DNA from: a virus
Direction: 5' to 3' (one strand)
Length of the DNA: 64,000 nucleotides
Virus record (IMG/VR): IMGVR_UViG_3300020195_000009
Coordinates: 186,001 to 250,000 of that record
Shown here piece after piece: positions 1 through 64,000 of this stretch. Both the position numbers and the translations under genes were made by a program. A model generated the notes under the pieces. It saw only the letters and a list, made by a program, of their open reading frames with translations, was not told the DNA's origin and ran no database searches. Each line of letters opens with the position of its first letter. Positions within the stretch are counted from its first letter, which is position 1.

Positions 1-241
1 AGCCGTCACGGGTGAAGACGTTGATGCGGGAGAACTTGACACCCTTCTTGAAACCGCGAACCTGCTCTTTGAGCTGGAGTACGGCGGGGATGAAATACGA
101 GGTCGACGGAGAACTGACCGTCTCTTCGTAATCCTCCAACACGGTGGCCTTCTCCTGGTACATGAGGCAGATCGCCTCCTCCCAGTTCAGGATCGCGTGG
201 GGGAGTCCCCAGGAATTCAGAAGCAGTGTACGAGTCTCCAT
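1..241 (-). CDS. HNH endonuclease, N-terminal part (runs off left edge)
   Basis: The reading frame starts at ATG 241 after an AAGGTAGG ribosome site and runs off the left edge. The 80 visible residues follow the N-terminal pattern of a common HNH nuclease family: a beta strand with LLLNSWGLPHAI, then a helix, then a P-S-T-S motif, then FSRINVFTRDG just before the expected CxxC zinc site. The catalytic HNH part lies outside the window, so activity cannot be judged. Recognition is by sequence pattern only. Confidence 0.75.
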   Translation of the reverse strand, partial: METRTLLLNSWGLPHAILNWEEAICLMYQEKATVLEDYEETVSSPSTSYFIPAVLQLKEQVRGFKKGVKFSRINVFTRDG

Positions 242-350
242 GACACACCTACCTTCGCCTTCTCTTCCTCATGACAGGCCTTCTTTCTGTTCGATGGCCA
301 CCGAATTGAAGACGCTCACCATGAGCGTCTTCTGACATTGAAGGGGGCGT

Positions 351-560
351 CTAGGACGCTCGACCACTTGTCTGCTTACCCCTCGGGCGTCGGTACCAGA
401 CAAAGAGCGCCTGACCGTAGGGGGTAGGGACCACATCCCTACCTAAGACCCTCACGCGGGTCTTCTTCTTCCAGTCAGCGTAGGCCCGGAACAGGTCCGG
501 GGTCACCGGGAAGGGCTCCATCCCATCCGCAGGAGGGTTGAAGGAGGAGAGCAGTTTCAT
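351..560 (-). CDS. small hypothetical protein downstream of tmRNA
   Basis: 69 residues from ATG 560, 19 nt after the tmRNA 3' end. A longer frame to 632 exists but overlaps the tmRNA, so I prefer the internal Met. The product is basic with several aromatic residues (LFRAYADWKKK, LFVWYRRPRGK). No family is recognised. Confidence 0.45.
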   Translation of the reverse strand: MKLLSSFNPPADGMEPFPVTPDLFRAYADWKKKTRVRVLGRDVVPTPYGQALFVWYRRPRGKQTSGRAS

Positions 561-578
561 GACTTTAGACCTAATTTG

Positions 579-925
579 TGGAGCTGCGGGGTACTGCCCC
601 CCGGTCCTCCAGAAGTCCGATGACGCCTTCATTCACGTACGTAGTCGAAGTATCCCCCTCGACTGAGTTCGTAGATTCGGCCACGACCTATTCCCGCTGT
701 TCCTCTCGACCTTTGCACCGCAAGACACGTGCTCGGTCCAGCCCTAGTGGTTGACAGGCTCTCCGCTACCAGGACGATCTGGCGGGAACCCGGCCTTCAG
801 GCCGCCTTGAGAGCGGTGAAAGCGAAAGCGTTGTCGTTGGCGACTAGCTTGTGCTCGATTGAACAGGTCGAGCGCTGTTGTACGCAGATGTCACTTCTTT
901 CCAGAGTCGAATCTATTTCAGCCCC
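579..925 (-). ncRNA. ssrA: tmRNA (transfer-messenger RNA), phage-encoded
   Basis: The ends pair as a tRNA-like acceptor: 5' GGGGCTG (919-925) with 3' CAGCTCC (580-586), discriminator A. A 5-bp T stem CGGGG/CCCCG (587-603) closes a 7-nt loop. After the 5' end comes a GATTCGAC motif as in bacterial tmRNA. The tag frame is read from the resume codon GCC at 841 to TGA at 797 and encodes ANDNAFAFTALKAA, with a TAGTCGC context like that of E. coli ssrA. The 347-nt length is normal. The T loop is GGCAGTA rather than TTCRANY, which is odd. No CCA is encoded. tmRNA with SmpB rescues stalled ribosomes and tags the nascent chain for proteolysis; smpB is not in the window. Confidence 0.9.
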
Positions 926-973
926 TTTCGTACTCCTACCCTACACCAAGAAGCATCGAAGAGCTAGTGCTAG

Positions 974-1058
974 TACCCGTAGAGGGAGTCGAACCCTCAG
1001 CGCCCACAAGGAGCCGCGAATTTTAAATTCACTGCGTCTGCCATTCCGCCACACGGGC
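974..1058 (-). tRNA. tRNA-Leu(UAA)
   Basis: Class II tRNA with a long variable arm. Loop TTTAAAA gives anticodon TAA between stems GTGAA/TTCGC; T loop TTCGACT; acceptor GCCCGTG/TACGGGT; discriminator A. No CCA encoded. Confidence 0.9.
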
Positions 1059-1062
1059 CTAG

Positions 1063-1143
1063 TACTCAGGAAGGGGATCGAACCCTCACGGTTTTACCCG
1101 GTGGATTTTGAATCCACTGCGTCTGCCATTCCGCCACCTGAGC
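1063..1143 (-). tRNA. tRNA-Leu(CAA)
   Basis: Class II tRNA. Anticodon loop TTCAAAA within stem GTGGA/TCCAC; acceptor GCTCAGG/CCTGAGT; T loop TTCGATC; discriminator A. Confidence 0.92.
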
Positions 1144-1152
1144 AAGAAACAG

Positions 1153-1224
1153 TGCGCCATCTAGGAGTTGAACCTAGCCACCCCGCATATCAGACGGGGC
1201 CGTTCACCGGAAACATCATGGCGC
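1153..1224 (-). tRNA. tRNA-Ile(GAU)
   Basis: Acceptor GCGCCAT/ATGGCGC, T stem CCTAG/CTAGG with loop TTCAACT, anticodon loop CTGATAT. One of two Ile(GAU) genes; the other is at 15023-15095. Confidence 0.92.
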
Positions 1225-1389
1225 AAACGGGAAGGGAACAGGAGCAAGAACAACTCTGCCCGACGTGACTTGCCTTGTTCGCCGATGCTTGGGAGAACCC
1301 AAGAACTCACGGAGAGCTAAGCCGGCCGTCACGTGACGGAGTGAGTCGGCCAACGGTTTTACCCGTTCCAGGTAGGCCCCTTCCCGAAA

Positions 1390-1418
1390 CGAGGCTCCAG
1401 AAGAAGCCTCGTCCTAGA
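1390..1418 (-). terminator. probable terminator after the 1423-1941 gene
   Basis: On the minus strand CGAGGCT and AGCCTCG pair around an 8-nt loop, followed by TTTCG, just downstream of the stop at 1423. Confidence 0.5.
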
Positions 1419-1422
1419 CCCA

Positions 1423-1941
1423 TCACTCGAAGAGCGACGGATCCAAGTCTTCTACCTCGATCTCCCTGCCGTTGGCGACTGCAATAGCCGCCCTCAGCGA
1501 GCCGGCCTTCTTGCCGGTCTGGATGGCGAGCTTCACCGCATCTGCGGCGGTGATGGTGCGGATCGCACGGATCTGGTTTGGATCCCGCGTATCCACATCG
1601 TCCATATAGGACGGACGGCTGTTCTTCTCACTGACGGTGCTCTTCCACATCTTCTCGATGCGACCGACACCACCGATGCGCTTGATGGCCTCAGCGAGAG
1701 ACATCCTCTCCCCGTTCGCCTCAACCTGCACAGCGAGGTTGTACCTCATTTGAACGACCTGGAGCTTGGCCAAGGCCGCTTCCGCCTTGGCAAAGGTCTC
1801 GATCACCTCTTGAGGTGTCTCCTTTTGCTCGTCGGGGAACTTCTTGAGAGACTGATTGAAGGTCCCGGACGCCGTATCCCTTCTCAGCTCGTACTGTTTG
1901 ATCGCCTCTCTCAAGGCGTACCCTGACGTTTTCATCTTCAT
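1423..1941 (-). CDS. hypothetical helical protein (172 aa)
   Basis: Starts at ATG 1941 (MKMKTSGYALREAIKQYELR) shortly downstream of tRNA-Val. The first half is helical and coiled-coil-like (EAALAKLQVVQMRYN), the second half more mixed (GERMSLAEAIKRIGGVGRIEKM), ending in an acidic tail. It looks like a complete conserved phage protein, but no family is recognised and no catalytic motif is visible. A hairpin terminator follows. Confidence 0.75.
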   Translation of the reverse strand: MKMKTSGYALREAIKQYELRRDTASGTFNQSLKKFPDEQKETPQEVIETFAKAEAALAKLQVVQMRYNLAVQVEANGERMSLAEAIKRIGGVGRIEKMWKSTVSEKNSRPSYMDDVDTRDPNQIRAIRTITAADAVKLAIQTGKKAGSLRAAIAVANGREIEVEDLDPSLFE

Positions 1942-1967
1942 CTCTCCGTTCCAAGTTACTACACCAG

Positions 1968-2039
1968 TACGAGGTGCGGGACTCGAACCCGCCTGGTCTA
2001 CCGTGTCACAGTAGTGTTCTCCCCGAGAACGAACCTCGC
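1968..2039 (-). tRNA. tRNA-Val(GAC)
   Basis: Anticodon loop GTGACAC in stem CTACT/GGTAG; T arm GCGGG-TTCGAGT-CCCGC; acceptor GCGAGGT/ACCTCGT. Confidence 0.88.
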
Positions 2040-2040
2040 G

Positions 2041-2370
2041 TCACTCACGCAAAAGCATTGAAACTACGTCGCCAACTCGATCCTCTCGGTCCATCCAGCC
2101 GGTGAACTGTAACTTCACCCAGGCCAGGCTCTTTGAACGCGTGGGGTCCAAGCCCAACATCCTGGTGAAGCGTGTCGGAGCAGGGTGCTCTTCGAGTTGA
2201 GCCCCGATCTCCTGGATCAACGCCGTGAGCTTAGGTAGGCCCGAGACCGCATGCGGGTTGAAACCGTTCGCTCGGGCGAAGCAGGCCAGCGTGTAGGCGA
2301 CCTGATCCAGCTCCAGAGGTGGAGATTTTTCTTCGGCGTCTTCCAGGACGCCCAACATTCGAGGGTGCAT
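2041..2370 (-). CDS. hypothetical protein (109 aa)
   Basis: The open frame reaches 2550, but that extension crosses a tRNA, so I start at ATG 2370 (MHPRMLGVLEDAEEK). The product is mainly helical (QVAYTLACFARANGFN, LQFTGWMDREDRVGD). It stops 2 nt from tRNA-Val(GAC), typical of genes threaded between tRNAs here. No family recognised. Confidence 0.65.
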   Translation of the reverse strand: MHPRMLGVLEDAEEKSPPLELDQVAYTLACFARANGFNPHAVSGLPKLTALIQEIGAQLEEHPAPTRFTRMLGLDPTRSKSLAWVKLQFTGWMDREDRVGDVVSMLLRE

Positions 2371-2393
2371 GCGAAACGTACACCGCGACGAGG

Positions 2394-2472
2394 TAGGCCG
2401 ACGGAGAGTTGAACTCCCAAGCCTCACGCTTATAAGACGTGTTACTGCGACCGGCAGCTTAGGCGACGGCCC
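2394..2472 (-). tRNA. probable tRNA-Ile(UAU), atypical
   Basis: Clear anticodon arm CACGT-CTTATAA-GCGTG with anticodon TAT; T arm with loop TTCAACT; acceptor GGGCCGT/TCGGCCT. The 7:66 pair and the first T-stem pair are mismatched and the D region is hard to fold in standard form. It may be a working AUA reader or a decaying gene. Confidence 0.6.
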
Positions 2473-2523
2473 GAATTTATCGGGACCCGCCGCTGTATCT
2501 TGAACTTCATGGTACCTCTTTCG

Positions 2524-2604
2524 TGCTCGTGAAGGGAGTCGAACCCCCACGGTTTTACCCGCTCGACCCTAAATCGAGTGCGTCTGCCATTCCGCCACAC
2601 GAGC
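2524..2604 (-). tRNA. tRNA-Leu(UAG)
   Basis: Class II; acceptor GCTCGTG/CACGAGC; anticodon loop TTTAGGG in CTCGA/TCGAG; T loop TTCGACT; discriminator A. Confidence 0.9.
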
Positions 2605-2608
2605 CTAG

Positions 2609-2680
2609 TACGGGGTAAGGGAATCGGACCCTTCTGAAACTCCTTGTAAAAGAGCTGCCTCGCCAGTCGGCCTACCCCGC
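2609..2680 (-). tRNA. tRNA-Val(UAC)
   Basis: Anticodon loop TTTACAA in GCTCT/GGAGT; T stem AAGGG/CCCTT; acceptor GCGGGGT/ACCCCGT. The T loop TCCGATT carries C at the second position. Confidence 0.88.
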
Positions 2681-2884
2681 ATGTTGTGCAAATCTCTTAG
2701 TAGTTAGCATGTTTCGGAAGATTCGCATGGGTTGTCCATCGATCTCTTCGTCCCATACGTAACGATAAGCGTCAAGATTTTCATCAAGAATCTTACAAGC
2801 AACCCAAGGCTCACCAAACGAAACCCGCGTAAGAGCAGGACCCGGTTTGATGTGAGGCTCAACCACCACCGTCAGCTCCAGCAT
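2672..2884 (-). CDS. hypothetical protein (70 aa)
   Basis: Frame from ATG 2884, overlapping the end of the VanW-like gene by 26 nt and ending 9 nt inside tRNA-Val. Sequence MLELTVVVEPHIKPG and a Trp/Tyr-rich middle (AYRYVWDEEIDGQPM) look protein-like. No family recognised; the downstream tRNA overlap suggests co-transcription and processing. Confidence 0.6.
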   Translation of the reverse strand: MLELTVVVEPHIKPGPALTRVSFGEPWVACKILDENLDAYRYVWDEEIDGQPMRIFRNMLTTKRFAQHAG

Positions 2885-3800
2885 CGGGAGGTATCTCCCA
2901 TGGCTGAGGGCCGCTCTCGGGGAAGTCTTCGCTCACCTCCCAGACCTCATCGGTCGGAGGGTAGACCGTCCTGAAGGTCTTGAGGACCCCACCATCAACC
3001 TTGAGCCAGGACTTGACGATCAACCCATTCGATCCTGGCTGGAGCTGCTTCATGTAACCAGAAGGCTTGTCGATCTTCTTGACTTTTCGCTCGAACTCCC
3101 CGTTCTTCTCGGTACCAAACGTGTAGCTTGGCCTCGGGGGCAGATCCCCTCGACCCTGGACCTCGACCCTAAGCGTCGCCTCCCCCCACTTCTTCTTGGG
3201 CGGGATGGTTGAGACGACGATCTGAACGGGGAAGCCAAGGTTGTTCCGCAACCGGAGGTCCGGGGCGTAACACTTCTTGTTCTTGTAGTCCCCCTTGCAG
3301 TCCTCAGGGAACCCAACGGTCGCATCGAGGCCGGGGGGCATGTACTTCGACGGCCTTGAGTGTGGCGTGTGGAGAGTCACCTCCAAGCCAGCCATCAAGG
3401 CCGCAGCGTGGATGGTCGAGCTGACCTGGCAAACCCCACCTCCGATGCCCTTGTCCAGCTCCCCTTTATTGATGACCGGAGCATCAAAGAACCCGTTTTC
3501 CTTGGTCCTTGGCCCCACCGTCAAGTTGAAACTGAACTCATCACCGAGGCCAAGACGGACCAGAGAGGCTCGATTCTTGGCTTGCTCGATGTTCTTGCCT
3601 CGATCGATCTCGGAGGCGTACCTAGTCTCGTAGTACCCAAGGACGACCGAGTAGTCATCGGGCTCTGGTTCGGAGGTTGCGTCGAAAATCTCTACGCCAG
3701 CTTCAGGTACTCCCGTCACTTCAACGACGGTAGGTTCGGCCGGGAGGGGATCCGGTACCCGACAAGAAGAGAACACCAGAAGGGCAACGATGAAACGCAT
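2859..3800 (-). CDS. VanW-like lipoprotein
   Basis: 313 residues from ATG 3800; the longer frame to 3908 would cross tRNA-Met. The N-terminus MRFIVALLVFSSC is a lipoprotein signal with Cys at the lipobox, so the mature protein should sit on the outside of a membrane. The centre carries the VanW-family signature GGGVCQVSSTIHAAAL followed by HTPHSRPSKYMPPGLDATV and LRLRNNLGFPVQI. VanW-family proteins occur in vancomycin-resistance clusters and many cell-envelope proteins, but their reaction is not settled. In a phage, a role in envelope modification or superinfection exclusion is only a guess. The C-terminus is Pro/Gly/Ala-Asp rich (PPDAGADGGG), a style common in myxobacterial lipoproteins. Confidence 0.88.
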   Translation of the reverse strand: MRFIVALLVFSSCRVPDPLPAEPTVVEVTGVPEAGVEIFDATSEPEPDDYSVVLGYYETRYASEIDRGKNIEQAKNRASLVRLGLGDEFSFNLTVGPRTKENGFFDAPVINKGELDKGIGGGVCQVSSTIHAAALMAGLEVTLHTPHSRPSKYMPPGLDATVGFPEDCKGDYKNKKCYAPDLRLRNNLGFPVQIVVSTIPPKKKWGEATLRVEVQGRGDLPPRPSYTFGTEKNGEFERKVKKIDKPSGYMKQLQPGSNGLIVKSWLKVDGGVLKTFRTVYPPTDEVWEVSEDFPESGPQPWEIPPDAGADGGG

Positions 3801-3824
3801 GAGGTGGCTCTTGATACACCCCGG

Positions 3825-3896
3825 TCGCTGGGAAGGGAATCGAACCCTCTTAAGGCTGCGTATGAAACAGCTACCAATCCATTTGATTTCCCAGCG
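3825..3896 (-). tRNA. tRNA-Met(CAU), elongator or Ile2 type
   Basis: Anticodon loop TTCATAC in GCTGT/GCAGC; perfect acceptor CGCTGGG/CCCAGCG; T loop TTCGATT; discriminator A. C1:G72 is paired and the anticodon stem lacks the three initiator G:C pairs, so it is not an initiator. Confidence 0.85.
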
Positions 3897-3957
3897 ATAT
3901 GCCGACAAGTTGTAGAGCTAAGATGGTTTATCTAGGCACCAGCCACGCCCCCCATTG

Positions 3958-4023
3958 TGGACGTACAGGGAGTTGAACCCTGGTCGATCGATTCATAGTC
4001 GATGTAATCCTAGCAAGTCATCC
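3958..4023 (-). pseudogene. tRNA-like sequence with missing D arm
   Basis: Intact anticodon arm ATCGA-CTATGAA-TCGAT and T arm CAGGG-TTCAACT-CCCTG, but only about 13 nt separate a weak acceptor (GGATG/CGTCC) from the anticodon stem. The 5' part (GGATGAC..GGATTACATCG) aligns base for base with the tRNA/Y-RNA chimera at 14222. The loop would read anticodon AUG (His), which is unusual. Probably decayed or recombinant. Confidence 0.5.
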
Positions 4024-4030
4024 GGCACGG

Positions 4031-4103
4031 TACCCCTGGTAGGAATCGAACCCACGTTGCTGGTTCCGAAGACCAGTGCCTAATTCCGCTAGGCTACAGG
4101 GGC
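4031..4103 (-). tRNA. tRNA-Arg(UCG)
   Basis: Acceptor GCCCCTG/CAGGGGT; T arm GTGGG-TTCGATT-CCTAC; anticodon loop CTTCGGA in CTGGT/ACCAG. Confidence 0.92.
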
Positions 4104-4138
4104 AAAATTGAGAACTCTTTGATGCGAAGGGCGAGGGC

Positions 4139-4456
4139 ATGAAGACCCCCATCCTTGTTACCCTCTCGATTCTCGCGGTTGCTGCTTGCGGCGAGGCGAA
4201 GGCACCTGAGAACACCATCAACGACGGTGGCAGCGCAGAAGCTTCCACTGAAGCCCCGAAGGCAGCGGCTCCGGTTGCGGACGCAGCTTCGGCTCCGTTG
4301 GCCCCAGACCCGCCCAAGGCGGCGGCTCCGGTTGCGGCAGCTTCAACAGCCGTTGTAAGCGCTACAGCTCCAGTTGATGCCGGACCGCCCGTGAAGGCGG
4401 AAGGTGGTGCTGCAAAGCCCGCACCCAAGGCCGACGCTGGCGCACCGAAGAAGTGA
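4139..4456 (+). CDS. Ala/Pro-rich lipoprotein
   Basis: 105 residues on the strand opposite the tRNA array. MKTPILVTLSILAVAAC is a lipoprotein signal with Cys17. The rest is low complexity: repeated KAAAPVA and SAPLAP blocks ending with VDAGPP and ADAGAPKK. Such Ala/Pro stalks are typical of anchored periplasmic proteins in myxobacteria. A hairpin follows the stop. Confidence 0.8.
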   Translation: MKTPILVTLSILAVAACGEAKAPENTINDGGSAEASTEAPKAAAPVADAASAPLAPDPPKAAAPVAAASTAVVSATAPVDAGPPVKAEGGAAKPAPKADAGAPKK

Positions 4457-4471
4457 AGAAGTGAGCGTCAA

Positions 4472-4515
4472 ACGCCCATCATGGAATTGAAAGACTCTTT
4501 GATGGGCGCTTTTGG
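4472..4515 (+). terminator. probable terminator after the lipoprotein gene
   Basis: GCCCATCA (near 4479) pairs with TGATGGGC near 4501-4508, then GCTTTTGG. The next lipoprotein gene starts at 4518. Confidence 0.45.
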
Positions 4516-4517
4516 TC

Positions 4518-4679
4518 ATGAGAACCAAGATGTATTTTGTTCTCGTGATCATCGCCGGCTGCAAGTCGACAGCGCTCCCGGAGGAGCCTGCCTTCGTTGA
4601 AGTCGTAACGAAGTTCCGAGCTGACGCAGGCGAAACCCCTCCCTTGGTTCTCGCGACGCAAGATCCGCTCAGACGGTAG
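4518..4679 (+). CDS. small lipoprotein (53 aa)
   Basis: ATG 4518 to TAG 4679. MRTKMYFVLVIIAGC is a signal with lipobox IAGC; the remainder (KSTALPEEPAFVEVV..) is hydrophilic. The stop abuts tRNA-Arg(CCG). The downstream part resembles the style of the VanW-like lipoprotein's mature start (AEPTVVEV). Function unknown. Confidence 0.65.
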   Translation: MRTKMYFVLVIIAGCKSTALPEEPAFVEVVTKFRADAGETPPLVLATQDPLRR

Positions 4680-4751
4680 CGTCCCCGGTTGGAATCGAAC
4701 CAACGTAACAGGCTTCGGAAACCTGGGCCTCATCCGCTAGGCTACGGGGAC
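4680..4751 (-). tRNA. tRNA-Arg(CCG)
   Basis: Acceptor GTCCCCG/CGGGGAC; T arm GTTGG-TTCGATT-CCAAC; anticodon loop TTCCGAA in CAGGT/GCCTG; discriminator G. Confidence 0.92.
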
Positions 4752-4774
4752 ATGGGGGCCGTGAGGCCCCTCCC

Positions 4775-4963
4775 TCAGAGAACATCCCAGAGGATGCTTT
4801 TAGGGTGAACGATCTGGAGATCGTCGAACCGATCCTTGACCATGAGGGTCTTGGCTCTGGCTCTCTCTTTGCTCCAGTAGCTCTGTTTCCACCAGTGAAG
4901 CGAGTACCTCCAACGGGGTCGGAAGTTCTTTACGTGGTTCTTTCGTCTGTGGTTCTTGTGCAT
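4775..4963 (-). CDS. small very basic protein (62 aa)
   Basis: ATG 4963 is preceded by a good GGGAGG ribosome site. The product is rich in Lys/Arg/Trp/His (MHKNHRRKNHVKNF, RWRYSLHWWKQSYWSKER). No family recognised; a nucleic-acid-binding role would fit the charge but is not shown. Confidence 0.6.
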   Translation of the reverse strand: MHKNHRRKNHVKNFRPRWRYSLHWWKQSYWSKERARAKTLMVKDRFDDLQIVHPKSILWDVL

Positions 4964-5050
4964 GGGTACCTCCCGGAAGCTAATCCGGTGGCACCCACCT
5001 CTCGTCGTATCGCAGCATTTGTAGTCCTTTCAGAGTTGAAGGATACGTGG

Positions 5051-5122
5051 CCTCTCTGCCAAGAGTCGAACTTGGGCAACGGGTTTCGTAGACCCGTGTG
5101 TGGAATCCGCCACAACAGAGAG
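5051..5122 (-). tRNA. tRNA-Arg(ACG)
   Basis: Anticodon loop CTACGAA in CGGGT/ACCCG; perfect acceptor CTCTCTG/CAGAGAG; T arm CCAAG-TTCGACT-CTTGG. A34 would need deamination to inosine by host TadA. Confidence 0.9.
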
Positions 5123-5127
5123 ATTAG

Positions 5128-5200
5128 CGTGCCCGGCAGGACTCGAACCTGCATGAACCAGCTCCGCAAGCTGGTGCCTGATCCGTTAGGCTACGGGCAC
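5128..5200 (-). tRNA. tRNA-Arg(GCG)
   Basis: Loop TTGCGGA in CCAGC/GCTGG gives anticodon GCG, rare in bacteria where ACG normally serves CGC. Acceptor GTGCCCG/CGGGCAC and T arm GCAGG-TTCGAGT-CCTGC are perfect. It sits 5 nt from tRNA-Arg(ACG). Confidence 0.9.
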
Positions 5201-5238
5201 ATTGTCTTTGATTTCAGAGGCCTTGCTTTACCTCTTGG

Positions 5239-5298
5239 CGTCCCCAACGCGAATCGAACGCGTGTTCCCACCTTGAGAGGGTAGTGTCCTGGGGGGAC
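5239..5298 (-). tRNA. D-arm-less tRNA-Glu(CUC), 60 nt
   Basis: Anticodon arm CTACC-CTCTCAA-GGTGG, T arm ACGCG-TTCGATT-CGCGT and acceptor GTCCCCC/TGGGGAC are all good, but only 7 nt lie between the acceptor and anticodon stem, so the D arm is absent. A normal-length tRNA-Glu(CUC) is at 15922-15993. Either a deletion derivative or a functional minimal tRNA. Confidence 0.65.
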
Positions 5299-5336
5299 AG
5301 AAATACAAAAGCTCCTATGGGCCATCTTCGATCAAG

Positions 5337-5525
5337 ATGGCCAGAAAATTCAACATCACGTACGTCGAAGCTGACGGCCAGTGGATGGCCAGTATCTACA
5401 CGGTTCCGGGTTGTCACGCAGAGGGAACAACCAAGGATGAGGCACGAGCGAACATCAAAAGGTCGCTCTTGTACTTCTTTGACGACGTGGACGTAGAGTT
5501 TACGGAAGAGTCCTTGAGAGGGTGA
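5337..5525 (+). CDS. HicB-like small protein
   Basis: 62 residues. The pattern YVEADGQWMASIYTVPGCHA followed by GTTKDEARANIKRSL matches the single-domain HicB/UPF0150 fold (strand, 'PGC' turn, then helix beginning with an EA motif). HicB proteins are usually antitoxins of HicA mRNA interferases, but there is no HicA gene next to it and no attached DNA-binding domain, so it may be a stand-alone member. It is convergent with pyrF, stop 3 nt away. Confidence 0.7.
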   Translation: MARKFNITYVEADGQWMASIYTVPGCHAEGTTKDEARANIKRSLLYFFDDVDVEFTEESLRG

Positions 5526-5528
5526 GCT

Positions 5529-6278
5529 TCATCGGGAGATTTCCCTCATCCCTTGCTGAGCAACCTTCTCAATCCGCTGAGCATCTTCGATCTCTTTGAG
5601 GATTGCCTGAGCTGTCACCACAGGGTCGTTGGCATCCCGGATGGGACGGCCGATGACAACGAGGTCGGCGCCGTCGATGACAGCCCCGCCCGGCGTACCC
5701 GTCCGCCGTTGGTCTCCGACCTCTGCGCCGAGGGGTCGTACTCCGGGAACGAGGTAGAAGGCGTCCGGGTGCTTCGTGTGGAGAGCACCGACTTCCTGTG
5801 GAGAACAGACGAAGCCGCGAAGCCCATGAGAGTACGCAAACGAGGCCAGATTCAAGGCTCGAAGACCGGGATCATACGAGGGCTGAGACCAGGCTCGGGT
5901 GACCAGGCTCGGAAGCATGAGAGCTTCGCAATCCTGCTCCGTCATCGACGTGAGAACGGTCACCCCGAGGAGGGTGATACCGAAGGGCTCCGCCGCCTTG
6001 ACGGCCTCTTCCAGCGTTTTGCGCTGCTGGATGTGGAGCGTCATGTACTTCACCCCGAGGTCCCCACCCGCCTTGACGGCTCGGGTCACAGTCTCCGGGA
6101 TGTCGTGGAGCTTCAAGTCGAGGACGACCGGCTTCTTCGTCAAGGGCATCGCCCCGGAGGCGATGAACATCTCCAGCCCGACCTTGAACGCCCCGACGTG
6201 CTCTTCGAGCCGGTCTACAAAGCCTTGAGCTGTTGAGAGCTTGGGGACATCGAGGGCGAAGCAGATCGGATTGCTCAT
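5529..6278 (-). CDS. pyrF: orotidine 5'-phosphate decarboxylase
   Basis: 249 residues with the OMP decarboxylase signature: ALDVPKLSTA at the N-terminus, catalytic VVLDLKLHDIPETVTRAV (D-x-K-x-x-D), a phosphate-binding C-terminal VIGRPIRDANDPV. Converts OMP to UMP in de novo pyrimidine synthesis; cytoplasmic. Length suits the bacterial type. A dihydroorotase gene (53999) and dCTP deaminase (31280) also occur, so the phage appears to boost pyrimidine supply. The gene sits inside the tRNA array on the same strand. Confidence 0.93.
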   Translation of the reverse strand: MSNPICFALDVPKLSTAQGFVDRLEEHVGAFKVGLEMFIASGAMPLTKKPVVLDLKLHDIPETVTRAVKAGGDLGVKYMTLHIQQRKTLEEAVKAAEPFGITLLGVTVLTSMTEQDCEALMLPSLVTRAWSQPSYDPGLRALNLASFAYSHGLRGFVCSPQEVGALHTKHPDAFYLVPGVRPLGAEVGDQRRTGTPGGAVIDGADLVVIGRPIRDANDPVVTAQAILKEIEDAQRIEKVAQQGMREISR

Positions 6279-6295
6279 GTCCCGACATTACACCG

Positions 6296-6580
6296 TCATC
6301 CGAGCCGGATAACGCCCGTAGGTTGAGAGTCCGTCATGTCATCGAGAGCCGCTCGTTGAAGCCGGCTCCTAGGAGCTACCATGGCATCCTTCAACATCTC
6401 GATGTGATCGTAGAGCTTACCCCGACGTTCCACAAGGTCCGGTTCCAAGAAGAAGAGGTTCACACACCCCTCTTCCCCTTCGAGCTTTTTGTTGATGTCC
6501 GCGACGCACGAGACTGCCGTGAAATACAAGCGCTCCAAGAGCGCCATCGGCATCTCGTCCATTTTCTCACGAGTCAGCAT
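6296..6580 (-). CDS. hypothetical helical protein (94 aa)
   Basis: I start at ATG 6580; a GTG start 9 nt upstream (6589) would overlap the tRNA-Arg discriminator. Sequence MLTREKMDEMPMALLERLYF is helical, with a second helix VERRGKLYDHIEMLKDAMV. Follows tRNA-Arg(UCU) directly and precedes pyrF by 17 nt, so probably co-transcribed. No family recognised. Confidence 0.65.
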   Translation of the reverse strand: MLTREKMDEMPMALLERLYFTAVSCVADINKKLEGEEGCVNLFFLEPDLVERRGKLYDHIEMLKDAMVAPRSRLQRAALDDMTDSQPTGVIRLG

Positions 6581-6586
6581 CCTTAG

Positions 6587-6659
6587 CACCCCTGGCAGGA
6601 CTCGAACCTGCGTAGTACGATTTAGAAAATCGTCGCCTATTCCGCTAGACTACAGGGGC
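6587..6659 (-). tRNA. tRNA-Arg(UCU)
   Basis: Acceptor GCCCCTG/CAGGGGT; T arm GCAGG-TTCGAGT-CCTGC; anticodon loop TTTCTAA in ACGAT/ATCGT; discriminator G. Confidence 0.92.
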
Positions 6660-6662
6660 AAA

Positions 6663-7208
6663 TCATACGACGAAGCCTCCGAGCTGGCCCGCCATCAAAT
6701 CAGTGTAGTTGAACTCTTTCCCGAGGCACTCTTGAATGGTCGCCTCACCAGGGGCGAACCCGTGGTGCTTCCGGTTGTAGACCAGGGCCACTTTCGGGAT
6801 CTTGATCTCCCCTTTGGCGAACTGGTGACCCTTCTCGGTCATCCGGTAGAAGCCAACCCGCTTGCTTCCGTCCTTCCTCTTCTCTTTGGCCTTGGCGTCC
6901 TGCTTGGCTTCCAGGAGGCCCCAGTAGCGGAGCTTGGCGAAGTCCCCCCCTCGGACCGCAGACCCTATGGCGCTCATCTGAGAGAGGAACTTAGGGACGT
7001 GGAGCCAGTCCTTGTTGGTCGAGAAGTGTCGGTGCAGGATGATGAGGGTGTACGCCATCGTGGAGGTGATCTCCCTCGGGTACATCCGAACCTCTTGCCG
7101 ACAACAAGGGCAGATAGCCCCCTTCAACGCATGGTCTTTCAAGACCGCTTGGGCCTTGGCGAGCGTCGTTGTGTTAGGGTCGAACTTAGGATCGAAGGGC
7201 TTGGTCAT
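6663..7208 (-). CDS. hypothetical protein with CPCC motif (181 aa)
   Basis: ATG 7208 (MTKPFDPKFDPN) chosen because the longer frame enters tRNA-Cys. An N-terminal helix precedes a CPCC pair, then a helical region (MAYTLIILHRHF) and a part resembling a winged helix: LRYWGLLEAK, a Lys-rich wing, VGFYRMTEKGHQFAKG. That arrangement suggests a DNA-binding winged helix, but I cannot name a family. Confidence 0.7.
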   Translation of the reverse strand: MTKPFDPKFDPNTTTLAKAQAVLKDHALKGAICPCCRQEVRMYPREITSTMAYTLIILHRHFSTNKDWLHVPKFLSQMSAIGSAVRGGDFAKLRYWGLLEAKQDAKAKEKRKDGSKRVGFYRMTEKGHQFAKGEIKIPKVALVYNRKHHGFAPGEATIQECLGKEFNYTDLMAGQLGGFVV

Positions 7209-7228
7209 CGCCCCTTCGATACACCTGG

Positions 7229-7297
7229 AGAGCCCGGAGGGAATCGAACCCTCGTCCACGATTTTGCAGACCGCGTACCGCTCCAGCGAACGGGCTC
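7229..7297 (-). tRNA. tRNA-Cys(GCA)
   Basis: Anticodon loop CTGCAAA; acceptor GAGCCCG/CGGGCTC; T arm GAGGG-TTCGATT-CCCTC; discriminator U as expected for Cys. Anticodon stem is weak (two G-U). Confidence 0.88.
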
Positions 7298-7476
7298 AAA
7301 ATTGCGATGCTTTCCACCCGTCGCTCTTCCATGGAGAACACGACGGATGGTTCAGAGGTGGCCGAAGCACCAAACCAAGGCCATCGGCTTTTCAGCCGGG
7401 GCTTTAGGTCAGGTTGGGTTGCGTAAACCCCTTGGGCCGCAAGGGCACAAGCCGCCTGACTCCTCCTACGATACAG
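7298..7476. other. gap between tRNA-Cys and tRNA-Gly, no convincing gene
   Basis: A 39-residue plus-strand frame from ATG 7308 exists but has no ribosome site. A CGGCT-GAAA-AGCCG hairpin lies near 7395 on the minus strand. I see no clear function. Confidence 0.4.
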
Positions 7477-7548
7477 AGCGGGTAGTCGGGATCGAACCGA
7501 CGACAACTTGGATGGGAACCAAGAACTCTACCACTGAGCTACACCCGC
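7477..7548 (-). tRNA. tRNA-Gly(CCC)
   Basis: Anticodon loop TTCCCAT in CTTGG/CCAAG; acceptor GCGGGTG/TACCCGC; T loop TTCGATC; discriminator U, normal for Gly. Confidence 0.92.
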
Positions 7549-7577
7549 AATTTGTGGCCACGTGAAGGCCACCCGTG

Positions 7578-8219
7578 TCATTTACAGTAGGTGAACACCA
7601 AGTTGAGATAGACATCCGGATCGTACTTCAACTTGTAGTTACGCAGAATTTCAAGACGCCGCTTCAGGTACTCGCAGCGGTAGGCCACATTTGGCGGCAT
7701 CCACTCGGGTGGGGGGCGTGAACCTTTCGACGTGTTCGACTTCACGCTGGCTGCTTGAAGGTGGTGGGGGTTGGCGAGGTCGTTGGCGTAGGCCTTCTTC
7801 TGCTCAAGCGTCCACTGCCACCCGCCCGCCAGATGAGCCTCTTCAAGAGCCACCACATGATCTATTTGGAGGTCGGCCGGATCCGAGAAGGTCATTCCCG
7901 AATAGGGATCGGTCCACTTTCCGGTCAACACCCGACACGGCTTGAGGGGGTCCACGAACGTCACAGGAACCTCGCTCTCATGAACGAGGACCTCTTGGCG
8001 GGTGTCCTGGCAGTCCTTGTCAGCATCGAACCAACGACCCCACTCGTCCCGGTTGTACGGGGGGATCGCCCCGGCGTCTGTAACCAGGGTGGGCGTCCCG
8101 GCATCGACCGTGATCACACCTACCGTTCGCTTCGGCTCCGGGGTCGGCTTGTTGAAGCACGAACACCCAGAGGCGAGAACCAACACGACGCCAAAACAAC
8201 GCATCAACCTAAAGTACAC
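7578..8219 (-). CDS. secreted/lipoprotein HNH nuclease (DUF1524-like)
   Basis: 213 residues. N-terminal signal MYFRLMRCFGVVLVLASGC with lipobox ASGC. The second half has the DUF1524/GmrSD-C-like His-Me finger: LQIDHVVALEEAHLAGGW, then LANPHHLQAASVKSNTSKG and RCEYLKRRLEILRNY. Exported nucleases of this type degrade DNA outside the cytoplasm. Mature start contains VDAGTP and TDAG, the same style as other lipoproteins here. Possible roles: destroying competing incoming DNA or recycling host DNA; not determinable. Confidence 0.88.
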   Translation of the reverse strand: MYFRLMRCFGVVLVLASGCSCFNKPTPEPKRTVGVITVDAGTPTLVTDAGAIPPYNRDEWGRWFDADKDCQDTRQEVLVHESEVPVTFVDPLKPCRVLTGKWTDPYSGMTFSDPADLQIDHVVALEEAHLAGGWQWTLEQKKAYANDLANPHHLQAASVKSNTSKGSRPPPEWMPPNVAYRCEYLKRRLEILRNYKLKYDPDVYLNLVFTYCK

Positions 8220-8226
8220 CGACTAG

Positions 8227-8299
8227 AGCCCGCGATGGGAGTCGAACCCACTGAATTTCCCATACCAAGGGAACGCCCCTCCACAGGAGCCTCACGGGC
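8227..8299 (-). tRNA. tRNA-Thr(GGU)
   Basis: Anticodon loop TTGGTAT in TTCCC/GGGAA; acceptor GCCCGTG/CGCGGGC; T loop TTCGACT; discriminator U, shared by all three Thr tRNAs here. Confidence 0.9.
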
Positions 8300-8306
8300 A
8301 AAACAT

Positions 8307-8417
8307 TCATGAGCCCCTGTAGTTGTGAGGCGACCAGACGTGACCTTCTGGATGATGCTGATCGTGGTTTTCATCCCGATCAGCATGCTCGCCTTCAACT
8401 TCTGCGTTGAACGACAT
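8307..8417 (-). CDS. possible 36-aa His/Asp-rich peptide
   Basis: MSFNAEVEGEHADRDENHD followed by more His residues. No ribosome site seen; an overlapping frame also lacks support. The composition suggests metal binding if expressed. Confidence 0.3.
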   Translation of the reverse strand: MSFNAEVEGEHADRDENHDQHHPEGHVWSPHNYRGS

Positions 8418-8424
8418 TGAATGG

Positions 8425-8449
8425 AGCGGACGACGGGAATCGAACCCGA
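8425..8449 (-). pseudogene. tRNA 3' fragment (T arm plus acceptor)
   Basis: T arm TCGGG-TTCGATT-CCCGT followed by CGTCCGC resembles the 3' end of tRNA-Gly(GCC) (16266), but no anticodon or D arm can be found upstream. It lies just before an HNH gene. Confidence 0.5.
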
Positions 8450-8506
8450 CCCGGAAGAATTGAACCTGAGTTACTGGTTGGATTCTTTTGATACTCCAAC
8501 CAGGGC

Positions 8507-8980
8507 ATGACCAAGACCTGCATCGGGTGCCGGACAGCAAAGGCGCTGGACGACTTCCACCAGAACTCTGCGAAATCAGACGGACGTAGGGACATCTGCA
8601 AGGCATGCGCAAAGTTGTACCACCGCGAGCACTACCTCAAGAACAGGAGCACCTACATCACGAAGAACTCCGAGAGACGAATACGCTGGAAGCTGGAACT
8701 CCGGAGCCGGGTGGCTGCTTTAAAGGACGTACCGTGTGCGGACTGCGGGAACCGTTTTCCAACATGCGTGATGGACTTCGACCATCTCGATGCCGACGAG
8801 AAGATCGATAGCCTTGCCCGCATGCAGGGTAACGGCCTACCTTGGCGAACCGTTATCGCTGAAATTCAAAAGTGTGAGGTGGTTTGCGCAAACTGTCACC
8901 GCCTCCGAACGTGGCGGCGATGGCAGACAGTTGGAGCGGGTGGGGAGAATCGAACTCCCATTACTAGCTTGGAAGGCTAG
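8507..8980 (+). CDS. HNH endonuclease
   Basis: 157 residues. N-terminal zinc knuckle (CIGCRTAKALDDFH, then CKACAKLYHREHYLKN), a linker, then CADCGNRFPTCVMDFDHLDADEK (core His) and CEVVCANCHRLRTWRR (C-terminal CxxCH). This is a classic free-standing phage HNH homing-type nuclease. The last 15 codons run antisense through tRNA-Gly(UCC), and a tRNA fragment lies just upstream, suggesting mobility linked to tRNA genes. Confidence 0.9.
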   Translation: MTKTCIGCRTAKALDDFHQNSAKSDGRRDICKACAKLYHREHYLKNRSTYITKNSERRIRWKLELRSRVAALKDVPCADCGNRFPTCVMDFDHLDADEKIDSLARMQGNGLPWRTVIAEIQKCEVVCANCHRLRTWRRWQTVGAGGENRTPITSLEG

Positions 8981-9005
8981 AGCCCTGCCTTTAGACGACA
9001 CCCGC
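8935..9005 (-). tRNA. tRNA-Gly(UCC)
   Basis: Anticodon loop CTTCCAA in CTAGC/GCTAG; acceptor GCGGGTG/CACCCGC; T arm GGGAG-TTCGATT-CTCCC; discriminator U. Its sequence is also the antisense end of the HNH gene at 8507. Confidence 0.92.
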
Positions 9006-9055
9006 AAGTGCTGGTACGGGCACGGCTCCAGCAGCCGGTTGACTTCTCGACACCC

Positions 9056-9087
9056 GCTGTGAGTCAACAGACCTTCTGTGGACTCAC
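9056..9087 (-). other. strong hairpin between tRNA-Thr and tRNA-Gly
   Basis: TGAGTC pairs with GACTCA and CACAG with CTGTT inside. Could be a processing signal or weak terminator; no T run follows. Confidence 0.4.
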
Positions 9088-9103
9088 GAAGTCACGTTCG
9101 CAG

Positions 9104-9171
9104 AGCCGCCTACGAGAGTCGAACTCGTCCACTCCGAGTACAAAACGGAGGCGCCCCCAGGGCAAAGCGGC
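9104..9171 (-). tRNA. tRNA-Thr(UGU), short D arm
   Basis: 68 nt. Acceptor GCCGCTT/AGGCGGC; T arm ACGAG-TTCGACT-CTCGT; anticodon loop TTTGTAC with a mismatch at 31:39. Only 14 nt for the D region. Confidence 0.82.
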
Positions 9172-9176
9172 CAGAA

Positions 9177-9425
9177 TCACTTACCGACGTTGGTGAACAA
9201 GTCCCCGTAGGCCGGGTCACGAACAAGACCGTACGGCGTCTTCTCGTTCCCACATTCACACGGAGGAGCCTGGAGTCCTCGAAGCTGCCCTTGGGCGAAG
9301 GGGATCGAGGTCGTCAGAATCCGGCCACACTCGAAGCAGGGGTGGCTGAAAGCCTCGACACCGTAACGGGCGGACCACGCTTCGGCGGTCACTCCGTAAA
9401 TAAGGAACCGGACCTTATCGTTCAC
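9177..9425 (-). CDS. zinc-ribbon-like protein (82 aa)
   Basis: Two Cys pairs, CFECG and CECG, about 28 residues apart form a plausible zinc ribbon. N-terminus MNDKVRFLIYGVTAEAW. Located between tRNA-Thr(UGU) and another small minus-strand gene 5 nt away. Function unknown. Confidence 0.65.
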   Translation of the reverse strand: MNDKVRFLIYGVTAEAWSARYGVEAFSHPCFECGRILTTSIPFAQGQLRGLQAPPCECGNEKTPYGLVRDPAYGDLFTNVGK

Positions 9426-9429
9426 GGAC

Positions 9430-9765
9430 CTACTTGGCGTCTTTCCAGTCCGTCAGCTCTTTCTTGAGCTTCTCGGCGTGGGCATCGTCTTCCTTCTTGC
9501 CCTTCTCTTCTTTGCGCTCAGCTTTGCCCTTGTCGGACTTCTGCTGACCCTTCTGGATGTCCTGAGTGGGCTTCAGTTCCTTCTTGATCCGCTCCATGTC
9601 CTCGTCGACTTCAACGACCTTGTGCTTGGATTTGTCGGCACCTGGGTGCTTCGACAGGTAATCCTTGAGGGCCTTGTCGTTGGGGAAGTTCTTGGCGAAC
9701 TTCACGTGAGCCACCACGTTGCGGACGAGGACGGCGTTCTGGAAGTCTCGGAGCGGGTGACCCAT
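9430..9765 (-). CDS. protein with shared N-terminal motif and Lys/Glu-rich tail
   Basis: 111 residues. N-terminus MGHPLRDFQNAVLVRNVVAH resembles the starts of the proteins at 18968, 29192, 29769 and 32879 (D..RDF..A....V..F/Y.A). The C-terminal half is charged and coiled-coil-like (KSDKGKAERKEEKGKKEDD). The motif may be a small helical interaction or targeting element. Confidence 0.65.
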   Translation of the reverse strand: MGHPLRDFQNAVLVRNVVAHVKFAKNFPNDKALKDYLSKHPGADKSKHKVVEVDEDMERIKKELKPTQDIQKGQQKSDKGKAERKEEKGKKEDDAHAEKLKKELTDWKDAK

Positions 9766-9788
9766 ACCCCCACGGGGTTACAAGAGCT

Positions 9789-10082
9789 TCACCGATTGTG
9801 GTTCTTCATGTCCTCGATGCTGTAAAAGCCCTGGGACCAAAGACCACCTTGGATGAACCCGAACCAGCGCATCGCCTTCTCACGGTCACCTCGGTCATCC
9901 TGATCCCCTGCAAGCCTCCCGAGGATGTTCCGGGTCTCCCCGACCATCCACAGCAGGTGGTCCCGTTGTCTCTTGCCCGCGGGGTGGATGGCGTTCAAGT
10001 CGGCACGGACCGGCTCCGCCTCTTCCCCCTTGAGGGCCTTCTCGTAGATATTGAGCGCGTCACGTACCTGCTGAGGCGTCAT
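9789..10082 (-). CDS. hypothetical protein (97 aa)
   Basis: ATG 10082 with GAGGGAC upstream; the longer frame enters tRNA-Ala. MTPQQVRDALNIYEKALKGE is helical; a second helix contains DREKAMRWFGFIQGGLW. No family recognised. Confidence 0.65.
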   Translation of the reverse strand: MTPQQVRDALNIYEKALKGEEAEPVRADLNAIHPAGKRQRDHLLWMVGETRNILGRLAGDQDDRGDREKAMRWFGFIQGGLWSQGFYSIEDMKNHNR

Positions 10083-10105
10083 GTCCCTCGTACACCGTTC
10101 GTTGG

Positions 10106-10174
10106 TGGAGCTGTCGGGAGTCGAACCCGCGAAGTTTGCTTGCAAAGCAAACCAGTGACCCGTCACACAACCCC
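10106..10174 (-). tRNA. tRNA-Ala(UGC)
   Basis: Anticodon loop TTTGCAA in TTTGC/GCAAA; acceptor GGGGTTG/CAGCTCC; T loop TTCGACT; 69 nt with a short D arm. Confidence 0.87.
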
Positions 10175-10178
10175 GTAG

Positions 10179-10251
10179 TGGAACCGAGGAGACTCGAACT
10201 CCCCGCCTCTCCGATGCGAACGGAGCGCTCTCCCAGATGAGCTACGGTCCC
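10179..10251 (-). tRNA. tRNA-Ala(CGC)
   Basis: Anticodon loop TTCGCAT in CTCCG/CGGAG; acceptor GGGACCG/CGGTTCC; T loop TTCGAGT. Confidence 0.92.
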
Positions 10252-10258
10252 GAAATTA

Positions 10259-10321
10259 GGTCAACAAGTTGATGCCGAAGTCGTTTCATTTTCGAGATGT
10301 AGACCTCGACGGCATTTGACC
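10259..10321 (-). ncRNA. Y RNA-like RNA 1 (short form, no tRNA-like domain)
   Basis: Fills the gap between tRNA-Ala(GGC) and tRNA-Ala(CGC). Terminal stem GGTCAA/TTGACC; internal loop with AATG on the 5' side and AACTTG on the 3' side; second stem CGAGGTC/GACTTCG; loop beginning TACAT. Same architecture as the six RNAs at 12850-16066. The ACTTG-stem end resembles the Ro60-binding strand of animal Y RNAs (CACUUGAC). About 63 nt. Confidence 0.7.
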
Positions 10322-10323
10322 AG

Positions 10324-10394
10324 TGGAGTCGAGGGGAATCGAACCCCTATTCTGAGACTGCCAGCCTCATGTCCTCCCGTTGGACGACGACCCC
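10324..10394 (-). tRNA. tRNA-Ala(GGC)
   Basis: Anticodon loop CTGGCAG in TGAGG/TCTCA; acceptor GGGGTCG/CGACTCC; T arm AGGGG-TTCGATT-CCCCT. Confidence 0.92.
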
Positions 10395-10449
10395 AAAAAA
10401 CTCCGGCGTGTTCTGTTGAAGACCCCGGAGGGGTTAGACGATACAAGAG

Positions 10450-11022
10450 TTACGTTATGGCACCGGGTGAAGGAATCGAACCCTCATGGCGGGGATCAAA
10501 ACCCCGTGTCTTGCCGTTAGACGAACCCGGCTTGTTGTCTTTTTGACGCCAGCCTCGACTGCGGCCGGCAAAAGTTGGAGTTTGAGAGTGACAGTTAGGG
10601 CATAACCACCGGAGGTTTTCTGGGCGGTTATCATTACCTACCCCACTCCGATGATCCAACTGAAGTACAAGGGGAGACCCGTGGTGTACTCCAGTATTAC
10701 CACAGATTTCACATTCGTAAGCTCCCAACAGGTTGGACTTCCGAACAAGTGCTGCCACCTTGGCGCTCTTGACGTGGCTTCCTTTGCAGAAGATTTGGGC
10801 GTCGGTAAGGCGTCGGTCGTCAACACTCTTTCCAAGAGCTTCAATTCTACGCCGCCTTCCAAAGTGCAAGGTACTCAGTCCCAGACGAAGCACATGCTTT
10901 TGGATTGACTTGAAGTTACCTCCCGCGGCAACTAGACCTAACGAGCGGAGAACATCCATCCAAGAATCTCCTTGCGTCACAGCTCGTACGAGGTCGGTAT
11001 CTTCCCATGATCGTAGTCCCAT
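10450..11022 (-). CDS. HNH endonuclease reading into tRNA-Gln
   Basis: ATG 11022 (MGLRSWEDTDLVRAV) chosen because SWxDxxL..AV is the usual start of this HNH subfamily (a small helical DNA-binding module ending GLSTLHFG). The nuclease part has CEICGNTG, LQLDHRSGVGNDNRPENLRWLCPNCH. The last ~24 codons are translated through tRNA-Gln(UUG), so gene and tRNA overlap in the same orientation. A tRNA-Gln 5' fragment lies right upstream (11052-11082). Confidence 0.87.
   Translation of the reverse strand: MGLRSWEDTDLVRAVTQGDSWMDVLRSLGLVAAGGNFKSIQKHVLRLGLSTLHFGRRRRIEALGKSVDDRRLTDAQIFCKGSHVKSAKVAALVRKSNLLGAYECEICGNTGVHHGSPLVLQLDHRSGVGNDNRPENLRWLCPNCHSQTPTFAGRSRGWRQKDNKPGSSNGKTRGFDPRHEGSIPSPGAIT
10461..10531 (-). 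tRNA. tRNA-Gln(UUG)
   Basis: Anticodon loop TTTTGAT in CGGGG/CCCCG; acceptor GCCGGGT/ACCCGGT; discriminator G. Overlaps the 3' end of the HNH frame. Confidence 0.92.
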
Positions 11023-11051
11023 GCAAAACGGTAACACGAAGGGTTGCAAGA

Positions 11052-11082
11052 AGCTACCGTCCTGCCATTAGACGACACCCCA
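11052..11082 (-). pseudogene. tRNA-Gln 5' fragment next to HNH gene
   Basis: TGGGGTG plus a D arm identical to that of tRNA-Gln(CUG) next door (TCGTCTAATGGCAGGACG), then the similarity stops and the HNH gene begins within 30 nt. Fits a tRNA cut or duplicated during HNH insertion. Confidence 0.65.
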
Positions 11083-11094
11083 ATGATTACTGAG

Positions 11095-11165
11095 CTGGAG
11101 AGTAGGGACTCGAACCCCAATAGATGGCTCCAGAGGCCATCGTCCTGCCATTAGACGACTCTCCA
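11095..11165 (-). tRNA. tRNA-Gln(CUG)
   Basis: Acceptor TGGAGAG/CTCTCCA (U1, typical of Gln); anticodon loop CTCTGGA in ATGGC/GCCAT; T loop TTCGAGT; discriminator G. Second Gln(CUG) at 17411. Confidence 0.92.
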
Positions 11166-11170
11166 AAAAA

Positions 11171-11752
11171 CTACTCGGTCCCGGTCTTGTCCTCGGTCAC
11201 CAGAAGCACGGCCGCAACCTCAACCCTCTCTTCAGGGGCCGGGAGTCTAGCGAGGATCTCCCCCAGGATCTCCATGATTGCCGGAATCTTGGCCGTGTGC
11301 TCTTTGATGAAGTGTACGTCGACCTGTGTACCTTGGAGGGCTTTCTTCATCTCGCGGAAGTCTATTGCAAGATCCGCGACACCCTGGTCCACCTTATCGA
11401 TAGCTGTAGCGTTGGACTCCGTCTTGGCAACGATGACCCCAATTCGATCGAAGGCGACTTGAAAAGGTCCAACGACCTTCTTCAAATCGGAGGCCATCTT
11501 GATGCCCCCCTCGATTGCTGCTTCGGAAATCTTGGAGACTGAGATCAATCCCTTGCGAAGTCCTTCGAGCGTCGGAGTTTCCTCCGTCTTCCACCCGTGG
11601 ACCTGGTCTTCCAAAGACTCCGGGGTTGGGTCGGTAGGTTCATGAGACTCTTCCTCAGCGACCAACGAGAGCCTTTCAGCAACCTCTTCCAAAGCCGACG
11701 AATCCCTTTGGGGGCGGTCACTGCCGTTTTTGTGGTCGCCGTTGGTTGTCAT
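11171..11752 (-). CDS. hypothetical coiled-coil-like protein (193 aa)
   Basis: Acidic, low-complexity N-terminus (SALEEVAERLSLVAEEE) followed by long amphipathic helices with regular hydrophobic spacing (VAFDRIGVIVAKTESNATA, VDQGVADLAIDFREMKKAL). Probably a structural or scaffolding helical protein. No family recognised. Lies between tRNA-Asp and tRNA-Gln. Confidence 0.7.
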   Translation of the reverse strand: MTTNGDHKNGSDRPQRDSSALEEVAERLSLVAEEESHEPTDPTPESLEDQVHGWKTEETPTLEGLRKGLISVSKISEAAIEGGIKMASDLKKVVGPFQVAFDRIGVIVAKTESNATAIDKVDQGVADLAIDFREMKKALQGTQVDVHFIKEHTAKIPAIMEILGEILARLPAPEERVEVAAVLLVTEDKTGTE

Positions 11753-11788
11753 CTTCTTCTTGGTTGAGCGTACAAGAAGAAGACTAAG

Positions 11789-11861
11789 CGCCCTCGAAGG
11801 GGATCGAACCCTCCTCGGCTGGTCGACAACCAGCTCGCCTCAACCAGATGCGTACGAGGGC
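11789..11861 (-). tRNA. tRNA-Asp(GUC)
   Basis: Acceptor GCCCTCG/CGAGGGC; anticodon loop TTGTCGA in GCTGG/CCAGC; discriminator G. Second copy at 14722. Confidence 0.92.
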
Positions 11862-12368
11862 TTAGTAATCGTAATACGTGCGGTCTCTCGGGGGTTCCAT
11901 CTTGTAACTCTTGAGCCACTCGCGGTTCTGCTCCGAGTGTGTGAACGGGGAGAACATCTCCCAGGCGTCATCTCTGCCACACCCAGGATGCTTCTTGGGT
12001 CTCTTCTCCCCATCCCCAACGGCCCGCTCAAGACGAGTAGGCGGTGGAAGATGGTCTTCCGTGATGGCGATCAACTTGGAGGGTCCGGTCCCAGGGTAGG
12101 GCTCATGCTCGTAGACGTGCATCCCATACCCACCAAACATGTTTGAGCTAAACATCGAGGTCAGAAGCTTGTGCTCTCTCACGAGGTCGAGGATGCGATC
12201 CAGCTCCTCTTGGGTGAGCAGCTCTTTAGGGGGCTTTGGCTCCGGGGTCTTCCGTGACTCAGGGAAGAAATGATCCCGTACCTTCTCACCCTTGGTTCTG
12301 CGGTCGGGCTCAGGCCATAGGTCGAGATGAAGCGTCTTTAGCCACGCTCTATCTTCGTCTTGTAGCAT
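11862..12368 (-). CDS. hypothetical protein (168 aa)
   Basis: Starts at ATG 12368, head to head with the plus-strand gene at 12367, and its stop abuts the 5' end of tRNA-Asp. Contains a Lys/Pro-rich linker, a Gly-rich [16 protein letters not shown] stretch and a Tyr-rich end (RTYYDY). No family recognised. Confidence 0.7.
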
Positions 12369-12771
12369 GGTGTGTACTACACCTGGTGTACCAGAGACCG
12401 CGATGCAAGCTCTCCTCCCTGTCCTTCAAGACCCACCCGTAAAGCGGGGGGATTGCCTTGCTGGCGGCTCCAACACCCAAAGGCCGTGCCCTTGGGTCTC
12501 CTGCAAGTACCACCTAGCGGTGGAGATCGGCGTAGAGGAAGAGACTGAGAGTTGCACCCTCGACATCGCCGAACGGGGCGGCCTCACGCTGGAGGAGGTT
12601 GGGGACATCATGGGCTTGACCCGTGAGCGCATCCGCCAGATCGAACAGAGAGCCGAGTGGAAGCTCCTCCGGTTGGCAAAGCTTAGACCGGATCTCTTTG
12701 ACGGAACGGACATCGATCCACGAGAAGTGAAGCGTCGTCTGTTCCGAGGTCTTCGCGACTATCAACCTTAG
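12367..12771 (+). CDS. sigma-70 region-4-like DNA-binding protein
   Basis: The C-terminal half is a canonical sigma region 4 helix-turn-helix: [30 protein letters not shown]. Before it is [15 protein letters not shown] and ESCTLDIAE, a Cys/His motif that I know from deltaproteobacterial sigma-like regulators. It lacks region 2, so it should bind promoter -35-like DNA or modify RNA polymerase rather than open promoters. Two possible starts (12367, 12403), neither with a ribosome site. Divergent from the gene at 11862. Confidence 0.82.
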
Positions 12772-12844
12772 TATCCCCGGCAGGAATCGGACCTGCGACA
12801 TTCGCTTTAGGAAAACGACGTTCTATCCACTGAACTACGGGGAC
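12772..12844 (-). tRNA. tRNA-Arg(CCU)
   Basis: Anticodon loop TTCCTAA in TCGTT/AGCGA; acceptor GTCCCCG/CGGGGAT; T loop TCCGATT. Confidence 0.9.
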
Positions 12845-12849
12845 AAGTG

Positions 12850-12983
12850 GCGGCAACAAGTGGTCGTAGGGACATTGGGACTAGGGCTCTGCCGACTGAG
12901 CTACCGCCAGGTCTTGCGACCCAACGGGCGGGGCTCGAACCCGCGACCACCAGTTTGATTGTAGTCTCTACTATATTTGCCGC
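12850..12983 (-). ncRNA. Y RNA-like RNA 2 with tRNA-like domain (YrlA type)
   Basis: Exactly between tRNA-His and tRNA-Arg(CCU). Terminal stem GCGGCAA/TTGCCGC; second stem GTAGAGAC/GTCCCTAC; TACA after it and ACTTG before the last strand. Inside, read 5' to 3': ACTGG, T arm GCGGG-TTCGAGC-CCCGC, then CCGTTGGGTC-GCAA-GACCTGGCGG (an acceptor arm closed by a GNRA tetraloop), TA, D arm GCTC-AGTCGGCA-GAGC, and CTAGT, which pairs with ACTGG. This is a tRNA fold with no free end, joined to the Y stem through its anticodon stem, as described for YrlA. Confidence 0.85.
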
Positions 12984-12987
12984 TTAG

Positions 12988-13060
12988 GGTGACGTACGGG
13001 GATCGAACCCGCCTGAGATTGTTCCACAAACAACCGCCATCACCAGATGGCTAACATCAC
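12988..13060 (-). tRNA. tRNA-His(GUG)
   Basis: Anticodon loop TTGTGGA in GTTGT/ACAAT; acceptor GTGATGT/ACGTCAC; discriminator C, the His identity base. Confidence 0.92.
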
Positions 13061-13087
13061 CATGAATGAAGCCTCCTTGAGAGGCGG

Positions 13088-13171
13088 CGGAAAGAACTGG
13101 AGTCGAACCAGATGCCTTGCGGCACAATCCGTTTAGCAAACGGTTGAGCGACCACTCACTCTTTACTTTCC
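13088..13171 (-). tRNA. tRNA-Ser(GCU)
   Basis: Class II; loop TTGCTAA; acceptor GGAAAGT/TCTTTCC; long variable arm; discriminator G. Confidence 0.87.
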
Positions 13172-13240
13172 TTGGTTTTCAGACCTGAAACTATCACCCA
13201 ACTTGTTCATAGCCGCATCGGTACAACTATAGCCGAACAG

Positions 13241-13325
13241 CGGAGAACGAGGTACTCGAAACCCACACCCTTTCGGGTGCCATTTGCTTTCCAAGCAACG
13301 CTCGCCCCCGGCGAGTTCATTCTCC
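13241..13325 (-). tRNA. tRNA-Ser(GGA)
   Basis: Class II; loop TTGGAAA; acceptor GGAGAAT/GTTCTCC; variable arm hairpin GGCACCC/GGGTGT-like; discriminator G. Confidence 0.88.
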
Positions 13326-13330
13326 AACAG

Positions 13331-13415
13331 CGGAAAGAGGTAGAGTCGAACTACTGCGCCTTGCGACGCCTCCGGTTTTCGAGGCCGGTGTCCCACCACT
13401 GAGACTTCACTTTCC
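13331..13415 (-). tRNA. tRNA-Ser(CGA)
   Basis: Class II; loop CTCGAAA in CCGGC/ACCGG; acceptor GGAAAGT/TCTTTCC; discriminator G. Confidence 0.9.
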
Positions 13416-13424
13416 AAGAACTAG

Positions 13425-13477
13425 CAGATGGGGGGCTTTCCATTACCCACGGCCCGAATTGAACGGGCTCCCCCACC
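13425..13477 (-). other. tRNA-derived hairpin (T arm inside a longer stem)
   Basis: T arm GCCCG-TTCAATT-CGGGC is enclosed by GGTGGGGG/CCCCCCATC pairing. No anticodon or D arm. Either a tRNA remnant or a small structured RNA. Confidence 0.4.
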
Positions 13478-13481
13478 CTCG

Positions 13482-13553
13482 TCGGGGTGACAGGACTCGA
13501 ACCTGCGAAAACTTGGACCCAAACCAAGCGCCCTACCACTAGGCGACACCCCG
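13482..13553 (-). tRNA. tRNA-Pro(UGG)
   Basis: Acceptor CGGGGTG/CACCCCG (C1:G72, Pro type); anticodon loop TTTGGGT in CTTGG/CCAAG; T loop TTCGAGT. Confidence 0.92.
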
Positions 13554-13558
13554 AAATT

Positions 13559-13714
13559 CGTCGTGACAAGTAGTGCGAAGACGGACAGCCTTTCGGCCCC
13601 GGTGCGTATACTCTTCCGCCACTCAGCCATATCAGTAGGCTGAGGAGGGGCGTTACTCCCCCATGTCCTTACGGACGCCGGTTTTCAATGTAGTCCTCAC
13701 GGTCATTCACGACG
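13559..13714 (-). ncRNA. Y RNA-like RNA 3 with class-II-like tRNA domain
   Basis: Between tRNA-Leu(CAG) and tRNA-Pro. Terminal stem CGTCGTGA/TCACGACG; loop ATGACC opposite ACTACTTG; second stem GTGAGGAC/GTCTTCGC; then TACATT. The inner domain has a variable-arm-like hairpin GTCC-GTAA-GGAC, a T-like arm GGGGG-AGTAACG-CCCCT, an acceptor-like CTCAGCC/GGCTGAG closed by TACTGATAT, a D-like GCG/CGC arm and CCGG/CCGG as anticodon-like stem. 156 nt, the longest copy. Confidence 0.82.
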
Positions 13715-13715
13715 G

Positions 13716-13800
13716 TGCTCAGAGGGGGAATCGAACCCCCACACCTTTTACGGCGTCGGATCCTGAATCCGATGCGTCTGCCTAGTTCCGCCACCTGAGC
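13716..13800 (-). tRNA. tRNA-Leu(CAG)
   Basis: Class II; loop TTCAGGA in TCGGA/TCCGA; acceptor GCTCAGG/TCTGAGC; T arm GGGGG-TTCGATT-CCCCC. Confidence 0.92.
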
Positions 13801-13805
13801 AAGAA

Positions 13806-13908
13806 GAGACGACAAGTGGCCGCGAAGACGTTTTTGCCACCAGACCTTGCGGTCCAGCTCGGGGTCCGAGCCCCAGGCTACCTTGTAGTCCTCACATTCA
13901 TTCGTCTC
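13806..13908 (-). ncRNA. Y RNA-like RNA 4 with GNRA-capped domain
   Basis: Between tRNA-Leu(GAG) and tRNA-Leu(CAG). Terminal stem GAGACGA/TCGTCTC; ATGAAT opposite GGCCACTTG; second stem GTGAGGAC/GTCTTCGC, identical pairing to RNA 3; TACA follows. The inner domain has a T-loop-like CTCGGAC and an acceptor-like GCTGGACC-GCAA-GGTCTGGT hairpin. 103 nt; the D-like arm is reduced. Confidence 0.8.
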
Positions 13909-13910
13909 AG

Positions 13911-13993
13911 TGCGATCGGAAGGACTCGAACCTTCAAACCTTTTCAGGCATCAGCACCTCAAGCTGACGTGTTTGCCTTTTCACCACGATCGC
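13911..13993 (-). tRNA. tRNA-Leu(GAG)
   Basis: Class II; loop TTGAGGT in TCAGC/GCTGA; perfect acceptor GCGATCG/CGATCGC; T loop TTCGAGT. Confidence 0.92.
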
Positions 13994-14023
13994 ATGCGTT
14001 CCCAAACGTACTACTGTCAATGG

Positions 14024-14097
14024 TCGGAGTGAGAGGATTTGAACCTCCAGCCTTTCCGTCCCGAACGGAACGCTCTACCAGGTTGAGCCACACTCCG
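14024..14097 (-). tRNA. tRNA-Pro(CGG)
   Basis: Acceptor CGGAGTG/CACTCCG; anticodon loop TTCGGGA in TTCCG/CGGAA; T loop TTCAAAT. Confidence 0.92.
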
Positions 14098-14128
14098 ATG
14101 TTTCAAAATTCAACAAGATCGACAAGGA

Positions 14129-14209
14129 AACGAGAGTCAAGGGCACCAGCCCATGATACCATCGAAGCCGATGGTGCCCGTGACATCCGTTGTCCCAAAC
14201 CCTCTCGTT
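14129..14209 (-). ncRNA. structured RNA, possibly a diverged Y RNA
   Basis: Terminal stem AACGAGAG/CTCTCGTT with CTTGA just before the last strand, inner stem GGGCACC/GGTGCCC and hairpins GACA-ACGGA-TGTC and CCATCG-GCTT-CGATGG. The CTTG placement recalls the Y RNAs, but AATG, GGAC and TACA are not in place. Confidence 0.4.
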
Positions 14210-14221
14210 TGAAAGGGCTTG

Positions 14222-14290
14222 GTGACGGCGACGGGGAATCGAACCCCGCGACCTCCTCGTTATGAGCGATGTAGTCCTCACGGTCATTCG
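14222..14290 (-). tRNA. tRNA-Met(CAU)-like chimera with Y RNA 5' half
   Basis: 3' part is tRNA-like: anticodon loop CTCATAA in CATCG/CGAGG, T arm CGGGG-TTCGATT-CCCCG, 3' acceptor TCGCCGT pairing 6/7 with ACGACGA. But the 5' part from AATG through GGACTACAT is the same 21 nt as in Y RNA 3 (13559-13714), in place of a normal D arm. No matching CTTG strand is found. Probably a recombinant between a Y RNA and tRNA-Met; function doubtful. Confidence 0.5.
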
Positions 14291-14296
14291 TCGTGG

Positions 14297-14369
14297 TGGG
14301 TCCCCTCGGGATCGAACCGAGTTGTCTGGCTCTTCAGACCAGCGCATTGACCACAATTGCTTGAGACCC
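14297..14369 (-). tRNA. tRNA-Phe(GAA)
   Basis: Acceptor GGGTCTC/GGGACCC; anticodon loop CTGAAGA in CTGGT/GCCAG; T arm CTCGG-TTCGATC-CCGAG. Confidence 0.92.
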
Positions 14370-14384
14370 AGTTGAAAATGTTAG

Positions 14385-14453
14385 CAGGCCGGGAGGGAAT
14401 CGAACCCGTCTTTTGGAGATTTGGAGGCTCCATCGCGTCCTACGCTCCGACCT
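14385..14453 (-). tRNA. tRNA-Trp(CCA)
   Basis: Anticodon loop CTCCAAA in GGAGC/TCTCC; acceptor AGGTCGG/CCGGCCT; discriminator G. T stem has two mismatches. Confidence 0.85.
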
Positions 14454-14483
14454 ATAATTCGTTTTTGAAACCTCTCAATTAAG

Positions 14484-14654
14484 ATGTCCGCAGTAGCCGC
14501 TCTTCAATGCAAAGTCTGCGGTTGGTGGTGGTTTTTTCATGACAACCACCCTAACTCACCGTTCACTTGTAAATGCTGCCTTGAGGGTCGGTCGTTGTGG
14601 GACGACGTTATCGAATGCCCACCTTCGAGCATCCGCCTCAAGACAACCAAGTAA
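14484..14654 (+). CDS. 56-aa zinc-finger protein
   Basis: ATG 14484 to TAA 14654 on the strand opposite the tRNAs. MSAVAALQCKVCGWWWFFHD and FTCKCC give a CxxC..CxC-C set, suitable for one zinc. A run of four Trp/Phe follows the first pair. No ribosome site stands out. Function unknown. Confidence 0.5.
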   Translation: MSAVAALQCKVCGWWWFFHDNHPNSPFTCKCCLEGRSLWDDVIECPPSSIRLKTTK

Positions 14655-14721
14655 TTGGAGCGGACTCCGGCTGTCGGCGGTACCTGGACCGACGGGCTAT
14701 CAACCCTGCCTTCATCCGCAG

Positions 14722-14793
14722 CGGGATCGAGGGGAATCGAACCCCCCTCGTCGGCGTGACAAGCCGATCGCCTCACCAGATGCGTACGACCCC
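14722..14793 (-). tRNA. tRNA-Asp(GUC), second copy
   Basis: Acceptor GGGGTCG/CGATCCC; loop TTGTCAC in TCGGC/GCCGA; discriminator G. Differs in acceptor from the first Asp gene. Confidence 0.92.
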
Positions 14794-14797
14794 ATTT

Positions 14798-14944
14798 GAC
14801 ACCGACAAGAAAATGCTGAGACGTTTTCAGCACGGAGATGGTTCCGCCTTTGGAGGACGGCCACAACCGTAGCCCCCCAGGAAGCTCGGAACGAGGGCTC
14901 CGGGATTCATGGCGGGGGTTGTAGTCCCGACGACATTCGGTGTC
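14798..14944 (-). ncRNA. Y RNA-like RNA 5 with inner domain
   Basis: Terminal stem GACACCGA/TCGGTGTC; ATGTC opposite TTTTCTTG; second stem GTCGGGAC/GTCTCAGC (one mismatch); TACA follows. Inner domain has a stem GGGGGGC/GTCCTCC in the acceptor position and a T-like hairpin GGAGC..GCTTCC. Less tRNA-like than RNA 2. Directly follows tRNA-Asp(GUC) on the left; about 78 nt separate it from tRNA-Ile on the right. Confidence 0.75.
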
Positions 14945-15022
14945 CGCGTCCGGGAAAACCTCTTGGTGATCGATCGCCAGGGCTCCAATGACCCGAGGAC
15001 CCGCCAAGACCCGAACCGCTAG

Positions 15023-15095
<73 letters not shown>

Positions 15096-15099
15096 ATGA

Positions 15100-15252
15100 T
15101 GCGACGACAAGGTGACGGAGGAGACGGCCAGCATAGGAGCCCTTCTAAGTGCCGGTCTTGAAGGCTTGCGTCTTCAAGGCGGGATCTGCCCCCGCAAAGC
15201 TCCGGGCCTGGCTTGCCCTTGGTCGATGTAGTCCCTTCCTTCATTCGTCGCA
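15100..15252 (-). ncRNA. Y RNA-like RNA 6 with tRNA-like domain
   Basis: Exactly between tRNA-Phe (15254) and tRNA-Ile (15095). Terminal stem TGCGACGA/TCGTCGCA; ATGAA opposite GTCACCTTG; second stem GGAAGGGAC/GTCTCCTCC (8/9 pairs); TACA follows. Inner domain: anticodon-like GCCAG/CTGGC, T arm GCGGG-GGCAGAT-CCCGC, acceptor CTTGAAG/CTTCAAG closed by C-GCAA-G. The T loop matches the unusual loop style of the phage tmRNA (GGCAGTA). Confidence 0.82.
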
Positions 15253-15253
15253 G

Positions 15254-15318
15254 TGCTTGAGGTTGGAATCGAACCAACTACGCACGGTGCTTCAAACCGT
15301 CGCTCTAGCTACTCAAGC
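15254..15318 (-). tRNA. tRNA-Phe(GAA), second copy, deleted D loop (65 nt)
   Basis: Acceptor GCTTGAG/CTCAAGC, loop TTGAAGC in ACGGT/ACCGT and T arm GTTGG-TTCGATT-CCAAC are perfect. The D region is only TAGCTAGAGCG, as if about 8 nt of a normal TAGCTC..AGAGC arm were deleted. Confidence 0.7.
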
Positions 15319-15461
15319 ATGGTGGGTCGTGTTCGCCTCTTGGTGCGTCGGCTTACCGATCGTCCAAGAGGCTCGGGCCTTCCCTTTGCCCGATGCGAGA
15401 GCTACCCCGGCTGCGTTGCCTTTACCGCCCGCAACTTCCGGTTCTACTATTCGCGAGTTTG
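15319..15461. other. gap with strong hairpin, no convincing gene
   Basis: On the minus strand GCCTCTTGG (15364-15372) pairs with CCAAGAGGC (15335-15343) around an inner TCGG-TAAG-CCGA hairpin. A plus-strand frame from ATG 15319 encodes 53 aa with FARCESYPGC, reminiscent of half a topoisomerase zinc finger, but has no ribosome site. Confidence 0.4.
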
Positions 15462-15533
15462 TGACCCCAGCCGGATTTGAACCGAGCGTGAACCCCTTGA
15501 AAGGGGGCTATCCTGCCTTTAGATGATGGGGCC
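15462..15533 (-). tRNA. tRNA-Glu(UUC)
   Basis: Loop CTTTCAA in GCCCC/GGGGT; acceptor GGCCCCA/TGGGGTC; T loop TTCAAAT. Overlaps the end of the HNH frame. Confidence 0.9.
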
Positions 15534-15795
15534 TAACATATAACCGACGAAAAATACGTCTTTGACTCGCATTCCCTCTGTTCTTGGACTTGTAAGTGGG
15601 GGTTTGAGCGTGACAATTAGGGCAAAGCAGACGTAAATTCTCACTAGTGTTGGAATCCGAATTTCCGTCTACATGGTCAAGCTCGATGGGGATTGGATGA
15701 TCACACCACATGGTTAATCCACACCCCTCGCAGGATCTCCCACGCTCACGAATCAGAATCCTCTTCCGTGTGGGATCGCTTTGAGCCAAGTCCAA
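15508..15795 (-). CDS. HNH endonuclease, probably 5'-truncated
   Basis: 95 residues from TTG 15795 contain CEGCGLTMWCDHPIPIELDHVDGN and NLRLLCPNCHAQTPTYK, a full HNH core. Upstream codons in the same frame (15796-15894) encode another zinc pair, CEACG..CSPC, normal for this family, but there is no ATG/GTG before an in-frame TAA that lies inside a tRNA 5' fragment. So the gene has lost its start or begins at TTG. It ends inside tRNA-Glu(UUC). Confidence 0.65.
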   Translation of the reverse strand: MDLAQSDPTRKRILIRERGRSCEGCGLTMWCDHPIPIELDHVDGNSDSNTSENLRLLCPNCHAQTPTYKSKNRGNASQRRIFRRLYVRPHHLKAG

Positions 15796-15887
15796 ACTCC
15801 ACCGCCTAGCCTCTCGGCACGGCGAACAAAACTTGAGCTTAGACCCTATTTTTTGGCCACACGCTTCACACCGACCACCAAGCCTCT

Positions 15888-15912
15888 CACGGTACCGTTA
15901 GGCGATGGGGCC
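15888..15912 (-). pseudogene. tRNA-Glu-like 5' fragment fused to HNH gene
   Basis: GGCCCCATC matches the 5' end of tRNA-Glu(UUC), followed by a D-arm half GCCTAACGGTACC, after which HNH coding sequence starts. Confidence 0.6.
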
Positions 15913-15921
15913 GTTCCTTTG

Positions 15922-15993
15922 TGACCCTGGCGGGAGTTGAACCCAGCGTCCCCAGATTGAGAATCTGGTTGCCTACCGTTAGCAGACAGGGCC
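15922..15993 (-). tRNA. tRNA-Glu(CUC)
   Basis: Loop TTCTCAA in CCAGA/TCTGG; acceptor GGCCCTG/CAGGGTC; T loop TTCAACT. Full-length partner of the D-arm-less Glu(CUC) at 5239. Confidence 0.9.
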
Positions 15994-16000
15994 GTTGAAA

Positions 16001-16066
16001 TGGGTCAACAAGGGGACGGACGAGACGTCATGAAATGGTATGTAGTCCCGTCCAGCATTTGACCCA
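16001..16066 (-). ncRNA. Y RNA-like RNA 7 (short form)
   Basis: Terminal stem TGGGTCAA/TTGACCCA; ATGCT opposite GTCCCCTTG; second stem GGACGGGAC/GTCTCGTCC (all nine pair); loop begins TACATACC. No tRNA-like domain. The cleanest example of the shared Y stem; 66 nt. Lies between tRNA-Glu(CUC) and the initiator-type tRNA. Confidence 0.78.
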
Positions 16067-16084
16067 AACTTACAGACGCACGAG

Positions 16085-16107
16085 AGCGTCCTGATCTGAC
16101 AGGACGC
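16085..16107 (-). other. hairpin after initiator tRNA
   Basis: GCGTCCTG-TCAGAT-CAGGACGC is a perfect 8-bp hairpin right after the tRNA 3' end, without a T run; likely a processing or pausing structure. Confidence 0.55.
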
Positions 16108-16109
16108 GG

Positions 16110-16183
<74 letters not shown>

Positions 16184-16190
16184 ACGTGGT

Positions 16191-16263
16191 TGCGGGAAGC
16201 CGTGTTGCACCGGCCATGGCGAGGGTTATGAGCCGTCGTCGGGACTATGTCTACCCTTCCCGC
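16191..16263 (-). tRNA. tRNA-Met(CAU), atypical T arm
   Basis: Acceptor GCGGGAA/TTCCCGC perfect; anticodon loop CTCATAA in GACGG/CCCTC; T stem GCCG/CGGC with 8-nt loop GTGCAACA instead of TTCRANY. Confidence 0.65.
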
Positions 16264-16265
16264 GG

Positions 16266-16337
16266 AGCGGATGACGGGAATCGAACCCGCCGAATCTAGC
16301 TTGGCAAGCTAGCTCTCCACCTTGGAGAATCATCCGC
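16266..16337 (-). tRNA. tRNA-Gly(GCC)
   Basis: Loop TTGCCAA in CTAGC/GCTAG; acceptor GCGGATG/CATCCGC; discriminator U. Confidence 0.93.
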
Positions 16338-16400
16338 ACTCCTACGCTGTTCTCAGCCGGACCTTCAAAGACGGCCGGAGAAAGAAGCAACGCAGAATAG

Positions 16401-16473
16401 AGCTGGTGGCGAGAGTCGAACTCGCTAGGTCCCGATTACGAAACGGGTACTCGTCCACACGAGAATCACCAGC
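16401..16473 (-). tRNA. tRNA-Thr(CGU)
   Basis: Loop TTCGTAA in CCCGT/TCGGG; acceptor GCTGGTG/CACCAGC; T arm GCGAG-TTCGACT-CTCGC; discriminator U. Confidence 0.92.
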
Positions 16474-16557
16474 AGATGCCAACTTTGCGTGAGTGGGTCA
16501 CTCTTGCGTGCCCTCTCACACGAAGTCTGTTGAAATCATTACGCTAATCGGAGCACG

Positions 16558-16761
16558 ATGCTTGCATACCTCTACCTCATGCAAGCCCTACAGACTGTCA
16601 TTCAGATCCTCTTCGTCACGGGAATCACGGGAGCCTTTTTCTACCGGCTGAAATACAAGATCCCGATGAGTCTCGAAGGAAAGACCTTCCTCGGTCTCAT
16701 CGCTGGAGGGGCCGCTGCCCACCTGGAACTTCAGGCGATGGGCTTGATTCAGTACTCTTGA
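16558..16761 (+). CDS. small two-helix membrane protein, holin-like
   Basis: 67 residues, ATG 16558 preceded by GGAG. Two hydrophobic segments: LQTVIQILFVTGITGAFFY (residues ~11-29) and FLGLIAGGAAAHLELQAMGL (~44-63), with a basic turn RLKYKI between. Size and layout suit a class II holin, but no lysin is adjacent, so this is only a structural guess. Plus strand, inside the minus-strand tRNA array. Confidence 0.7.
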   Translation: MLAYLYLMQALQTVIQILFVTGITGAFFYRLKYKIPMSLEGKTFLGLIAGGAAAHLELQAMGLIQYS

Positions 16762-16762
16762 G

Positions 16763-16880
16763 GCTGGAAGAATCGAACCAGAGCGTGTTGCAACACACCT
16801 CAGACAGAGGTTGGGGCCTCACCGGAATTGGACCGGATCACGATCCATCGAGGATCGCTGCCACTAGGCGTACACCAACG
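16763..16880 (-). pseudogene. degenerate tRNA-like segments
   Basis: Two partial units: 16763-16811 with a T-loop TTCGATT but no clear anticodon arm, and 16812-16880 with CGATC-CTCGATG-GATCG and a T-like loop TCCAATT but an extra 3-4 nt between T stem and acceptor. Read as decayed tRNAs. Confidence 0.45.
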
Positions 16881-16952
16881 TGTCGCCGGTCTCCTAACCG
16901 GGACTCTCTAGTTCTAAGGAGGGACGGGCGCTAGCAGCCTACCTCTCCTTTG

Positions 16953-17023
16953 CGTAACCGGAAGGAATCGAACCTTCTTACCCCAGGTTAACGGCCTGGT
17001 GCTGGCCATTCAGCTTCGGTCAC
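16953..17023 (-). tRNA. tRNA-Asn(GUU) with C33
   Basis: Loop CCGTTAA in CCAGG/CCTGG: the universal U33 is C. Acceptor GTGACCG/CGGTTAC; discriminator G as for Asn. Confidence 0.85.
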
Positions 17024-17081
17024 ATTGACCCGACAGATGGGCGAAGTCTGGCCGTTAGGGGACCTTGCTTCCGTCAGGCGG

Positions 17082-17153
17082 CTCCGGGGGCACGAATCGA
17101 ACGTACATAGTACGAGTTAACAGCTCGCCTCATTACCGTTATGATACCCCGGA
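17082..17153 (-). tRNA. tRNA-Asn(GUU), second copy
   Basis: Loop CTGTTAA in GCGAG/CTCGT; perfect acceptor TCCGGGG/CCCCGGA; discriminator G. Confidence 0.92.
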
Positions 17154-17181
17154 AAAAAGAGGCGTGTTTCCACGACCTCCC
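17154..17181 (-). terminator. intrinsic terminator upstream of tRNA-Asn copy 2
   Basis: On the minus strand GAGG and CGTG pair with CACG and CCTC around GAAA, followed by TTTTTT directly before the tRNA 5' end. Confidence 0.7.
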
Positions 17182-17405
17182 CCGAGTCGGGCTTGCGCCC
17201 TTCCCGTAGGCTCGACTTCCCCTTGCGGGGTTGTCTTGCCTTACTTCTCTAGCAGGAGAGCACGCGCACCACAGTCCTCGGTCGCTGGAGCCCCCCTGTA
17301 TCATCGGGGGTCGATCACGGCACGAGCTGCGTCACCCCGTGAGGGCGATGCTGACGTACAAGTCCTGTTGAATTGTCAAAGGTCGAGGCCCACTCAAGTG
17401 AGTGG
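17182..17405 (-). ncRNA. structured RNA candidate ending in the terminator
   Basis: No credible protein gene. Minus strand holds hairpins GGGC-GCAA-GCCC and CCCC-GCAA-GGGG, GTCG/CGAC long-range pairing and CCCACT-CACTTG-AGTGGG at its 5' edge. TTGACA near 17355-17360 could be a -35 box. The terminator at 17154-17181 would end it. Not matched to a known family. Confidence 0.4.
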
Positions 17406-17410
17406 GTTGG

Positions 17411-17481
17411 TTCCGGTCTAGGGAGTCGAACCCCAATTAACGGCTTCAGAAACCGCTGTCTTGCCTTTGGACGAGACCGGA
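17411..17481 (-). tRNA. tRNA-Gln(CUG), second copy
   Basis: Loop TTCTGAA in GCGGT/GCCGT; perfect acceptor TCCGGTC/GACCGGA; U1 as in other Gln tRNAs. Confidence 0.9.
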
Positions 17482-17499
17482 ATGAGAGTCTTTCCTTCG

Positions 17500-17573
17500 T
17501 GCATCCGGTGGGCAATGATCCCACAAACCTTCCGGGTAAGAGCCGGCTGCTCCGCCAATTGAGCTACGGATGC
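17500..17573 (-). tRNA. tRNA-Lys(CUU), atypical T loop
   Basis: Loop CTCTTAC in GCCGG/CCGGA; acceptor GCATCCG/CGGATGC and T stem GTGGG/CCCAC perfect, but the T loop is ATCATTG. Confidence 0.82.
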
Positions 17574-17598
17574 GTCACGTCGAGACCGTAGGTCTCGG

Positions 17599-17670
17599 TG
17601 GGACGCACCGGAATTGAACCGGCCCCTTGAGGATTAAAAGTCCCCTGCACCGCCTTGGTGCTAACGTCCC
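17599..17670 (-). tRNA. tRNA-Lys(UUU)
   Basis: Loop CTTTTAA in GGGGA/TCCTC; acceptor GGGACGT/GCGTCCC; T loop TTCAATT. Confidence 0.92.
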
Positions 17671-17746
17671 TCGCTTTCTTTGGGCCCGGCTTTACCGGGC
17701 TTGGGCTTTTTGAGTTTCATGACCGTTGGAATCCTTCTTGAATCAG

Positions 17747-17829
17747 TGGGGCCGTCTGGAGTCGAACCAGCTAGCATTAAGCCCGTCGTTTACAGCGACA
17801 GTAGCCTTCCGAGGACTAACCCCGACCCC
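17747..17829 (-). tRNA. tRNA-Tyr(GUA)
   Basis: Class II; loop CTGTAAA in TGTCG/CGACG; acceptor GGGGTCG/CGGCCCC; discriminator A. First tRNA of the array in transcription order. Confidence 0.9.
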
Positions 17830-18359
17830 ATGAGATATGGAGAGTCGGAGCTACGATAGCTTTCACGGTTCATTGGATACACGTCTCCTGTGCGAGCGGG
17901 TTAGGCTCACGGAACACTTGTCTAGAACACCTCGGGTCCTTGGTCGGACCGGGCGAAATTCAAAAACCCTAAAACGCCGAAAGGCCGCTTGGTTTCCCAG
18001 GCGGCCTTCAGAAGAGTCGGGAGTTACCCCGTTCTAGCTTCTTTGGCCGCCTATCTACCCACCTCATTCGCATTTGCATGACGCTTTGAGGTGGGATACC
18101 AGGGGGTCGGGATCTGGGCCGTCGCGAGAGCAAAAAGTCCACAATCCAAACTTGTACCCTGGACGCACGAATCCACCGACGCTTTTAGCGTCCTGGCAGA
18201 TTGTGATTTGAGGGGGAGTCTGGAAGACACGGGGTTCCTTTTGGTACGGACGTTGACTCTTGCACCCTAAGCCCTAGGGTGGGGGTCGGTCAAGGTCTTT
18301 TTTCTGAGGCCTGTCGATTTCTCAGCCACCCGAGAATCACCTTGTAAACCAGCTCAGAC
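17830..18359. other. 530-nt intergenic region upstream of the tRNA array
   Basis: Divergent spacer between tRNA-Tyr (minus) and the zincin gene (plus). It holds a minus-strand terminator-like hairpin (17981-18008), a 9-bp inverted repeat CCCACCTCA/TGAGGTGGG with an inner CAT-GCAA-ATG hairpin (18058-18095), and a GACGC-TTTT-AGCGTC hairpin near 18178. Promoters for both directions must lie here, but none is clear by eye. Confidence 0.5.
17981..18008 (-). terminator. hairpin followed by T-rich tail
   Basis: AAGGCCGC/GCGGCCTT stem; minus-strand tail contains CGTTTTAGGGTTTTTG. Would insulate the array from upstream transcription. Confidence 0.5.
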
Positions 18360-18971
18360 GTGACTCTCCCCGCGAAGGCTCAGAGCTACCTCCGAACCGC
18401 CTCCCTGAAGTCGGCCCAAGGTCCCACCTTCCGGTGCGAGGTCTTCGGATCCGAGTGGGATCAGTTCGTGGAGTCCTGGCTCCCCCGCGTCTACACCTTC
18501 GTCGCCCAAGCTCTAGGGCCGTATGGTCGAGAGCCGCTGCCAACCATCTTGAAGCTACCCGACGGGATGCACATGAGCGGGGCAACGGCCAGCTTCGACA
18601 TGAGCACGGGTCAGGTCCGCATCTGTACCTCGGTTGAGGGGAACCCAGGTCAAACCCTGGAGAAGCTCACCCACGAATTCCTTCACGGCTCGTTGGCCTT
18701 GTTTCCTTCAGAAGACTGTTTTTATGATGAAGGTTTCGTAGACTATTCCACGTGGATACTTGCTCACGCTCCGGTCTACGGCGAGCACAAGCAAGGGATG
18801 ATTGACGCTGCGGCCTTCAACATCAAGATGCGCCGTGAGAGAGCCATGAGGGACCTCTCCGACTATGACCGGAAGCGGTGGGCCGGGGGCACCTTCGCTT
18901 CCCTTTGCCTCGGACCGATGATCCTCCACAAACTTAGGATGAAAAAGGCCGAGGGAGACTTCACGTGGTGA
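18360..18971 (+). CDS. zincin-type metalloprotease-like protein
   Basis: 203 residues from GTG 18360. Centre contains LEKLTHEFLHGSLALFP (HExxH) followed by DEGFVDYSTW about 20 residues later, giving the third metal ligand or catalytic Glu of the zincin fold. N-terminal part (FVESWLPRVYTFVAQALG) is typical for the helix before the active-site region. No signal peptide, so cytoplasmic. The next gene overlaps by 4 nt. Substrate unknown; several other HExxH proteins occur in this genome. Confidence 0.75.
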   Translation: MTLPAKAQSYLRTASLKSAQGPTFRCEVFGSEWDQFVESWLPRVYTFVAQALGPYGREPLPTILKLPDGMHMSGATASFDMSTGQVRICTSVEGNPGQTLEKLTHEFLHGSLALFPSEDCFYDEGFVDYSTWILAHAPVYGEHKQGMIDAAAFNIKMRRERAMRDLSDYDRKRWAGGTFASLCLGPMILHKLRMKKAEGDFTW

Positions 18972-19144
18972 AAAACGAAGGTGCTTTGATTCATCGCGTT
19001 GCAACGAAGTTTGCAGCTAAAGACCAGGCCGGGCTGTACCACGACGCGAAGAAGACCTACCAGAAGCTCACCGAGCTTATGAGCAGCTTCGACATCGAGG
19101 AGCCAGCGGGACGAGTTGAAGCTCATGCACCGCAAACTCAATGA
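18968..19144 (+). CDS. 58-aa protein with shared ALIHRVATKFAA motif
   Basis: GTG 18968 overlaps the previous stop (GTGA). VKNEGALIHRVATKFAAKDQ closely matches residues 9-23 of the protein at 29192 (DALIAHNVATRFAARSVQG). The rest is helical. Probably a shared small domain; function unknown. Confidence 0.65.
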   Translation: MKNEGALIHRVATKFAAKDQAGLYHDAKKTYQKLTELMSSFDIEEPAGRVEAHAPQTQ

Positions 19145-19159
19145 GTGGGCCAAGAAGTT

Positions 19160-19729
19160 CTAATCTTCTTCGAGAAGATCCATCGCCCGGTCAAACACAC
19201 TCTGAGGCTTCTCTTCAAACGAGAAGAACTGGTCCGGTTCGTCACCCTCTTCAAGAGGTTCATCGGGGTCACGGTCCACACCACCGAGGACGATCCGCCA
19301 GTCATCACCCCCAAGACCGATACAGCGGACGCCAACCTTCGTGGAGTCCCACATTTTGACTGTCTCGCACGTGACGGGTTCAAGAAGGCAAGCGAGCCGC
19401 TTCAAGTTGACGATGACTCGGAAGAAGACACCTTGCCGTTGCTCTTCCTGGTCGAACTCCCGAAGCTCTGGGATCGGACCGACCCACTCCTTCAAACGAG
19501 GTAGCCCGACGACCTGAGACTCCCCCTTGAATTGGAGGTAAGCGAGGACCCGGTCCTTGTAGCCGGTGTCTACGGGAGGGAACCCGAGGTCCTTTTTTAC
19601 CGCCAAGATCCAAGCACCATCGGTGGCCACACTCCAGATGAAGCGACCTGACTTGACAGAGAACGGCTTGGCTCTCCAGGCTTCAGAGGCTGACGAGAAC
19701 GAAGGCAGACTCTTGACCAAGCTATCCAT
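19160..19729 (-). CDS. hypothetical protein (189 aa)
   Basis: Starts head to head with the GIY-YIG gene (2-nt overlap). Mixed alpha/beta: FIWSVATDGAWILAVKKDL, VKMWDSTKVGVRCIG, WRIVLGGVD. The 'SVATDGAWILAVK' strand pair is faintly like sliding-clamp domains, but I would not assign that. C-terminus acidic with two EE clusters. Confidence 0.65.
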   Translation of the reverse strand: MDSLVKSLPSFSSASEAWRAKPFSVKSGRFIWSVATDGAWILAVKKDLGFPPVDTGYKDRVLAYLQFKGESQVVGLPRLKEWVGPIPELREFDQEEQRQGVFFRVIVNLKRLACLLEPVTCETVKMWDSTKVGVRCIGLGGDDWRIVLGGVDRDPDEPLEEGDEPDQFFSFEEKPQSVFDRAMDLLEED

Positions 19730-19970
19730 GTGGTACGTCTACATCCTCAGAAGCTCTATCACCAACAGGCTCTACACCGGGATCGCCTTAGACCCCAAAG
19801 CAAGACTCACCAAGCATAACGCCGGCAAGGGGGCGAAGTTCACCCGGACAGGACGACCTTGGGAGATTGTCTACATCGAGCCCGCTGAGTCCCAGGGGGA
19901 CGCCCTACGTAGGGAGCTGGCGATCAAGGCAATGAGCCGAGAGGCCAAGCTCCGACTCGCTATGGGGTGA
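19728..19970 (+). CDS. GIY-YIG endonuclease (single domain)
   Basis: 80 residues, ATG 19728. MWYVYILRSSITNRLYTGIA is the YxYIL..LYxGI core; RLTKHNAGKGAKFTRTGRPW and a later Glu (IEPAE) complete the motif of the UvrC/YhbQ-like GIY-YIG superfamily, single-domain branch. Cuts DNA using one metal. Its 3' end overlaps the methyltransferase gene by 11 nt. Confidence 0.88.
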   Translation: MWYVYILRSSITNRLYTGIALDPKARLTKHNAGKGAKFTRTGRPWEIVYIEPAESQGDALRRELAIKAMSREAKLRLAMG

Positions 19971-21579
19971 TGGCTTCATCATCATTGGGGAGGGCGAACG
20001 CAAGACGGTGGACTTCTTGCTGGTGCTTGAAGTCCCGAACCTCTGTTAACGTCTTGTCGGTTCTAGCCCGTGCTGTCACCACGGATGGCTCTTCTTTCTC
20101 GATACCGATAAAATTGAAACCCTCTTCGGTGGCCGCCACACAAGTCGTACCAGAACCGCAGTAAGGGTCCAAAACTAGACCCTCCTTGGGAGTTACCATC
20201 CGAACGAGGTAGCGCATGAGCTTCACGGGTTTAACTGTGACGTGCTCGTTCTCCTCACCTGGCTCTAACCCCGCGTTCTTCTCCCCAGCATTGGGCTTCG
20301 GGACGTATTGAAACAGAGCGTCGGGCTCAAAATTGGGGAAGTAGCGGCTAGCGCCCCCTGAGTCTTTGATATTGGAGGGTCTCCTTTTGAAGCGCCACCC
20401 CATTCCTCGTGTGTCTTGCTTGTCCCCGGACCTTAAGTCCGGTCTGCTCGTTGTGGTCCCACTTTGCTCATTGAGAATACGGATGGGGCAGGCCGGGTGA
20501 CAATCCCAGGTCTCAATCTCCTCTTCTCCGTTTTCATCACCCATCGGGGTCGTTGTGTATTGGTGACCGGCGCCGTTACCAAACGGCTTAGCGCCGTCAT
20601 CGAAGCGATTGATAACGTGCGCCGGGACCTTCAGGGTCCCCGTCTTTTCACAAGCGTCCGAGTGGACGAAGATGACGTTGGGTGGGTAACGGCCCGATGT
20701 TGTGACCTCGTTGGCCCCAGACAAGTCTGAGCTGTTCTTCCATGAGTTGGCCATCGAGCCCCCACGAGCCTTGATGGCATCGACCCCCGCCTTGTGCTTC
20801 TCGAAGTCCTCTTTGCTGGAATGCTTGATCCTGGAGGCCTCGATGTTGATGCCCCCGGTCCCCGTCTTCAAGACCTGCTCAGCCACGGTCCCTTCGTCGA
20901 TGGGTTTGCGAAACATCAAAATGGGCTCCCAATAAGGCTTGAGGGCTGTCCCCCACCCATCCCATTCAGCAGCCTCAGGTGAGCCTGGAGTCGTCACAGG
21001 AAGGTCCACGTCCACCTGTTTGGCTCCGGCCCCGTAAGCCCCAACCCCCTTCGCCTCTTCCGTGTCGCCTTTCCCAGGTCGAGCAATCTTGTTCAGATTC
21101 TCTCCCCCTTTTCCCCGTTTGGTTCCAACAATAGGACGCTCGACCCCGAGCTTCTTGTCGATGGCCTTCCCGATGTCCGTAGACTTCGGCATTCCCTGAG
21201 CCCGGATCCAACGGAAGACAGGTGGGCCGAACTCCGCGTCAATCTCATCCCGCTTCTCAAAGCCAGCAGCCCGGAGCCCGATCGAGATGATGTCTTGCGT
21301 TTTTGTAGCAGCAAAGGAAAGTAGGTGGCCGCCTGGCTTGAGGACCCTGAAGCATTCTCTCCACACGGGAACCGAGGGGATCTCCCAGTCCTTATTCATG
21401 AACTCCCCAAGATCGAGGTTTGCCCCTTGGAGGTAGGCAATCATCTCTTCGATGGTCGGCTCCCGCGTACCGAGCCCGTACGGAGGATCGGTCACGATCG
21501 CGTCGACCGAGGCGTCAGGGAGGGTTCGGAGAACGTCCAGGCACTTGCCGTGGATGATGGTGTTGACGGGTAATTCCAC
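19960..21579 (-). CDS. DNA amino-methyltransferase (N4/N6, beta-type)
   Basis: 539 residues. Motif IV DAIVTDPPYGLGTRE near residue 27 and motif I LDPYCGSGTTCVAATEEG near the C-terminus give the beta-class order (IV then I). LKPGGHLLSFAATK is motif V-like. A long middle insertion (residues ~110-400) would carry target recognition. Modifies adenine-N6 or cytosine-N4 in DNA, probably to evade host restriction; no partner endonuclease gene is adjacent. Confidence 0.9.
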   Translation of the reverse strand: MELPVNTIIHGKCLDVLRTLPDASVDAIVTDPPYGLGTREPTIEEMIAYLQGANLDLGEFMNKDWEIPSVPVWRECFRVLKPGGHLLSFAATKTQDIISIGLRAAGFEKRDEIDAEFGPPVFRWIRAQGMPKSTDIGKAIDKKLGVERPIVGTKRGKGGENLNKIARPGKGDTEEAKGVGAYGAGAKQVDVDLPVTTPGSPEAAEWDGWGTALKPYWEPILMFRKPIDEGTVAEQVLKTGTGGINIEASRIKHSSKEDFEKHKAGVDAIKARGGSMANSWKNSSDLSGANEVTTSGRYPPNVIFVHSDACEKTGTLKVPAHVINRFDDGAKPFGNGAGHQYTTTPMGDENGEEEIETWDCHPACPIRILNEQSGTTTSRPDLRSGDKQDTRGMGWRFKRRPSNIKDSGGASRYFPNFEPDALFQYVPKPNAGEKNAGLEPGEENEHVTVKPVKLMRYLVRMVTPKEGLVLDPYCGSGTTCVAATEEGFNFIGIEKEEPSVVTARARTDKTLTEVRDFKHQQEVHRLAFALPNDDEAITP

Positions 21580-21605
21580 GAGGAGACCCTACACCAATCA
21601 GCGAG

Positions 21606-22424
21606 TCAGTTGTCAGCGATGTACTTCTTGAGAACCTTCGTCAAGGACTTCTGGATCTTTGACGTATAAGTCTTCTGCCAGTTTGCGTAGCTCATCCCAG
21701 TCTCTTCGAGAAATGGGAGCATCCGGCCCCGTACAATCTCGGCGGGCTTGAGGCCATCCTCTATCAGGAGCTTGAAGTAGAGAGGCAGGTCCGGGAGAAG
21801 CCTGGGATCCACGGAGGTGGCGAGGTCTCGTTCGACGTCCTTGAGGACCGACTCCGGGATTTCTTTCCCCAGCTCATCCCAAACGTCGGGGTTCTCAACC
21901 TTGTCTTCGAGGATCTTCTCTATCCCCTCTTCATCCGTAAGGGATACCTCACGACCTTTGCTTCTCACCATGTTGAGACCAATGCGGTACACGGCGGTGA
22001 AGAAAATCTTTCGAGCCTCCACTAGGGTCTTCCCCTCAAGGCTTTTACCTAACGTTGCGTTGGTGGTGAGCTTGAGAACCCCCTCCATCATCACATCGGA
22101 AACGAAGTCCACGTTCTTGAACTTGCTCAAGAGGGTCTTGTAGATCAGGCTCCCGTAGTCAGAGCCATACCCGTGAGGGATCTTTCTGTCGATCTCTTTG
22201 GGAGACTTTGGCTTGTGGTTCTCTGCCGGCCCCCCTTTGATGGGGGGCATGTCCATGACACCGTACATCAAAAACAACCCGTAGACGGCCTTCCCAAACC
22301 CATCACTCTCCACCGAGGCGAGTGTGGTGAGAAACCCCGCAAGCCTGAAGCCCCAGGGAAGGTTGGCGTAGACCTTACGACGAAGGGCGAGAGCAGCGGT
22401 GATGAGACTCATCACCCCCATCAA
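21606..22424 (-). CDS. sigma-factor-like protein
   Basis: 272 residues. A segment FKNVDFVSDVMMEGVLKLTT..VEARKIFFTAVYRIGLNMVRS has the helix pattern of sigma region 2, and the C-terminal LYFKLLIEDGLKPAEIV..ETGMSYANWQKTYTSKIQK looks like region 4. It directly follows the larger sigma-like gene (21 nt). Assignment is by helix pattern only; it could be another RNA-polymerase-binding regulator. Confidence 0.5.
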   Translation of the reverse strand: MMGVMSLITAALALRRKVYANLPWGFRLAGFLTTLASVESDGFGKAVYGLFLMYGVMDMPPIKGGPAENHKPKSPKEIDRKIPHGYGSDYGSLIYKTLLSKFKNVDFVSDVMMEGVLKLTTNATLGKSLEGKTLVEARKIFFTAVYRIGLNMVRSKGREVSLTDEEGIEKILEDKVENPDVWDELGKEIPESVLKDVERDLATSVDPRLLPDLPLYFKLLIEDGLKPAEIVRGRMLPFLEETGMSYANWQKTYTSKIQKSLTKVLKKYIADN

Positions 22425-22444
22425 AGGACAAGTAGATTCTGAGG

Positions 22445-23683
22445 TCAGGCCGTGAGGAGGTGGAGCAGTGACTGTGGGAGCGAGAGCTTCTGCACAACCT
22501 CGGGGAGCGTGTAGCCGTCTGCGAGGAGGGAGAGGATCTTCTCCTGGGTCTTGTCCGTGTCCTTGTCCGAGAAGTCCACGTCCCGGATGTCTTCCTCTCC
22601 CGAAGCGATGAGCTTGCTCGTGTGGTAGAGGTCGACCATATCATCGGGACGGCAACGGCTATCCTCAAGGAACGAATCCCAGGAGGTCCCATCCTCGTTG
22701 TTGCCGTGGTACTCTTCCTTGTATCGACGAGACCTCGTACGGCACCAGTTGGCGTAGATGTTGTGGACCGATCGAGCCAAGTAGAGCTTGAAGATGGGTC
22801 CGTTCTTAGAGACGAACGGAACCATCACCGTCGTTTGCTTCTTGCAACGCTTTTCTCGTTCGGGATCCTCACGGTAAGCCTTGAATTGCTCGATGTCTTT
22901 GCTGAGGTAGACGGCCTTCTGCGACGTGTACCCGCCTTCGATAGGCCGAAGTGCTCCCGTTGACTTGCGACGAACTCTGGACTCCGGGGGGTTCATCATG
23001 TGGACGCAACAGAGGCAGGTGGTCCGGTAGTTGTCGACCGAAGCTTGAAACTGCCCTGGCACCCGCTCCGCGATCCAGAAGACTCGATGCCTAATGGAAA
23101 TCCCGAAGCGATCCTTCATTTGCTGGCGGATCGCCTTCCACTTGGACTCCTTCGGTTTCAGGGAGACCTTCACGGTCTCATCTCCGAAATACACGAGAAG
23201 CTGCTGGAACTCGGCAACCCCATCAGTCTTGGTCGCCTCCTTCTTTTTCAGGACCACCAGGTTCTTTTGGAGTCGATCCATATCCTTGCCGCAACGCCAG
23301 CAGATCCCACGATCCCGCTCGAATACAAGCTTGATGATTTTTGAGGGTGCCCGCATCGCGTCAGCCACGCGATCATCTCCGATCTTGAATCGCCAGATCG
23401 CAGTCTTGAAGGCAGGGAAATTCATCTGGAGGTAGGCGCACGCCTGAGGAGCAGTCATGGTCTTCGGGAGGGTGCCCCCGGCCCGATGGTACTTCTCGAT
23501 GAGCTTGGCCTCAAAAATCTTGAGCCAGACATGCTGGAGCAAGTCTTTGAAGTTCGTACTCACCCGATTGTACCGGGTGACGAGCCTGGTGACGTACGGC
23601 TCGTAGTGACGAACAAGGTCGTTATTGTCCGTCGGGACATAATCGACCAGGATACCGCTGTTTTTTGAAAGTCCTCTTGCCAT
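22445..23683 (-). CDS. sigma-like protein with Cys-rich (HNH-like) insertion
   Basis: 412 residues from ATG 23683. N-terminal YEPYVTRLVTRYNRVSTNFKDLLQHVWLKIFEAKLI is region-2-like (helices with ..DLxQxVWLKIFE). The middle holds RDRGICWRCGKDM and, ~85 residues later, YRTTCLCCVHMMNPPESR: two Cys pairs like the zinc site of HNH nucleases, without a clear catalytic His. The C-terminal ILSLLADGYTLPEVVQKL is region-4-like. Likely a phage RNA-polymerase specificity factor; candidate reader of the TTGAWT..GTGTYC promoters. Confidence 0.6.
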   Translation of the reverse strand: MARGLSKNSGILVDYVPTDNNDLVRHYEPYVTRLVTRYNRVSTNFKDLLQHVWLKIFEAKLIEKYHRAGGTLPKTMTAPQACAYLQMNFPAFKTAIWRFKIGDDRVADAMRAPSKIIKLVFERDRGICWRCGKDMDRLQKNLVVLKKKEATKTDGVAEFQQLLVYFGDETVKVSLKPKESKWKAIRQQMKDRFGISIRHRVFWIAERVPGQFQASVDNYRTTCLCCVHMMNPPESRVRRKSTGALRPIEGGYTSQKAVYLSKDIEQFKAYREDPEREKRCKKQTTVMVPFVSKNGPIFKLYLARSVHNIYANWCRTRSRRYKEEYHGNNEDGTSWDSFLEDSRCRPDDMVDLYHTSKLIASGEEDIRDVDFSDKDTDKTQEKILSLLADGYTLPEVVQKLSLPQSLLHLLTA

Positions 23684-23925
23684 AGTGCCCCTCCCCACTA
23701 GGACACTTGAGGGGCCTTGATTATCAACTCGGGTTGTCAAATGGGTCGTCATACGTGAGCCCTGGTCTTACCCGGCACAGCTAAGTAGTGTCAAGGGAAG
23801 AAGTGACAAAATTACCCACATAACCTGTGGAAAACACGGGGACATTGGGGACACCCTGTGGGTAACCTGGGTGTGGTTTTCGCGTCTCGTTCGAGACCCC
23901 CTGGTAAGTTGAGGCGGATTGCTGC
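23684..23925. promoter_or_regulatory. divergent intergenic region with inverted repeats
   Basis: TTACCCACA (23812-23820) and TGTGGGTAA (23857-23865) form an inverted repeat, with ACCTGTGG and CCTGTGGG echoes between. Located between two divergent genes; suits an operator or promoter pair. Confidence 0.45.
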
Positions 23926-24519
23926 ATGATGAACTTCGACGTGATCGAAAACGACGAAGAAAACGCCCTATCCGACGAGGAGTTGGAGGACACCCCTTCG
24001 ATTCTCGCAGAGATGGAAGCGCTCCAGGCTATCTTTGACGTCGATTTCAACGCAGGCCCAAAAGATAGAGCTTTGGCGCTCGCACGACAAGCATTGGATC
24101 TGAAGCAAACTCCTTCAAATACAGAAGGGCGGCTCACTGTTGTAGCGCTATCCCACTGTTTAGGGGCTCCCCGAGAGGATCTTGTTTTAGTTCCGCCTGT
24201 TCCTGGAGAATCTTGGACACGTAGGACCTTTGAGGCTCTAGCGTCGGGCTGGATGAGGTGGTTGACGCTTGCTGACACGGAGGTTCTCCGAACGATTGCC
24301 AACATGCACCCCGAAGAGGACGGGAGTGAGGATGATGGTGCCGCAGAGACCCTTTGTCTGAACTTCTGGGCGAGGGCCATCGAGCTACTGGTTCAGGGTC
24401 AACCTGAGGAAGCCAAGAGGTTCTTCGAGAGGGCTACGGAAGTAGGCTCTCAGTTTGGGACCAGGACCAACCCTTCGGTCTGTTGGTCCTACGCGGCTAG
24501 CTTCTTCCCTAGAGGGTAG
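23926..24519 (+). CDS. hypothetical acidic helical protein (197 aa)
   Basis: MMNFDVIENDEENALSDEEL then a repeat-like helical part (RALALARQALDLKQTPSN, WARAIELLVQGQPEEAKRFF) that resembles TPR-type helices. Acidic. No specific family recognised. Convergent with the gene at 24509, overlapping by 11 nt. Confidence 0.7.
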   Translation: MMNFDVIENDEENALSDEELEDTPSILAEMEALQAIFDVDFNAGPKDRALALARQALDLKQTPSNTEGRLTVVALSHCLGAPREDLVLVPPVPGESWTRRTFEALASGWMRWLTLADTEVLRTIANMHPEEDGSEDDGAAETLCLNFWARAIELLVQGQPEEAKRFFERATEVGSQFGTRTNPSVCWSYAASFFPRG

Positions 24520-24868
24520 AGCGCCCGTACCTAGCGGCCACCCCAAGAACAACCGAGAGGGCTATTTCTATCCGACGTACTTGCGGCTCGGGGAGGAACT
24601 CAAAGGGCGTCAGGTACGGGTGCCCTATCGACCACCCAAGCTTCATCATCGCTCGGACCCAAGATCCATGAAGGTTGGGGAGGTTTCGTTCCCCCTGGAG
24701 GACCCAGAGGACGAAGCTCCGCTCAACCTCTTGAAGAGGGTCATCTAATTCATCCCAAGCTAAGTCCAAGACATTAGGGGTCCCGGTCCCTAATGCGTAG
24801 CTATATATCCTTGTTACCTCGTGCTTTGCTCTCGCACAGCGGTCAACAAGTTCCTCTTCTGCCAGCAT
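24509..24868 (-). CDS. hypothetical protein, RyR-domain-like pattern
   Basis: 119 residues. ARAKHEVTRIYSYALG and later WVRAMMKLGWSIGHPYLTPFEFLPE follow the order A-H-E, GW..G, P-F..LPE found in RyR-type domains of phage proteins. This is a weak resemblance. Starts inside the 3' end of a small upstream frame. Confidence 0.6.
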   Translation of the reverse strand: MLAEEELVDRCARAKHEVTRIYSYALGTGTPNVLDLAWDELDDPLQEVERSFVLWVLQGERNLPNLHGSWVRAMMKLGWSIGHPYLTPFEFLPEPQVRRIEIALSVVLGVAARYGRSTL

Positions 24869-25004
24869 CCTGATTGAGGCAAGTCATCGATTCTTCTTCG
24901 AGGTCATCTTCGTTGTCTTCTTCTTCTAGGTGGGGTGGGTTGATGTTATCGAGGTGGGTGTTGATCTCGTTGTTGTTGTTTTTGGTTTCGGCTTCGCCAA
25001 CCAA
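24843..25004 (-). CDS. possible 53-aa Asn/Glu-rich protein
   Basis: TTG 25004 to TGA 24843: VGEAETKNNNNEINTHLD then LEEEDNEDDLEEES. Acidic low-complexity sequence that keeps one frame open and overlaps the next gene by 26 nt. No ATG and no ribosome site, so uncertain. Confidence 0.4.
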   Translation of the reverse strand: MVGEAETKNNNNEINTHLDNINPPHLEEEDNEDDLEEESMTCLNQDAGRRGTC

Positions 25005-25497
25005 GTAGGTGGATCAATTTAATGATCATGATCTACTAGGAAGAGGATCGTGAATCAGGATGGATCCTCTAAGGGTCTACTGAGCCCCAGCCCTCTTGGA
25101 GACAGAGGGGCTCTTTGGTCCATGGGGGAGTCAAAGGGGATCCCGCCCCTCCTATGCCCTTCCTTCGAGATCAGCCCCAGGGTCGAGTAGCTTCTTCCCA
25201 GAGCTGGAGCAATCCATCCTCGCAGGCAGGAAAGACCCCTCGTTGGCCACAAGAGCCTCAGAGGTCGAAGAGAACCTTCCGCAGAGAAAGACAGATGACC
25301 CTCTGCGAACCGAACAACGGAGCTTTGCGGTTGGTGTTCTCAGAAGCATGAGACCAACCGACTCCCTCATGGGGGAGCACGGAGCCCTATAACCTTGCCC
25401 CCGGTCATCTCGGGGCGGGTCTCCATACACCAAAAGATCCGGCTCCACCAAACCGCTCTTGATTAGTCTTCTTTTATACCCCTTCCAAGGAGAAACG
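25005..25497. other. 493-nt region without a supported gene
   Basis: Contains hairpin GAGGATC/GATCCTC (about 25036-25062), repeated GGATC words and a palindromic TGATCATGATC near 25023. Frames on both strands exist around 25096-25517 but none has a good start or protein-like composition. The 3' end holds the promoter and AAGGAG ribosome site for the gene at 25498. Confidence 0.45.
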
Positions 25498-25824
25498 ATG
25501 TCCCACTTTCCCAGCATCGTGGAATTTGCCGACGTAAAAGATAGCCCAAAGGTCCGAATGACCCTCCCTGGACCTCTTCTGATTGGGACGAAGCTCCTGC
25601 TGAATCTCGTTGTCCGCCGAAAGAACGGATCTCGCTCAGAGGAGCTTCACGTTCAAGGTGAATTTAGAGTCAAGGCGAGTGCCTTTGACGCGACGGGTCC
25701 TGTTCGTCAGGTTGTCTCAGTAGAGGCGACCAAAATCGCCCCGACTTGGAGGTCGGTAAAGAACGCTCTTGGTACAAAGCGGAAGCCTCCGCCGGCCAGA
25801 GCGCCTCGAACCGTCATTGCATGA
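25498..25824 (+). CDS. hypothetical beta-rich protein (108 aa)
   Basis: ATG 25498 after AAGGAGAAACG. Sequence VRMTLPGPLLIGTKLLLNLV, ELHVQGEFRVKASAFD, VRQVVSVEATKIAP alternates in the manner of a small beta sandwich or barrel, with a basic tail. Common style for phage virion-associated proteins; not identified. Overlaps the next gene as ATGA. Confidence 0.75.
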   Translation: MSHFPSIVEFADVKDSPKVRMTLPGPLLIGTKLLLNLVVRRKNGSRSEELHVQGEFRVKASAFDATGPVRQVVSVEATKIAPTWRSVKNALGTKRKPPPARAPRTVIA

Positions 25825-26123
25825 TCCCTTCGACTGGACCTTTCCGACTGCCGACAAACCTTCCCAAGGCCATCTGGGTGCCGAGTGGGAGCCTGATGGT
25901 TTATCGCGGCTCTCCAGTTGAGATTGTAAGGCAGATGGTGGCCGTTGGGCCTCACCCCCCACCCCAACTCCGTGAGTCCCTTCAGAGGCTTACCAGAGAG
26001 CTGGCAACAGCCCGTCGGGTCTTCATCCAGCTACCATGGGATCAAGACGAAGAAGTCTTATCCTCCCTTTTCCTACATGCGCTCCTTCAGATCGGCATCG
26101 GGAAGCCGGTCCCTAAGGCTTGA
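25821..26123 (+). CDS. hypothetical protein (100 aa)
   Basis: ATG 25821 overlaps the previous stop. MIPSTGPFRLPTNLPKAIW, a Pro-rich middle and helical C-terminus (LQRLTRELATARRVFIQL). Likely co-translated with its upstream neighbour; unidentified. Confidence 0.7.
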   Translation: MIPSTGPFRLPTNLPKAIWVPSGSLMVYRGSPVEIVRQMVAVGPHPPPQLRESLQRLTRELATARRVFIQLPWDQDEEVLSSLFLHALLQIGIGKPVPKA

Positions 26124-26156
26124 AAAAGGTACCGCCCCATTTCCAAAGAAGCCCCC

Positions 26157-26585
26157 ATGTCCCGCAACAGAGTCATCCCCAACGCCGGCTTCGTTTCCGG
26201 GCGCCTAACAGCGTGTAGGTGGTGTGGTGGTCCGCTGCCCAAGAAACGCCGGACATTTTGCAGCGGAGCCCGAACCGTAAGAGGCCGGGACCTCAAGGTC
26301 ATCACACCAGGCCATGGGTGTGTTCACGAACACTGCCTTCGCAGCCAGCCCGTATACATGAGGCAAGCGGTCCGAGACCGGGACCACGGCATCTGTGCCG
26401 TCGGTGGGCTTGCGTGTGGTGACGGGTCAGGTGATTGGCAGGCCGATCACATTCTTCCAGTCTCCGAGGGTGGTGGAGAGTGCGGTATTGAAAACATGAG
26501 GACCTTGTGTACCGCACACCACCAAGAGGCGACGAAAGCCTTGGCTGGTAGACGAGCCGCCGCTGCTAAACTACTAAAAGCTTGA
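26157..26585 (+). CDS. HNH endonuclease
   Basis: 142 residues. N-terminal CRWCGGPLPKKRRTFCSG zinc pair, then VRDRDHGICAVGG, WQADHILPVSEGGG (core His) and NMRTLCTAHHQEATKALAGR (last His). A compact HNH of the Cas9/McrA-like group often found next to phage packaging or tail genes. The second zinc pair is incomplete (CAVGGLACG). Confidence 0.85.
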   Translation: MSRNRVIPNAGFVSGRLTACRWCGGPLPKKRRTFCSGARTVRGRDLKVITPGHGCVHEHCLRSQPVYMRQAVRDRDHGICAVGGLACGDGSGDWQADHILPVSEGGGECGIENMRTLCTAHHQEATKALAGRRAAAAKLLKA

Positions 26586-26594
26586 AAGGTACCC

Positions 26595-26777
26595 ATGAAG
26601 CTAAGTCAGATCCTCACCCTCATCTTGTTTGCAATCACCATCCTCGCCACAGGCTTCGGGATCTACCTGAAGATCAACGGTACTTTGACGTGGGGGCATT
26701 TCGCCGGTTGGGAAGCTTCGACGGTTGCCCTTGCGGCGATCTTCGGCCGAATGGTCTTGTTTGACCTCAAGAAGTGA
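26595..26777 (+). CDS. small two-helix membrane protein
   Basis: 60 residues, ATG 26595 with AAAGG upstream. Two hydrophobic helices (ILTLILFAITILATGFGIYL and STVALAAIFGRMVLF) and Lys at both ends. Similar topology to the holin-like protein at 16558. Role unknown. Confidence 0.7.
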   Translation: MKLSQILTLILFAITILATGFGIYLKINGTLTWGHFAGWEASTVALAAIFGRMVLFDLKK

Positions 26778-27392
26778 TCAGCGGCGACAGAATCTCCCGT
26801 ACCTCGCTCCGTAGCTCAGGTCGAAGGCGTCGGATTCGCACCAACTTCCTATCCAACCCCCGGCCTTCAGGTACTTCTTGAAACGGGACTTGAGGGCCTT
26901 CATCTCGTCGTAGTTGTCGCCGCAGATGGTGGGCCAGATGTCGAAATAAATGGTGTTGAAGCTCCAGCTCGGGTCGGGCTCCCACGTGAGGATGTCCCCA
27001 CGCATGACGAAAAGTCGTTCTTCGTTATCCTTCAAGAAGTGAGGGGCAACGAGGTCGATGACGTCCTGGCTCTTCTCGATGATCAGGACCGTGTCGACCT
27101 TCTCACGCTTCAGGATCGGGGGTAAAACCATCCCGATACCAAGTCCGGCAATGAGAACGTTTCCCTTCGTTTGAGCGACGAAGAGCCGGTTCGTATCTTG
27201 CTCCATCTGAGTGTCGGTCATCATGAGCTGACCGTCCACGATGAGCTTGGCATACTTCCCTGGTTTGACGGCTTGCTCTCGACCGTTCGTGACGGCTGCT
27301 CGCATTCGAGTGTAGGAGGCCTCCTCCTCGCTCATCTCGAAGTGCTCAATCTCCACACTGCCCTTACGGCCGGGGGGTATAATATCGGTCAT
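26778..27392 (-). CDS. spermidine-synthase-like methyltransferase-fold protein
   Basis: ATG 27392 (MTDIIPPGRKG). NVLIAGLGIGMVLPPILKRE is the nucleotide-binding motif I, VDTVLIIEKSQDVIDLVAPHF motif II with acidic residue, and FNTIYFDIWPTI the spermidine-synthase-like D-I-W motif. Members with this set transfer aminopropyl or methyl groups. An AdoMet decarboxylase gene (32445) occurs in the window, so polyamine synthesis is plausible, but the gatekeeping aminopropyltransferase residues cannot be confirmed here. Confidence 0.75.
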   Translation of the reverse strand: MTDIIPPGRKGSVEIEHFEMSEEEASYTRMRAAVTNGREQAVKPGKYAKLIVDGQLMMTDTQMEQDTNRLFVAQTKGNVLIAGLGIGMVLPPILKREKVDTVLIIEKSQDVIDLVAPHFLKDNEERLFVMRGDILTWEPDPSWSFNTIYFDIWPTICGDNYDEMKALKSRFKKYLKAGGWIGSWCESDAFDLSYGARYGRFCRR

Positions 27393-27406
27393 TTTCGCAA
27401 ACGAGA

Positions 27407-27573
27407 TCACGGTTTCTTCTCCGGTTTCAAGTTCAAACGGCTCTCGTCGGTTGTGACGAGCTTTTCAGCACTCCACTGAAGAGACCCACAACGAGCAGCC
27501 TTGCGGACCTTGCTGGCGGTCTGAGCATCGTCATCAGTTCGGCCACCGTCAGCGTTTTGTCCTTGTTGACCAT
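27407..27573 (-). CDS. short gene, possibly frameshifted
   Basis: ATG 27573 after AGGTAGAG starts MVNKDKTLTVAELMTMLR, which ends at 27433 in its frame; a second frame gives SKVRKAARCGSLQWSAEKL..PEKKP to 27407. The best composition is the first 18 residues of one frame and the last ~38 of the other, suggesting a frameshift near 27520. Confidence 0.35.
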
Positions 27574-27609
27574 GAAGACACTCTACCTCGGTTGGGGAGA
27601 GAAACGAAC

Positions 27610-27819
27610 CTACTTGAAAACAACTGAGAGACGCACGTCAAACCGGTCTTCATTTAGGATGACGTACCGCTCTAGACCCCTGGCGACGGTCAGGAACTGG
27701 CTCTGCTCCTCGTCAGAGAACGTGCCACCGAACGGGTCGTGCCACAGATGCTCATCCGGGTAGAGGTAGGCGACCACGCAGCCGTTTTTGTCGAGGATCT
27801 GAAGCTTGAAAATGTTCAT
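27610..27819 (-). CDS. hypothetical protein (69 aa)
   Basis: MNIFKLQILDKNGCVVAYLY then EHLWHDPFGGTFSDEEQSQF and RGLERYVILNED. Beta-alpha pattern. ATG overlaps the stop of the 27-aa peptide upstream (ATGA), so translationally coupled. Unidentified. Confidence 0.7.
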   Translation of the reverse strand: MNIFKLQILDKNGCVVAYLYPDEHLWHDPFGGTFSDEEQSQFLTVARGLERYVILNEDRFDVRLSVVFK

Positions 27820-27899
27820 GCTTGCTCCGCCCAGTAGTGGTAGTTGATGCCCATCGACTCGCGCGACTTGCGGATCTCAGGGATGGGTTTGGTACCCAC
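27816..27899 (-). CDS. 27-aa coupled peptide
   Basis: GTG 27899 to TGA 27816: VGTKPIPEIRKSRESMGINY and a final HYWAEQA. Stop overlaps the next ATG. Plausible but small. Confidence 0.4.
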   Translation of the reverse strand: MGTKPIPEIRKSRESMGINYHYWAEQA

Positions 27900-27906
27900 T
27901 CCTCGG

Positions 27907-28095
27907 TCAGTAACCGCACCCTTCGGCCCGGTCGGCACACTCATCACACTGATACCCCTGCCGAGCGTCCTTGGGGGTCAGCCGGTTGGGCTGCTTGCAG
28001 GTCGGGCACGGGAGATTCCTGGGGTTACTCTTGGTGGCCCGGCGAAGAGCTGAGCGTCCACCGGGGTCCTGAAACATGTTGCGAGCGTCGTCCAT
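27907..28095 (-). CDS. zinc-ribbon protein (62 aa)
   Basis: MDDARNMFQDPGGRSALRR then CPTCKQPNRLTPKDARQGYQ and CDECADRAEG: a two-knuckle zinc ribbon spaced like those in nucleic-acid-binding proteins. Controlled by a copy of the TTGAAA-N15-TTGTTC promoter motif; ATG follows with no ribosome site. Confidence 0.75.
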   Translation of the reverse strand: MDDARNMFQDPGGRSALRRATKSNPRNLPCPTCKQPNRLTPKDARQGYQCDECADRAEGCGY

Positions 28096-28129
28096 GTTGA
28101 GAGAACAATCCGAGCAGGGAAGTTTTCAA
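28096..28129 (-). promoter_or_regulatory. TTGAWT..GTGTYC promoter motif, copy 1
   Basis: TTGAAA (28124-28129), 15 nt, TTGTTC (28103-28108), then TCTCAAC and the ATG at 28095. Confidence 0.65.
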
Positions 28130-28238
28130 CTACGAACCGTAAATAAGTACACCGGAACAGCGATAGGACCATAAACCTATGAAACCACACCAGATCCTAA
28201 GTGGCGCCAAGAGTCGGCCAAAAATGTGATACTTTGAG

Positions 28239-28271
28239 TTGAATCCGAAACCACTCAGGTGTTCTTCCAAC
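28239..28271 (+). promoter_or_regulatory. TTGAWT..GTGTYC promoter motif, copy 2 (Ku gene)
   Basis: TTGAAT at 28239-28244, 14 nt, GTGTTC at 28259-28264, TTCCAAC, ATG 28272. No Shine-Dalgarno. Confidence 0.7.
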
Positions 28272-29048
28272 ATGAGCGCACGATCCATCCTCTCCGCAAC
28301 CATCACGTTTGGCCTAGTTTCCGTCCCGGTGAAGGTCTACACGGCCGCCTCACCGGAGAGCGTCAGCTTCAATATGCTGACTCCAGGTGGGAACCGAGTG
28401 AAACAGCACTACACGGACGCCATCACAAATACCCCCATTGAGCAGAGAGACTGCCACAAGGGCTACGAAATCGCGAAGGATCAGTACGTCAGCTTCACGG
28501 CGGACGAGATCAAGGCCCTCGAAGCCGAGAAAGACAAGTGCATCAACATTCTGGAGTTCGTTGATGCTTCGAGCATCGACCTCATCCAGGTGGAGAAGAG
28601 CTACTACCTCGGCCCGGACAAGGGCGGGGACCGGGGCTACCTCCTCCTCTCAGAGACCATGAAGGGCATGGGTAAGGTCGCCGTGGCTCAGTGGGCAGCT
28701 CGGGGTAAAGAGCAGCTCGTGGTCGTTCGCCCCTACAAGGGTGGGCTCATCGTCCACCAGATGTTCTACGCAGCCGAAGTCCGGGACTTCGATGAGGTAG
28801 CCTGCAAGCCGATCGCAATCAGCGATGCGGAGCGTGAGATGGCCTCCCTCCTGATCAACGCTCTCACGACGGGAGCCTTCGAGCCCTCCAAGTACGAGGA
28901 CGGTTACGTCAAGCGGGTTCAAGCAGCGGTGGACCGCAAGGTCGCCGGGGTGACTACCCCCGCCGTCAAGGAAGCCCCGGCTCCCCAGATCATCGACCTC
29001 CTCGCTGCCCTCAAGGCGAGTATCGAACAAGCGAAGCCCAAGAAGTGA
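28272..29048 (+). CDS. ku: Ku-type DNA end-binding protein
   Basis: 258 residues. Follows the bacterial Ku pattern from the first residues: SILSATITFGLVSVPVKVYTA, then HKGYEIAKDQYVSFTADEIKAL, VDASSIDLIQVEKSYYLGPD and LVVVRPYKGGLIVHQMFYA. Ku dimers ring broken DNA ends and recruit LigD for end joining. The C-terminal Lys/Pro tail is short. No LigD ligase is in the window; the phage might circularise its own genome using host or own ligase, or protect ends from nucleases. Next small frame overlaps by 4 nt. Confidence 0.93.
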   Translation: MSARSILSATITFGLVSVPVKVYTAASPESVSFNMLTPGGNRVKQHYTDAITNTPIEQRDCHKGYEIAKDQYVSFTADEIKALEAEKDKCINILEFVDASSIDLIQVEKSYYLGPDKGGDRGYLLLSETMKGMGKVAVAQWAARGKEQLVVVRPYKGGLIVHQMFYAAEVRDFDEVACKPIAISDAEREMASLLINALTTGAFEPSKYEDGYVKRVQAAVDRKVAGVTTPAVKEAPAPQIIDLLAALKASIEQAKPKK

Positions 29049-29149
29049 AGCTCGTATGGGTCCGTCAGCCGAAGGGGGCCGTACCCGAATGGAAAACGGC
29101 CGAGTGGGCGTCGCGAAGATGCTGTGCGAAGAACACGCAGAGAGGATGA
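29045..29149 (+). CDS. possible small coupled ORF after Ku
   Basis: GTG 29045 overlaps the Ku stop and encodes VKLVWVRQPKGAVPEWKTAE and 14 more residues. In another frame GRVGVAKMLCEEHAERMKK runs to 29157, so a frameshift is possible. Confidence 0.3.
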   Translation: MKLVWVRQPKGAVPEWKTAEWASRRCCAKNTQRG

Positions 29150-29191
29150 AGAAGTGAGTCGGTTTTTCATTGTTGGGGGGCCAAAGTCACC

Positions 29192-29767
29192 ATGAGTGAT
29201 CCCGTTCGAGACTTTGCTGACGCCTTGATTGCTCACAACGTCGCCACGAGGTTCGCTGCCCGGTCCGTCCAGGGCAACAGCTACGGCAAACCTCTCTACG
29301 GGCACAAGGATGAGAACTCCGCCTACTTGGTGGAGGATTACCCGTACGGGGCTCGTGCTCGATGTCGGATCCGGTACTGGTTGGAGTCGAGCCCCTCAAA
29401 AGGGTTCCGCTTCGTTGCCCAGACGGAAGACCCCAAGAAGCTCCGTTGGAACAACCCCAAGAAGTCCACGTACACGGAGTGGGGTGGGGCGATGTACCTC
29501 GACCACCAGGATCACGTCCAGTGGGTCGGGGTCGGCCAGTACACGAACGATGAGAAGATGCTGGAGTTCGTCAAGGCCTTCCCGGACTCGGACATGAGCG
29601 TCCTCAAGAAGGTCGTCCCTGCTAAGATGAAGTACCTGCTCATGAGGATCAGTGGGAGTAGCGGCCTGACCATGAATGGCCAGAAGGTCGAGATGTCCGA
29701 AGAGGACATCGGCCGGGCTCGTCAAGAGCTGGAAATCTGGAAGGACATCGCGAAGTACGTCCACTGA
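29192..29767 (+). CDS. hypothetical protein with shared N-terminal RDF..NVATRF motif
   Basis: 191 residues. MSDPVRDFADALIAHNVATR starts the motif family also at 9430, 18968, 29769 and 32879. The body is rich in Tyr/Trp (CRIRYWLESSPSKGFRFVAQ; YTEWGGAMYLDHQDHVQWVG) and ends with a helix after KMKYLLMRISGSS. Unidentified; maybe a virion protein. Confidence 0.7.
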   Translation: MSDPVRDFADALIAHNVATRFAARSVQGNSYGKPLYGHKDENSAYLVEDYPYGARARCRIRYWLESSPSKGFRFVAQTEDPKKLRWNNPKKSTYTEWGGAMYLDHQDHVQWVGVGQYTNDEKMLEFVKAFPDSDMSVLKKVVPAKMKYLLMRISGSSGLTMNGQKVEMSEEDIGRARQELEIWKDIAKYVH

Positions 29768-29768
29768 G

Positions 29769-30926
29769 ATGGTGAACGATCCCCTACTTCGTCGGGTTGT
29801 GGATGGTTACCTTGCGGTAAAGGTGGCTCGTCGACTCATGGCCGCAGGTCTCACCGAAGAGAAAATGAAGCTTCTCCTCCTGAAGCTCAGGAAGGGGGCG
29901 GACTCATCCGTCTCAATGAAGGCCCTCATCGAGGCACTCAGCTACCTTGGTGGTTGGAAGGTAGAGCAGGTCGTCGGACTCGTGCAGATGCACGGGTACC
30001 AAGGGAAGCCTGACGCCCCAGAGAGCGAAGCCGAAGACGATGCCGAACAGGTCCAACGCCTGTGGGAAAAGGCCAAGGCGGACGAGGTCCAGAATATCCC
30101 CAAGAGCCCAAAGCACGGCCAGCGGTACACGATGGACGTGACGGAGCCCACAGCCGAAGGGTACGCCAGCTACGGGGGCAAACAGCTCTCCGGGTTCAAG
30201 TATCTATGTTGGACCGGCTGGAACGGTATCCGCTTCACCTCCCCTGAGGGTAAGGTCTTCGAGCTTCTCCCGAGCAAGTTCGAGGTGAAGGATGGCCGCT
30301 ACCCTAACCCCATGAAGATGCCGATTTGGGACGTGAAGACGTGGCTCAGAAAGGAAACGAAGTTCCTGGAGCAGGTCTCCAACAACCTCGGCCTGGCTAC
30401 GTTTGAAGATGAGCGCCGGGAGAAGACGGCGCCCAGAACTCGTGAAAACACGGGTACATGCCCTTGCTGTTTCAGGAATATAAAGCTCAAATCCAGGAGC
30501 GGCAACCAACACCCAATCATTGTCCTCCACGGCTATCAGAGGCCCGGCTGGGGTTCGATTCAGGGCTCCTGCATCGGCGTCGACTTTCCCCCGTTCGAGC
30601 TGAGCCCCGAGGGAACCAAGCACCTCGTGAAGCTCCTTGAGCAAACTGTGGACAATCAGGAGAGCTACTTGCGGCGGCTCAAGAACGGGGAAGTCAATGA
30701 GATCAACGAGCAAAAAGGAAGGACCCTCGTAAAGAAGTCCCTGGTCGAAGAGGGTGAGGCCAAGTGGAAGGTTATCATTGACAAGAAAATCGACGATACG
30801 GAGGAGATGATCAAGCACTTGGAGAGTGACATCAAGATGCTGAGTCATCTCATCACCAACTGGAAGTTGGAGCCCCTCCCCATGGAAGGGGCGAAGGCCA
30901 AGCCACCTCCGTCGTTCCTCCGTTGA
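29769..30926 (+). CDS. large protein with CxxC and HGYxRPG domain
   Basis: 385 residues from ATG 29769, 1 nt after the previous stop. MVNDPLLRRVVDGYLAVKVA carries the shared N-terminal motif. Near residue 230 CPCCFRNIKLKSRSG, then IIVLHGYQRPGWGSIQGSCIG and FPPFELS: a small domain also found in the 45614 protein (CCQICEQEQ..HHGYKRPGHGEIVGDC). The C-terminal third is coiled coil. The domain is frequent in phage and bacterial proteins, function not established. Confidence 0.75.
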   Translation: MVNDPLLRRVVDGYLAVKVARRLMAAGLTEEKMKLLLLKLRKGADSSVSMKALIEALSYLGGWKVEQVVGLVQMHGYQGKPDAPESEAEDDAEQVQRLWEKAKADEVQNIPKSPKHGQRYTMDVTEPTAEGYASYGGKQLSGFKYLCWTGWNGIRFTSPEGKVFELLPSKFEVKDGRYPNPMKMPIWDVKTWLRKETKFLEQVSNNLGLATFEDERREKTAPRTRENTGTCPCCFRNIKLKSRSGNQHPIIVLHGYQRPGWGSIQGSCIGVDFPPFELSPEGTKHLVKLLEQTVDNQESYLRRLKNGEVNEINEQKGRTLVKKSLVEEGEAKWKVIIDKKIDDTEEMIKHLESDIKMLSHLITNWKLEPLPMEGAKAKPPPSFLR

Positions 30927-30932
30927 TTTGAG

Positions 30933-30967
30933 TTGAAAAAGACCCCTCGCCCCGTGTCCTTAGTGGT
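30933..30967 (+). promoter_or_regulatory. TTGAWT..GTGTYC promoter motif, copy 3
   Basis: TTGAAA at 30933-30938, 15 nt, GTGTCC at 30954-30959, ATG 30968. Confidence 0.65.
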
Positions 30968-31264
30968 ATGGGACCCGAGTACGAGTCAGTCGAGACCTTC
31001 GCAGATTTCCTCATGGCTGACGAGCGCACGTCCTTCACGCTGGCAGATGTCGTTCTTCTTGCCAAGAACACCCAGACGTCGGACCCCAAGGTCATCGACG
31101 AATTGAAGAGCTACGGTTTCGCCATGGTGAAGAGGGAGCCTGAGAAGCAGGTCCGTGGCTTCCAGTCCAACTCTCATGATCGCTGGAGTGGCCCAGGGTC
31201 ATCACCCTCACACGGGGGTTCCGGTTGGGAGCAGATCAGCGGGTTCGCCGGCCAAGAGGGCTGA
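30968..31264 (+). CDS. hypothetical protein (98 aa)
   Basis: MGPEYESVETFADFLMADER, TLADVVLLAKNTQTSDPKVIDELKSY then a Ser/Gly-rich tail. The helical part with VIDELKSYGF resembles a small phage DNA-metabolism accessory protein; no family named. Driven by a motif promoter; dcd follows 15 nt later. Confidence 0.7.
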   Translation: MGPEYESVETFADFLMADERTSFTLADVVLLAKNTQTSDPKVIDELKSYGFAMVKREPEKQVRGFQSNSHDRWSGPGSSPSHGGSGWEQISGFAGQEG

Positions 31265-31279
31265 CGGTGTAGAGACGGG

Positions 31280-31906
31280 ATGGAAGGCATCCTGACCGAC
31301 ACGATGATCGCCCAAGGCGTCAAAGACGGGGTGATCAGGATCGACCCCTACGAACCCAACCACCTGAACCCTGCGAGCTACGACCTCACCCTAGGTGACG
31401 AGGTGACCGTCTACAAGCAGTGGGTGGAATGCTTTCAGTCTAGCTCACAGCCTCATGCGAGCTACGGAGAGGACGGCCGCCACTTCCTGGCTCGCGACTC
31501 CGTTCTTGATGTGAAGCGGGAGCCAGAGGTCCAGAAGTTCAAGATTGACAAGGATCATGGCTGGATCCTTAAACCCGGAATCGGGTACTTAATGCACACC
31601 CGAGAGCGCATCTGGACCGAGAAGTACGTTCCCATCGTGGACGGTAAGTCGAGCATCGGCCGACTCTTCATCCAGGTGCATTGCACTGCGGGTTTTGGGG
31701 ATCCTGGGTACGACGGTCAGTATACGCTGGAAGTCATCGTCCAACATCCCGTGAAGGTCTACCCAGGGATGCGCATCGGGCAGATCCGATTCCACACGAT
31801 GCACGGGGATCTGGCGATGGCGTACGACAAAAGAGACAGCAACTACAAGGGGGTCCTAGCCAAGGGAGCCGTCCCCTCCCGAGCCTGGAAGCAGTTCAAA
31901 CGATGA
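31280..31906 (+). CDS. dcd: dCTP deaminase
   Basis: 208 residues. Trimeric dUTPase/Dcd fold: LNPASYDLTLGDEV near the N-terminus, and SSIGRLFIQVHCTAGFGDPG followed by YTLEVIVQHPVKVYPGMRIG, with the catalytic Glu in TLEV. Converts dCTP to dUTP, the first step to dTTP; a bifunctional DCD-DUT role cannot be excluded. Overlaps the deformylase gene by 4 nt. Confidence 0.92.
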   Translation: MEGILTDTMIAQGVKDGVIRIDPYEPNHLNPASYDLTLGDEVTVYKQWVECFQSSSQPHASYGEDGRHFLARDSVLDVKREPEVQKFKIDKDHGWILKPGIGYLMHTRERIWTEKYVPIVDGKSSIGRLFIQVHCTAGFGDPGYDGQYTLEVIVQHPVKVYPGMRIGQIRFHTMHGDLAMAYDKRDSNYKGVLAKGAVPSRAWKQFKR

Positions 31907-32430
31907 GTGTCCCCAAGGTCCTCCCCCTCCGGTACTTCCCCGATCCTATCTTGCAGGTCAAGTGCAAGCCTGTTGTGGAGGTCGGGCCAGAGATCAAGCA
32001 GCTCGCCTACGACATGCTCCTCACCATGATGAAGAACGACGGGCTTGGGTTAGCAGCCCCGCAGGTAGGTCACCCGATTCGGATGATCGTCGTGGATGTC
32101 GAATGGCCAGAGAAGAAGGTTGACTCTCAATCGTTCGTCCTCATCAACCCCATTATGAAAGTTGAAGGGGAGCCCACCGTCAAGTCCGTAGAGGGCTGCC
32201 TCTCCTTTCCTGGGGAACGCTTCGACCGGGTTAGAGCCCCAAAGGTTCACGTGCTCTCAACGGATCTCGACGGCAGCCCATTCACAATGGAGGCGACGGG
32301 GCTCCTTGCCGTTGTCATTCAACACGAAATGGATCATCTTGAAGGGAAGACGGTCGCAAGCGGACTCTCGTGGATGAAGCGGGACCTGCTCAGGAAGGCC
32401 ATCACGAAGAGACTCAAGGGCAAGCGCTAG
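31903..32430 (+). CDS. def: peptide deformylase
   Basis: 175 residues. All three motifs are present: GLGLAAPQVG, EGCLSFPGE and QHEMDHLEG (metal ligands Cys and two His, catalytic Glu). N-terminal Y-F-P-D-P-I-L is also standard. Removes the formyl group from nascent proteins. ATG overlaps the dcd stop. Goes with Pth2, tmRNA and the tRNA set as a translation-support toolkit. Ends in TAG. Confidence 0.95.
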   Translation: MSVPKVLPLRYFPDPILQVKCKPVVEVGPEIKQLAYDMLLTMMKNDGLGLAAPQVGHPIRMIVVDVEWPEKKVDSQSFVLINPIMKVEGEPTVKSVEGCLSFPGERFDRVRAPKVHVLSTDLDGSPFTMEATGLLAVVIQHEMDHLEGKTVASGLSWMKRDLLRKAITKRLKGKR

Positions 32431-32444
32431 GCTGCCCTTGAGTC

Positions 32445-32852
32445 TCAGTTCGGCTTACGTCTCTGAAGGATGGAGACGTTGGACTTCGAGACCCCCAGCG
32501 TCTCTCTCAAGATAGAGAGGGCGAGGTCGGCGTTGTAGTCCTTGCACGAGAACACGTCCATACTGAAGAACTTCTGAAGTGGCCAGCAGTGGCAAGCGAT
32601 GTGGCTTGTCGAGATCACGCAGATAGCTGTGATCCCACCCTCGTCCTCAAAGGTCCCAGTTTGTTGGACCCGTCGAAGTACCTCCGGGTCTACGGGGACA
32701 TCGTAGACGTGGGGTTTGTCCAAGGCCTTCATTCCAAGGGCGGAGATGATCTGAGCGAATAGAGCTTCGATCTTCTCTCGCGTGAAGACCGCAGAATCAG
32801 ACACTTCCCCGTCAACGATCAAGTGCGTTCCCGCACTCGCCAGCTTTCCCAT
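32445..32852 (-). CDS. speD: S-adenosylmethionine decarboxylase proenzyme
   Basis: 135 residues, the short bacterial SpeD class. TSHIACHCWP corresponds to the conserved self-cleavage region (E-S-H-x-x-x-H-x-W-P), with the serine before His as pyruvoyl precursor and the later Cys in DVFSCKDYNAD as catalytic acid. N-terminus AGTHLIVDGEVSDSAVF is standard. Makes decarboxylated AdoMet for spermidine synthesis; pairs with the gene at 26778. Confidence 0.88.
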   Translation of the reverse strand: MGKLASAGTHLIVDGEVSDSAVFTREKIEALFAQIISALGMKALDKPHVYDVPVDPEVLRRVQQTGTFEDEGGITAICVISTSHIACHCWPLQKFFSMDVFSCKDYNADLALSILRETLGVSKSNVSILQRRKPN

Positions 32853-32878
32853 TTCAACCTCGTTACACCTTGTGTGAA

Positions 32879-33094
32879 CTATGTGAGAGAGTGAAGGTCT
32901 CGTACAAGAACTTCATTCATCTCGGTCAGCGAGGACCCGCCCGACGACACGGGCGACCAAGGGGGCATCAAGCTCCTCAAGCTTCCGAAGGTTACGATAT
33001 CACCAACGTTGAAATAAGAAGCGGCTACGTACCGTGCTGCGACTCGGTACGCAAGCCTAAATCGGGCGACGACGCGGTCAACGACAGGATCCAT
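32879..33094 (-). CDS. 71-aa protein with shared N-terminal motif
   Basis: MDPVVDRVVARFRLAYRVAA resembles the motif at 29769. Stop at 32879, 27 nt upstream of the speD start on the same strand, and 4 nt downstream of the protease gene, so one minus-strand operon (protease, this gene, speD). Confidence 0.65.
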   Translation of the reverse strand: MDPVVDRVVARFRLAYRVAARYVAASYFNVGDIVTFGSLRSLMPPWSPVSSGGSSLTEMNEVLVRDLHSLT

Positions 33095-33097
33095 CGT

Positions 33098-33949
33098 TCA
33101 CCGGAATACAGTTCCCAACGTGGGCACCCATATATCCCACGTATTGACCCACTTCATGTACTCGGGGGAGAAGAGGCAGAAGCCGTTATCACGCCAACCT
33201 TTACCCCATGAATTTTTCACGAGGAAATTACCTCCCACGTACCCCACGCAAAGCATGGCGTGCCCACCGATGGTCGCCCCAGTCGGGGGCATGACGACAG
33301 CCGGCCCGTTGAGAGCTTGGAAGGCAGCGTCGATGAGGGTTCCGAAGACGACCGGGTGCTTGGCTCGAAGGGCGGAGACCATTGCATCGAGGCGATCATC
33401 CGCGTTCCCCGTGTCCTTGATCCGGTAGTACGAGTGGATGCGGTGACCCACGGCCTGGCGTAGAGCTTTGATGCTCGGGGCCGTGTAGACCTTCGCTTCG
33501 TCGTACGGCCAAACGGTCTCATCGCAGACACCAAACCGAGAGAGAATCTCGAAGCAAAGACGGATGAACGTACCCTCGTCCTTGCCGATGTCCCCTTGAC
33601 CGTCCCCATCGTCGTCCATGAGCGACCGAGCCATCGAGTAGACGAACAGACGGGAGACTTGAACGGGGGGCTTAGGATCACGCCCCTCAACGGCGGCTGT
33701 CTCCTTTTCGGAGATGTCGTTGAGGACCTCGACCCCATCCCCAGTGGCGTTGCCGGCACAAGCGGAGAGCCCGAACTGGTTCGACTCCGTAGTATAGCCG
33801 CTGAGATCCACGTCACCTGGAGTCAGGGTGAGCTTCGGGAGAAGCTCCAGTTTGAAATCCTTGTCCTTCTCAACCCAATCGAACTCGGTGCCGTCTGGGT
33901 TGGTTCCGACGAGAGGGTCCCGCTTGTAGCCGAAGGTCACCATTGCCAA
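33098..33949 (-). CDS. papain-like (C1A) cysteine protease
   Basis: 283 residues. Active site in C1 order: Gln and Cys in NQFGLSACAGNATGDGVE, His in IGGHAMLCVGYVGGNF, Asn in LVKNSWGKGW. No signal peptide and only a short N-terminal extension, so no classical propeptide. Phage C1 proteases are uncommon; could process virion proteins or attack host proteins. Confidence 0.88.
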   Translation of the reverse strand: MAMVTFGYKRDPLVGTNPDGTEFDWVEKDKDFKLELLPKLTLTPGDVDLSGYTTESNQFGLSACAGNATGDGVEVLNDISEKETAAVEGRDPKPPVQVSRLFVYSMARSLMDDDGDGQGDIGKDEGTFIRLCFEILSRFGVCDETVWPYDEAKVYTAPSIKALRQAVGHRIHSYYRIKDTGNADDRLDAMVSALRAKHPVVFGTLIDAAFQALNGPAVVMPPTGATIGGHAMLCVGYVGGNFLVKNSWGKGWRDNGFCLFSPEYMKWVNTWDIWVPTLGTVFR

Positions 33950-34015
33950 GACGATGGCATAGAAACTTTCGCCTCACCGACGATCCGTTAAGGCTCTCAT
34001 GCGGAGGGCTTGGTC

Positions 34016-34366
34016 ATGAGGTTCAAGTTCCTCCTTGTCGTCGGGCTCCTGGCTCTCTCGGGTTGCCCCAAGACAGTCGACCGGGAAGCTCCTGGTCCGA
34101 GCCCTATCAAACCCCCGGACACGGACCTTTGCGGGAAGATGTGCGCAAAGATCGGCCCCAAGGGACTCAAGTGCGAGGAGGGGGCTTCGGTTTACGACTC
34201 GGACAAGCCAGGCCCCCCGGACGTCCCCAATACAACCTGCGAAGACTTCTGCCGGACGACACAAAACCGGGGAGCCTTCTTGAATCCAAAATGCGTGGCC
34301 CTCGTGAAGTCATGCGCCGAGATCGAACCGGCTCGCAAGAAGAAGCCAGAGACTTGCACGGAGTGA
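34016..34366 (+). CDS. Cys-rich lipoprotein
   Basis: ATG 34016. MRFKFLLVVGLLALSGC signal with lipobox LSGC. The mature part has eight further Cys (CGKMCAKIG, CEDFCRTT, CVALVKSC..), likely disulfide-bonded, i.e. periplasmic or extracellular. TTG/ATG starts at 34010-34016 are both possible. Confidence 0.78.
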   Translation: MRFKFLLVVGLLALSGCPKTVDREAPGPSPIKPPDTDLCGKMCAKIGPKGLKCEEGASVYDSDKPGPPDVPNTTCEDFCRTTQNRGAFLNPKCVALVKSCAEIEPARKKKPETCTE

Positions 34367-34370
34367 ACTG

Positions 34371-35933
34371 ATGCCTTCTTCTCCGATTGTACTGGTTCAA
34401 GATGGCGCTGGGCCGTTCCTTGGAACGGTCGGGGGTAACAACGTTACCCCCGGCAATACGATCTCCATCAAGCTCCAGACCCCTGGTCCCGTTGCCGCCT
34501 GGTACTTGGAGATATTCGGAGTTGATGAAGTCACGGTAACAGCCCCAACTCTCGTTGGGGTGAACCCTTCGACTCATCTTGTTGCAACCCCGGCCACTAT
34601 CGTGACCTTCGTGATGCCAGCGGGCGTTGGCATTGGGCGAGCAATTGTCCTCCGGTCTTGGGTAGATGGGGGAGGGTCTGGGCTCACCACCACATTCGGG
34701 ATCTATGTCCTCACCTCGGCACCGGCTCGCGTCGGAGCAGCTGGGGAGAAGTTTGAGGGGGACCCCATTTTCGGATGGGCTACGAAAGTCAACCCGCTCA
34801 TCCGAACGGGGGCAAGCGCTCCGACCGGCCCCGCTGGAAACGACCTTGGGGGTGCGTACCCCAACCCCGATGTTCTCCGCATCCACGGCACATCCGTTCC
34901 GATAGCGGGGGCCCCAGAAATCGGCAAGGTCCTGACTGTCTTTGCTTCAGGGGTGGCCACCTGGCAAACCTCCTCAGGTTTTACGGCCGGGGGCGATCTA
35001 TCTGGCACCCCTTCAAGTCAGACAGTCATTAAGATCAACGGGACCACGGTTCCCGTTTCTCTCGTTGGAGACATTGGGAAGGCCCTATTTGTTACAGCGG
35101 CTGGGGTTTCCGCCTGGCAAACCGTCACCCAAGGGGTCGTCGTTAAAGACGAGGGCTCAACTGTTACAGGCGGACCCCACACCGCTCTAAACTTTATTGG
35201 CCCAGGGATCGCCGCCACGGATGCAGGTGGCGGTCAAGCTAACATCACGGTTACAGGAACTATCGACGTTCAAGACGAAGGATCTACGGTCACCGGAGGG
35301 CCCCATACCACCGTTAATTTCGCTGGTGCCGGAGTTACTGCTACGGACGCAGGCGGTGGTGTGGCCCTGGTCACCATTCCTCAGGGCGCCCCGACCATCC
35401 AGGAGGAGGGTGTTCCCCTTGCGGGTGGGCCTCACTCCACACTGAATTTCACCGGAGCCTCCGTTACCGCCGCAGATGCAGGCGGAGGGGTTGCGAACAT
35501 TACAGTCGCCGGAGTAACGGCGCTTCCCGAGGTTGAAGTCTCGCTTGAAGCTGGAGTCTTCAGTACGGCCAACGCCGCCTTCACACGAGCAGGCAGCCGA
35601 ACCCTCGATCCCTTGTATTGGCCTGCCGCGATTGGAGCGCTGACCCGCTCGGTTTATTTCAAAGCTGACATCGAGGTCTCCACGGGCGGAACAACCGCCA
35701 ATGTTCGACTTCAAAACATCACGGACAATGAGACGGTCACGGGTACAGCCTTGAGTACAGGCCTGCTCGTGAACACCGAGGTCACTTCGGTTGCCCTTAC
35801 CGTTGGCGTAGCGGTCGGCGACCTGAAGTCCGGCACTCCCAAACAGTATGAAGTCCAAGTCTCCCTCACGGGAGGGGGGGCCGGTGATACGGTCACTATC
35901 ACTAACGCCCGTCTTTGTATAAGGTACGCCTGA
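34371..35933 (+). CDS. tail-fibre-like protein with repeats
   Basis: 520 residues. A middle array repeats a ~45-residue unit: VxDEGSTVTGGPHTxxNF followed by GxxxTDAGGGxAxITV, three times with variation, typical of phage fibre shafts. The C-terminus is beta-rich (ADIEVSTGGTTANVRLQNIT). First gene of a plus-strand structural block; 5 nt after the lipoprotein gene. Confidence 0.8.
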   Translation: MPSSPIVLVQDGAGPFLGTVGGNNVTPGNTISIKLQTPGPVAAWYLEIFGVDEVTVTAPTLVGVNPSTHLVATPATIVTFVMPAGVGIGRAIVLRSWVDGGGSGLTTTFGIYVLTSAPARVGAAGEKFEGDPIFGWATKVNPLIRTGASAPTGPAGNDLGGAYPNPDVLRIHGTSVPIAGAPEIGKVLTVFASGVATWQTSSGFTAGGDLSGTPSSQTVIKINGTTVPVSLVGDIGKALFVTAAGVSAWQTVTQGVVVKDEGSTVTGGPHTALNFIGPGIAATDAGGGQANITVTGTIDVQDEGSTVTGGPHTTVNFAGAGVTATDAGGGVALVTIPQGAPTIQEEGVPLAGGPHSTLNFTGASVTAADAGGGVANITVAGVTALPEVEVSLEAGVFSTANAAFTRAGSRTLDPLYWPAAIGALTRSVYFKADIEVSTGGTTANVRLQNITDNETVTGTALSTGLLVNTEVTSVALTVGVAVGDLKSGTPKQYEVQVSLTGGGAGDTVTITNARLCIRYA

Positions 35934-35947
35934 AAGGCCGATGAACG

Positions 35948-37903
35948 ATGCACGCCCAGGTCGCAAATTACGTCCCCCGTTTCAACTCCGATTGGATCAA
36001 CCACTGGTGGAAGATCACCCGCGTCATGTTGGCGGCGGGGTGGAAGTACAAGGCCAGTGGGGATACGGCCGTCAAGGAGAGTGCAGGCGTCTCCACCGAT
36101 GATCGCTGGGCGATCGGTGGAATTACCAATCACGTTCAGGTTGGGGCTCAAGGCGGAACATCTCCGATCATCACGACGGGAGCGAGCGGTGTCATCACCC
36201 TCACAGGCATCTCGGGCTTTGTGGCCGCATCGGTAGGTCGCTACATCAGACTCACTGGGTTCGGTGATGCCAACGACGGCCTGTTTCGCATTCTCTCGCA
36301 GGGTGGTACAACGCTTACGTACTTCAACCCGAACTGCCCGGGCTCAGCAACGGGGGGTGTAAGCCAGACGTGGTCTGAGCGTCAGGGCGGAACAGCGGCA
36401 AGCTCCGGTTTGTCAGGCTCGGCCCCTGCAACACCGGGACGGCAAAACATCACGGGCCTGACTGGGATGGTTCTGGCCACGTCGTTCATGCGTGGTTCGG
36501 TAGGAAACCGCCTGACGATCAGTGGTGCAGCGACAGGTGCGAACAACGGTACCTTCATGATCACTCGTGTCTTGTCCGCGACTTCCGTAGAGGTCGACAA
36601 CGCCGCGGGGGTTGTGGACGCCAACAACGGAGCAATCCTCTGGTCCGAAGTAGACCCCCTTCAACAAGTTTTCCCTGTGGGTACTATCGGAGGCGCAACA
36701 GCAGGACAGTGGATCTGTCTCCAAGGCCCCTCAACGATCAAAGTCCCGATCGGTGCGGGTGTTCCAACCGGCACGTTCCGAAAGGGAGAGAACGTCACGC
36801 AGGCGACGTCCCTAGCTGAAGGTGAAGTCATCGGCGTCCAAGTCGATACCGGAGGAGGTCTCGGCTATCTCGTCATCATGCCCCGCCTGAACGGCATTGG
36901 AGCTGGTGTTCGAGGCTGGAGTAACACTGCGGTCATCACCGGCTCTATTTCGGGAGCTACGGCCACGCCAACGGCAACACTGATCGAGTACGTGCGTGAG
37001 TGCGTTTGGACGAAAGGCGTCAACAATACTTCAGGTTACAGTGGCCACTGGTTTCAGCAGTGCGTGGATTCTGTCGGGGAGTCGGCGCAGCGTTTCTCGG
37101 TACTAGCTACGGCAGGGGCGGTCACTGCGTCTCTGATGCCGGGGTTGCCCACGGGAACGTTCCCTACCCTTGGAACCTACGCGGTACTTGGGACGGGCGG
37201 GGCCAACGCCGCAACGACAGGAGTAAGCAACTTCTATGACGCCAACAATGGCACCGCGAATCTGGGTGTGGTCCAGATGATGTGTGCAAACTGCATTGGC
37301 ACCTCCGGGATTTCCGAAGACGGTAGCTGGCTCTTGTGTCCTGGGGTGCCAGTCAACGGTGTCAACGGTTGGTTTGGGTTTCAGTACTGTGAGAATTCCG
37401 AAGATGGTGATGTAGACCCCTACGTCACGAATCCGCAGAGCAACTCCACTTCATACGGAGGCGTCCGTACGTCTGGCGCTGTGTCTCACGGCCAGTTCAG
37501 GGCAGATTGGTTCAATCAGTTCGCTTCCGCATCCACGCCTTGGCGTGGATACCGTCGTCGAGGAATGGCGTCAGGGGACGCTTTCCAAGAATTCGGCTGC
37601 GCGATCCTCGGGAACGCCAGCGCTAACGTGGGTGCGAACAACCCGAACAGCCAAGAGCGAGTGGCGTGTGTTCCAACGCAGCTCACAGTGGTGAAGGATC
37701 AACTCTGGGTGATCTCGACGCAGTCCAGCCAGAAGATGCGCAAGGGAAGTCTGCGTTGGATGGTCTCGATCGCCTTCGTTACGCCTGGCGGTCTCTACGA
37801 CAACGGCCGTTTTGTCGGGATCGGCTTGGGTCTGTACGGGACAGCCTTCTCTAGCTACGCGGTTGGTCCGTGGGACGGCGTAACGCCTGGCGGATACTCC
37901 TGA
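35948..37903 (+). CDS. large structural protein, paralog A
   Basis: 651 residues. N-terminus NSDWINHWWKITRVMLAAGW parallels SSDFISSWWRLTRGLKASGW of the next gene; both continue with KYKASxD, a GRYIRLTG/GRFLVITG strand, IPIGAGVPTGTF and a C-terminal QxxQKMRKGxLRWM. Beta-rich, Gly/Ala/Thr-rich; probably a fibre or baseplate-attached protein arising by duplication. Confidence 0.78.
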   Translation: MHAQVANYVPRFNSDWINHWWKITRVMLAAGWKYKASGDTAVKESAGVSTDDRWAIGGITNHVQVGAQGGTSPIITTGASGVITLTGISGFVAASVGRYIRLTGFGDANDGLFRILSQGGTTLTYFNPNCPGSATGGVSQTWSERQGGTAASSGLSGSAPATPGRQNITGLTGMVLATSFMRGSVGNRLTISGAATGANNGTFMITRVLSATSVEVDNAAGVVDANNGAILWSEVDPLQQVFPVGTIGGATAGQWICLQGPSTIKVPIGAGVPTGTFRKGENVTQATSLAEGEVIGVQVDTGGGLGYLVIMPRLNGIGAGVRGWSNTAVITGSISGATATPTATLIEYVRECVWTKGVNNTSGYSGHWFQQCVDSVGESAQRFSVLATAGAVTASLMPGLPTGTFPTLGTYAVLGTGGANAATTGVSNFYDANNGTANLGVVQMMCANCIGTSGISEDGSWLLCPGVPVNGVNGWFGFQYCENSEDGDVDPYVTNPQSNSTSYGGVRTSGAVSHGQFRADWFNQFASASTPWRGYRRRGMASGDAFQEFGCAILGNASANVGANNPNSQERVACVPTQLTVVKDQLWVISTQSSQKMRKGSLRWMVSIAFVTPGGLYDNGRFVGIGLGLYGTAFSSYAVGPWDGVTPGGYS

Positions 37904-37918
37904 AGGAAGAAGAAGACC

Positions 37919-39655
37919 ATGCCTAACGTAACTATCCCCAACGCGTCCCTCATCTCAGGCTCTTCGGACTTCATCAGCTCGTGGTGGCGCCTCACACGTG
38001 GCCTGAAGGCCTCGGGCTGGCGGTACAAGGCCAGTTCAGACGGTGCAGCGAAGGAGACCACGGGCAACCCCTCCCTCGACAAATGGGGCGGCGGTGTTCA
38101 GGTCGGATCGCAGACGGCGACCGTGTCGTTCGTCATCGGAGCCCCGACGACGACGGCCAAAGGCGGTCGTTCGATCATCACTGGGCTGACGGGTTTCACG
38201 GCGACGACGCCTACTGGTGGATCACCTGGGCGCTTCCTGGTGATCACTGGAGCGACAAACGCCGCGAACAACGGAACTTGGTTGATCACCAAGTTCATCT
38301 CGGCCACTTCGGTGGAGATCGAGAACCCCGCGGCGATTGCGGAGACAACACCGGGTACGGCGACATGGACCGAGAAGTCCGCGGTCACGGACACGATGCC
38401 TGCCGCGTTCCAAGGAACGGCGGGGTCGGGAGCTTGGTGGTGTGCTGAAGGCCCTTCGACGATGAAGATCCCCATCGGAGCTGGGGTTCCCACGGGCACC
38501 TTCATTCGAGGAGAGAACGTCGTTCAGACAACCAGCGGAGCCACTGGCGAGTTGCTCGGTGTCATGACCGATGCTGCGGGGGGCGCCGGGCATCTGGTCA
38601 TCGCTCCGCGGGCAAGCGGCACAGGAGCTGCCGTTCGAGGGTGGGGCTCCGCGAACACGATCACAGGCTCAACTTCGGGCGCCACGATTGTGTCGGCAGG
38701 AACCCCTATCGAGTACGTGCGGGAGCTTGTGATCTGGAAAGGCAGTTCCACGGCCACGCACGGCCACATGTACTTCCAGTGCATCGACAGCGTGAACGAA
38801 AGTACGCCCGCAACTACGGTCGGCCGATTCTCGCAGATGGCTACTCTCGGCGGTTGCACTGCAACGGTGGCTCCTGGTGGTGTGACAGCAGCAGCTCCTA
38901 GTGCGAACGGTTTTCCAGTCGTCGGCACCTATGTCATCTGTGGACAGGGCGGCCCTGCAACGCTTGGTACAAACCAGACCCGGCTCTTCAGTGGCTCTTC
39001 AAACACGGACGCCTATGGTGTCTGCAACGCGATGTGCGCGAACTGCATCGAGGACGTGGGCGTCTCGCAAGACGGTAGCTACATCTTGTCGATCAGCGTG
39101 AGCGCTAGCTCCGCGTACATCGGATCGGCCTTCCAGCGCTGCGATGATGGAGAAGAGGGTGATGTAGACCCGTATGTCCACTGGCAGCAAGGCGCAGCCA
39201 ACTACGATTCGGCGCCGACGACGACAGCCAGAACGATCCGAAACGTGGAGACAGGATCTACTCCCGATACCTTCCGTTCCGGGTTTATTGCTGCGAACGC
39301 CTACACGCCATTTCTAGGTTCGCGGCGTAGGGGCTTCCCGACACAAGATGCCTACCAAGTCTTCCAGGGAGGGTTCTTGATCTTCTCTCCGGGTACGGGC
39401 ACGATTGCTCAGAACCTCGGCACTGTAGATCGAGTAGCGACAGCTCCGGTCAACACCGCCGTGCGGGAACCTATTTGGGTTCACTCCGTGCAGTACAACC
39501 AGAAAATGCGCAAAGGCACTTTGCGCTGGATGTTCTGGATCATGGGCGGTGTCGCCACGGACACCTACGACACCAAGAGTTATGTGCAGATGGCCACGAC
39601 GATCTTCGCCACCGTTGCTGGTCCATGGGATCAGTCCACAGTTCCTACGCTCTGA
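37919..39655 (+). CDS. large structural protein, paralog B
   Basis: 578 residues, AAGGAAG ribosome site. Shares the layout of the previous protein, including MKIPIGAGVPTGTFIRGENV, EYVRELV, DGSYILSISVSA and QKMRKGTLRWMFWI near the end. Cys residues in a MCANCIE motif are conserved between the two paralogs. Confidence 0.78.
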   Translation: MPNVTIPNASLISGSSDFISSWWRLTRGLKASGWRYKASSDGAAKETTGNPSLDKWGGGVQVGSQTATVSFVIGAPTTTAKGGRSIITGLTGFTATTPTGGSPGRFLVITGATNAANNGTWLITKFISATSVEIENPAAIAETTPGTATWTEKSAVTDTMPAAFQGTAGSGAWWCAEGPSTMKIPIGAGVPTGTFIRGENVVQTTSGATGELLGVMTDAAGGAGHLVIAPRASGTGAAVRGWGSANTITGSTSGATIVSAGTPIEYVRELVIWKGSSTATHGHMYFQCIDSVNESTPATTVGRFSQMATLGGCTATVAPGGVTAAAPSANGFPVVGTYVICGQGGPATLGTNQTRLFSGSSNTDAYGVCNAMCANCIEDVGVSQDGSYILSISVSASSAYIGSAFQRCDDGEEGDVDPYVHWQQGAANYDSAPTTTARTIRNVETGSTPDTFRSGFIAANAYTPFLGSRRRGFPTQDAYQVFQGGFLIFSPGTGTIAQNLGTVDRVATAPVNTAVREPIWVHSVQYNQKMRKGTLRWMFWIMGGVATDTYDTKSYVQMATTIFATVAGPWDQSTVPTL

Positions 39656-39662
39656 TTGACCA

Positions 39663-40067
39663 ATGGCTGATCAAGGAGCTTCTCAGGCAAGGAGCAACGA
39701 GACGCTCAATCGCGCCTCCTCGTTTCAGGGGCGAGATGGGGCGGCTGCGGTCAGTCGTTCGGTAACGTCATCCGCGAACTATCTGGGTCAAGATCGACGC
39801 TCGGTGGAGTCAACCGTAGTAGCAGTCGGGTCAACTTTCGATGGTGCGGACCGCGCTGCTGCAAGACGTTCAAGTGCTGGCGTGCCTCGTGGGACAAGAG
39901 ACGGTCTTGTTCGGACGTACGTGCTCCGAAGGTTCCTCGGTTGGAATGGAGGCACGCCCGTTCGTTGGGTCAGTGCTACGGACACACCCCCACAACCAGG
40001 ACTCACCAACATCACTATCGAAGACGAGGCTCTGGTGCGCTTTCCGGTAGGGGGACGGGTTCGATGA
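39663..40067 (+). CDS. small structural protein, paralog of 41605
   Basis: 134 residues. MADQGASQAR at the start and RRFLGWNGGTPVRWVSATD..NITIEDEALV at the end match the 41605 protein (MADQGASQAR.., KLLGWDGATPVRWISRS..NITVEDEWEV). One copy follows paralog B, the other follows the IPT/TIG protein, indicating cassette duplication. Overlaps the next gene (ATGA). Confidence 0.75.
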   Translation: MADQGASQARSNETLNRASSFQGRDGAAAVSRSVTSSANYLGQDRRSVESTVVAVGSTFDGADRAAARRSSAGVPRGTRDGLVRTYVLRRFLGWNGGTPVRWVSATDTPPQPGLTNITIEDEALVRFPVGGRVR

Positions 40068-41596
40068 GGAAAGTCCTTCGCCTCCATGACTCCTTCCGTT
40101 TCGTTGCGCCGGTCATCTTCGGGGCAAGGCCGAGCCCGACCGCGAACAATGGTCTCCGTCCCATCACGGTGCTTGGGAAGAACTTCGTCAACGCGCCGGT
40201 CGTTACGGTGTCTGGGGTTCCCGCTACGAGTGTGTGGCGTTTGTCAGACTCCTTGCTCACGTGCTTGCCCCCGGCTGGTGCGGTGGGGGTGAAGAATCTG
40301 GTTGTCACGAATCCCGATGGGCAGCACAGCGGCACGAGCGGCAACGGTCTCCTTGAATTTGTTTTGTGGCCGCACATCACCTCGATCACGCCCAATACAG
40401 GCACTGCCGATGGTGGCACAGCGATCACCAATCTCGCTGGGTCAGGGTTCGTTAGTGGTTGCACGGTTACGATCGGTGGTGCGCCTGCGCCCAGCGTCGT
40501 TTTCGTTTCGTCTTCCCAGCTGACGTGCGTGACTCCGTTACGCACGATAGGAGCGAAGGATGTAGTCGTAACGAATCCGGACGGGTCGACGTCAGGTACG
40601 GCAGGGAACGGGTTGTTCACGTACACGTTGCCGTTCGATCCGACGACTCTAGTGTTGTCGTCTTACCAGCGAGACTACACGGATGCCGATGCGAGTAGCC
40701 TTACTTGGCTAGGTACTGCCAGCGCAGGAATCAGTGCTCAGCACAAAGAAGGCCAGCTCTCCGCTATGCCGCTCGCAACGGCTCCGTTGAATGGTTTCAA
40801 GGGGGCTGGATACACGCGAGCGTCAGGAAGGAATACGGCGACAAGGAGAGTGTCTGATAACGGGGCTGTCCTGATGGATCCTACGCTGGTCACAAATACA
40901 GCATACACCGCCTCATTTTTCCTGGATCTCATGGAGGCGAGAAAAGGGAATGCGACGATCTACCTCAACTCCAGCGTGTTCCAAGCGGATGCGCACTGGG
41001 GGTGGATGTTCAAGTCCACGGCGTCACTTACGACGCAGGTTGCCATCACGATCACTGCGAGCACGCGGACAATCGATCGCGCGAATGGCAGTTGGATTAC
41101 AGACGGCTTTGTAACAGGCCAGACGGTCTACATTCGACGGTCAGTTTTCAACGATGGTTTCGTCTCAACGACACTGCTTAGTGTTTCCGCCCTTACGCTC
41201 ACTTTCAACGTTGGAAGTAACCTCGTTGATGAGGTCAGCCTCTTTAGCGATGACATCGCGATCTCCGCGGGTCCTTACGCCTTCATGGTGTTCAATTACA
41301 CCGGGTCGTTCCCCTTCGTTGAGGTGGTCACAACTCCAGGACTTCATTGGTACTACGTGCGGCGTACAGCTTCTGGCACCATCCAGATTGATATCGACGG
41401 AGTAGCAGGAACGCCGACTGCTCTTGTAGATCACATCGGTGCCAGCGGCATTGGAGCCCAAACAAACACAAGCTATGGAGGTGCTCAGTGTTCGTTCGTG
41501 CTGTATGAGCGCTTCACTGCGCTTGTCTCTCAGTCCACGACGGAGCGAACCGACTACAAGCGGTACCTGAACGCCAAGTACGGCACGGCCTACTGA
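40064..41596 (+). CDS. IPT/TIG-domain tail protein
   Basis: 510 residues. Two IPT/TIG immunoglobulin-like repeats: ITVLGKNFVNAPVVTVSGVP..VVTNPDGQHSGTSG and ITNLAGSGFVSGCTVTIGGAP..VVTNPDGSTSGTAG. The rest looks like a concanavalin/laminin-G-like jelly roll (YTASFFLDLMEARKGNATIY, GLHWYYVRRTASGTIQIDID). Typical of receptor-binding fibres that grip surface glycans. Confidence 0.85.
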   Translation: MRKVLRLHDSFRFVAPVIFGARPSPTANNGLRPITVLGKNFVNAPVVTVSGVPATSVWRLSDSLLTCLPPAGAVGVKNLVVTNPDGQHSGTSGNGLLEFVLWPHITSITPNTGTADGGTAITNLAGSGFVSGCTVTIGGAPAPSVVFVSSSQLTCVTPLRTIGAKDVVVTNPDGSTSGTAGNGLFTYTLPFDPTTLVLSSYQRDYTDADASSLTWLGTASAGISAQHKEGQLSAMPLATAPLNGFKGAGYTRASGRNTATRRVSDNGAVLMDPTLVTNTAYTASFFLDLMEARKGNATIYLNSSVFQADAHWGWMFKSTASLTTQVAITITASTRTIDRANGSWITDGFVTGQTVYIRRSVFNDGFVSTTLLSVSALTLTFNVGSNLVDEVSLFSDDIAISAGPYAFMVFNYTGSFPFVEVVTTPGLHWYYVRRTASGTIQIDIDGVAGTPTALVDHIGASGIGAQTNTSYGGAQCSFVLYERFTALVSQSTTERTDYKRYLNAKYGTAY

Positions 41597-41604
41597 GATG
41601 AACC

Positions 41605-41889
41605 ATGGCTGATCAAGGAGCGTCACAAGCAAGAGGGATCTCCGTACCGACTTCGAGCACAGCTACGTTTAGTGGTCACAACCACGCCGCAGCTGCTAAG
41701 CAGGCGCCGTTCGTGCGAGCAGGAATACTAGATGGACTAGATCACAAGCAGTTGCCACTAGTGAGCTTCAAGCTCCTGGGGTGGGACGGTGCAACGCCTG
41801 TTCGGTGGATCTCCCGTAGCTACGTTTCAGCCAGAGACAACCTCACGAACATCACGGTCGAAGACGAGTGGGAAGTCGCAGACGAGTGA
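41605..41889 (+). CDS. small structural protein, paralog of 39663
   Basis: 94 residues; identical first ten residues to the 39663 protein and a related C-terminal domain with LGWDGATPVRW. Lacks the middle Ser/Arg-rich part of the longer copy. Confidence 0.72.
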   Translation: MADQGASQARGISVPTSSTATFSGHNHAAAAKQAPFVRAGILDGLDHKQLPLVSFKLLGWDGATPVRWISRSYVSARDNLTNITVEDEWEVADE

Positions 41890-41913
41890 CTTGACGCCAA
41901 ACCGGAGACATCC

Positions 41914-42111
41914 ATGACGCTCACTGAACGCAACCATATCGAGGCGCTGTTTCACATCCCCTCGAACAACATCATTGATCTGACCACCCAGCAGGACATC
42001 AACGATCCCGACGTGTGGACCGGCTACGTTCGCATCTGGCCGGATAGCCCCGTGTTTGATGAGTTCACGGCTCTCGAAGGGTCTGGCCTCACACTCAAGC
42101 CAGGTCCGTAG
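41914..42111 (+). CDS. hypothetical protein (65 aa)
   Basis: MTLTERNHIEALFHIPSNNI then QQDINDPDVWTGYVRIWPDS. Short compact sequence at the end of the structural block; no recognisable family. Confidence 0.6.
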   Translation: MTLTERNHIEALFHIPSNNIIDLTTQQDINDPDVWTGYVRIWPDSPVFDEFTALEGSGLTLKPGP

Positions 42112-42118
42112 TCCTAAA

Positions 42119-42662
42119 ATGAAATTAGACGCAAACCAGGTCTACCCAGGGATCTGGCAAGGCTCAATCCCACCCGAAGGCTACACCCTCCACAAGTTTG
42201 GGTTTCGTGGGCTCGTCCTTTGCGCTCAAGAACACCAACCCAAGACTGAGCGGTTCCCAGGGATCAACGTCATCCACTCCCCCAACGATGACGACTTCAC
42301 CCGGCTCCCAACTAGGGAAGAACTACAGATGGCCCTCCAGAGCGCCAGGAAGGTCGCTGCAATGGTCTCGGGGGGGTGAGTCTGTCCTTGTGACCTGCCG
42401 GATGGGAAAGAACCGCTCAGGGCTTGTCAGCGCCTTGGCGCTTCATCTCCTGACCGGCCAAGAGGGGTTGGCTTGTATCCAGCACATCCAAAGTCGACGT
42501 AAAGGCGCCCTTCGGAACTCTGGGTTCAACCAGTGCCTTGTGAAGCTGCAATCAGTCAGCGCGGGGGGTCTCACTGGCAAAGACGTAAGCCGACCCATCC
42601 CACTTGTAGGTGCGAGTAATCGAACCCGCAGGGCCCCCAGCCGAGCCCCTCAGCACGACTGA
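42119..42662 (+). pseudogene. dual-specificity phosphatase split by frameshift
   Basis: Frame 1 (42119-42379) encodes MKLDANQVYPGIWQGSIPPE and HSPNDDDFTRLP, the N-terminal half of a DSP domain. Frame 2 continues with ESVLVTCRMGKNRSGLVSAL, which holds the CxxGxxRS phosphate loop. The two meet at a run of seven G (42370-42376). Either a sequencing or natural frameshift, or programmed slippage. The end overlaps the opposite-strand gene at 42552. Confidence 0.75.
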
Positions 42663-42926
42663 CACCTTGAGAATTGACGACGTGGATATCGTGACTCGAC
42701 CCTCACCCGTCCAAACCACCTGCTTTTTCTGGTCCTTCGACACCCGGTAAGCCGTCACATCCGGGGAATAACAAGCACAATCAGGGTCCTCAACCGTGTG
42801 GATACAGTTGGGGCCAACAAGGGCGTCCCCCACATCACACACGGACTTGGGCTCTGCGGCAGCAAGGCCTGAAACCGAGAGGGTAGCAACCGCGACGAGT
42901 CCAGCGAGGATGTTTCGGAGGCCCAT
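42552..42926 (-). CDS. secreted small protein (124 aa)
   Basis: Signal peptide MGLRNILAGLVAVATLSVSGLAAAEP is cut after AAA. Mature part has four Cys (SVCDVGD, NCIHTVEDPDCACYS) and beta strands (VVWTGEGRVTIST). Periplasmic or extracellular; function unknown. Confidence 0.75.
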   Translation of the reverse strand: MGLRNILAGLVAVATLSVSGLAAAEPKSVCDVGDALVGPNCIHTVEDPDCACYSPDVTAYRVSKDQKKQVVWTGEGRVTISTSSILKVSVVLRGSAGGPAGSITRTYKWDGSAYVFASETPRAD

Positions 42927-42973
42927 GTATCTAGGACACCCGAAAGTGGGTCTGATTCAACCAAAATAGACAA

Positions 42974-43273
42974 CTAGGGCTTCTTTTCGAGAGGCCGCTC
43001 TGTAGGTGTAGGGGCACCCTTGTAGAGCCCTGCGCCGGGGGGCAGTCTCTTTTTGATAGCCGGGGGCGGATCACTCTTCACACGATCGATAAACGCCTTC
43101 GTAACTTCGAGGATCTGCCTAGCCTCCTCGGTGACCGCCTGAATTTGACCCGACTCACGCCGGAAGAGTTTCGGAGCCGTATCGCTCACGGCGTTTGGTT
43201 TGACCTCTTCAGTCCCACCTTCTTGAATTTGGTCAGGTTTGAGCATAAAGAGCCTCGGTGCTGTTCCGCCCAT
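42974..43273 (-). CDS. hypothetical protein (99 aa)
   Basis: GGAGG ribosome site before ATG 43273. Two similar segments, TAPRLFMLKPDQIQEGGTEE and TAPKLFRRESGQIQAVTEEA, suggest an internal duplication. Pro/Lys-rich tail. Confidence 0.68.
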   Translation of the reverse strand: MGGTAPRLFMLKPDQIQEGGTEEVKPNAVSDTAPKLFRRESGQIQAVTEEARQILEVTKAFIDRVKSDPPPAIKKRLPPGAGLYKGAPTPTERPLEKKP

Positions 43274-43327
43274 GGTGCTCCTCCTTACCTAACAGGATCG
43301 TTCGATAAGTCAAAATGAGGGCACCTT

Positions 43328-43843
43328 TCAACGGGATGGTTTGATCAAACCTAGCGCAGATTGAAGCCCTTGAAGCAAACCCCGAACCTCAGCCATTGTA
43401 TTTTTGACCTGAGCAATCTCCTCGGCTCGCTGACGGTCCGCCTGCTCAAAGTCCTCTTCGGGGACACACCTCTTGATCTTGCTTTCAAGCCTTTCGTGGC
43501 ACTCCTCGATGTCTTTGAACTGACCCTCCAGCTTACGAAGGCGCTCTTCAAAACCAACGCTCTCCAAGTTGGTGAACGAGCCGGGTCTCCGACGTGGCCA
43601 GCTCTCATCCCCCTGCTGTTCTCGCTGGTAGTGCTCACGAACACTCTTGAGCCCCTCCTCCATGAGGTGAATGGAGTACACGAGGCCTGTCTTGCTATCG
43701 ATTGAGCCGATCTTCTTCTCCAGCTCTTCCACTCGCTTTTTGATATCGCGGAAAAAGGCGAGGATCGTAGAAAGAGCCGTACCGCCACCTGAGATGACCG
43801 CAGGTACAACACTCTCTAGGAGGTGGTCGAGAGAGAAAGCCAT
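43328..43843 (-). CDS. coiled-coil protein with N-terminal hydrophobic helix
   Basis: 171 residues. LLESVVPAVISGGGTALSTI could be a short membrane-associated helix; then long heptads (KKRVEELEKKIGSI, ERLRKLEGQFKDIEECHERL, DRQRAEEIAQVKNTMAEVRG). Reminiscent of phage spanin or membrane-anchored coiled coils, not assigned. Confidence 0.7.
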   Translation of the reverse strand: MAFSLDHLLESVVPAVISGGGTALSTILAFFRDIKKRVEELEKKIGSIDSKTGLVYSIHLMEEGLKSVREHYQREQQGDESWPRRRPGSFTNLESVGFEERLRKLEGQFKDIEECHERLESKIKRCVPEEDFEQADRQRAEEIAQVKNTMAEVRGLLQGLQSALGLIKPSR

Positions 43844-43947
43844 GATCCTCCGGTTGGACCTTCCAGAAGGCCTAATCTAGCCAAACCATAAGGCAAAAAC
43901 CGTGGTAGGTGAGAAGGGGCCCTTGTCTAAAGGTAACCCATAAATTG

Positions 43948-43985
43948 AAAAAGGCCGGCAGGAGTTTTGAACCCCTGCCGGCCTC
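43948..43985. terminator. bidirectional hairpin terminator
   Basis: GGCCGGCAGG (43953 region) and CCTGCCGGCC form a 10-bp stem around an 11-nt loop; AAAA lies on the left, TC-rich on the right. Between the Ro60 remnant and the coiled-coil gene. Confidence 0.65.
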
Positions 43986-44006
43986 TTGACGTGTTGGAAG
44001 GTCTAC

Positions 44007-44505
44007 TTACAGTTCGACCTTCTCGATTACATCGACCCAGTGGTCCTTCGTGGCACCCTTGGTGAAGGCCGACACAACCTCGAACACGGTGTCCGAGAAA
44101 CCACCCACGTTGAGAATGTTACCGTCCTGATCAGGGACCTGAACGGTACTGTGTGGCGTCAAGTCGATGCAGACCAACTTGGCGTTGGGGCAGCGGCGCT
44201 TGAGGATGAGCCACTGCTCCATCATCGCCGTTCCACGACCCCCGGCCCCAATAGGGTGCGCCCAGGACTCGTAGTCGGAGACGAAAACCACGAGGTCTAC
44301 ATGAGCCCGCTCCGCATTGAGAGCCCGGAGCGGCGCATCGCAGTTCGTGGCCCCACCCCGGAACGAAGCGAGCCTCGTAGGCCTCCACACGAGCCGGCAG
44401 GTTGCCTTCGATCGGGAAGACCTCCTCCCCGAACTTCGCCGCCGTCTTCCCAATGAGGTAGGCGTGAAGAGCCGAACGAACCTTGGTCTTGAGGTTGGGG
44501 GTTAG
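44007..44505 (-). pseudogene. rsr: Ro60/Rsr (TROVE) protein, C-terminal vWA remnant
   Basis: The last ~115 codons in one frame read SFRGGATNCDAPLRAL..DLVVFVSDYESW, then RGTAMMEQWLILKRR..AKLVCIDLTPHST, ILNVGGFSDTVFEVVSAF and HWVDVIEKVEL. That order (GG-T-x-C, VSDxESW, AKLVCIDL, ILNVGGFSDxVF, HWVxxIE) is the C-terminal von Willebrand A domain of bacterial Rsr, homolog of Ro60. About 40 more codons (KVRSALHAYLIGKTAAKFG) lie upstream in another frame, joined near 44388, and an in-frame TAA at 44506 ends the similarity. The TROVE ring is missing. So the local gene is frameshifted and truncated; a full copy may exist outside the window. Ro60 binds Y RNAs and misfolded RNA, and Y RNA-like genes are present at 10259-16066. 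Confidence 0.85.
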
Positions 44506-44523
44506 TTACATCATAAGGACGAA

Positions 44524-45237
44524 CTAGGCACGCTTTTTCTGACGGCGGCTCGTCCGAGAGGCCACATAGGCCTTCGCAACCCTCTTGAATTTCGGGAACT
44601 TCGCCCCGAAGAGTGAATGTTCTTTCCCAGCCGTCCTGTAGATCGTGTACCCACCCTTCGCGATCGTGAAGGGTTTCTTGAGGACACTCATCTGGTCGAA
44701 CCGTCGAAGCGAGTCAGACCCAGGGTCGTTCGAGTCGAACCACTCGGGGAAGAGGAAGTTCGACACGGACACGCTCTTCTTTCCGACCTTGATCGGGTAG
44801 GCGTCCCCCTCGACAGCATCGCAAAGCTCCCAAGCGTGGCTCTTGCCATCCGGGGCATCCCCCCACTTGTTGCAGTTGGGGTCACCCCAAAGCTCCAGGA
44901 TCTCGTGGGAGAGGACACAAGAGAGAGAGTTGGGCCCTTCAAACTTGGTGCCTCCGTTGTCGAGGATGACGCCCACGAAGACCTTGCCGTACTCCCTCCC
45001 CTCAGGATCCTCGAAATGGTACCCAAGAGCATCCGCCTCATCCGCTTCGTCAAAGAAGTAGATAGGGCACGCCTCATCCGGCACCTGCCGTGGGTCCTCG
45101 TAGAAGATGACCGGGGCTACCCTAGCATCCCAGGCCGGGGCAGCATGCCGACGCATCTGAGAGGCACACGCCTTCGTCATCAGTAGAACTTCGTCGTTCG
45201 TGACCCTTTTGGACTTGTTTACGATGGCGATGAGCAT
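44524..45237 (-). CDS. predicted zinc-peptidase-like protein (HEILE motif)
   Basis: 237 residues. SCVLSHEILELWGDPNCN has a HExxE-type metal-site motif, preceded by VFVGVILDNGGTKFEGPNS and followed by SHAWELCDAVEGDAY. That resembles a group of phage and bacterial proteins with a minimal metalloprotease fold. Basic tail RTSRRQKKRA. GGAGG ribosome site. Lies 19 nt from the Ro60 remnant, same strand. Confidence 0.65.
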   Translation of the reverse strand: MLIAIVNKSKRVTNDEVLLMTKACASQMRRHAAPAWDARVAPVIFYEDPRQVPDEACPIYFFDEADEADALGYHFEDPEGREYGKVFVGVILDNGGTKFEGPNSLSCVLSHEILELWGDPNCNKWGDAPDGKSHAWELCDAVEGDAYPIKVGKKSVSVSNFLFPEWFDSNDPGSDSLRRFDQMSVLKKPFTIAKGGYTIYRTAGKEHSLFGAKFPKFKRVAKAYVASRTSRRQKKRA

Positions 45238-45271
45238 GCTGGCCTCCGTGGAAGCCAGCGAACAAGTAGGA

Positions 45272-45568
45272 TCACACTGCTACGAAGCTGGGACCCCGGT
45301 AGGTCGCCAGGACTGCACCCGTCTGCTGATCCTTGATGAAAGCCGAGAAGACAACCTGCACCCCGAGGTGCTCATTGCAACCACCCGACTTCGAGGAAGC
45401 CTCGAAGTGCTCGATGTACGCCTTGAGGTTCTCCTCAGTCGGCTTCCCATGTGCCGGGATCTGCCCCTGCTTGCGGGTCCGCCACTCAGCGGGGGTACAA
45501 CGGGCCGTCCCGTTGTACCCCGTGATCGTCATCTCCACCGTGACCGGAATCATTCGGCTGCGTCCCAT
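45272..45568 (-). CDS. hypothetical protein (98 aa)
   Basis: MGRSRMIPVTVEMTITGYNG, KQGQIPAHGKPTEENLKAYI and LATYRGPSFVAV. Alpha/beta; no family recognised. Driven by the TTGAAT-N15-GTGTTC motif directly before ATG. Confidence 0.7.
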   Translation of the reverse strand: MGRSRMIPVTVEMTITGYNGTARCTPAEWRTRKQGQIPAHGKPTEENLKAYIEHFEASSKSGGCNEHLGVQVVFSAFIKDQQTGAVLATYRGPSFVAV

Positions 45569-45602
45569 ACTGAGAGAACACGCAGCTCCCCTCTGGATTC
45601 AA
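45569..45602 (-). promoter_or_regulatory. TTGAWT..GTGTYC promoter motif, copy 4
   Basis: TTGAAT at 45597-45602, 15 nt, GTGTTC at 45576-45581, TCTCAGT, ATG 45568. Confidence 0.7.
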
Positions 45603-45613
45603 CTTTAATCGTC

Positions 45614-46411
45614 TCATGGGATGAGATATTTGACCCAACCCGAATCCGTACGCTCAGCCAGCCCGAGCGTGATGAAAACCTCGTCCATCTTCAACTCTTG
45701 TGCGTAGAAGAAGCTGTATTTCTTCTTGCTCATCTCGACGTACAGTGTCCTGGCCTCCGTCTTGTCACCCGTCGCCGCCAAGGTGATGAACTTGTCCGCA
45801 AAGTCCTTCTTGATGGCCTCACGCTTGGCCGACAAGGCAGCCTGCTTCGCTTTGGTGGCCGCCACCTTATCGGCCTTTACCTGACGGGCTGCGGCCCGCT
45901 CAGCAGCTCGTACGTCCTTGGCCGCCTTCTCCTCGGCCATACGCTCCTCGATGGTGCGAATGGGGGCGAGTTTCCAAGCCAAGATACGATTCACCAGGCG
46001 GAGAACTTCGGCCGTGAGCTGGCGAACCATGTACTTGACTTCGTGGGTGGCGCTCTCAAGCTGACGGGTCCAGGTCCAAAGCTCAGTAACGCCGCAGATG
46101 TACTCCGTGGTCTCGATGCTGTAGAAGGAGGCCTTCGACACCGAGAGGTGGGTCACGGCACCGGGGGTCTGGAGCTGAGTAAGGCGCTCCTGCTTGTGTA
46201 CCAGCTCCTCTTCGACACTGACCAGATACGACCTCACCAGCTCGCAGGAAACCTCGTAGGGGTCCGCCTTGACGCCGTAGCAGTCACCGACGATCTCCCC
46301 GTGACCCGGCCTCTTGTAGCCGTGGTGGACAAGCTTACCGTCGTGGAGCTTCTGCTCCTGCTCGCAAATCTGGCAGCAACCGAGGAACCGAGTCTTGAGG
46401 TTGGCGTCCAT
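45614..46411 (-). CDS. protein with CxxC-HGYxRPG domain and Lys/Ala coiled coil
   Basis: 265 residues. N-terminal FLGCCQICEQEQKLHDGKLV, HHGYKRPGHGEIVGDCYGV and VSCELVRSYL match the domain near residue 230 of the 29769 protein. Followed by a long Ala/Lys/Glu helix (AAKDVRAAERAAARQVKADK). C-terminal MSKKKYSFFYAQELKMDEV. Probably nucleic-acid- or scaffold-associated. Motif promoter upstream. Confidence 0.75.
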   Translation of the reverse strand: MDANLKTRFLGCCQICEQEQKLHDGKLVHHGYKRPGHGEIVGDCYGVKADPYEVSCELVRSYLVSVEEELVHKQERLTQLQTPGAVTHLSVSKASFYSIETTEYICGVTELWTWTRQLESATHEVKYMVRQLTAEVLRLVNRILAWKLAPIRTIEERMAEEKAAKDVRAAERAAARQVKADKVAATKAKQAALSAKREAIKKDFADKFITLAATGDKTEARTLYVEMSKKKYSFFYAQELKMDEVFITLGLAERTDSGWVKYLIP

Positions 46412-46445
46412 ACTGGAGGAACACAGGAGGAGGCCAAGGATTCAA
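46412..46445 (-). promoter_or_regulatory. TTGAWT..GTGTYC promoter motif, copy 5
   Basis: TTGAAT at 46440-46445, 15 nt, GTGTTC at 46419-46424, CTCCAGT, ATG 46411. Confidence 0.7.
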
Positions 46446-46511
46446 CCCAAAAGATAAGAAATCGGAAACCTTCTGTTACTACAAGGAAATACAGAAATCG
46501 ACACGAGAGGG

Positions 46512-46542
46512 TTGATTCTGAGACCCCCTCCCGTGTTTACCT
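46512..46542 (+). promoter_or_regulatory. TTGAWT..GTGTYC promoter motif, copy 6 (GHKL gene A)
   Basis: TTGATT at 46512-46517, 15 nt, GTGTTT at 46533-46538. About 90 nt before ATG 46630. The 28 bases from GAGAGG through GTGTT match copy 7 at 47990-48020. Confidence 0.65.
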
Positions 46543-46629
46543 AGCAACGAAGCTCTACTCGAAATCGCTACGGAACCTGTCAGATTCGGCAAGTCGGTGG
46601 CGTCCAACGGTGTACTAGGAGAGACCCCC

Positions 46630-47976
46630 ATGGCGAAGATTCAGCTCACGATCAAGACCGACTACCTCCCCAAGTGGGGCGCCTATGAGGGTGTGAGGGA
46701 GTTGGTCCAGAACGCCAAAGATGCCGAAGTCGAGCATTCGGCGCCCATGACCATCGACTGGTACAACGATACGCTCCGTATCGAGAACGAGGGGACGACG
46801 TTGCCTCTCAAGGCTCTCCTCCTGGGCCACACGACCAAGCTCGGGAACTCCGAGATGATCGGCAAGTTCGGAGAGGGTCTCAAGCTCGGGGTCCTGGCTC
46901 TCGTTCGAGCCGGCCACGATGTCAAGATTCGTAACGGTGAGGAGGTCTGGATCCCCACCATCGAGCGTGACGATCGCTTCGATGATAACGTCCTCACATT
47001 CAAGATCGAAGGGGGCCGGGAGCAGCGAAACCGCGTCCGTATCGAGATCGGCGGCATCTCGAAAGAGGCTTGGGCAAAGATGAAGGATTGCTTCCTGTTC
47101 ATCAACAAGCCGAAGAAGAACGACTCGATCACGACCTACAATGGGTCGCTTCTCCTCGGTCCCGACTTCAAGGGTCGGATCTACGTGAAGGGCATCTTCG
47201 TCCAGACCGACCCGGACGCCGCATTCGGCTACGATCTCAAGGAGGTCGAGCTGGACCGTGATCGCAAGATGGTCGAGTCGTGGAACCTCAAGTACCACAC
47301 CCGCAAGGTCTTCCTAACCGCGATGAACAAGAAGGAAGAGCTGTTTGCACAGTTCACGGAGATGTTGACCACTCCGACGACGGAGACCGAGAGCATGGAC
47401 GCCAGCTCGGTTACCTACGACATCACGAAGGAAGTCGCCGACAAGGTGGCCGACCATTTCCGCAAGGTCCACGGGCCGGACGCTGTCCCGGTCGCCAGCC
47501 TTGCAGACAGCAAGGACATCGAGCACTTCGGTAAGAAGGGGATCGTTGTCTCCAAGCCCCTCGGGGCCGTCCTCGCCAAGTCCCTCGGTGATGCCCTCAC
47601 CGTCAAGGAGAACCTCAAGAAGGAGACCCTCAAACTCTATAGCTGGAGCGACCTTACCGAGATCGAACAGTCGGTCATCACAGGCGCCGTCGCCATGATC
47701 AACGAAGTCGAAACCTTCCGGTTGGACGACATCGACGTCGTGGACTTCCGCTCGGTTACGATGGACGGCCAGTTCAAGGACAGCCGAGTCCTCATCGCCA
47801 AGAAGCACTTGGCCAGCGCTGACGAGACCCTCAAGGTTCTTGTCCACGAAGTCGCACATCGCCTCGGGTCCGATGGCTCCAAGAGTCACGTCCAGGCCAT
47901 CGAGGAGCTTTGGACGGGGATCGTCCGTAACCTCAGGAATCACCTGGGGGATCGGCTGTCTCGAATCGCCAACTGA
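46630..47976 (+). CDS. GHKL ATPase-like plus HExxH protein A
   Basis: 448 residues, ATG 46630 after GGAGAGACCCCC. N-terminal histidine-kinase/Hsp90-type ATP fold: YEGVRELVQNAKDAEV (N box), LRIENEGTTLP (G1-like), MIGKFGEGLKLGVLALVR (G2, GFGxG-like). A middle part of unknown fold follows. The C-terminus has LKVLVHEVAHRLGSDGSKSH, a HExxH motif with further His, then a final helix. No kinase DHp or transducer domain. A second protein with the same architecture is at 49106. This pairing of an ATPase and a zincin-like end is unusual; function unknown, possibly anti-host. Confidence 0.75.
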   Translation: MAKIQLTIKTDYLPKWGAYEGVRELVQNAKDAEVEHSAPMTIDWYNDTLRIENEGTTLPLKALLLGHTTKLGNSEMIGKFGEGLKLGVLALVRAGHDVKIRNGEEVWIPTIERDDRFDDNVLTFKIEGGREQRNRVRIEIGGISKEAWAKMKDCFLFINKPKKNDSITTYNGSLLLGPDFKGRIYVKGIFVQTDPDAAFGYDLKEVELDRDRKMVESWNLKYHTRKVFLTAMNKKEELFAQFTEMLTTPTTETESMDASSVTYDITKEVADKVADHFRKVHGPDAVPVASLADSKDIEHFGKKGIVVSKPLGAVLAKSLGDALTVKENLKKETLKLYSWSDLTEIEQSVITGAVAMINEVETFRLDDIDVVDFRSVTMDGQFKDSRVLIAKKHLASADETLKVLVHEVAHRLGSDGSKSHVQAIEELWTGIVRNLRNHLGDRLSRIAN

Positions 47977-47994
47977 AAATTCAACGGGAGAGGG

Positions 47995-48028
47995 TTGATT
48001 CTGAGACCCCCTCCCGTGTTCCCTCAAC
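47995..48028 (+). promoter_or_regulatory. TTGAWT..GTGTYC promoter motif, copy 7
   Basis: TTGATT at 47995-48000, 15 nt, GTGTTC at 48016-48021, CCTCAAC, ATG 48029. Confidence 0.72.
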
Positions 48029-48241
48029 ATGGACACCCAGACGATGATCACGCGCAACCAGGACGGCTCGCTCCCCCTCGTGCGACTCTCGCCCGAGACT
48101 TCGGGCGACTGCCCTTGCGGGTGCGGCGACGCCGCCTTCGCCTTCGGTATGGACGGCTTCGACGGCTACGTGGATGCGGCTCCCGCGTGCGCGCAGGACG
48201 CCGGGGAAGAGGCGCTCTTGTCCTCGGTGGAGTTCCCGTGA
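48029..48241 (+). CDS. hypothetical acidic protein (70 aa)
   Basis: MDTQTMITRNQDGSLPLVRL then CPCGCGDAAFAFGMDGFDGY and AAPACAQDAGEE. One CxCxC cluster. First gene of a tight three-gene set; its stop overlaps the next GTG. Confidence 0.65.
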   Translation: MDTQTMITRNQDGSLPLVRLSPETSGDCPCGCGDAAFAFGMDGFDGYVDAAPACAQDAGEEALLSSVEFP

Positions 48242-48567
48242 GCAACTGCGTCGTCACTCGTCGCGAGGCTCTCGAAAACTTCGTGAAGCTCGCTCAGGCT
48301 CTCGTCGACAACCACATGTCGTCCACCTTTGCGCTCAACAGGCGCAAGGTGCTCACGGTGGAATCGGGTCGTCGATACGCCCGCATCGTCATCCAGAGCG
48401 AAGGTGACGTTCTATCCCGCTCTGCTTTCTGTTTCGTCGACATGACGAACGGTGACGTGCTCAAGCCTGAGGGCTGGAAGAAGCCGGCCAAGCACGCACG
48501 TGGGAGCATTTTCGCTTCCAACCCGGTCGAGGGTATCGGCCCCTACGGCGCCCTGAGTCTCAAATGA
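48238..48567 (+). CDS. conserved phage protein with GDVLKPEGWKKPAK..ARG motif
   Basis: 109 residues from GTG 48238. KVLTVESGRRYARIVIQSEG, SAFCFVDMTNGDVLKPEGWK and PAKHARGSIF follow a pattern I associate with a widespread phage family of unknown role (beta strands then 'FVDxxxGDVxKxxGWKxPAK..RGxI'). Overlaps the next gene as ATGA. Confidence 0.72.
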   Translation: MSNCVVTRREALENFVKLAQALVDNHMSSTFALNRRKVLTVESGRRYARIVIQSEGDVLSRSAFCFVDMTNGDVLKPEGWKKPAKHARGSIFASNPVEGIGPYGALSLK

Positions 48568-48707
48568 AACGCTGCACTAGGTGTGGGAAAAAAGATGCGA
48601 AGGTCACGGTTACGAACCGTGACTGCGCCGATGTCGTTCATTGGTGGCACTCCAAGTGCTGGGCTCAGATGAAGGCGTGGTTGGCTTGCAAGCCGATCCC
48701 AAAATAA
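48564..48707 (+). CDS. 47-aa zinc-finger protein
   Basis: MKRCTRCGKKDAKVTVTNRD, CADVVHWWHSKCWAQMK: CxxC near the start and H..C later form one zinc site. ATG overlaps the previous stop. Confidence 0.6.
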   Translation: MKRCTRCGKKDAKVTVTNRDCADVVHWWHSKCWAQMKAWLACKPIPK

Positions 48708-48719
48708 AACACTCCCTGG

Positions 48720-48753
48720 TTGATTCCCCAAGCCCCTCACGTGTTCTTTCAAC
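48720..48753 (+). promoter_or_regulatory. TTGAWT..GTGTYC promoter motif, copy 8
   Basis: TTGATT at 48720-48725, 15 nt, GTGTTC at 48741-48746, TTTCAAC, ATG 48754. Confidence 0.72.
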
Positions 48754-49104
48754 ATGAGTCACCGAACCTCCAGTGTCAGTATCACCTTCCACGTTGAACG
48801 AGACGGGGTAGAGGTCGATCTTCGGATTGCCGGTCGGTACACCCCCGGCCTTGAAGGACGGACCTTCGGCCCCCCCGAGAACTGCTACCCCTCGGAGCCC
48901 GCTGAGGCCGAGATTGAGGCCCTCTGGATGGGTGGCCACCCTTGGGCCGGTACGCTGACGGACGAGGAAGAGGAAGCCGTCATCGAGGCCCTCATCGCTT
49001 CGGCTGAGGAGTCCATCTCGGACGGCCCGGACCCGGACGACGACTACGACTCACGGTGCGACCGTGATGACGACTACCGCGAAGACTCCCGAGAGGACTA
49101 CTGA
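48754..49104 (+). CDS. acidic protein (116 aa)
   Basis: MSHRTSSVSITFHVERDGVE then VDLRIAGRYTPGLEGRT and an Asp-rich tail (DPDDDYDSRCDRDDDYRED). DNA-mimic-like charge. Stop is 1 nt before the next ATG, so co-expressed with GHKL protein B. Confidence 0.68.
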   Translation: MSHRTSSVSITFHVERDGVEVDLRIAGRYTPGLEGRTFGPPENCYPSEPAEAEIEALWMGGHPWAGTLTDEEEEAVIEALIASAEESISDGPDPDDDYDSRCDRDDDYREDSREDY

Positions 49105-49105
49105 G

Positions 49106-50581
49106 ATGGACTGGTTCACCGTAGATAAGGCCGGGCTCGCCAAGCTCTTGGACAAGAAGGGCAAGGCCTTCGCTGTCTTCGAGCTGATTCAGAACGGCTG
49201 GGATACCTCAGCGAAGAACGTTCAAGTGACCATCACTCCGGTCCCAGGGAAGGCCCGCGTCACCCTCAAGGTCGAGGATGATGACCCGGAAGGCTTCAAA
49301 AACCTCACCCACGCTTTCACTCTCTTTGCCGAGAGTGAGAAGAAAGGCGATCCCTCCAAGCGAGGTCGATTCAATCTCGGGGAGAAACTCGTCCTGGCTC
49401 TCTGCGATGAAGCCTCCGTGATCTCCACGAAGGGCTCCGTGGTCTTCGACGCTGAGGGCCGCCACGAGTCCCGTAGGAGGCGGGACACGGGCTCCGTGTT
49501 TCAAGGGGTCATGCGGATGACCCGCGAGGAGCTGGCCGAAGTCGAGGCCGCCGTCCAACGACTCATTCCGCCGATCGGGTGTGGGACGGTCTTTAACGGA
49601 ACGGCCCTCCCCTCACGGGAGATCCTCCGTAAGTTCGAGGCCACCCTCCCCACGGACATCAGTGATGAAGAGGGTTACCTTCGTCGGACCCAGCGTAAGA
49701 CCGAGGTGACCGTTCATGAGGTCAAAGCCGGCGAGACCGCCACCCTCTACGAGATGGGGATCCCTGTTGTAGAGCTGTCCGGGGGTGAGCCGTGGCATGT
49801 GAACGTCCACCAAAAGATCCCCTTGAACGTGGACCGAGATAACGTCACCCCGGCGTATCTCCAGACGATCCGGGTCCTCCTCGCCAACGAGATGAGCGGC
49901 GCCATCACGAAGGAAGGCGCCGATCAGGTATGGGTCAACGCTGCCACGGAGGATGAGCGTATCGACTCCCTCGCCGTGGAGAAAGTGCTTGATCATCGCT
50001 TCGGGAAGAAGCGAGCGATCTTTGACGCCAGTGATCCCGAGGCCAACAAGCAGCTCATGAACGAAGGCTTTTCCATCATCCACGGAGGCTCCCTCTCGAA
50101 GGGCCAGTGGAACAACGTGAGGGACGCCGGGCTGGCCATCCCCTCTGGTCAGCTCCGTCCGAGCGGGGTTCAATACGACCCTGACGGGGACCCCGAGAAG
50201 ATCATCCCCGAGTCGGACTACACGTCCGGGATGAGAGAGATCGTAGACTTGTCTAAGGCGCTTGCCAGACTCCTCATCGGTAAAGAGATCGGCGTCAAGC
50301 TCGTCAACGAGCCCATCGCCCTCCCTCATGCTGCATGGTACGGCCATGGCGTCCTCGCCTTCAACATCGGCCGGCTAGGTAAGGCCTGGTTTCACGATGG
50401 CATCCACCCGAAGCACGTTGAGCTGATCCTCCACGAACTGGCTCACGATCGGGTGAAGGATCATCTTACGTGTGAGTTTGCCGATGAGGTCGGCCGGCTC
50501 GGAGTGAAGCTCGTTCGTCTCGCCCTTGCTGATCCTGGGTTCTTCAAGACCCACAACGTGTTCACTCTGTCGCCCCACTGA
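49106..50581 (+). CDS. GHKL ATPase-like plus HExxH protein B
   Basis: 491 residues. N box KAFAVFELIQNGWDTSAKNV, G1 VTLKVEDDDPEGFKNL, then SKRGRFNLGEKLVLALCDEA (G2). NVHQKIPLNVDRDNVTPAYL resembles the lid and following strand in gyrase/Hsp90-type proteins. The C-terminus has VELILHELAHDRVKDHLTCE (HExxH). Same order as protein A but low similarity in the middle. No DHp, so not a kinase. Confidence 0.75.
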   Translation: MDWFTVDKAGLAKLLDKKGKAFAVFELIQNGWDTSAKNVQVTITPVPGKARVTLKVEDDDPEGFKNLTHAFTLFAESEKKGDPSKRGRFNLGEKLVLALCDEASVISTKGSVVFDAEGRHESRRRRDTGSVFQGVMRMTREELAEVEAAVQRLIPPIGCGTVFNGTALPSREILRKFEATLPTDISDEEGYLRRTQRKTEVTVHEVKAGETATLYEMGIPVVELSGGEPWHVNVHQKIPLNVDRDNVTPAYLQTIRVLLANEMSGAITKEGADQVWVNAATEDERIDSLAVEKVLDHRFGKKRAIFDASDPEANKQLMNEGFSIIHGGSLSKGQWNNVRDAGLAIPSGQLRPSGVQYDPDGDPEKIIPESDYTSGMREIVDLSKALARLLIGKEIGVKLVNEPIALPHAAWYGHGVLAFNIGRLGKAWFHDGIHPKHVELILHELAHDRVKDHLTCEFADEVGRLGVKLVRLALADPGFFKTHNVFTLSPH

Positions 50582-50583
50582 TC

Positions 50584-51699
50584 ATGAAGAAAAGGGACAT
50601 CCAGGCGAAGGCTACGATCAAGGTCGGACGAGACGGAAGCGTTTCCGTCTCGTCACCGGATGTCGTTGACCCCCGCGTGCTCATGAAGCTCGGGATGACC
50701 GAGATGTCCCGGCGTAAGTTCGCTCAGGTCGCCCCCAAGGCTTTCGGGTTCACCCCCGACGTAGCGGACAAGGACGACCTCATGCGGCTCGGGGAGGTTC
50801 TCCGAAAGGAGACCTACCAGCACGGTGGGGATGAGGTTGCCGCCCCGAAGCTTCTTGAATGGGCGAAAGCTCAGGGTGAAGACTTCATGGATTTGTTCCA
50901 GGTTGAACAGAACGCGATCGTCTACTTCGCCGCCGCCCGGTGGGCCGATCAAGCCTTCCCCGTCGTGACGATGGGAGAACGGTTCTGCGCTGCCCTCATG
51001 GCAACGAAGATCCCGGAGGAGATGCTCGAAGAGATCGAGGCCCCCTGGCATGCGTTCATGATCGAAGTCCCCGGCAACATGCTGAGTGTCTTCGACCCGG
51101 ACTCCATGCGCCGGACAAGCATCGTCCGGATCTTCGTTCACAAGACGATCGATGTCGATGAGCCGTGGCGCTGGGTCGCGATGGGTAAAGATGGCCAGCA
51201 CGTCTGGCGCATGGGGTCCTCTTTGAACCTCGTCACTCCAGTCCAATTCCGGAAGCGCGAGACGGTCCCTTACGAGGTCAACAGCGACGACTGGGAAAAC
51301 GACCTTCACCGGGACGAGCGGCTCTACGTTCTCGTAGGTCGCCTCATCCTCAACGCCTGTTTGGTCCTTGCCGACCCAGATCAAGTGAAGCCGCTGGGGT
51401 CAAGCCACAAGCGCCACGAGGCCAACAAGGCCCGCCGACCCGGCCCCCCGGAGCAACGCGTTTTCCAGATCGGTCGACCCATCAACCTGGATTGCCGGGA
51501 TGCCATCCGGGAATACGTAGAGGGGGAGCGCTCTGGACACGAGTTGAAAATTCAGGCGCTCATCCGAGGCTACTGGCGCCGGCAACCCTACGGGCCGAAA
51601 CTCGCCTTCCGCCGTAGGCAGTGGATTCAACCCTATTGGAGAGGCCCCGAAGACGCCCCCATTCTCATTCGCCCTCACATGATCCCAGAGGACACATGA
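50584..51699 (+). CDS. large conserved phage/plasmid-type protein (371 aa)
   Basis: MKKRDIQAKATIKVGRDGSV; helical N-terminus; middle FMIEVPGNMLSVFDPDSMRR and MGKDGQHVWRMGSSLNLV; C-terminal ALIRGYWRRQPYGPKLAFRR followed by WIQPYWRGPEDAP. The R-G-x-W-R..Q..GP..R..W-I..P-x-WRGP end is found in a broad phage/plasmid family that I loosely connect with AcrVA2-type proteins; that link is uncertain. Two nt after GHKL protein B. Confidence 0.65.
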   Translation: MKKRDIQAKATIKVGRDGSVSVSSPDVVDPRVLMKLGMTEMSRRKFAQVAPKAFGFTPDVADKDDLMRLGEVLRKETYQHGGDEVAAPKLLEWAKAQGEDFMDLFQVEQNAIVYFAAARWADQAFPVVTMGERFCAALMATKIPEEMLEEIEAPWHAFMIEVPGNMLSVFDPDSMRRTSIVRIFVHKTIDVDEPWRWVAMGKDGQHVWRMGSSLNLVTPVQFRKRETVPYEVNSDDWENDLHRDERLYVLVGRLILNACLVLADPDQVKPLGSSHKRHEANKARRPGPPEQRVFQIGRPINLDCRDAIREYVEGERSGHELKIQALIRGYWRRQPYGPKLAFRRRQWIQPYWRGPEDAPILIRPHMIPEDT

Positions 51700-51890
51700 A
51701 ATACATTGAACCGAAGTGGGTAGAAGAGAAGATGATGGTCATCGCACCTTTCGATGGGGCTACGGGTGTCCGGTGTTCTGTCATCGTGGCAACCGGCAAG
51801 CACGCAAGAGTCCTCAACGCCAAGCGGAACATCGACCGCTGGTTCCCCCTTACCGACCTTCGAGTCCCCGAAGGAGATCCTCACGCATGA
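51696..51890 (+). CDS. hypothetical protein (64 aa)
   Basis: MKYIEPKWVEEKMMVIAPFD, VIVATGKHARVLNAKRNIDR. Beta-rich, ATGA coupled at both ends to its neighbours. Unidentified. Confidence 0.65.
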   Translation: MKYIEPKWVEEKMMVIAPFDGATGVRCSVIVATGKHARVLNAKRNIDRWFPLTDLRVPEGDPHA

Positions 51891-52381
51891 AAGCCAAGCG
51901 CCGAGACGAGCCCGTCTACAACAAGAAGGAGCGGGAGGAAATCCTCGCCTCCATGGAGAAGGTCCGAACCGCCTTCTACTACCAAGCTGTCCAAACCAAG
52001 TGCCACCCGTTCATCGAGTTCTGCGGGGTCATGGGGGAGTACGTTACCGTTTGCCGAGAGGCTCACAAGAACGGGATCGACTTCACCCAGGCGAATACTC
52101 ACTCGGGACAGGCCCTCCCCATCCAGACCTTCCACGCCAATTACCTGGCGGAGAAGCTTAATTGCATCTACGGGCCGAGCCTCATCCAAGACGAGGCCGT
52201 TCGAGATGCCTTCATCTCCAGGCTTTTCGACGGACAGTTCAAGCTAGTTCCCGTTGTCGAGAAGAGCGAGTTGGCTGAAAAGGCGGAACGACTCCGGGAT
52301 CCTAACTACGGGTCGATGTCCGGGGAAGAGCAGTGGGCAGACGACAAAGCAAACGGCCTTCTCGATTGGGACGGCCGCTAG
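51887..52381 (+). CDS. hypothetical helical protein (164 aa)
   Basis: MKAKRRDEPVYNKKEREEIL, ASMEKVRTAFYYQAVQTKCH, FIEFCGVMGEYVTVCREAHK. Mainly helical, two Cys/His pairs without obvious metal pattern. ATG overlaps the previous stop; a hairpin terminator follows. Confidence 0.7.
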   Translation: MKAKRRDEPVYNKKEREEILASMEKVRTAFYYQAVQTKCHPFIEFCGVMGEYVTVCREAHKNGIDFTQANTHSGQALPIQTFHANYLAEKLNCIYGPSLIQDEAVRDAFISRLFDGQFKLVPVVEKSELAEKAERLRDPNYGSMSGEEQWADDKANGLLDWDGR

Positions 52382-52428
52382 CGTTCACCCCAAACCCGGT
52401 GTAGAGTTCATACACGGGTAAGCCGAGA

Positions 52429-52492
52429 CCTGTCGCCCCACCTCCCCCACACCCCCCTGTGAATGGTTTGGCTGGCGACAGGTTTCGGATCC
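52429..52492 (+). terminator. terminator after the 51887 gene
   Basis: CCTGTCGCC (near 52429) and GGCGACAGG (near 52473) pair over a long loop, followed by TTTCGG. Confidence 0.5.
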
Positions 52493-52502
52493 CTCTCCCC
52501 CC

Positions 52503-52697
52503 ATGCAACAGATCCCCGACTTCCTGATCCCGACAGAAGAGCAGGTTCGTAAGGACCTGGCTTACTACCATGCGAAGGTGGTGTTCTGTTTCCAACGGAT
52601 GCCACGGGACCGGGCTACGACGGCTACCGAACGAACGCGGAAGCTCATCCGCCTCATTAAGAAGACTGCCTTTCTAGCTGGGATGGACATTCGGTAG
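52503..52697 (+). CDS. hypothetical helical protein (64 aa)
   Basis: MQQIPDFLIPTEEQVRKDLA, YYHAKVVFCFQRMPRDRATT and TRKLIRLIKKTAFLAG. Basic helices. Unidentified. Confidence 0.6.
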   Translation: MQQIPDFLIPTEEQVRKDLAYYHAKVVFCFQRMPRDRATTATERTRKLIRLIKKTAFLAGMDIR

Positions 52698-52727
52698 CGA
52701 GTCTTTCGTTACGGTGTCATCAGGTGC

Positions 52728-53654
52728 ATGATCATCCCAGCTCCATTAGTCGGGGAGGGTGTTGGGGATGCTCTTGGTATGGCCTTCGAGACTAAGAAGG
52801 CCGACCACGAGGAGCTACTCCAGTGGGACGGGGAAACGTACCATGGTAGCGAGTACCATGGGTTGAGCCCCGGCCAGTGGACCGATGACACGATGATGGC
52901 GAAGCTCATCGCCGAGAGCCTCGTCACGTGCGGTGGTTACTACCCCCGTGATGTAGCGGACCGCTACCGAACCTGGTACCGAAGCGATGACCACCGAGGG
53001 ATGGGGAAGACAACCAAAGCGGCCCTCCTGAACCTAGACAACGGGATCCCTTGGGACCGGAGCGGCATCAATGGAGCTGAGGGGAACGGGACCGCCATGC
53101 GGATCGCCCCACTCGGGTTCTTCTTCCATGAAGACCTGGTGACCACCCGCCAGTTTGCGCAGATCGATGCTCGCATCACCCACTGCTCGAAGGAAGCCGA
53201 GATGGGCTCCATCGCTGTAGGGTTGGCTGTCGCCTTGCTCGTTGAAGGGGTTACCTTCGAGATCCTCACGGAACGGGTCCTTGAAAACCTAGAAGACTGC
53301 CAGGTGAAGCAAGGCCTTAAAAAGGTCTCTTTCTATCAGAGGCAGCCAGACTTCCCCGTACGAGATGCCTTGAGGGTGATCGGAACCCACGCTCACGTTA
53401 CCCAGACGGTACCCGCAGCCTTTGCCGCTTTCGTCCTAACCAAGTCCTTTGAGGAGGCGGTTCAAGCCGCGATTCGGGCTGGCGGAGACACTGACACGAC
53501 GGCCGCCATTACGGGGGCGCTTGCGGGAACCCACTACGGGTTGGATGCTATCCCCATCGCTTGGCGGAAGGGTTTGGAGGACTTCGACCACCTCCACCGG
53601 CTTGAGTTGAAGATCGCTGGCGGCCCGAGAAGCAGCGCCATCTGGCTCCGCTAA
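52728..53654 (+). CDS. ADP-ribosylglycohydrolase (DraG/ARH fold)
   Basis: 308 residues. GEGVGDALGMAFE at the start, GQWTDDTMMAKLIAES (metal-binding T-D-D), NGTAMRIAPLGFF, and RAGGDTDTTAAITGALAGTH (second D-T-D set) give the full dinuclear Mg site of ADP-ribosylglycohydrolases. Removes ADP-ribose from arginine or other acceptors. With the macrodomain at 57958 it would reverse ADP-ribosylation, including that used by some host defences; inference only. Confidence 0.92.
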   Translation: MIIPAPLVGEGVGDALGMAFETKKADHEELLQWDGETYHGSEYHGLSPGQWTDDTMMAKLIAESLVTCGGYYPRDVADRYRTWYRSDDHRGMGKTTKAALLNLDNGIPWDRSGINGAEGNGTAMRIAPLGFFFHEDLVTTRQFAQIDARITHCSKEAEMGSIAVGLAVALLVEGVTFEILTERVLENLEDCQVKQGLKKVSFYQRQPDFPVRDALRVIGTHAHVTQTVPAAFAAFVLTKSFEEAVQAAIRAGGDTDTTAAITGALAGTHYGLDAIPIAWRKGLEDFDHLHRLELKIAGGPRSSAIWLR

Positions 53655-53885
53655 GATACGCTCGAACCTGGTCTTGTAGGGCTCGGGTGGGGGTGGCACA
53701 AAGTAGACGTAACCTCGACGGGGGCCGCCATTCGGCTCTCGTGCGACAGCTCCAGTGTTGTTGAAGGCGCACAAGGTCGAAGCGACCGATGAGGTCTTGG
53801 CTTGAAGAGCGTGTGATATTTCCGTAGCGCTCTTGCCAGGGTTCCCCCGGACGTAGTTCAAGATCCTGTCTTTGAGCATCTCCAT
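53436..53885 (-). CDS. winged-helix-like protein
   Basis: ATG 53885 (MEMLKDRILNYVRGNPGKSA); TEISHALQAKTSSVASTLCA and TGAVAREPNGGPRRGYVYF form helix-turn-helix plus wing. Residues after ~75 overlap the end of the opposite glycohydrolase gene, an unusual 219-nt convergent overlap, so the true C-terminus may be shorter. tRNA(CUA) starts 3 nt upstream. Confidence 0.6.
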   Translation of the reverse strand: MEMLKDRILNYVRGNPGKSATEISHALQAKTSSVASTLCAFNNTGAVAREPNGGPRRGYVYFVPPPPEPYKTRFERILAEPDGAASRAASDLQLKPVEVVEVLQTLPPSDGDSIQPVVGSRKRPRNGGRRVSVSASPNRGLNRLLKGLG

Positions 53886-53887
53886 GG

Positions 53888-53962
53888 TGGTCCCGACGGG
53901 ATTTGAACCCGCACCCCGCGAATTTAGAATTCGCTGCTTCAAACCATTTGAGCTTCAGGACC
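53888..53962 (-). tRNA. amber-suppressor-type tRNA(CUA) 1
   Basis: Acceptor GGTCCTG/CGGGACC; anticodon arm GCGAA-TTCTAAA-TTCGC, anticodon CTA complementary to UAG; T arm GCGGG-TTCAAAT-CCCGT; discriminator A. Its own amino acid cannot be told from sequence. It stands 36 kb from the main array. Confidence 0.85.
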
Positions 53963-53998
53963 GTGCTGCCTAGGGCTGCCTAGGGTCTACACCGCGAA

Positions 53999-55075
53999 AT
54001 GTCACGGGTGGTGACTAAGGGTTTCCCTTATGGGGTGGTGTACACCAACCCGATGCGTATTGAGATCCCTACCCCCGATGACCTCCACGTCCATCTTAGA
54101 CAAGACTGGATGCTGGAGCACACGGTCGAACAATCCGCCCTCCACTTCGGCCGGGCTCTCGTAATGCCCAACCTCACCCCACCTGTCAAGACGGGGGCGG
54201 ATGTCGAGAAGTACCGTTCGGACATCCTCGCTTGGAGACGATTCAGCAAGAAGCCGTTCGAGCCTCTCATGACGATCAAGCTCATGCCGGACACAACGCC
54301 GGAAATCATCAAAGAGGCCTTTACTGCTGGGGCAGTCGCGGGCAAATTGTATCCCGAAGGCGTCACCACAAACTCTGAGGACGGGATCTCGTTCCAAGGC
54401 ATCTACGAGATGAACGCAGTCTTCAAGGCGATGGAAGACGTAGGAATGGTACTGAGCCTTCACGGCGAGAAGCCCGGTGCCTTTTGCATGGATCGAGAGG
54501 AAGCGTTCCTCAACACTCTCGGGACTATCGCTCATGCTTTCCCAAAGCTCCGCATCGTTATGGAGCACATCACGCACCAGAATACGGTGAAGACAGTGAA
54601 GGCGCTTCCCACCAACGTAGCGGCAACCATCACGGTTCACCATCTGGTCCTCAGCCTCGATGATGTCATCGGAGGCTCGCTTCAACCCCACAATTTCTGC
54701 AAGCCGATCGCAAAAAGCCCCGAGGACCGAGAAGTCCTTCGTGATGCAGCTATCAGTGGCAACCCCAAGTTCTTCTTGGGGACGGACTCGGCACCCCACC
54801 TCAAAGAGAAGAAAGAGTCCGCCTCCGGGTGTTCGGGGGTCTACACGGCACCGATAGCGATGCCCATCCTTGCTCACATCTTCGAGGAAATGGAAGCTCT
54901 CGACAAACTAGCCAACTTCACCTCGAAGTTCGGTGCTGACTTCTACGGGCTGCCCGCTCCGAAAGGGACTCTCGTTCTTGAAAAGGGCGAGCCCTGGGAG
55001 ATTCCAAAGAGCTACCACGATGTTGTACCCCTTTGGGCGGGACGTTCAATCGAGTGGAGAGCCGAGCGTCTGTAA
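53999..55075 (+). CDS. pyrC: dihydroorotase
   Basis: 358 residues from 53999; ATG 54053 (MRIEIPTPDDLHVHLRQD) fits family lengths better. Motifs: DLHVHLR (two His), GKLYPEGVTTNSEDG (carbamylated Lys), LSLHGE (His), MEHITHQ (His) and FLGTDSAPHLKE (Asp). Class II E. coli-type PyrC: converts carbamoyl-aspartate to dihydroorotate. Flanked by the two CUA tRNAs. With pyrF and dcd it makes a partial pyrimidine set. Confidence 0.93.
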   Translation: MSRVVTKGFPYGVVYTNPMRIEIPTPDDLHVHLRQDWMLEHTVEQSALHFGRALVMPNLTPPVKTGADVEKYRSDILAWRRFSKKPFEPLMTIKLMPDTTPEIIKEAFTAGAVAGKLYPEGVTTNSEDGISFQGIYEMNAVFKAMEDVGMVLSLHGEKPGAFCMDREEAFLNTLGTIAHAFPKLRIVMEHITHQNTVKTVKALPTNVAATITVHHLVLSLDDVIGGSLQPHNFCKPIAKSPEDREVLRDAAISGNPKFFLGTDSAPHLKEKKESASGCSGVYTAPIAMPILAHIFEEMEALDKLANFTSKFGADFYGLPAPKGTLVLEKGEPWEIPKSYHDVVPLWAGRSIEWRAERL

Positions 55076-55108
55076 ACAGATTCTCCACAGCCTGTGGATA
55101 GAACGGGG

Positions 55109-55181
55109 CGCTCCCGGCAGGACTTGAACCTGCGACGTACGGATTTAGAAACCGATGTTCTGCCGACTGAACTACGGGAGC
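55109..55181 (-). tRNA. amber-suppressor-type tRNA(CUA) 2
   Basis: Perfect acceptor GCTCCCG/CGGGAGC, D arm TA-GTTC..GAAC, T arm GCAGG-TTCAAGT-CCTGC, loop TTCTAAA with anticodon CTA. The anticodon stem TCGGT/TCCGT keeps only three pairs. Discriminator G. Confidence 0.8.
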
Positions 55182-55187
55182 ACACAT

Positions 55188-55514
55188 TCACGCTAGCGCT
55201 AAAGGTAAATTCTTACACAACCGTTTAGCCGCAGGTTCCAAGGCGATTGCAGTTGTCTCATTGTCCCGATCTGGCTCTTTGAAGACCGAAACTTTCAAGC
55301 CTTGATCCCCGGCCCTTTCAACGAGGCGGAGAAGAGCCGCCTCGTTGGGGACCGCTAGGATCGCAAGATGATTCGAGGTCTCATACCAATGGAGGTCTGT
55401 TTCACTGTGCTGGGCGGAAAACTCCCGCCTGGCGTGGGCTGCTTGAACGGCTTGTTGCCCTGCGGGAAGGTCCGACCTCACAACGAGATAGAGCTTTTCC
55501 ACCGAAAGCCCCAC
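55188..55514 (-). CDS. pth2: peptidyl-tRNA hydrolase, Pth2 type
   Basis: 108 residues. KLYLVVRSDLPAGQQAVQAA is the Pth2 start (strand then K/A-G-x-x-A-x-Q-x-x-H/A helix), with ARREFSAQHS, WYETSNHLAILAVPNE and VSVFKEPDRDNETTAIALEP following the family. Releases peptides from peptidyl-tRNA, recycling tRNA after drop-off. Pth2 is the archaeal/eukaryotic type, found in some bacteria and phages. Fits the large phage tRNA pool. Start overlaps the upstream gene by 37 nt. Confidence 0.88.
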   Translation of the reverse strand: MGLSVEKLYLVVRSDLPAGQQAVQAAHARREFSAQHSETDLHWYETSNHLAILAVPNEAALLRLVERAGDQGLKVSVFKEPDRDNETTAIALEPAAKRLCKNLPLALA

Positions 55515-56038
55515 AGCTCCAAGTTCGCCTTCACTCGCTGGAGAAGCGAAGGGCGCTGACTAGGCTTGGAAGGCTCCTGAACTTCAACCACCTCTTCGAT
55601 GGGAACCTTCGGAGCCGGCCCCCCATCGAGCCAGGACTTGATGGCGGTCTCGGGGAAGTGAACCATCAGGTCCTTGCTGAGGACGTTCCCCAGGGCTCTG
55701 TAGAGAGCCCCAGAGTACATCTTGTTCCAAGGGTGGCACTTGGCCTCGATGGTCTTGTACGGCCTCCCTCGGAGCAACCCAAGGAGCAGGAAGTAGACCC
55801 TGGCGTTCGAGCCCACCCCTCGCTTGTCGACCCAGAGGGCAGCCCTCTGGGTTCCAGTCTCAGGCCGCTTGAAGGCAATCCAAGCCTTCTTGCCCGTCAC
55901 CTTTCGGCCGGACACATCCTTCTGGACCGGAGGCCGACCCTCCTTCCACTTGAGAGTTTGAATCTCCAGGCGGAGCTTCTTGCTCTCCTCGATGCGGTCT
56001 TTGATGAGCTGCTTGATCGTCTGCTTTGCGTTTCTCAT
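55478..56038 (-). CDS. hypothetical basic protein (186 aa)
   Basis: ATG 56038 (MRNAKQTIKQLIKDRIEESK) chosen over longer frame. Basic helical N-terminus, then KKAWIAFKRPETGTQRAALW and RPYKTIEAKCHPWNKMYSGA. The size and basic charge suggest nucleic-acid binding. Followed by Pth2 in the same transcript. Confidence 0.68.
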   Translation of the reverse strand: MRNAKQTIKQLIKDRIEESKKLRLEIQTLKWKEGRPPVQKDVSGRKVTGKKAWIAFKRPETGTQRAALWVDKRGVGSNARVYFLLLGLLRGRPYKTIEAKCHPWNKMYSGALYRALGNVLSKDLMVHFPETAIKSWLDGGPAPKVPIEEVVEVQEPSKPSQRPSLLQRVKANLELWGFRWKSSISL

Positions 56039-56183
56039 GACATTCTCCAGTTCTTTCGTTCGGGTTTGACCAGGCACGAAGGAACGGGAGGTGGGCCACG
56101 CGGACCGCGTAGCTAGAAAAACGGAGGCTGTACCTACCAGTAGCGGGACATGGAAGTGAGAGTAACCCTCGGAGGGGCTGAGG

Positions 56184-56390
56184 TCAACAGCCGTGGAAGC
56201 TCTCTCGGACCCCCTGCTGGATGACCCGGATCGTGAGGGTATCCCAGCGGAACGCCTTAGCGTCCTGAACCAGGTTACCCATGGCTTCGTCCTCGGTCAT
56301 GCCCCCAAGAGTGCCGAGGAAGTTCTCGATAGCGACCGTTCGGACCCCGTCCTGGTTCGCCAGCTCATGAATGCGGTTGAAGGTCAGCAT
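56184..56390 (-). CDS. hypothetical protein (68 aa)
   Basis: MLTFNRIHELANQDGVRTVA, ENFLGTLGGMTEDEAMGNLV. Helical. ATG at 56390 shares a base with the previous stop. Unidentified. Confidence 0.68.
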   Translation of the reverse strand: MLTFNRIHELANQDGVRTVAIENFLGTLGGMTEDEAMGNLVQDAKAFRWDTLTIRVIQQGVRESFHGC

Positions 56391-56773
56391 TAGAATTGCT
56401 CCACGAAGTAGATGTCCCCGCCGCCCGTGTGAACCTTGATTTCCGTAACCCGTACGGTGAAGGGTTTGCTTCCGTGGAAGCTCTTGTCCACGACCTCCAC
56501 GACTTCCCCAACGGCGGGGGGCGTCCGTTTCCGGCAAACGTGTAGAACTTGAGCCGGGTGTGTCCCGACCTTGAACCGGAGCCTCACCGGCCGTCCCAAT
56601 CGGTCCAGGCGTCCTCGGAGGACACACCCATGACCCGGCACCACCTCGGCCTCGACCGGCTCCACCTTCGCAGCCTTGACGGTGCGGGCGTAGGAGTTGG
56701 CAAGCGCCTCCGAGGGGAACGTCGCCTTGCCAGGGGTGCCGTTCTTCTGCGTGAAAGTAACTCGAAACGCCAT
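56390..56773 (-). CDS. hypothetical beta-rich protein (127 aa)
   Basis: MAFRVTFTQKNGTPGKATFP, VLRGRLDRLGRPVRLRFKVG, FTVRVTEIKVHTGGGDIYFV. Many strands, one Cys-His pair. AGGAGG ribosome site, and a TTGAWT..GTGTCC motif 20 nt further upstream. Unidentified. Confidence 0.7.
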   Translation of the reverse strand: MAFRVTFTQKNGTPGKATFPSEALANSYARTVKAAKVEPVEAEVVPGHGCVLRGRLDRLGRPVRLRFKVGTHPAQVLHVCRKRTPPAVGEVVEVVDKSFHGSKPFTVRVTEIKVHTGGGDIYFVEQF

Positions 56774-56820
56774 CGTCGTGCCTCCTGTTGAGAGGACACG
56801 CGAGAGGGGTCAGGGTTCAA
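56774..56820 (-). promoter_or_regulatory. TTGAWT..GTGTYC promoter motif, copy 9
   Basis: TTGAAC at 56815-56820, 15 nt, GTGTCC at 56794-56799, then TCTCAAC, AGGAGG and ATG 56773. Unlike the others it keeps a Shine-Dalgarno. Confidence 0.65.
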
Positions 56821-56830
56821 CCAGAAAACA

Positions 56831-57265
56831 TCAAGGGTCGGATTTTCGCCTCGTACCTGAACGTCTTGTGTGGGAAAGAGTCACGGCGTTGTTGACCCAT
56901 CCGAGAACCCTGCCTAGATCGTAGGGCTTCAGGATGATCTTGAACACTCTTCGGTCCTTACGAGCGGCCACCACCTTCACCAAGTCGAACGGTTCTGTGA
57001 GCAGCAAGGCAACCAAGTAGGGCACCAAAGAGCCGGACTTCTGGAGGATATCGAGCCCGGTCCCATCGGGGAGCTGGTAGTCTGCAACCAGTACGTCAAT
57101 GGGGCTCCGCCGTAAAACCTGGAGGGCTTGGGCAACCGTAGCTACAACCGTAACGTCTACGTGTGGGATGAGGAGTGGCCCCAACGTCTGACAAACCTCG
57201 CCCCCTTCGACGAGCAAGATTTGGCCGCGAACTGCTTGTATACCTTTGGCTAGTACCTGCGCCAC
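56831..57265 (-). CDS. receiver-domain protein lacking the acidic pair
   Basis: 144 residues. GQILLVEGGEVCQTLGPLLI, DVLVADYQLPDGTGLDILQK (phospho-acceptor Asp position) and IILKPYDLGRVL (conserved Lys) follow the CheY fold, but the first motif has EGG where active receivers have two acidic residues. Likely a pseudo-receiver or phosphorylation-independent adaptor. A second, complete receiver is at 62269. Confidence 0.75.
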   Translation of the reverse strand: MAQVLAKGIQAVRGQILLVEGGEVCQTLGPLLIPHVDVTVVATVAQALQVLRRSPIDVLVADYQLPDGTGLDILQKSGSLVPYLVALLLTEPFDLVKVVAARKDRRVFKIILKPYDLGRVLGWVNNAVTLSHTRRSGTRRKSDP

Positions 57266-57359
57266 GTTGGCCTTCAGTTTAGGTTGTATTTTGAAGTTGT
57301 CCTAACTTTTCCACAACCTCACGAAACCCGTAGTAAAACTCGGTGTAATTGAGTTAGGC

Positions 57360-57767
57360 ATGCCTTTCCGCATCGGTTACCTCTATCGCCTCGAAGGTCA
57401 CACGCCCGTGGCCGTGTCTTCGTTCGAGGAGTTCATGCGTTGGGAGCTGGAGACTCTCCACGAACAGAAAATCGTACGGAAGGATGTCGTGGGGGGCGTA
57501 GAGATTTCCACGGTCTTCCTCGGCCGAAACCATCAGTTCCGGGATGGACCCCCTCTTGTGTTTGAGACGATGGTGTTTGGAGGTGCTGGGGATTACCAGG
57601 CTCGCTACTCCACGTGGGAGCAGGCCGAGCAAGGCCACGCTCGGGCTCTTGCTCAGGTACTTGCTCAAACTCAAGCCCTTGTACCCACGCACAAGGCTCC
57701 CGATTCAAACAAGCCACCCGACCCCTCCTTGAAAACCCGTCTGGAGCGAGTTGAGGAAGAGGACTAA
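57360..57767 (+). CDS. conserved hypothetical protein (135 aa)
   Basis: ISTVFLGRNHQFRDGPPLVF and FETMVFGGAGDYQARYSTWE match a pattern of many phage and prophage proteins (STVFLG.NH.F..G.P..FETM.F....RY.TW..A..GH). Role unknown. Stop overlaps the opposite small gene. Confidence 0.75.
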   Translation: MPFRIGYLYRLEGHTPVAVSSFEEFMRWELETLHEQKIVRKDVVGGVEISTVFLGRNHQFRDGPPLVFETMVFGGAGDYQARYSTWEQAEQGHARALAQVLAQTQALVPTHKAPDSNKPPDPSLKTRLERVEEED

Positions 57768-57925
57768 CCCCTTCCAGCATCGAGCTTCACCATGGGTGCC
57801 GGCTCTGGCGGCATCGGTCCCGTCTTCACAGCGGGGCGGAAAAGGGACCAGATGATCCCCCCAAGGCAGACGGTGAACAGCACTGCCCCGAAGACTTTGA
57901 TGAGGGTTGCAGGTGTCTTTGTCAT
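57764..57925 (-). CDS. 53-aa single-span membrane protein
   Basis: MTKTPATLIKVFGAVLFTVC then LGGIIWSLFRPAVK: one transmembrane segment at residues ~9-28, Pro-rich tail ending VKLDAGRG. Lies head to head with the macrodomain gene. Confidence 0.65.
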   Translation of the reverse strand: MTKTPATLIKVFGAVLFTVCLGGIIWSLFRPAVKTGPMPPEPAPMVKLDAGRG

Positions 57926-57957
57926 ACCCTCAGACCTTCCATAAGAAAGACACCGGG

Positions 57958-58464
57958 ATGATTACCTACCTCAAAGGCGATGCGACCTGCCCTCAAGCGA
58001 AGGGGACCAAGCTGATTATACACATTTCAAACACGTTGGGCGGTTGGGGCAAAGGCTTCGTTCTAGCGATTTCCAAGCGTTGGAAGGCTCCTGAGGCTAT
58101 GTACCGCCAGTGGTACCACCAACGAGATCCGATTCAAAACACCGAGCCCGGTGCGATCGTAATGACTTCCGGGCGTTTCGCTCTCGGGGAGACCCAGCTC
58201 GTAATGGTCCAGTCAGGCTTGGCGGTCGTCAACATGATCGCCCAAGAGGGCATGCGAACTGGAAGCAAAGGACCGCCCATCCGGTACGAAGCTCTCAAGA
58301 CGTGCCTTGGACTGGTCAACGGATATGCTAATTCTTTCAAGGCTTCCATCCATGCACCCAGAATTGGATGTGGACTTGCGGGCGGAAGCTGGGACAAGGT
58401 GGAACCCATCATCCAGGAAACCCTTTCAGAGCGGGACGTGTACGTTTACGACTTTTCCGGTTGA
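57958..58464 (+). CDS. macrodomain protein (ADP-ribose phosphatase/hydrolase-like)
   Basis: 168 residues from ATG 57958. ITYLKGDATCPQ, IIHISNTLGGWGKGFVLAIS, AQEGMR and IHAPRIGCGLAGGSWDKVEP make the standard macrodomain ligand site (G-D-A-T, N-x-x-G-x-W-G-x-G, P-R-I-G-x-G-L-A-G). This subtype (Poa1p-like) usually removes phosphate from ADP-ribose-1''-phosphate or clears ADP-ribose. Second ADP-ribose enzyme beside the DraG-type at 52728. Confidence 0.9.
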   Translation: MITYLKGDATCPQAKGTKLIIHISNTLGGWGKGFVLAISKRWKAPEAMYRQWYHQRDPIQNTEPGAIVMTSGRFALGETQLVMVQSGLAVVNMIAQEGMRTGSKGPPIRYEALKTCLGLVNGYANSFKASIHAPRIGCGLAGGSWDKVEPIIQETLSERDVYVYDFSG

Positions 58465-58493
58465 TTCCCCAACCCCTCAAGTGTTCCTCAAAC
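58461..58493 (+). promoter_or_regulatory. TTGAWT..GTGTYC promoter motif, copy 10
   Basis: TTGATT at 58461-58466, 14 nt, GTGTTC at 58481-58486, CTCAAAC, ATG 58494. It overlaps the end of the macrodomain gene. Confidence 0.72.
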
Positions 58494-58823
58494 ATGAGCA
58501 AGGTTGCCCTCCCCGAGTCGATCAAGTCCCAGATGTCCGCCTGGCGTGAGGGCTTTTGCGACATGCCGTCCGAGTACGTCGCCTTCCACAAGGATCTTGC
58601 CGAGAAGGCGCTTCCCGTCCTCGTTGCGGAGCACGGGCTGACGGTCCACAGCACGACGATGAAGGGTGACGGTTGGATGGACGGCATGAACGTCCTCCAG
58701 GTGGTCATCGAAGAGAAATCGGGCCGCCTGGTGAAGCTCTCGTGGCACGACGGGAACCAGGAGTTCTTCGAGCGTGGCATCGGCTCGTTCCGCTACCGCC
58801 CGAACCGGAAGGTGTCGTCGTGA
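58494..58823 (+). CDS. hypothetical protein (109 aa)
   Basis: MSKVALPESIKSQMSAWREG, FHKDLAEKALPVLVAEHGLT, VIEEKSGRLVKLSWHDGNQE. First gene of a seven-gene plus-strand run with repeated GTGA/ATGA overlaps (58494-60786). Unidentified. Confidence 0.7.
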   Translation: MSKVALPESIKSQMSAWREGFCDMPSEYVAFHKDLAEKALPVLVAEHGLTVHSTTMKGDGWMDGMNVLQVVIEEKSGRLVKLSWHDGNQEFFERGIGSFRYRPNRKVSS

Positions 58824-59152
58824 AGATCGAAGCAGAGAAGGAGCGCCTCCAAGCGCAGCTCAAGACCGAGACGTACGAAAAGAACGGGGCCCTCTACTGG
58901 TCCGTGGGTTGTACGTGGAGTCCCCCGGAGGACCGCCCGGTCCCGATGGACGTCTTCCGGGATGCGGGCGTCGAGCCTCCGGCCGGTCAACAGGCCGCCG
59001 TCACGGCCCACACGGATGCGAATCTCGCCGCCTATCGTAAGGCCATGGAGAACCATGTCCCGAGCGCTGAGGAGATGTTCGAGATGCGGGCTGCGTTCGG
59101 TCCCGGAGCCACGGTCGTCAACGTCATCACGGGCAAGGAGACGAAGCTGTGA
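58820..59152 (+). CDS. hypothetical protein (110 aa)
   Basis: GTG 58820 overlaps the previous stop. VKIEAEKERLQAQLKTETYE then a Pro-rich middle (CTWSPPEDRPVPMDVF) and a helical end. Unidentified. Confidence 0.68.
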   Translation: MKIEAEKERLQAQLKTETYEKNGALYWSVGCTWSPPEDRPVPMDVFRDAGVEPPAGQQAAVTAHTDANLAAYRKAMENHVPSAEEMFEMRAAFGPGATVVNVITGKETKL

Positions 59153-59478
59153 ACACCACCAAGCCGGAAGGTCTCAGCGAGGCCGGGTCTAAGGCCTATG
59201 ACGCCATCATGCAGATTATCACGGAGAACGGCGCCACTAACACCGGGGAGTGCAAGGCGTTCTACTCCCCGACGGAGTGGGAGAAACGGGGCGAGTCCTA
59301 CGGCAAGGGAGCCGAGCTGATCGTGGTCTACGACGGCGGGGACCACCGGAGGTTCTTCAACATGGACGCTGCGTACCCGACGTACATCAGTCACCTAAAG
59401 ATGGTGAACGCTCTCGGGGCGGAAGGCTTGTTCTTCGAGGAATGCACGGGTTGGTATGCCGCCATCTACAAGGGGTAG
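59149..59478 (+). CDS. hypothetical protein (109 aa)
   Basis: GTG 59149. KPEGLSEAGSKAYDAIMQII, FYSPTEWEKRGESYGKGAEL and DGGDHRRFFNMDAAYPTYIS follow a pattern seen in many phage proteins of unknown role (EAGxxAYxxIMxxI..TGGxxxFYSPxEW). Ends in TAG. Confidence 0.7.
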   Translation: MNTTKPEGLSEAGSKAYDAIMQIITENGATNTGECKAFYSPTEWEKRGESYGKGAELIVVYDGGDHRRFFNMDAAYPTYISHLKMVNALGAEGLFFEECTGWYAAIYKG

Positions 59479-59494
59479 CGGTGTAGAACCAACG

Positions 59495-59731
59495 GTGATT
59501 GATCTCGACCGCCTGGAACGACTCATCTCGTCTCGTTCCCGCGAGCCGCTCGTTTGGGAACGCAAGAAGAACGGCCGGGTCTTCCAAGGATCACACCTCG
59601 GACAGACCCTCATCGCTCTCGATGACACCTACGAGGACAGCCAAGTCGACTGCGAGTTCATCGAGGCCGCCTGCGAGGCGCTCCCGGCTCTCATTGCCGA
59701 GGTCCGCAACCTCCGAAAGAAGAAGGTATGA
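59495..59731 (+). CDS. hypothetical protein (78 aa)
   Basis: GTG 59495 (VIDLDRLERLISSRSREPLV). EDSQVDCEFIEAACEALPALIAEVRNL resembles the short phage proteins with a D-x-x-F-I-x-x-A..L..L..E motif. Stop overlaps the next ATG. Confidence 0.65.
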   Translation: MIDLDRLERLISSRSREPLVWERKKNGRVFQGSHLGQTLIALDDTYEDSQVDCEFIEAACEALPALIAEVRNLRKKKV

Positions 59732-59997
59732 GCCAGGTCGACGCTCCGTGGACGGATGACCAGGTGGCCTCCCTCAACGGCTACCAAGCGTGTGATTTCG
59801 TTCACCCGTTCACCGGGAAGCGAGGCCCCAACGGAGAGGAGACTGTCCTCATCGCCACGAAGACCGGCTGGATCGAGAAGGAAGGCGGTCCGATCGTTCA
59901 GGAATGGGCTCACGAATTCATGGCTGATTGGGGCTGGAAGAAAATGGTCCCGGAATGGCTTTGGGCCGCCAAAAAGGCTAGCGATGAGACCGCCTGA
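59728..59997 (+). CDS. hypothetical protein (89 aa)
   Basis: WTDDQVASLNGYQACDFVHP, TGWIEKEGGPIVQEWAHEFM, MVPEWLWAAKKASDETA. The 'WTxDQVxSLNxYQ' start is common in small phage and bacterial proteins of unknown role. Overlaps its downstream gene by 14 nt. Confidence 0.7.
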   Translation: MSQVDAPWTDDQVASLNGYQACDFVHPFTGKRGPNGEETVLIATKTGWIEKEGGPIVQEWAHEFMADWGWKKMVPEWLWAAKKASDETA

Positions 59998-60472
59998 GCG
60001 GCTCCACTGGAAGATCATCAGTATCACCGGGCACCGCTCACTCACCTCGACTGATAGAGCCGTGGTCAGGAAGGGCATTCAAGCTCTCGTCAACAACAAG
60101 ACGATCGATGCCCTCTACTTCGGTGGAGCGAAGGGGGTCGATACGGAAGCCCTCAAGGCAGCCTTGGAGCTACGAACAGACAATAAGCCTTGGCTCACCG
60201 TGGTCCTCCCGGACACAATCTCTGACCAACCCTTTGAAACACGTGAGTGGACCCGCAAGGCCGATGAAGTCATCGAGCTGAAAAACCCCATCACCAAGGA
60301 CAACAAGTTCGCGAGCTACCGAATCCGCAACCAGTACCTCGTGGACATCTGCAAGTTCCTCGTGGCCTTCTTCAATGGGGACTACAAGAGCGGTACGGGG
60401 CAAGCGGTCCGCATGGCCGAGAAGGTTGGCTTGGTCATCTATAGGGTCCCGGTATCAGGGAGAGATTCGTGA
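59984..60472 (+). CDS. SLOG-superfamily protein
   Basis: 162 residues from ATG 59984. IISITGHRSLTSTDRAVVRK and DALYFGGAKGVDTEALKAAL are the nucleotide-binding start of SLOG/YspA-like domains (TGHR then G-G-A-x-G-x-D). Members bind nucleotides or act as sensors in conflict systems, as in TIR- and NAD-linked immunity. Here it could sense or hydrolyse a nucleotide; unproven. Confidence 0.75.
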   Translation: MRPPERLHWKIISITGHRSLTSTDRAVVRKGIQALVNNKTIDALYFGGAKGVDTEALKAALELRTDNKPWLTVVLPDTISDQPFETREWTRKADEVIELKNPITKDNKFASYRIRNQYLVDICKFLVAFFNGDYKSGTGQAVRMAEKVGLVIYRVPVSGRDS

Positions 60473-60786
60473 GCATTCCTTGGGCCATGGCGATCGGAGT
60501 TGGAAGCACTCTTGTCTTCATCCTCCTGTGCCTCGTGACCTTTAATTGGTGGTTCAACCGCCAACGGGAACAAGCACGTGTTGAGCCTAGGGTACCGGAA
60601 CCTGAGGACACACTCACCCCTGAAGCCGAGGCCTTTCACAACGCACCAAGCGGAGCAAACCCCGCTGCCCGCCTTACCACGGTCAAAACCAAGAAGGTAA
60701 AGAAGAAGGCCAAGGCCGCCAAGCCAAGACGGCCCCCGAAGACCCGCAAGACCCGGTTCGACCGAATAGGTGAGGAGGACGATTAA
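60469..60786 (+). CDS. membrane-anchored Lys-rich protein
   Basis: GTG 60469. One TM helix (MAIGVGSTLVFILLCLVTFN), a short acidic middle, then a very basic tail KTKKVKKKAKAAKPRRPPKT. The tail would face the cytoplasm; might tether nucleic acid to the membrane. Convergent overlap with the phosphoesterase. Confidence 0.7.
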   Translation: MSIPWAMAIGVGSTLVFILLCLVTFNWWFNRQREQARVEPRVPEPEDTLTPEAEAFHNAPSGANPAARLTTVKTKKVKKKAKAAKPRRPPKTRKTRFDRIGEEDD

Positions 60787-61529
60787 CAGGGCTCGATGGT
60801 GAACGTCGGGTCAAAGTCCCTGTTGGGCTCTCCTGGCAACCGGCTGTTGACGTAGCCGAAGGGGTTGCAGACCACCCGCGTCTTGCCGACCACGTAGTCG
60901 TGGCTCGTATGTGTATGCCCGTGGATCCAGAGCTTCGCTTCCCCGTGTTCCACGATGTCCCCAACGTTGTGGACGAAGTAGCCGTTAATGGGTGATCGCT
61001 TGAACCGAGGGGCGATGCTGTTGAGGTGCGGCACCATATGGGTGATGACCACGTCCCCTGGTTGAACCGTCTCACGAAGGAACTTGGCGGAAGCCTTCGC
61101 TCGTTCATGAACCCACTGAAGGCCGCCTTCGATATACTCGAAGTCCCCCATCTCAAAGTCGGTCAGAAGGCCAACCGGATGCTCATACCAGAGGGTGCAA
61201 CCTACGAAGCGTTGCCCTTGAACCTCGCACACACTCTGTTCGAGAATGGTCAAGTTGGAGCAGACCTCTTTGACCTTCTCGGCTTCCTCGAAGGCACCCT
61301 CCAAAGAGCCCCCGTAGGCCTCGTGATTACCTAGAACGTAGAGCACAGGCCGAGGAGCCACCGCAGATGAGAGGAGCGTCACCGCTTGGTAGAGCGTGTT
61401 GAAGGCTCCGATGTCCCCGGCAAGGATGAGGACATCAAACTCACCCTGGGTGACTTCGTTGACGAGGCTCCGCCCCCCATCCTTGTGGAACTCGAAGTGG
61501 AGGTCCGAGACGATCCGAAGTCTTGTCAT
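60783..61529 (-). CDS. calcineurin-like metallophosphoesterase
   Basis: 248 residues. All signature blocks are present: VSDLHFEFH, LILAGDIGAFN, YVLGNHEAYGG, VVITHMVPH and WIHGHTHTSHDY. A class III phosphodiesterase family also used for phosphoprotein or cyclic-nucleotide hydrolysis. No signal. Partner unknown. Confidence 0.9.
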   Translation of the reverse strand: MTRLRIVSDLHFEFHKDGGRSLVNEVTQGEFDVLILAGDIGAFNTLYQAVTLLSSAVAPRPVLYVLGNHEAYGGSLEGAFEEAEKVKEVCSNLTILEQSVCEVQGQRFVGCTLWYEHPVGLLTDFEMGDFEYIEGGLQWVHERAKASAKFLRETVQPGDVVITHMVPHLNSIAPRFKRSPINGYFVHNVGDIVEHGEAKLWIHGHTHTSHDYVVGKTRVVCNPFGYVNSRLPGEPNRDFDPTFTIEPC

Positions 61530-61882
61530 TTGGACCTGCGAAGCAACTCCCCCCAGATCGCACGATCCAGAACATGCAGGGAATTAGCGTAAGCGTAACT
61601 TAAGAACGCTGTCGGGTGCCGCAAGACTTCTCTATGGAAAAGACGTAGAATTTCATCGGTCTCCTCTGCTGTCGCATTGGGTTTCGAGGCGACGGTATCA
61701 ACCCAAAGAGGGCGCAAGGAATCCACCTTGGAGATGGCTTGGTTCGCCTTCTTGCGGGCATCCCGCATCTGAGATCCAATGAACCCTCGGAGTGAGGTAA
61801 GCTCCGCACTCGTCAGGTGGGTGAGGTCGGGGACCTCAACGGGCATCGTGAGATGTTCAACGGGCACGTCCGGTACGAACAC
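61526..61882 (-). CDS. hypothetical helical protein (118 aa)
   Basis: MFVPDVPVEHLTMPVEVPDL; helices LTSAELTSLRGFIGSQMRDA and EILRLFHREVLRHPTAFLSY. Starts inside the J-domain gene and its stop overlaps the phosphoesterase start, so these minus genes form one operon. Confidence 0.65.
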   Translation of the reverse strand: MFVPDVPVEHLTMPVEVPDLTHLTSAELTSLRGFIGSQMRDARKKANQAISKVDSLRPLWVDTVASKPNATAEETDEILRLFHREVLRHPTAFLSYAYANSLHVLDRAIWGELLRRSK

Positions 61883-62306
61883 CGCCGGGCTGCATGGTTA
61901 CAGCTGCCCACGCATTTTGCGGGGGTCGGGCAGGTCGAGGGGCGTTAGCCGTTGCGTAGTACTGGACGAAGACAACCTGCTGGATGTTGACCTGCTGGAA
62001 GTTGACCGTCTGGACTTGGATAAAAGGTACCGGAGCCGGCCTCGATACCGAGACACTGAGCTTGTCGACATCGTTCTTGATGGCGCAAGCGAGCTTGAAC
62101 TTACGGGTCTTCTCGGGATCGTTGTCCGTCCGATCCGGGTGAAGCTCGAAGGCCAGCTTCTTGAACCCAGCCTTTACCTTGTCTTTGAGCGCTTCGAGCT
62201 GACGCTGTGCATCCTCGAAGGAAGGAGCCCGTTGAATCAAGTGAAAGTCTTGGGGATTTACCCCCATCTCACCGAGGAGCTTCTGAACTTCGGGGTCCAC
62301 GTTCAC
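61857..62306 (-). CDS. J-domain-like protein
   Basis: 149 residues. ALKDKVKAGFKKLAFELHPD with RTDNDPEKTRKFKLACAIKN is a J-domain: helix II, HPD loop, helix III. Helix I seems degenerate and the start is unusual (MNVDPEVQKLLGEMGVNPQD). The C-terminal half is Gln/Val/Pro-rich. J-domains stimulate Hsp70; a phage copy could redirect host DnaK. Overlaps the response regulator by 38 nt. Confidence 0.78.
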   Translation of the reverse strand: MNVDPEVQKLLGEMGVNPQDFHLIQRAPSFEDAQRQLEALKDKVKAGFKKLAFELHPDRTDNDPEKTRKFKLACAIKNDVDKLSVSVSRPAPVPFIQVQTVNFQQVNIQQVVFVQYYATANAPRPARPPQNAWAAVTMQPGGVRTGRAR

Positions 62307-62667
62307 CTACCAAGTTTTGAATAGCCTGACGGACCACCTGAATGTCTGTCTTCTCTAGCAACGGAACTGCGGCTTTACGCACTCTCTCGACCAGGTCCGT
62401 GGGGCCTCCCCCTGACCAAATGATAAAGCGATCCGCCAACCGAGGCATACTCCCTTGGACCCACAAGTAGAGGTCTAGCCCCGTGCCACCCGGCATCATG
62501 AGGTCCGAGATTATCCCATCAAACACGATCGAACGATCCGTCAGAATCTGCTTCGCCTCTTCTACATTTGAAGCCACGGAGGTTATGAAGTCCCCCTTCA
62601 GGAATCGGACGAGACTCTGACGAACCATCAGGTCGTCATCAACGATCAACAAGTGAAGTTGAGGCAT
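62269..62667 (-). CDS. response-regulator receiver domain
   Basis: ATG 62667 (MPQLHLLIVDDDLMVRQSLV). Complete phosphorylation site: DDD, IISDLMMPGGTGLD (Asp), IIWSGG (Ser/Thr), LLEKT (Lys). No output domain. Could intercept host phosphosignalling; partner of the defective receiver at 56831 unknown. Confidence 0.85.
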   Translation of the reverse strand: MPQLHLLIVDDDLMVRQSLVRFLKGDFITSVASNVEEAKQILTDRSIVFDGIISDLMMPGGTGLDLYLWVQGSMPRLADRFIIWSGGGPTDLVERVRKAAVPLLEKTDIQVVRQAIQNLVGERGPRSSEAPR

Positions 62668-62738
62668 GTTTAACACTACACCTGGACGGTAACCGTTCTA
62701 TGGTGTACTTAGCATAAAGGAAGTCCGTTGGAAAAACC

Positions 62739-63050
62739 ATGAGCAACGAGACCGATCAGACCCTCAACTGTCGTGACTGCAAGCAGCCTTTCGTCTTCAC
62801 GGCGGGGGAAGCGAAGTTCTTTGCCGAGCGACAATTCACCACTCCGAACCGATGCAAGCCTTGCAGGGACAAGCGCAAGGCAGCCAAGGAAGCTGGGGAG
62901 GCCCCCGGTACCTTCAACCCCTCGGGTGGGTACACAACGACCAGCGCTCCGACTCCGGAAGCCCCCTATGACAGCGGGAAGGGTCCAGGTCGTCGGGGTG
63001 GTGGGGGTCGTGGTCGTAGAGGTCAAAACGCAGGCGGTTACGACGACTGA
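62739..63050 (+). CDS. zinc-ribbon protein with RGG-like tail
   Basis: 103 residues. LNCRDCKQPFVFTAGEAKFF and RCKPCRDKRK form the 'probable zinc-ribbon' domain common in bacteria. The tail GRRGGGGRGRRGQNAGGYDD is Gly/Arg-rich, often RNA-binding. AAGGAAG ribosome site. Confidence 0.82.
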   Translation: MSNETDQTLNCRDCKQPFVFTAGEAKFFAERQFTTPNRCKPCRDKRKAAKEAGEAPGTFNPSGGYTTTSAPTPEAPYDSGKGPGRRGGGGRGRRGQNAGGYDD

Positions 63051-63060
63051 CTGTTATCAC

Positions 63061-63315
63061 CTAGGCCAACTCGACGGGGGCGAGGATGCCGCCCAGTAAT
63101 TCGTCCGTGTTGGAGCACCGACCAAGTAGCTCACACCACACAGCGGAATCGAAGGGCCCCCGTCCGTACCGATGCTGATAGCTCCTAGGTTGAATTGAGC
63201 CGTAACCCCAGCCGTTAGGTAGGTATGAGACCGTGAACAGGATCCCAGGCAGCAAGCTCACGACCGAGCGACCAGACATCTGGATGCTCGGCATGCAACT
63301 CGCGACGTCGCTCAC
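63061..63315 (-). CDS. possible hypothetical protein
   Basis: Frame with SYLPNGWGYGSIQPRSYQHR and SAVWCELLGRCSNTDELLGG, protein-like, but the only ATG starts overlap the opposite zincin gene by 83 nt. True start uncertain. Confidence 0.4.
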   Translation of the reverse strand: MSDVASCMPSIQMSGRSVVSLLPGILFTVSYLPNGWGYGSIQPRSYQHRYGRGPFDSAVWCELLGRCSNTDELLGGILAPVELA

Positions 63316-64000
63316 GGGCTACGCCTACCTGCCAAAGCTGGAGAATCCAGACGGCACGCTCTGGGCCTGCGGAGGCGGAGGCGGAGGCGGCATCGCCCCG
63401 AACTACAATCCGAGTCACGTCCCGAGATACGTCCCGTCTCCTCCTGAGCCCGAGGATGAGGAGGAAGAGGAAGAGGAGGTGGAGGACCCATCTCAGATCG
63501 AGAGGGAGCGAATCGATCGAGAGATCGAGGACATCGAGGATTCGATCAAAAATGCTGAGGAGTCGATCCTGGAGATCAGCGATGAACTCGTCCAAAAAAA
63601 GAAGGAGCTGGTCGACCTGCAAAAACAACGCAAGCAGTTGATCAAGGATCGCAAGGTGCTGCTGGCATCCCCCGTCGTCTGGGTGCCGGAGGGAGCCATG
63701 GAGTGGCTGCTCCATGAGGTCGGCCACTACGTGGCGTCCACGCCGGCCGAGCGTCGGCTTCCGAACTACGGAGTCACTTCCGCCGAGTTTGGTCACGACG
63801 GCGACCGTGAATGGCAAGCGTGGGCGTTCCAAGAAATCGTTCTCGCGCCGTGGGGACCAGCCCGCCACTTCGCGCCTCCGACCCAGCGAGACGGGGCGGC
63901 GTTCGCAAAGGCCGGTCCGATGCCGCAGCGTGCGCTTCACCACGTAGATCGGCGCATCGCGGAGCTGGGTCTAGACATCGAACGATGGCGCATCGTATGG
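63233..64000 (+). CDS. zincin-like protein, incomplete at right edge
   Basis: GTG 63233 (VNRIPGSKLTTERPDIWMLG), open to the window end (256 codons). A Gly run (CGGGGGGGI), a long acidic block, a coiled coil (IERERIDREIEDIEDSIKNA..DELVQKKKELVDLQKQRKQ), then GAMEWLLHEVGHYVASTPAE (HExxH), FGHDGDREWQAWAFQEIVLA (possible third ligand). Probably a phage metalloprotease; ATG at 63284 is an alternative start. Confidence 0.72.
   Translation, partial: MNRIPGSKLTTERPDIWMLGMQLATSLTGYAYLPKLENPDGTLWACGGGGGGGIAPNYNPSHVPRYVPSPPEPEDEEEEEEEVEDPSQIERERIDREIEDIEDSIKNAEESILEISDELVQKKKELVDLQKQRKQLIKDRKVLLASPVVWVPEGAMEWLLHEVGHYVASTPAERRLPNYGVTSAEFGHDGDREWQAWAFQEIVLAPWGPARHFAPPTQRDGAAFAKAGPMPQRALHHVDRRIAELGLDIERWRIVW

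Follow-up and report, generated by a model that had tools for sequence, protein, structure and literature searches.

The 60-nt tRNA-Glu(CUC) gene without a D arm at positions 5239-5298 (minus strand) is most probably an ordinary phage tRNA-Glu(CUC) gene that has recently been shortened by a deletion and is dispensable. This gene lies in a window of 64,000 nt, taken from a 286,005-base virus record (bases 186001-250000). A minus-strand array composed of a tmRNA, some 48 tRNA genes, and small ORFs occupies the first 18 kb of the window. The identity of the short gene as a tRNA derivative is indicated by sequence, structure, a sub-threshold Rfam match, and a full-length orthologue. The array also encodes a complete tRNA-Glu(UUC) (15461-15533, minus strand; ARAGORN and Rfam) and a redundant, complete tRNA-Glu(CUC) (15921-15993, minus strand; ARAGORN, 48.0 bits with Rfam), the normal copy that the original prediction had placed at 15922.

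Structure of the short tRNA-Glu(CUC) gene

Read on the minus strand from 5298 to 5239, the gene consists of an acceptor 5' strand (GTCCCCC) and a 7-nt connector (CAGGACA), together spanning 5285-5298 as delimited by alignment with the orthologue, followed by an anticodon arm (CTACC, CTCTCAA, and GGTGG), a 4-nt variable loop (GAAC), a T arm (ACGCG, TTCGATT, and CGCGT), and the acceptor 3' strand (TGGGGAC) with a final G. An encoded CCA end follows at 5236-5238 (minus strand), as it does in the orthologue. The original prediction of a 60-nt tRNA-Glu(CUC) in which 7 nt replace the D arm was therefore confirmed on the minus strand. Its description of the other arms as perfect holds for the anticodon and T stems (five of five pairs each), and U33, the CUC anticodon, and A37 are canonical for tRNA-Glu, but the acceptor falls short of the canonical 7 bp, with six pairs and a C·U mismatch at the seventh. 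In place of a canonical D arm there is only the connector, which still contains GGAC (5286-5289), formerly the 3' strand of the D stem.

As assessed by energy minimization, the RNA has a 6-bp acceptor, eight unpaired nt, an anticodon arm, and a T arm (-21.7 kcal/mol). With a z score of only -1.22 relative to shuffled sequences, this folding energy is by itself no proof. ARAGORN makes no call at 5239-5298, and the Rfam tRNA model RF00005 scores 24.8 bits, below its 29-bit cut-off (E value of 9e-4 for the whole record). In a structural scan of thirty random 64-kb sequences, covering both strands, no three-armed tRNA with a connector of 4-11 nt turned up. The empty random scan and the syntenic full-length orthologue show that 5239-5298 is not a chance fold but a true tRNA derivative. 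Two other foldings were rejected: a longer form with an upstream start (5239-5312, with a 21-nt connector), whose acceptor helix would be mostly G·U, and misfolding via TGTCC/GGACA, which has a computed pair probability of ∼0.01 versus 0.85-0.87 for the acceptor.

A full-length orthologue at the same locus in a relative

A scan that used the adjacent pyrF identified one relative with this array, IMGVR_UViG_3300022562_000333 (hereafter G001), which is fairly distant. It has the same gene order: Arg(UCU), pyrF, a UPF0150-like ORF, Glu(CUC), Arg(GCG), Arg(ACG), Arg(CCG), and Arg(UCG). In the window, the synteny anchor pyrF, encoding OMP decarboxylase (5529-6278, minus strand), is 66% identical to its G001 counterpart. 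The small ORF between pyrF and the short tRNA (5337-5525, plus strand), which matches the UPF0150 family weakly and below the Pfam cut-off, is found at the same place and on the same strand in G001 with 74% identity. At the position of the short gene, G001 has a full-length tRNA-Glu(CUC) with an encoded CCA (L011:7003-7079). At position 33, where U is near-universal, this G001 tRNA has a C.

Alignment of the two genes (GTCCCC-ATCGTCTAGCTGG-CCAAGGACACGACC... in G001 versus GTCCCC-CCAGGACACTACC... in the window) shows that the short gene equals the G001 gene minus 14 nt, i.e. the 5' half of the D arm together with acceptor position 7. The junction lies inside the C run of 5285-5298. Because the missing 14 nt are bordered by C runs, slippage there is the probable cause of the loss. 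In addition, 60 phage records, mostly annotated as tRNA-Glu, match the short gene from gene position 6 or later, most of them from position 9. These matches start next to the junction, consistent with a D arm being present there in their genes.

Other IMG/VR and genome scans yielded no second relative with the array. Three candidates (L012, L026, and L032) were discarded because the stretches taken contain no tRNAs, and a fourth (L033) was a chance match. An exact-pattern scan of IMG/VR for the short form returned nine matches, none of which is a tRNA according to ARAGORN. The original prediction had named a full-length form in relatives as the sign of a one-off deletion, and this form is what G001, a single and fairly distant relative, carries; conservation of the short form, which it had proposed looking for in related phages, was not seen in G001, the only relative compared.

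Outside the deletion, 50 of the 60 bases match G001 (83%), near the top of the range for 30 orthologous tRNA pairs (62-89%). All 36 scorable stem cells of the two Glu genes are paired, although the statistics are weak with two sequences. Four stem pairs have changed on both sides, and the only uncompensated stem change is at acceptor pair 7, at the junction. CCA, U33, and the T loop are kept. There is thus no decay outside the junction, which is compatible both with a young age and with retained use. The flanking proteins are only 66-77% identical between the two phages, so neutral sites should be near saturation. On the assumption of about one neutral substitution per site, we estimate that a gene left unconstrained for more than roughly 5% of the lineage time should show damage. 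The good state of the remaining 60 nt therefore implies that either the deletion is very recent or the short RNA is still in use. A very recent deletion would suit the pseudogenes seen in compact phage genomes, which would tend to be young.

Other damaged or shortened tRNAs in the array

The array contains a second D-loop deletion. A Phe(GAA)-like tRNA of 65 nt (15254-15318, minus strand), missed by ARAGORN, has lost 8 nt from its D loop. The gene at the corresponding position in G001 is full length, and a complete tRNA-Phe(GAA) called by ARAGORN (14294-14369, minus strand) makes the shortened one redundant. Further minus-strand remnants are a degenerate Ile(UAU)-like sequence whose acceptor is broken (about 2383-2460) and for which G001 has an intact gene, and tRNA debris in the form of a 26-nt Gly(GCC)-like 3' fragment (about 8423-8448) and a 5' partial copy of Gln(CUG) adjoining the intact gene (about 11030-11085). 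The Ile-like, Gly, and Gln remnants show general tRNA turnover in the array.

Several other minus-strand tRNAs have unusually short D loops: Trp(CCA) (14385-14453, missed by ARAGORN), Thr(UGU) (9103-9171), Ala(UGC) (10103-10174) and Cys(GCA) (7226-7297), both of which are short in the two phages, and Val(UAC) of G001 (L021:8976-9046). The shortened D arms of these five tRNAs are probably functional. A mycobacteriophage, Salmonella phage Spc35, and Sinorhizobium phage Phosso have short D arms as well, with connectors 14-15 nt long, but no credible tRNA with a connector below 14 nt was seen in these three phages, S-CRM01, or G001. In Spc35, a short-D-arm Trp(CCA)-like sequence (L030:15065-15132) is unannotated in the record, as is a short-D-arm tRNA-like sequence with a CAU anticodon in Phosso (L028:15900-15966).

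Elsewhere in the window, there are two well-formed tRNAs with a CUA anticodon (53885-53962 and 55106-55182, minus strand), i.e. amber suppressors, which ARAGORN labels tRNA-Pyl. Phage XacN1 has two CUA tRNAs as well (PMC5852040). UAG recoding was considered as the reason for these tRNAs and set aside, as the window contains no convincing read-through gene.

Y RNA-like genes among the tRNAs

Both phages have Y RNA-like genes, with approximate boundaries, clustered among their tRNAs. Those of the window are on the minus strand at about 3897-4028, 12847-12985, 13555-13714, 13800-13910, 14110-14296, and 15105-15252; others are at about 9090-9250 of L021 and at about 4710-4842, 7150-7305, 7552-7770, 8552-8675, and 8954-9116 of L022. 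Their signature is a 5' CGAATGA...GGACTACATC with a closing 3' strand CTTGTCGnC, and most contain a tRNA-like T arm. Matches to the Rfam YrlA model reach 53.5 bits, against a cut-off of 69, and the 286-kb record yielded no Ro60 (TROVE) gene.

Two weak matches to the tRNA model that lack D arms (3958-4023 and 14223-14285) were rejected as sister D-armless tRNAs, since they are the tRNA-like parts of Y RNAs: they have a TACATC motif in common with the other elements, and syntenic counterparts in G001. Neither the 5' motif (CGAATG...GGACTACATC) nor CTTGTCGnC is present in 5239-5298 and its flanks, so the short gene is not a bacterial Y RNA. Bacterial Y RNAs (YrlA/YrlB) are T-arm-containing, tRNA-like RNAs of the same array; the short gene differs from them in having no CGAATG...GGACTACATC...CTTGTCG signature and in being orthologous to a true tRNA.

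Discussion

The original prediction had suggested that the short gene may be a relaxed copy. This agrees with the full CUC copy, the full-length form at the same locus in G001, and the other broken tRNAs of the array. The damaging 14-nt deletion relative to the syntenic, intact G001 gene and the intact redundant copy at 15921-15993 are those of a pseudogene. We propose that slippage or recombination, acting on the C run of the acceptor and a C run of the D loop, caused the deletion, and that the loss would be tolerated because the array retains complete Glu(CUC) (15921) and Glu(UUC) (15461) genes. If the gene is transcribed, its RNA ends would probably be processed, but charging by the host GluRS would be poor, and the RNA would be turned over, adding little to decoding. 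The event would have left too little time for decay of the remaining arms. What speaks against this reading is that these 60 nt are undecayed, and that there is only one array-bearing relative, which itself has an unusual C33.

The loss bears directly on charging. In E. coli, the major identity determinants of tRNA-Glu are U11-A24, U13-G22:A46, and the absence of nt 47 (PMC9976931). Positions 10-13 are deleted in the short gene, which removes U11 and U13, i.e. half of U11-A24 and of U13-G22:A46, and the deletion also takes acceptor pair 7. As no class-Ic (Glu/Gln) synthetase is recognisable in the 286-kb record, charging would depend on the host GluRS. A working D-armless tRNA that is charged and decodes GAG, its deletion having been tolerated without loss of function or even favoured (for example by evading recognition, as by a host tRNA nuclease), is unlikely given the lost identity elements and acceptor pair 7, the redundant Glu(CUC) copy, and the full-length form in G001. 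Yet GAG is the commoner Glu codon in long ORFs (40 versus 20 per thousand codons for GAA), the stems, loops, and CCA are intact with compensatory changes, the second D-arm-deleted gene of the array also retains its other stems, and several probably functional tRNAs of this phage group have shortened D arms. Known bacterial tRNAs are described as cloverleaves, armless forms being restricted to mitochondria, with no native D-armless example reported from elsewhere (PMC11551756). The same study shows that Mini HisT, an artificial D-armless tRNA, is accepted by E. coli HisRS, EF-Tu, and the ribosome, but supported growth only with a mutation in the RNase gene pnp (PMC11551756). Mini HisT is likewise a bacterial-type D-armless tRNA, but it is engineered and serves HisRS, whereas the short gene is natural and glutamate identity in E. 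coli depends on the D helix. That the short gene is a natural, functional D-armless tRNA of phage or bacterial type, the end point of a D-arm shortening also seen in the Ala, Cys, Val, Thr, Trp, and Phe tRNAs, appears rather improbable.

With its acceptor and T arms intact, the RNA could still be bound by tRNA enzymes, and tRNA mimics, the Y RNAs, occur in the same array, which would fit a short RNA kept for a non-decoding job as a decoy for a tRNA-targeting nuclease, a primer, or a regulator. Positive evidence for the priming or decoy role raised in the original prediction was not found: G001 does not share the short form, no linked partner gene was recognised, and the RNA has no motif in common with the Y RNAs. 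Such a job is very unlikely. An assembly or sequencing artefact, conceivable for a single metagenomic contig with a junction within a C run, is highly improbable in view of a clean 14-nt loss unlike a homopolymer error, intact neighbouring ORFs such as pyrF, and a second similar deletion 10 kb away.

Compared with known systems, the short gene has the anticodon arm, T arm, acceptor, and CCA of ordinary phage tRNA-Glu, represented by G001 at the same locus and by Tequintavirus-type genes, and differs by the 14-nt deletion in the D arm and acceptor described above. It resembles the tRNA pseudogenes known in T4-like phages (PMC1524935), RaK2 (PMC3622015), and XacN1 (PMC5852040) in being a degenerate extra copy within a phage tRNA set, but its damage is confined to one precise deletion and the rest is well kept. 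The D-armless tRNAs of animal mitochondria are likewise three-armed, with a short connector replacing the D arm; however, they are conserved and functional, whereas the short gene is a recent derivative of a cloverleaf that is not conserved in G001. Were it functional, a natural D-armless phage tRNA would break the cloverleaf rule and provide a natural substrate for defining the minimal tRNA fold that bacteria need. In the more likely case of a mere broken spare, it illustrates the turnover of jumbo-phage tRNA arrays, in which small deletions trim old copies and extra ones arrive.
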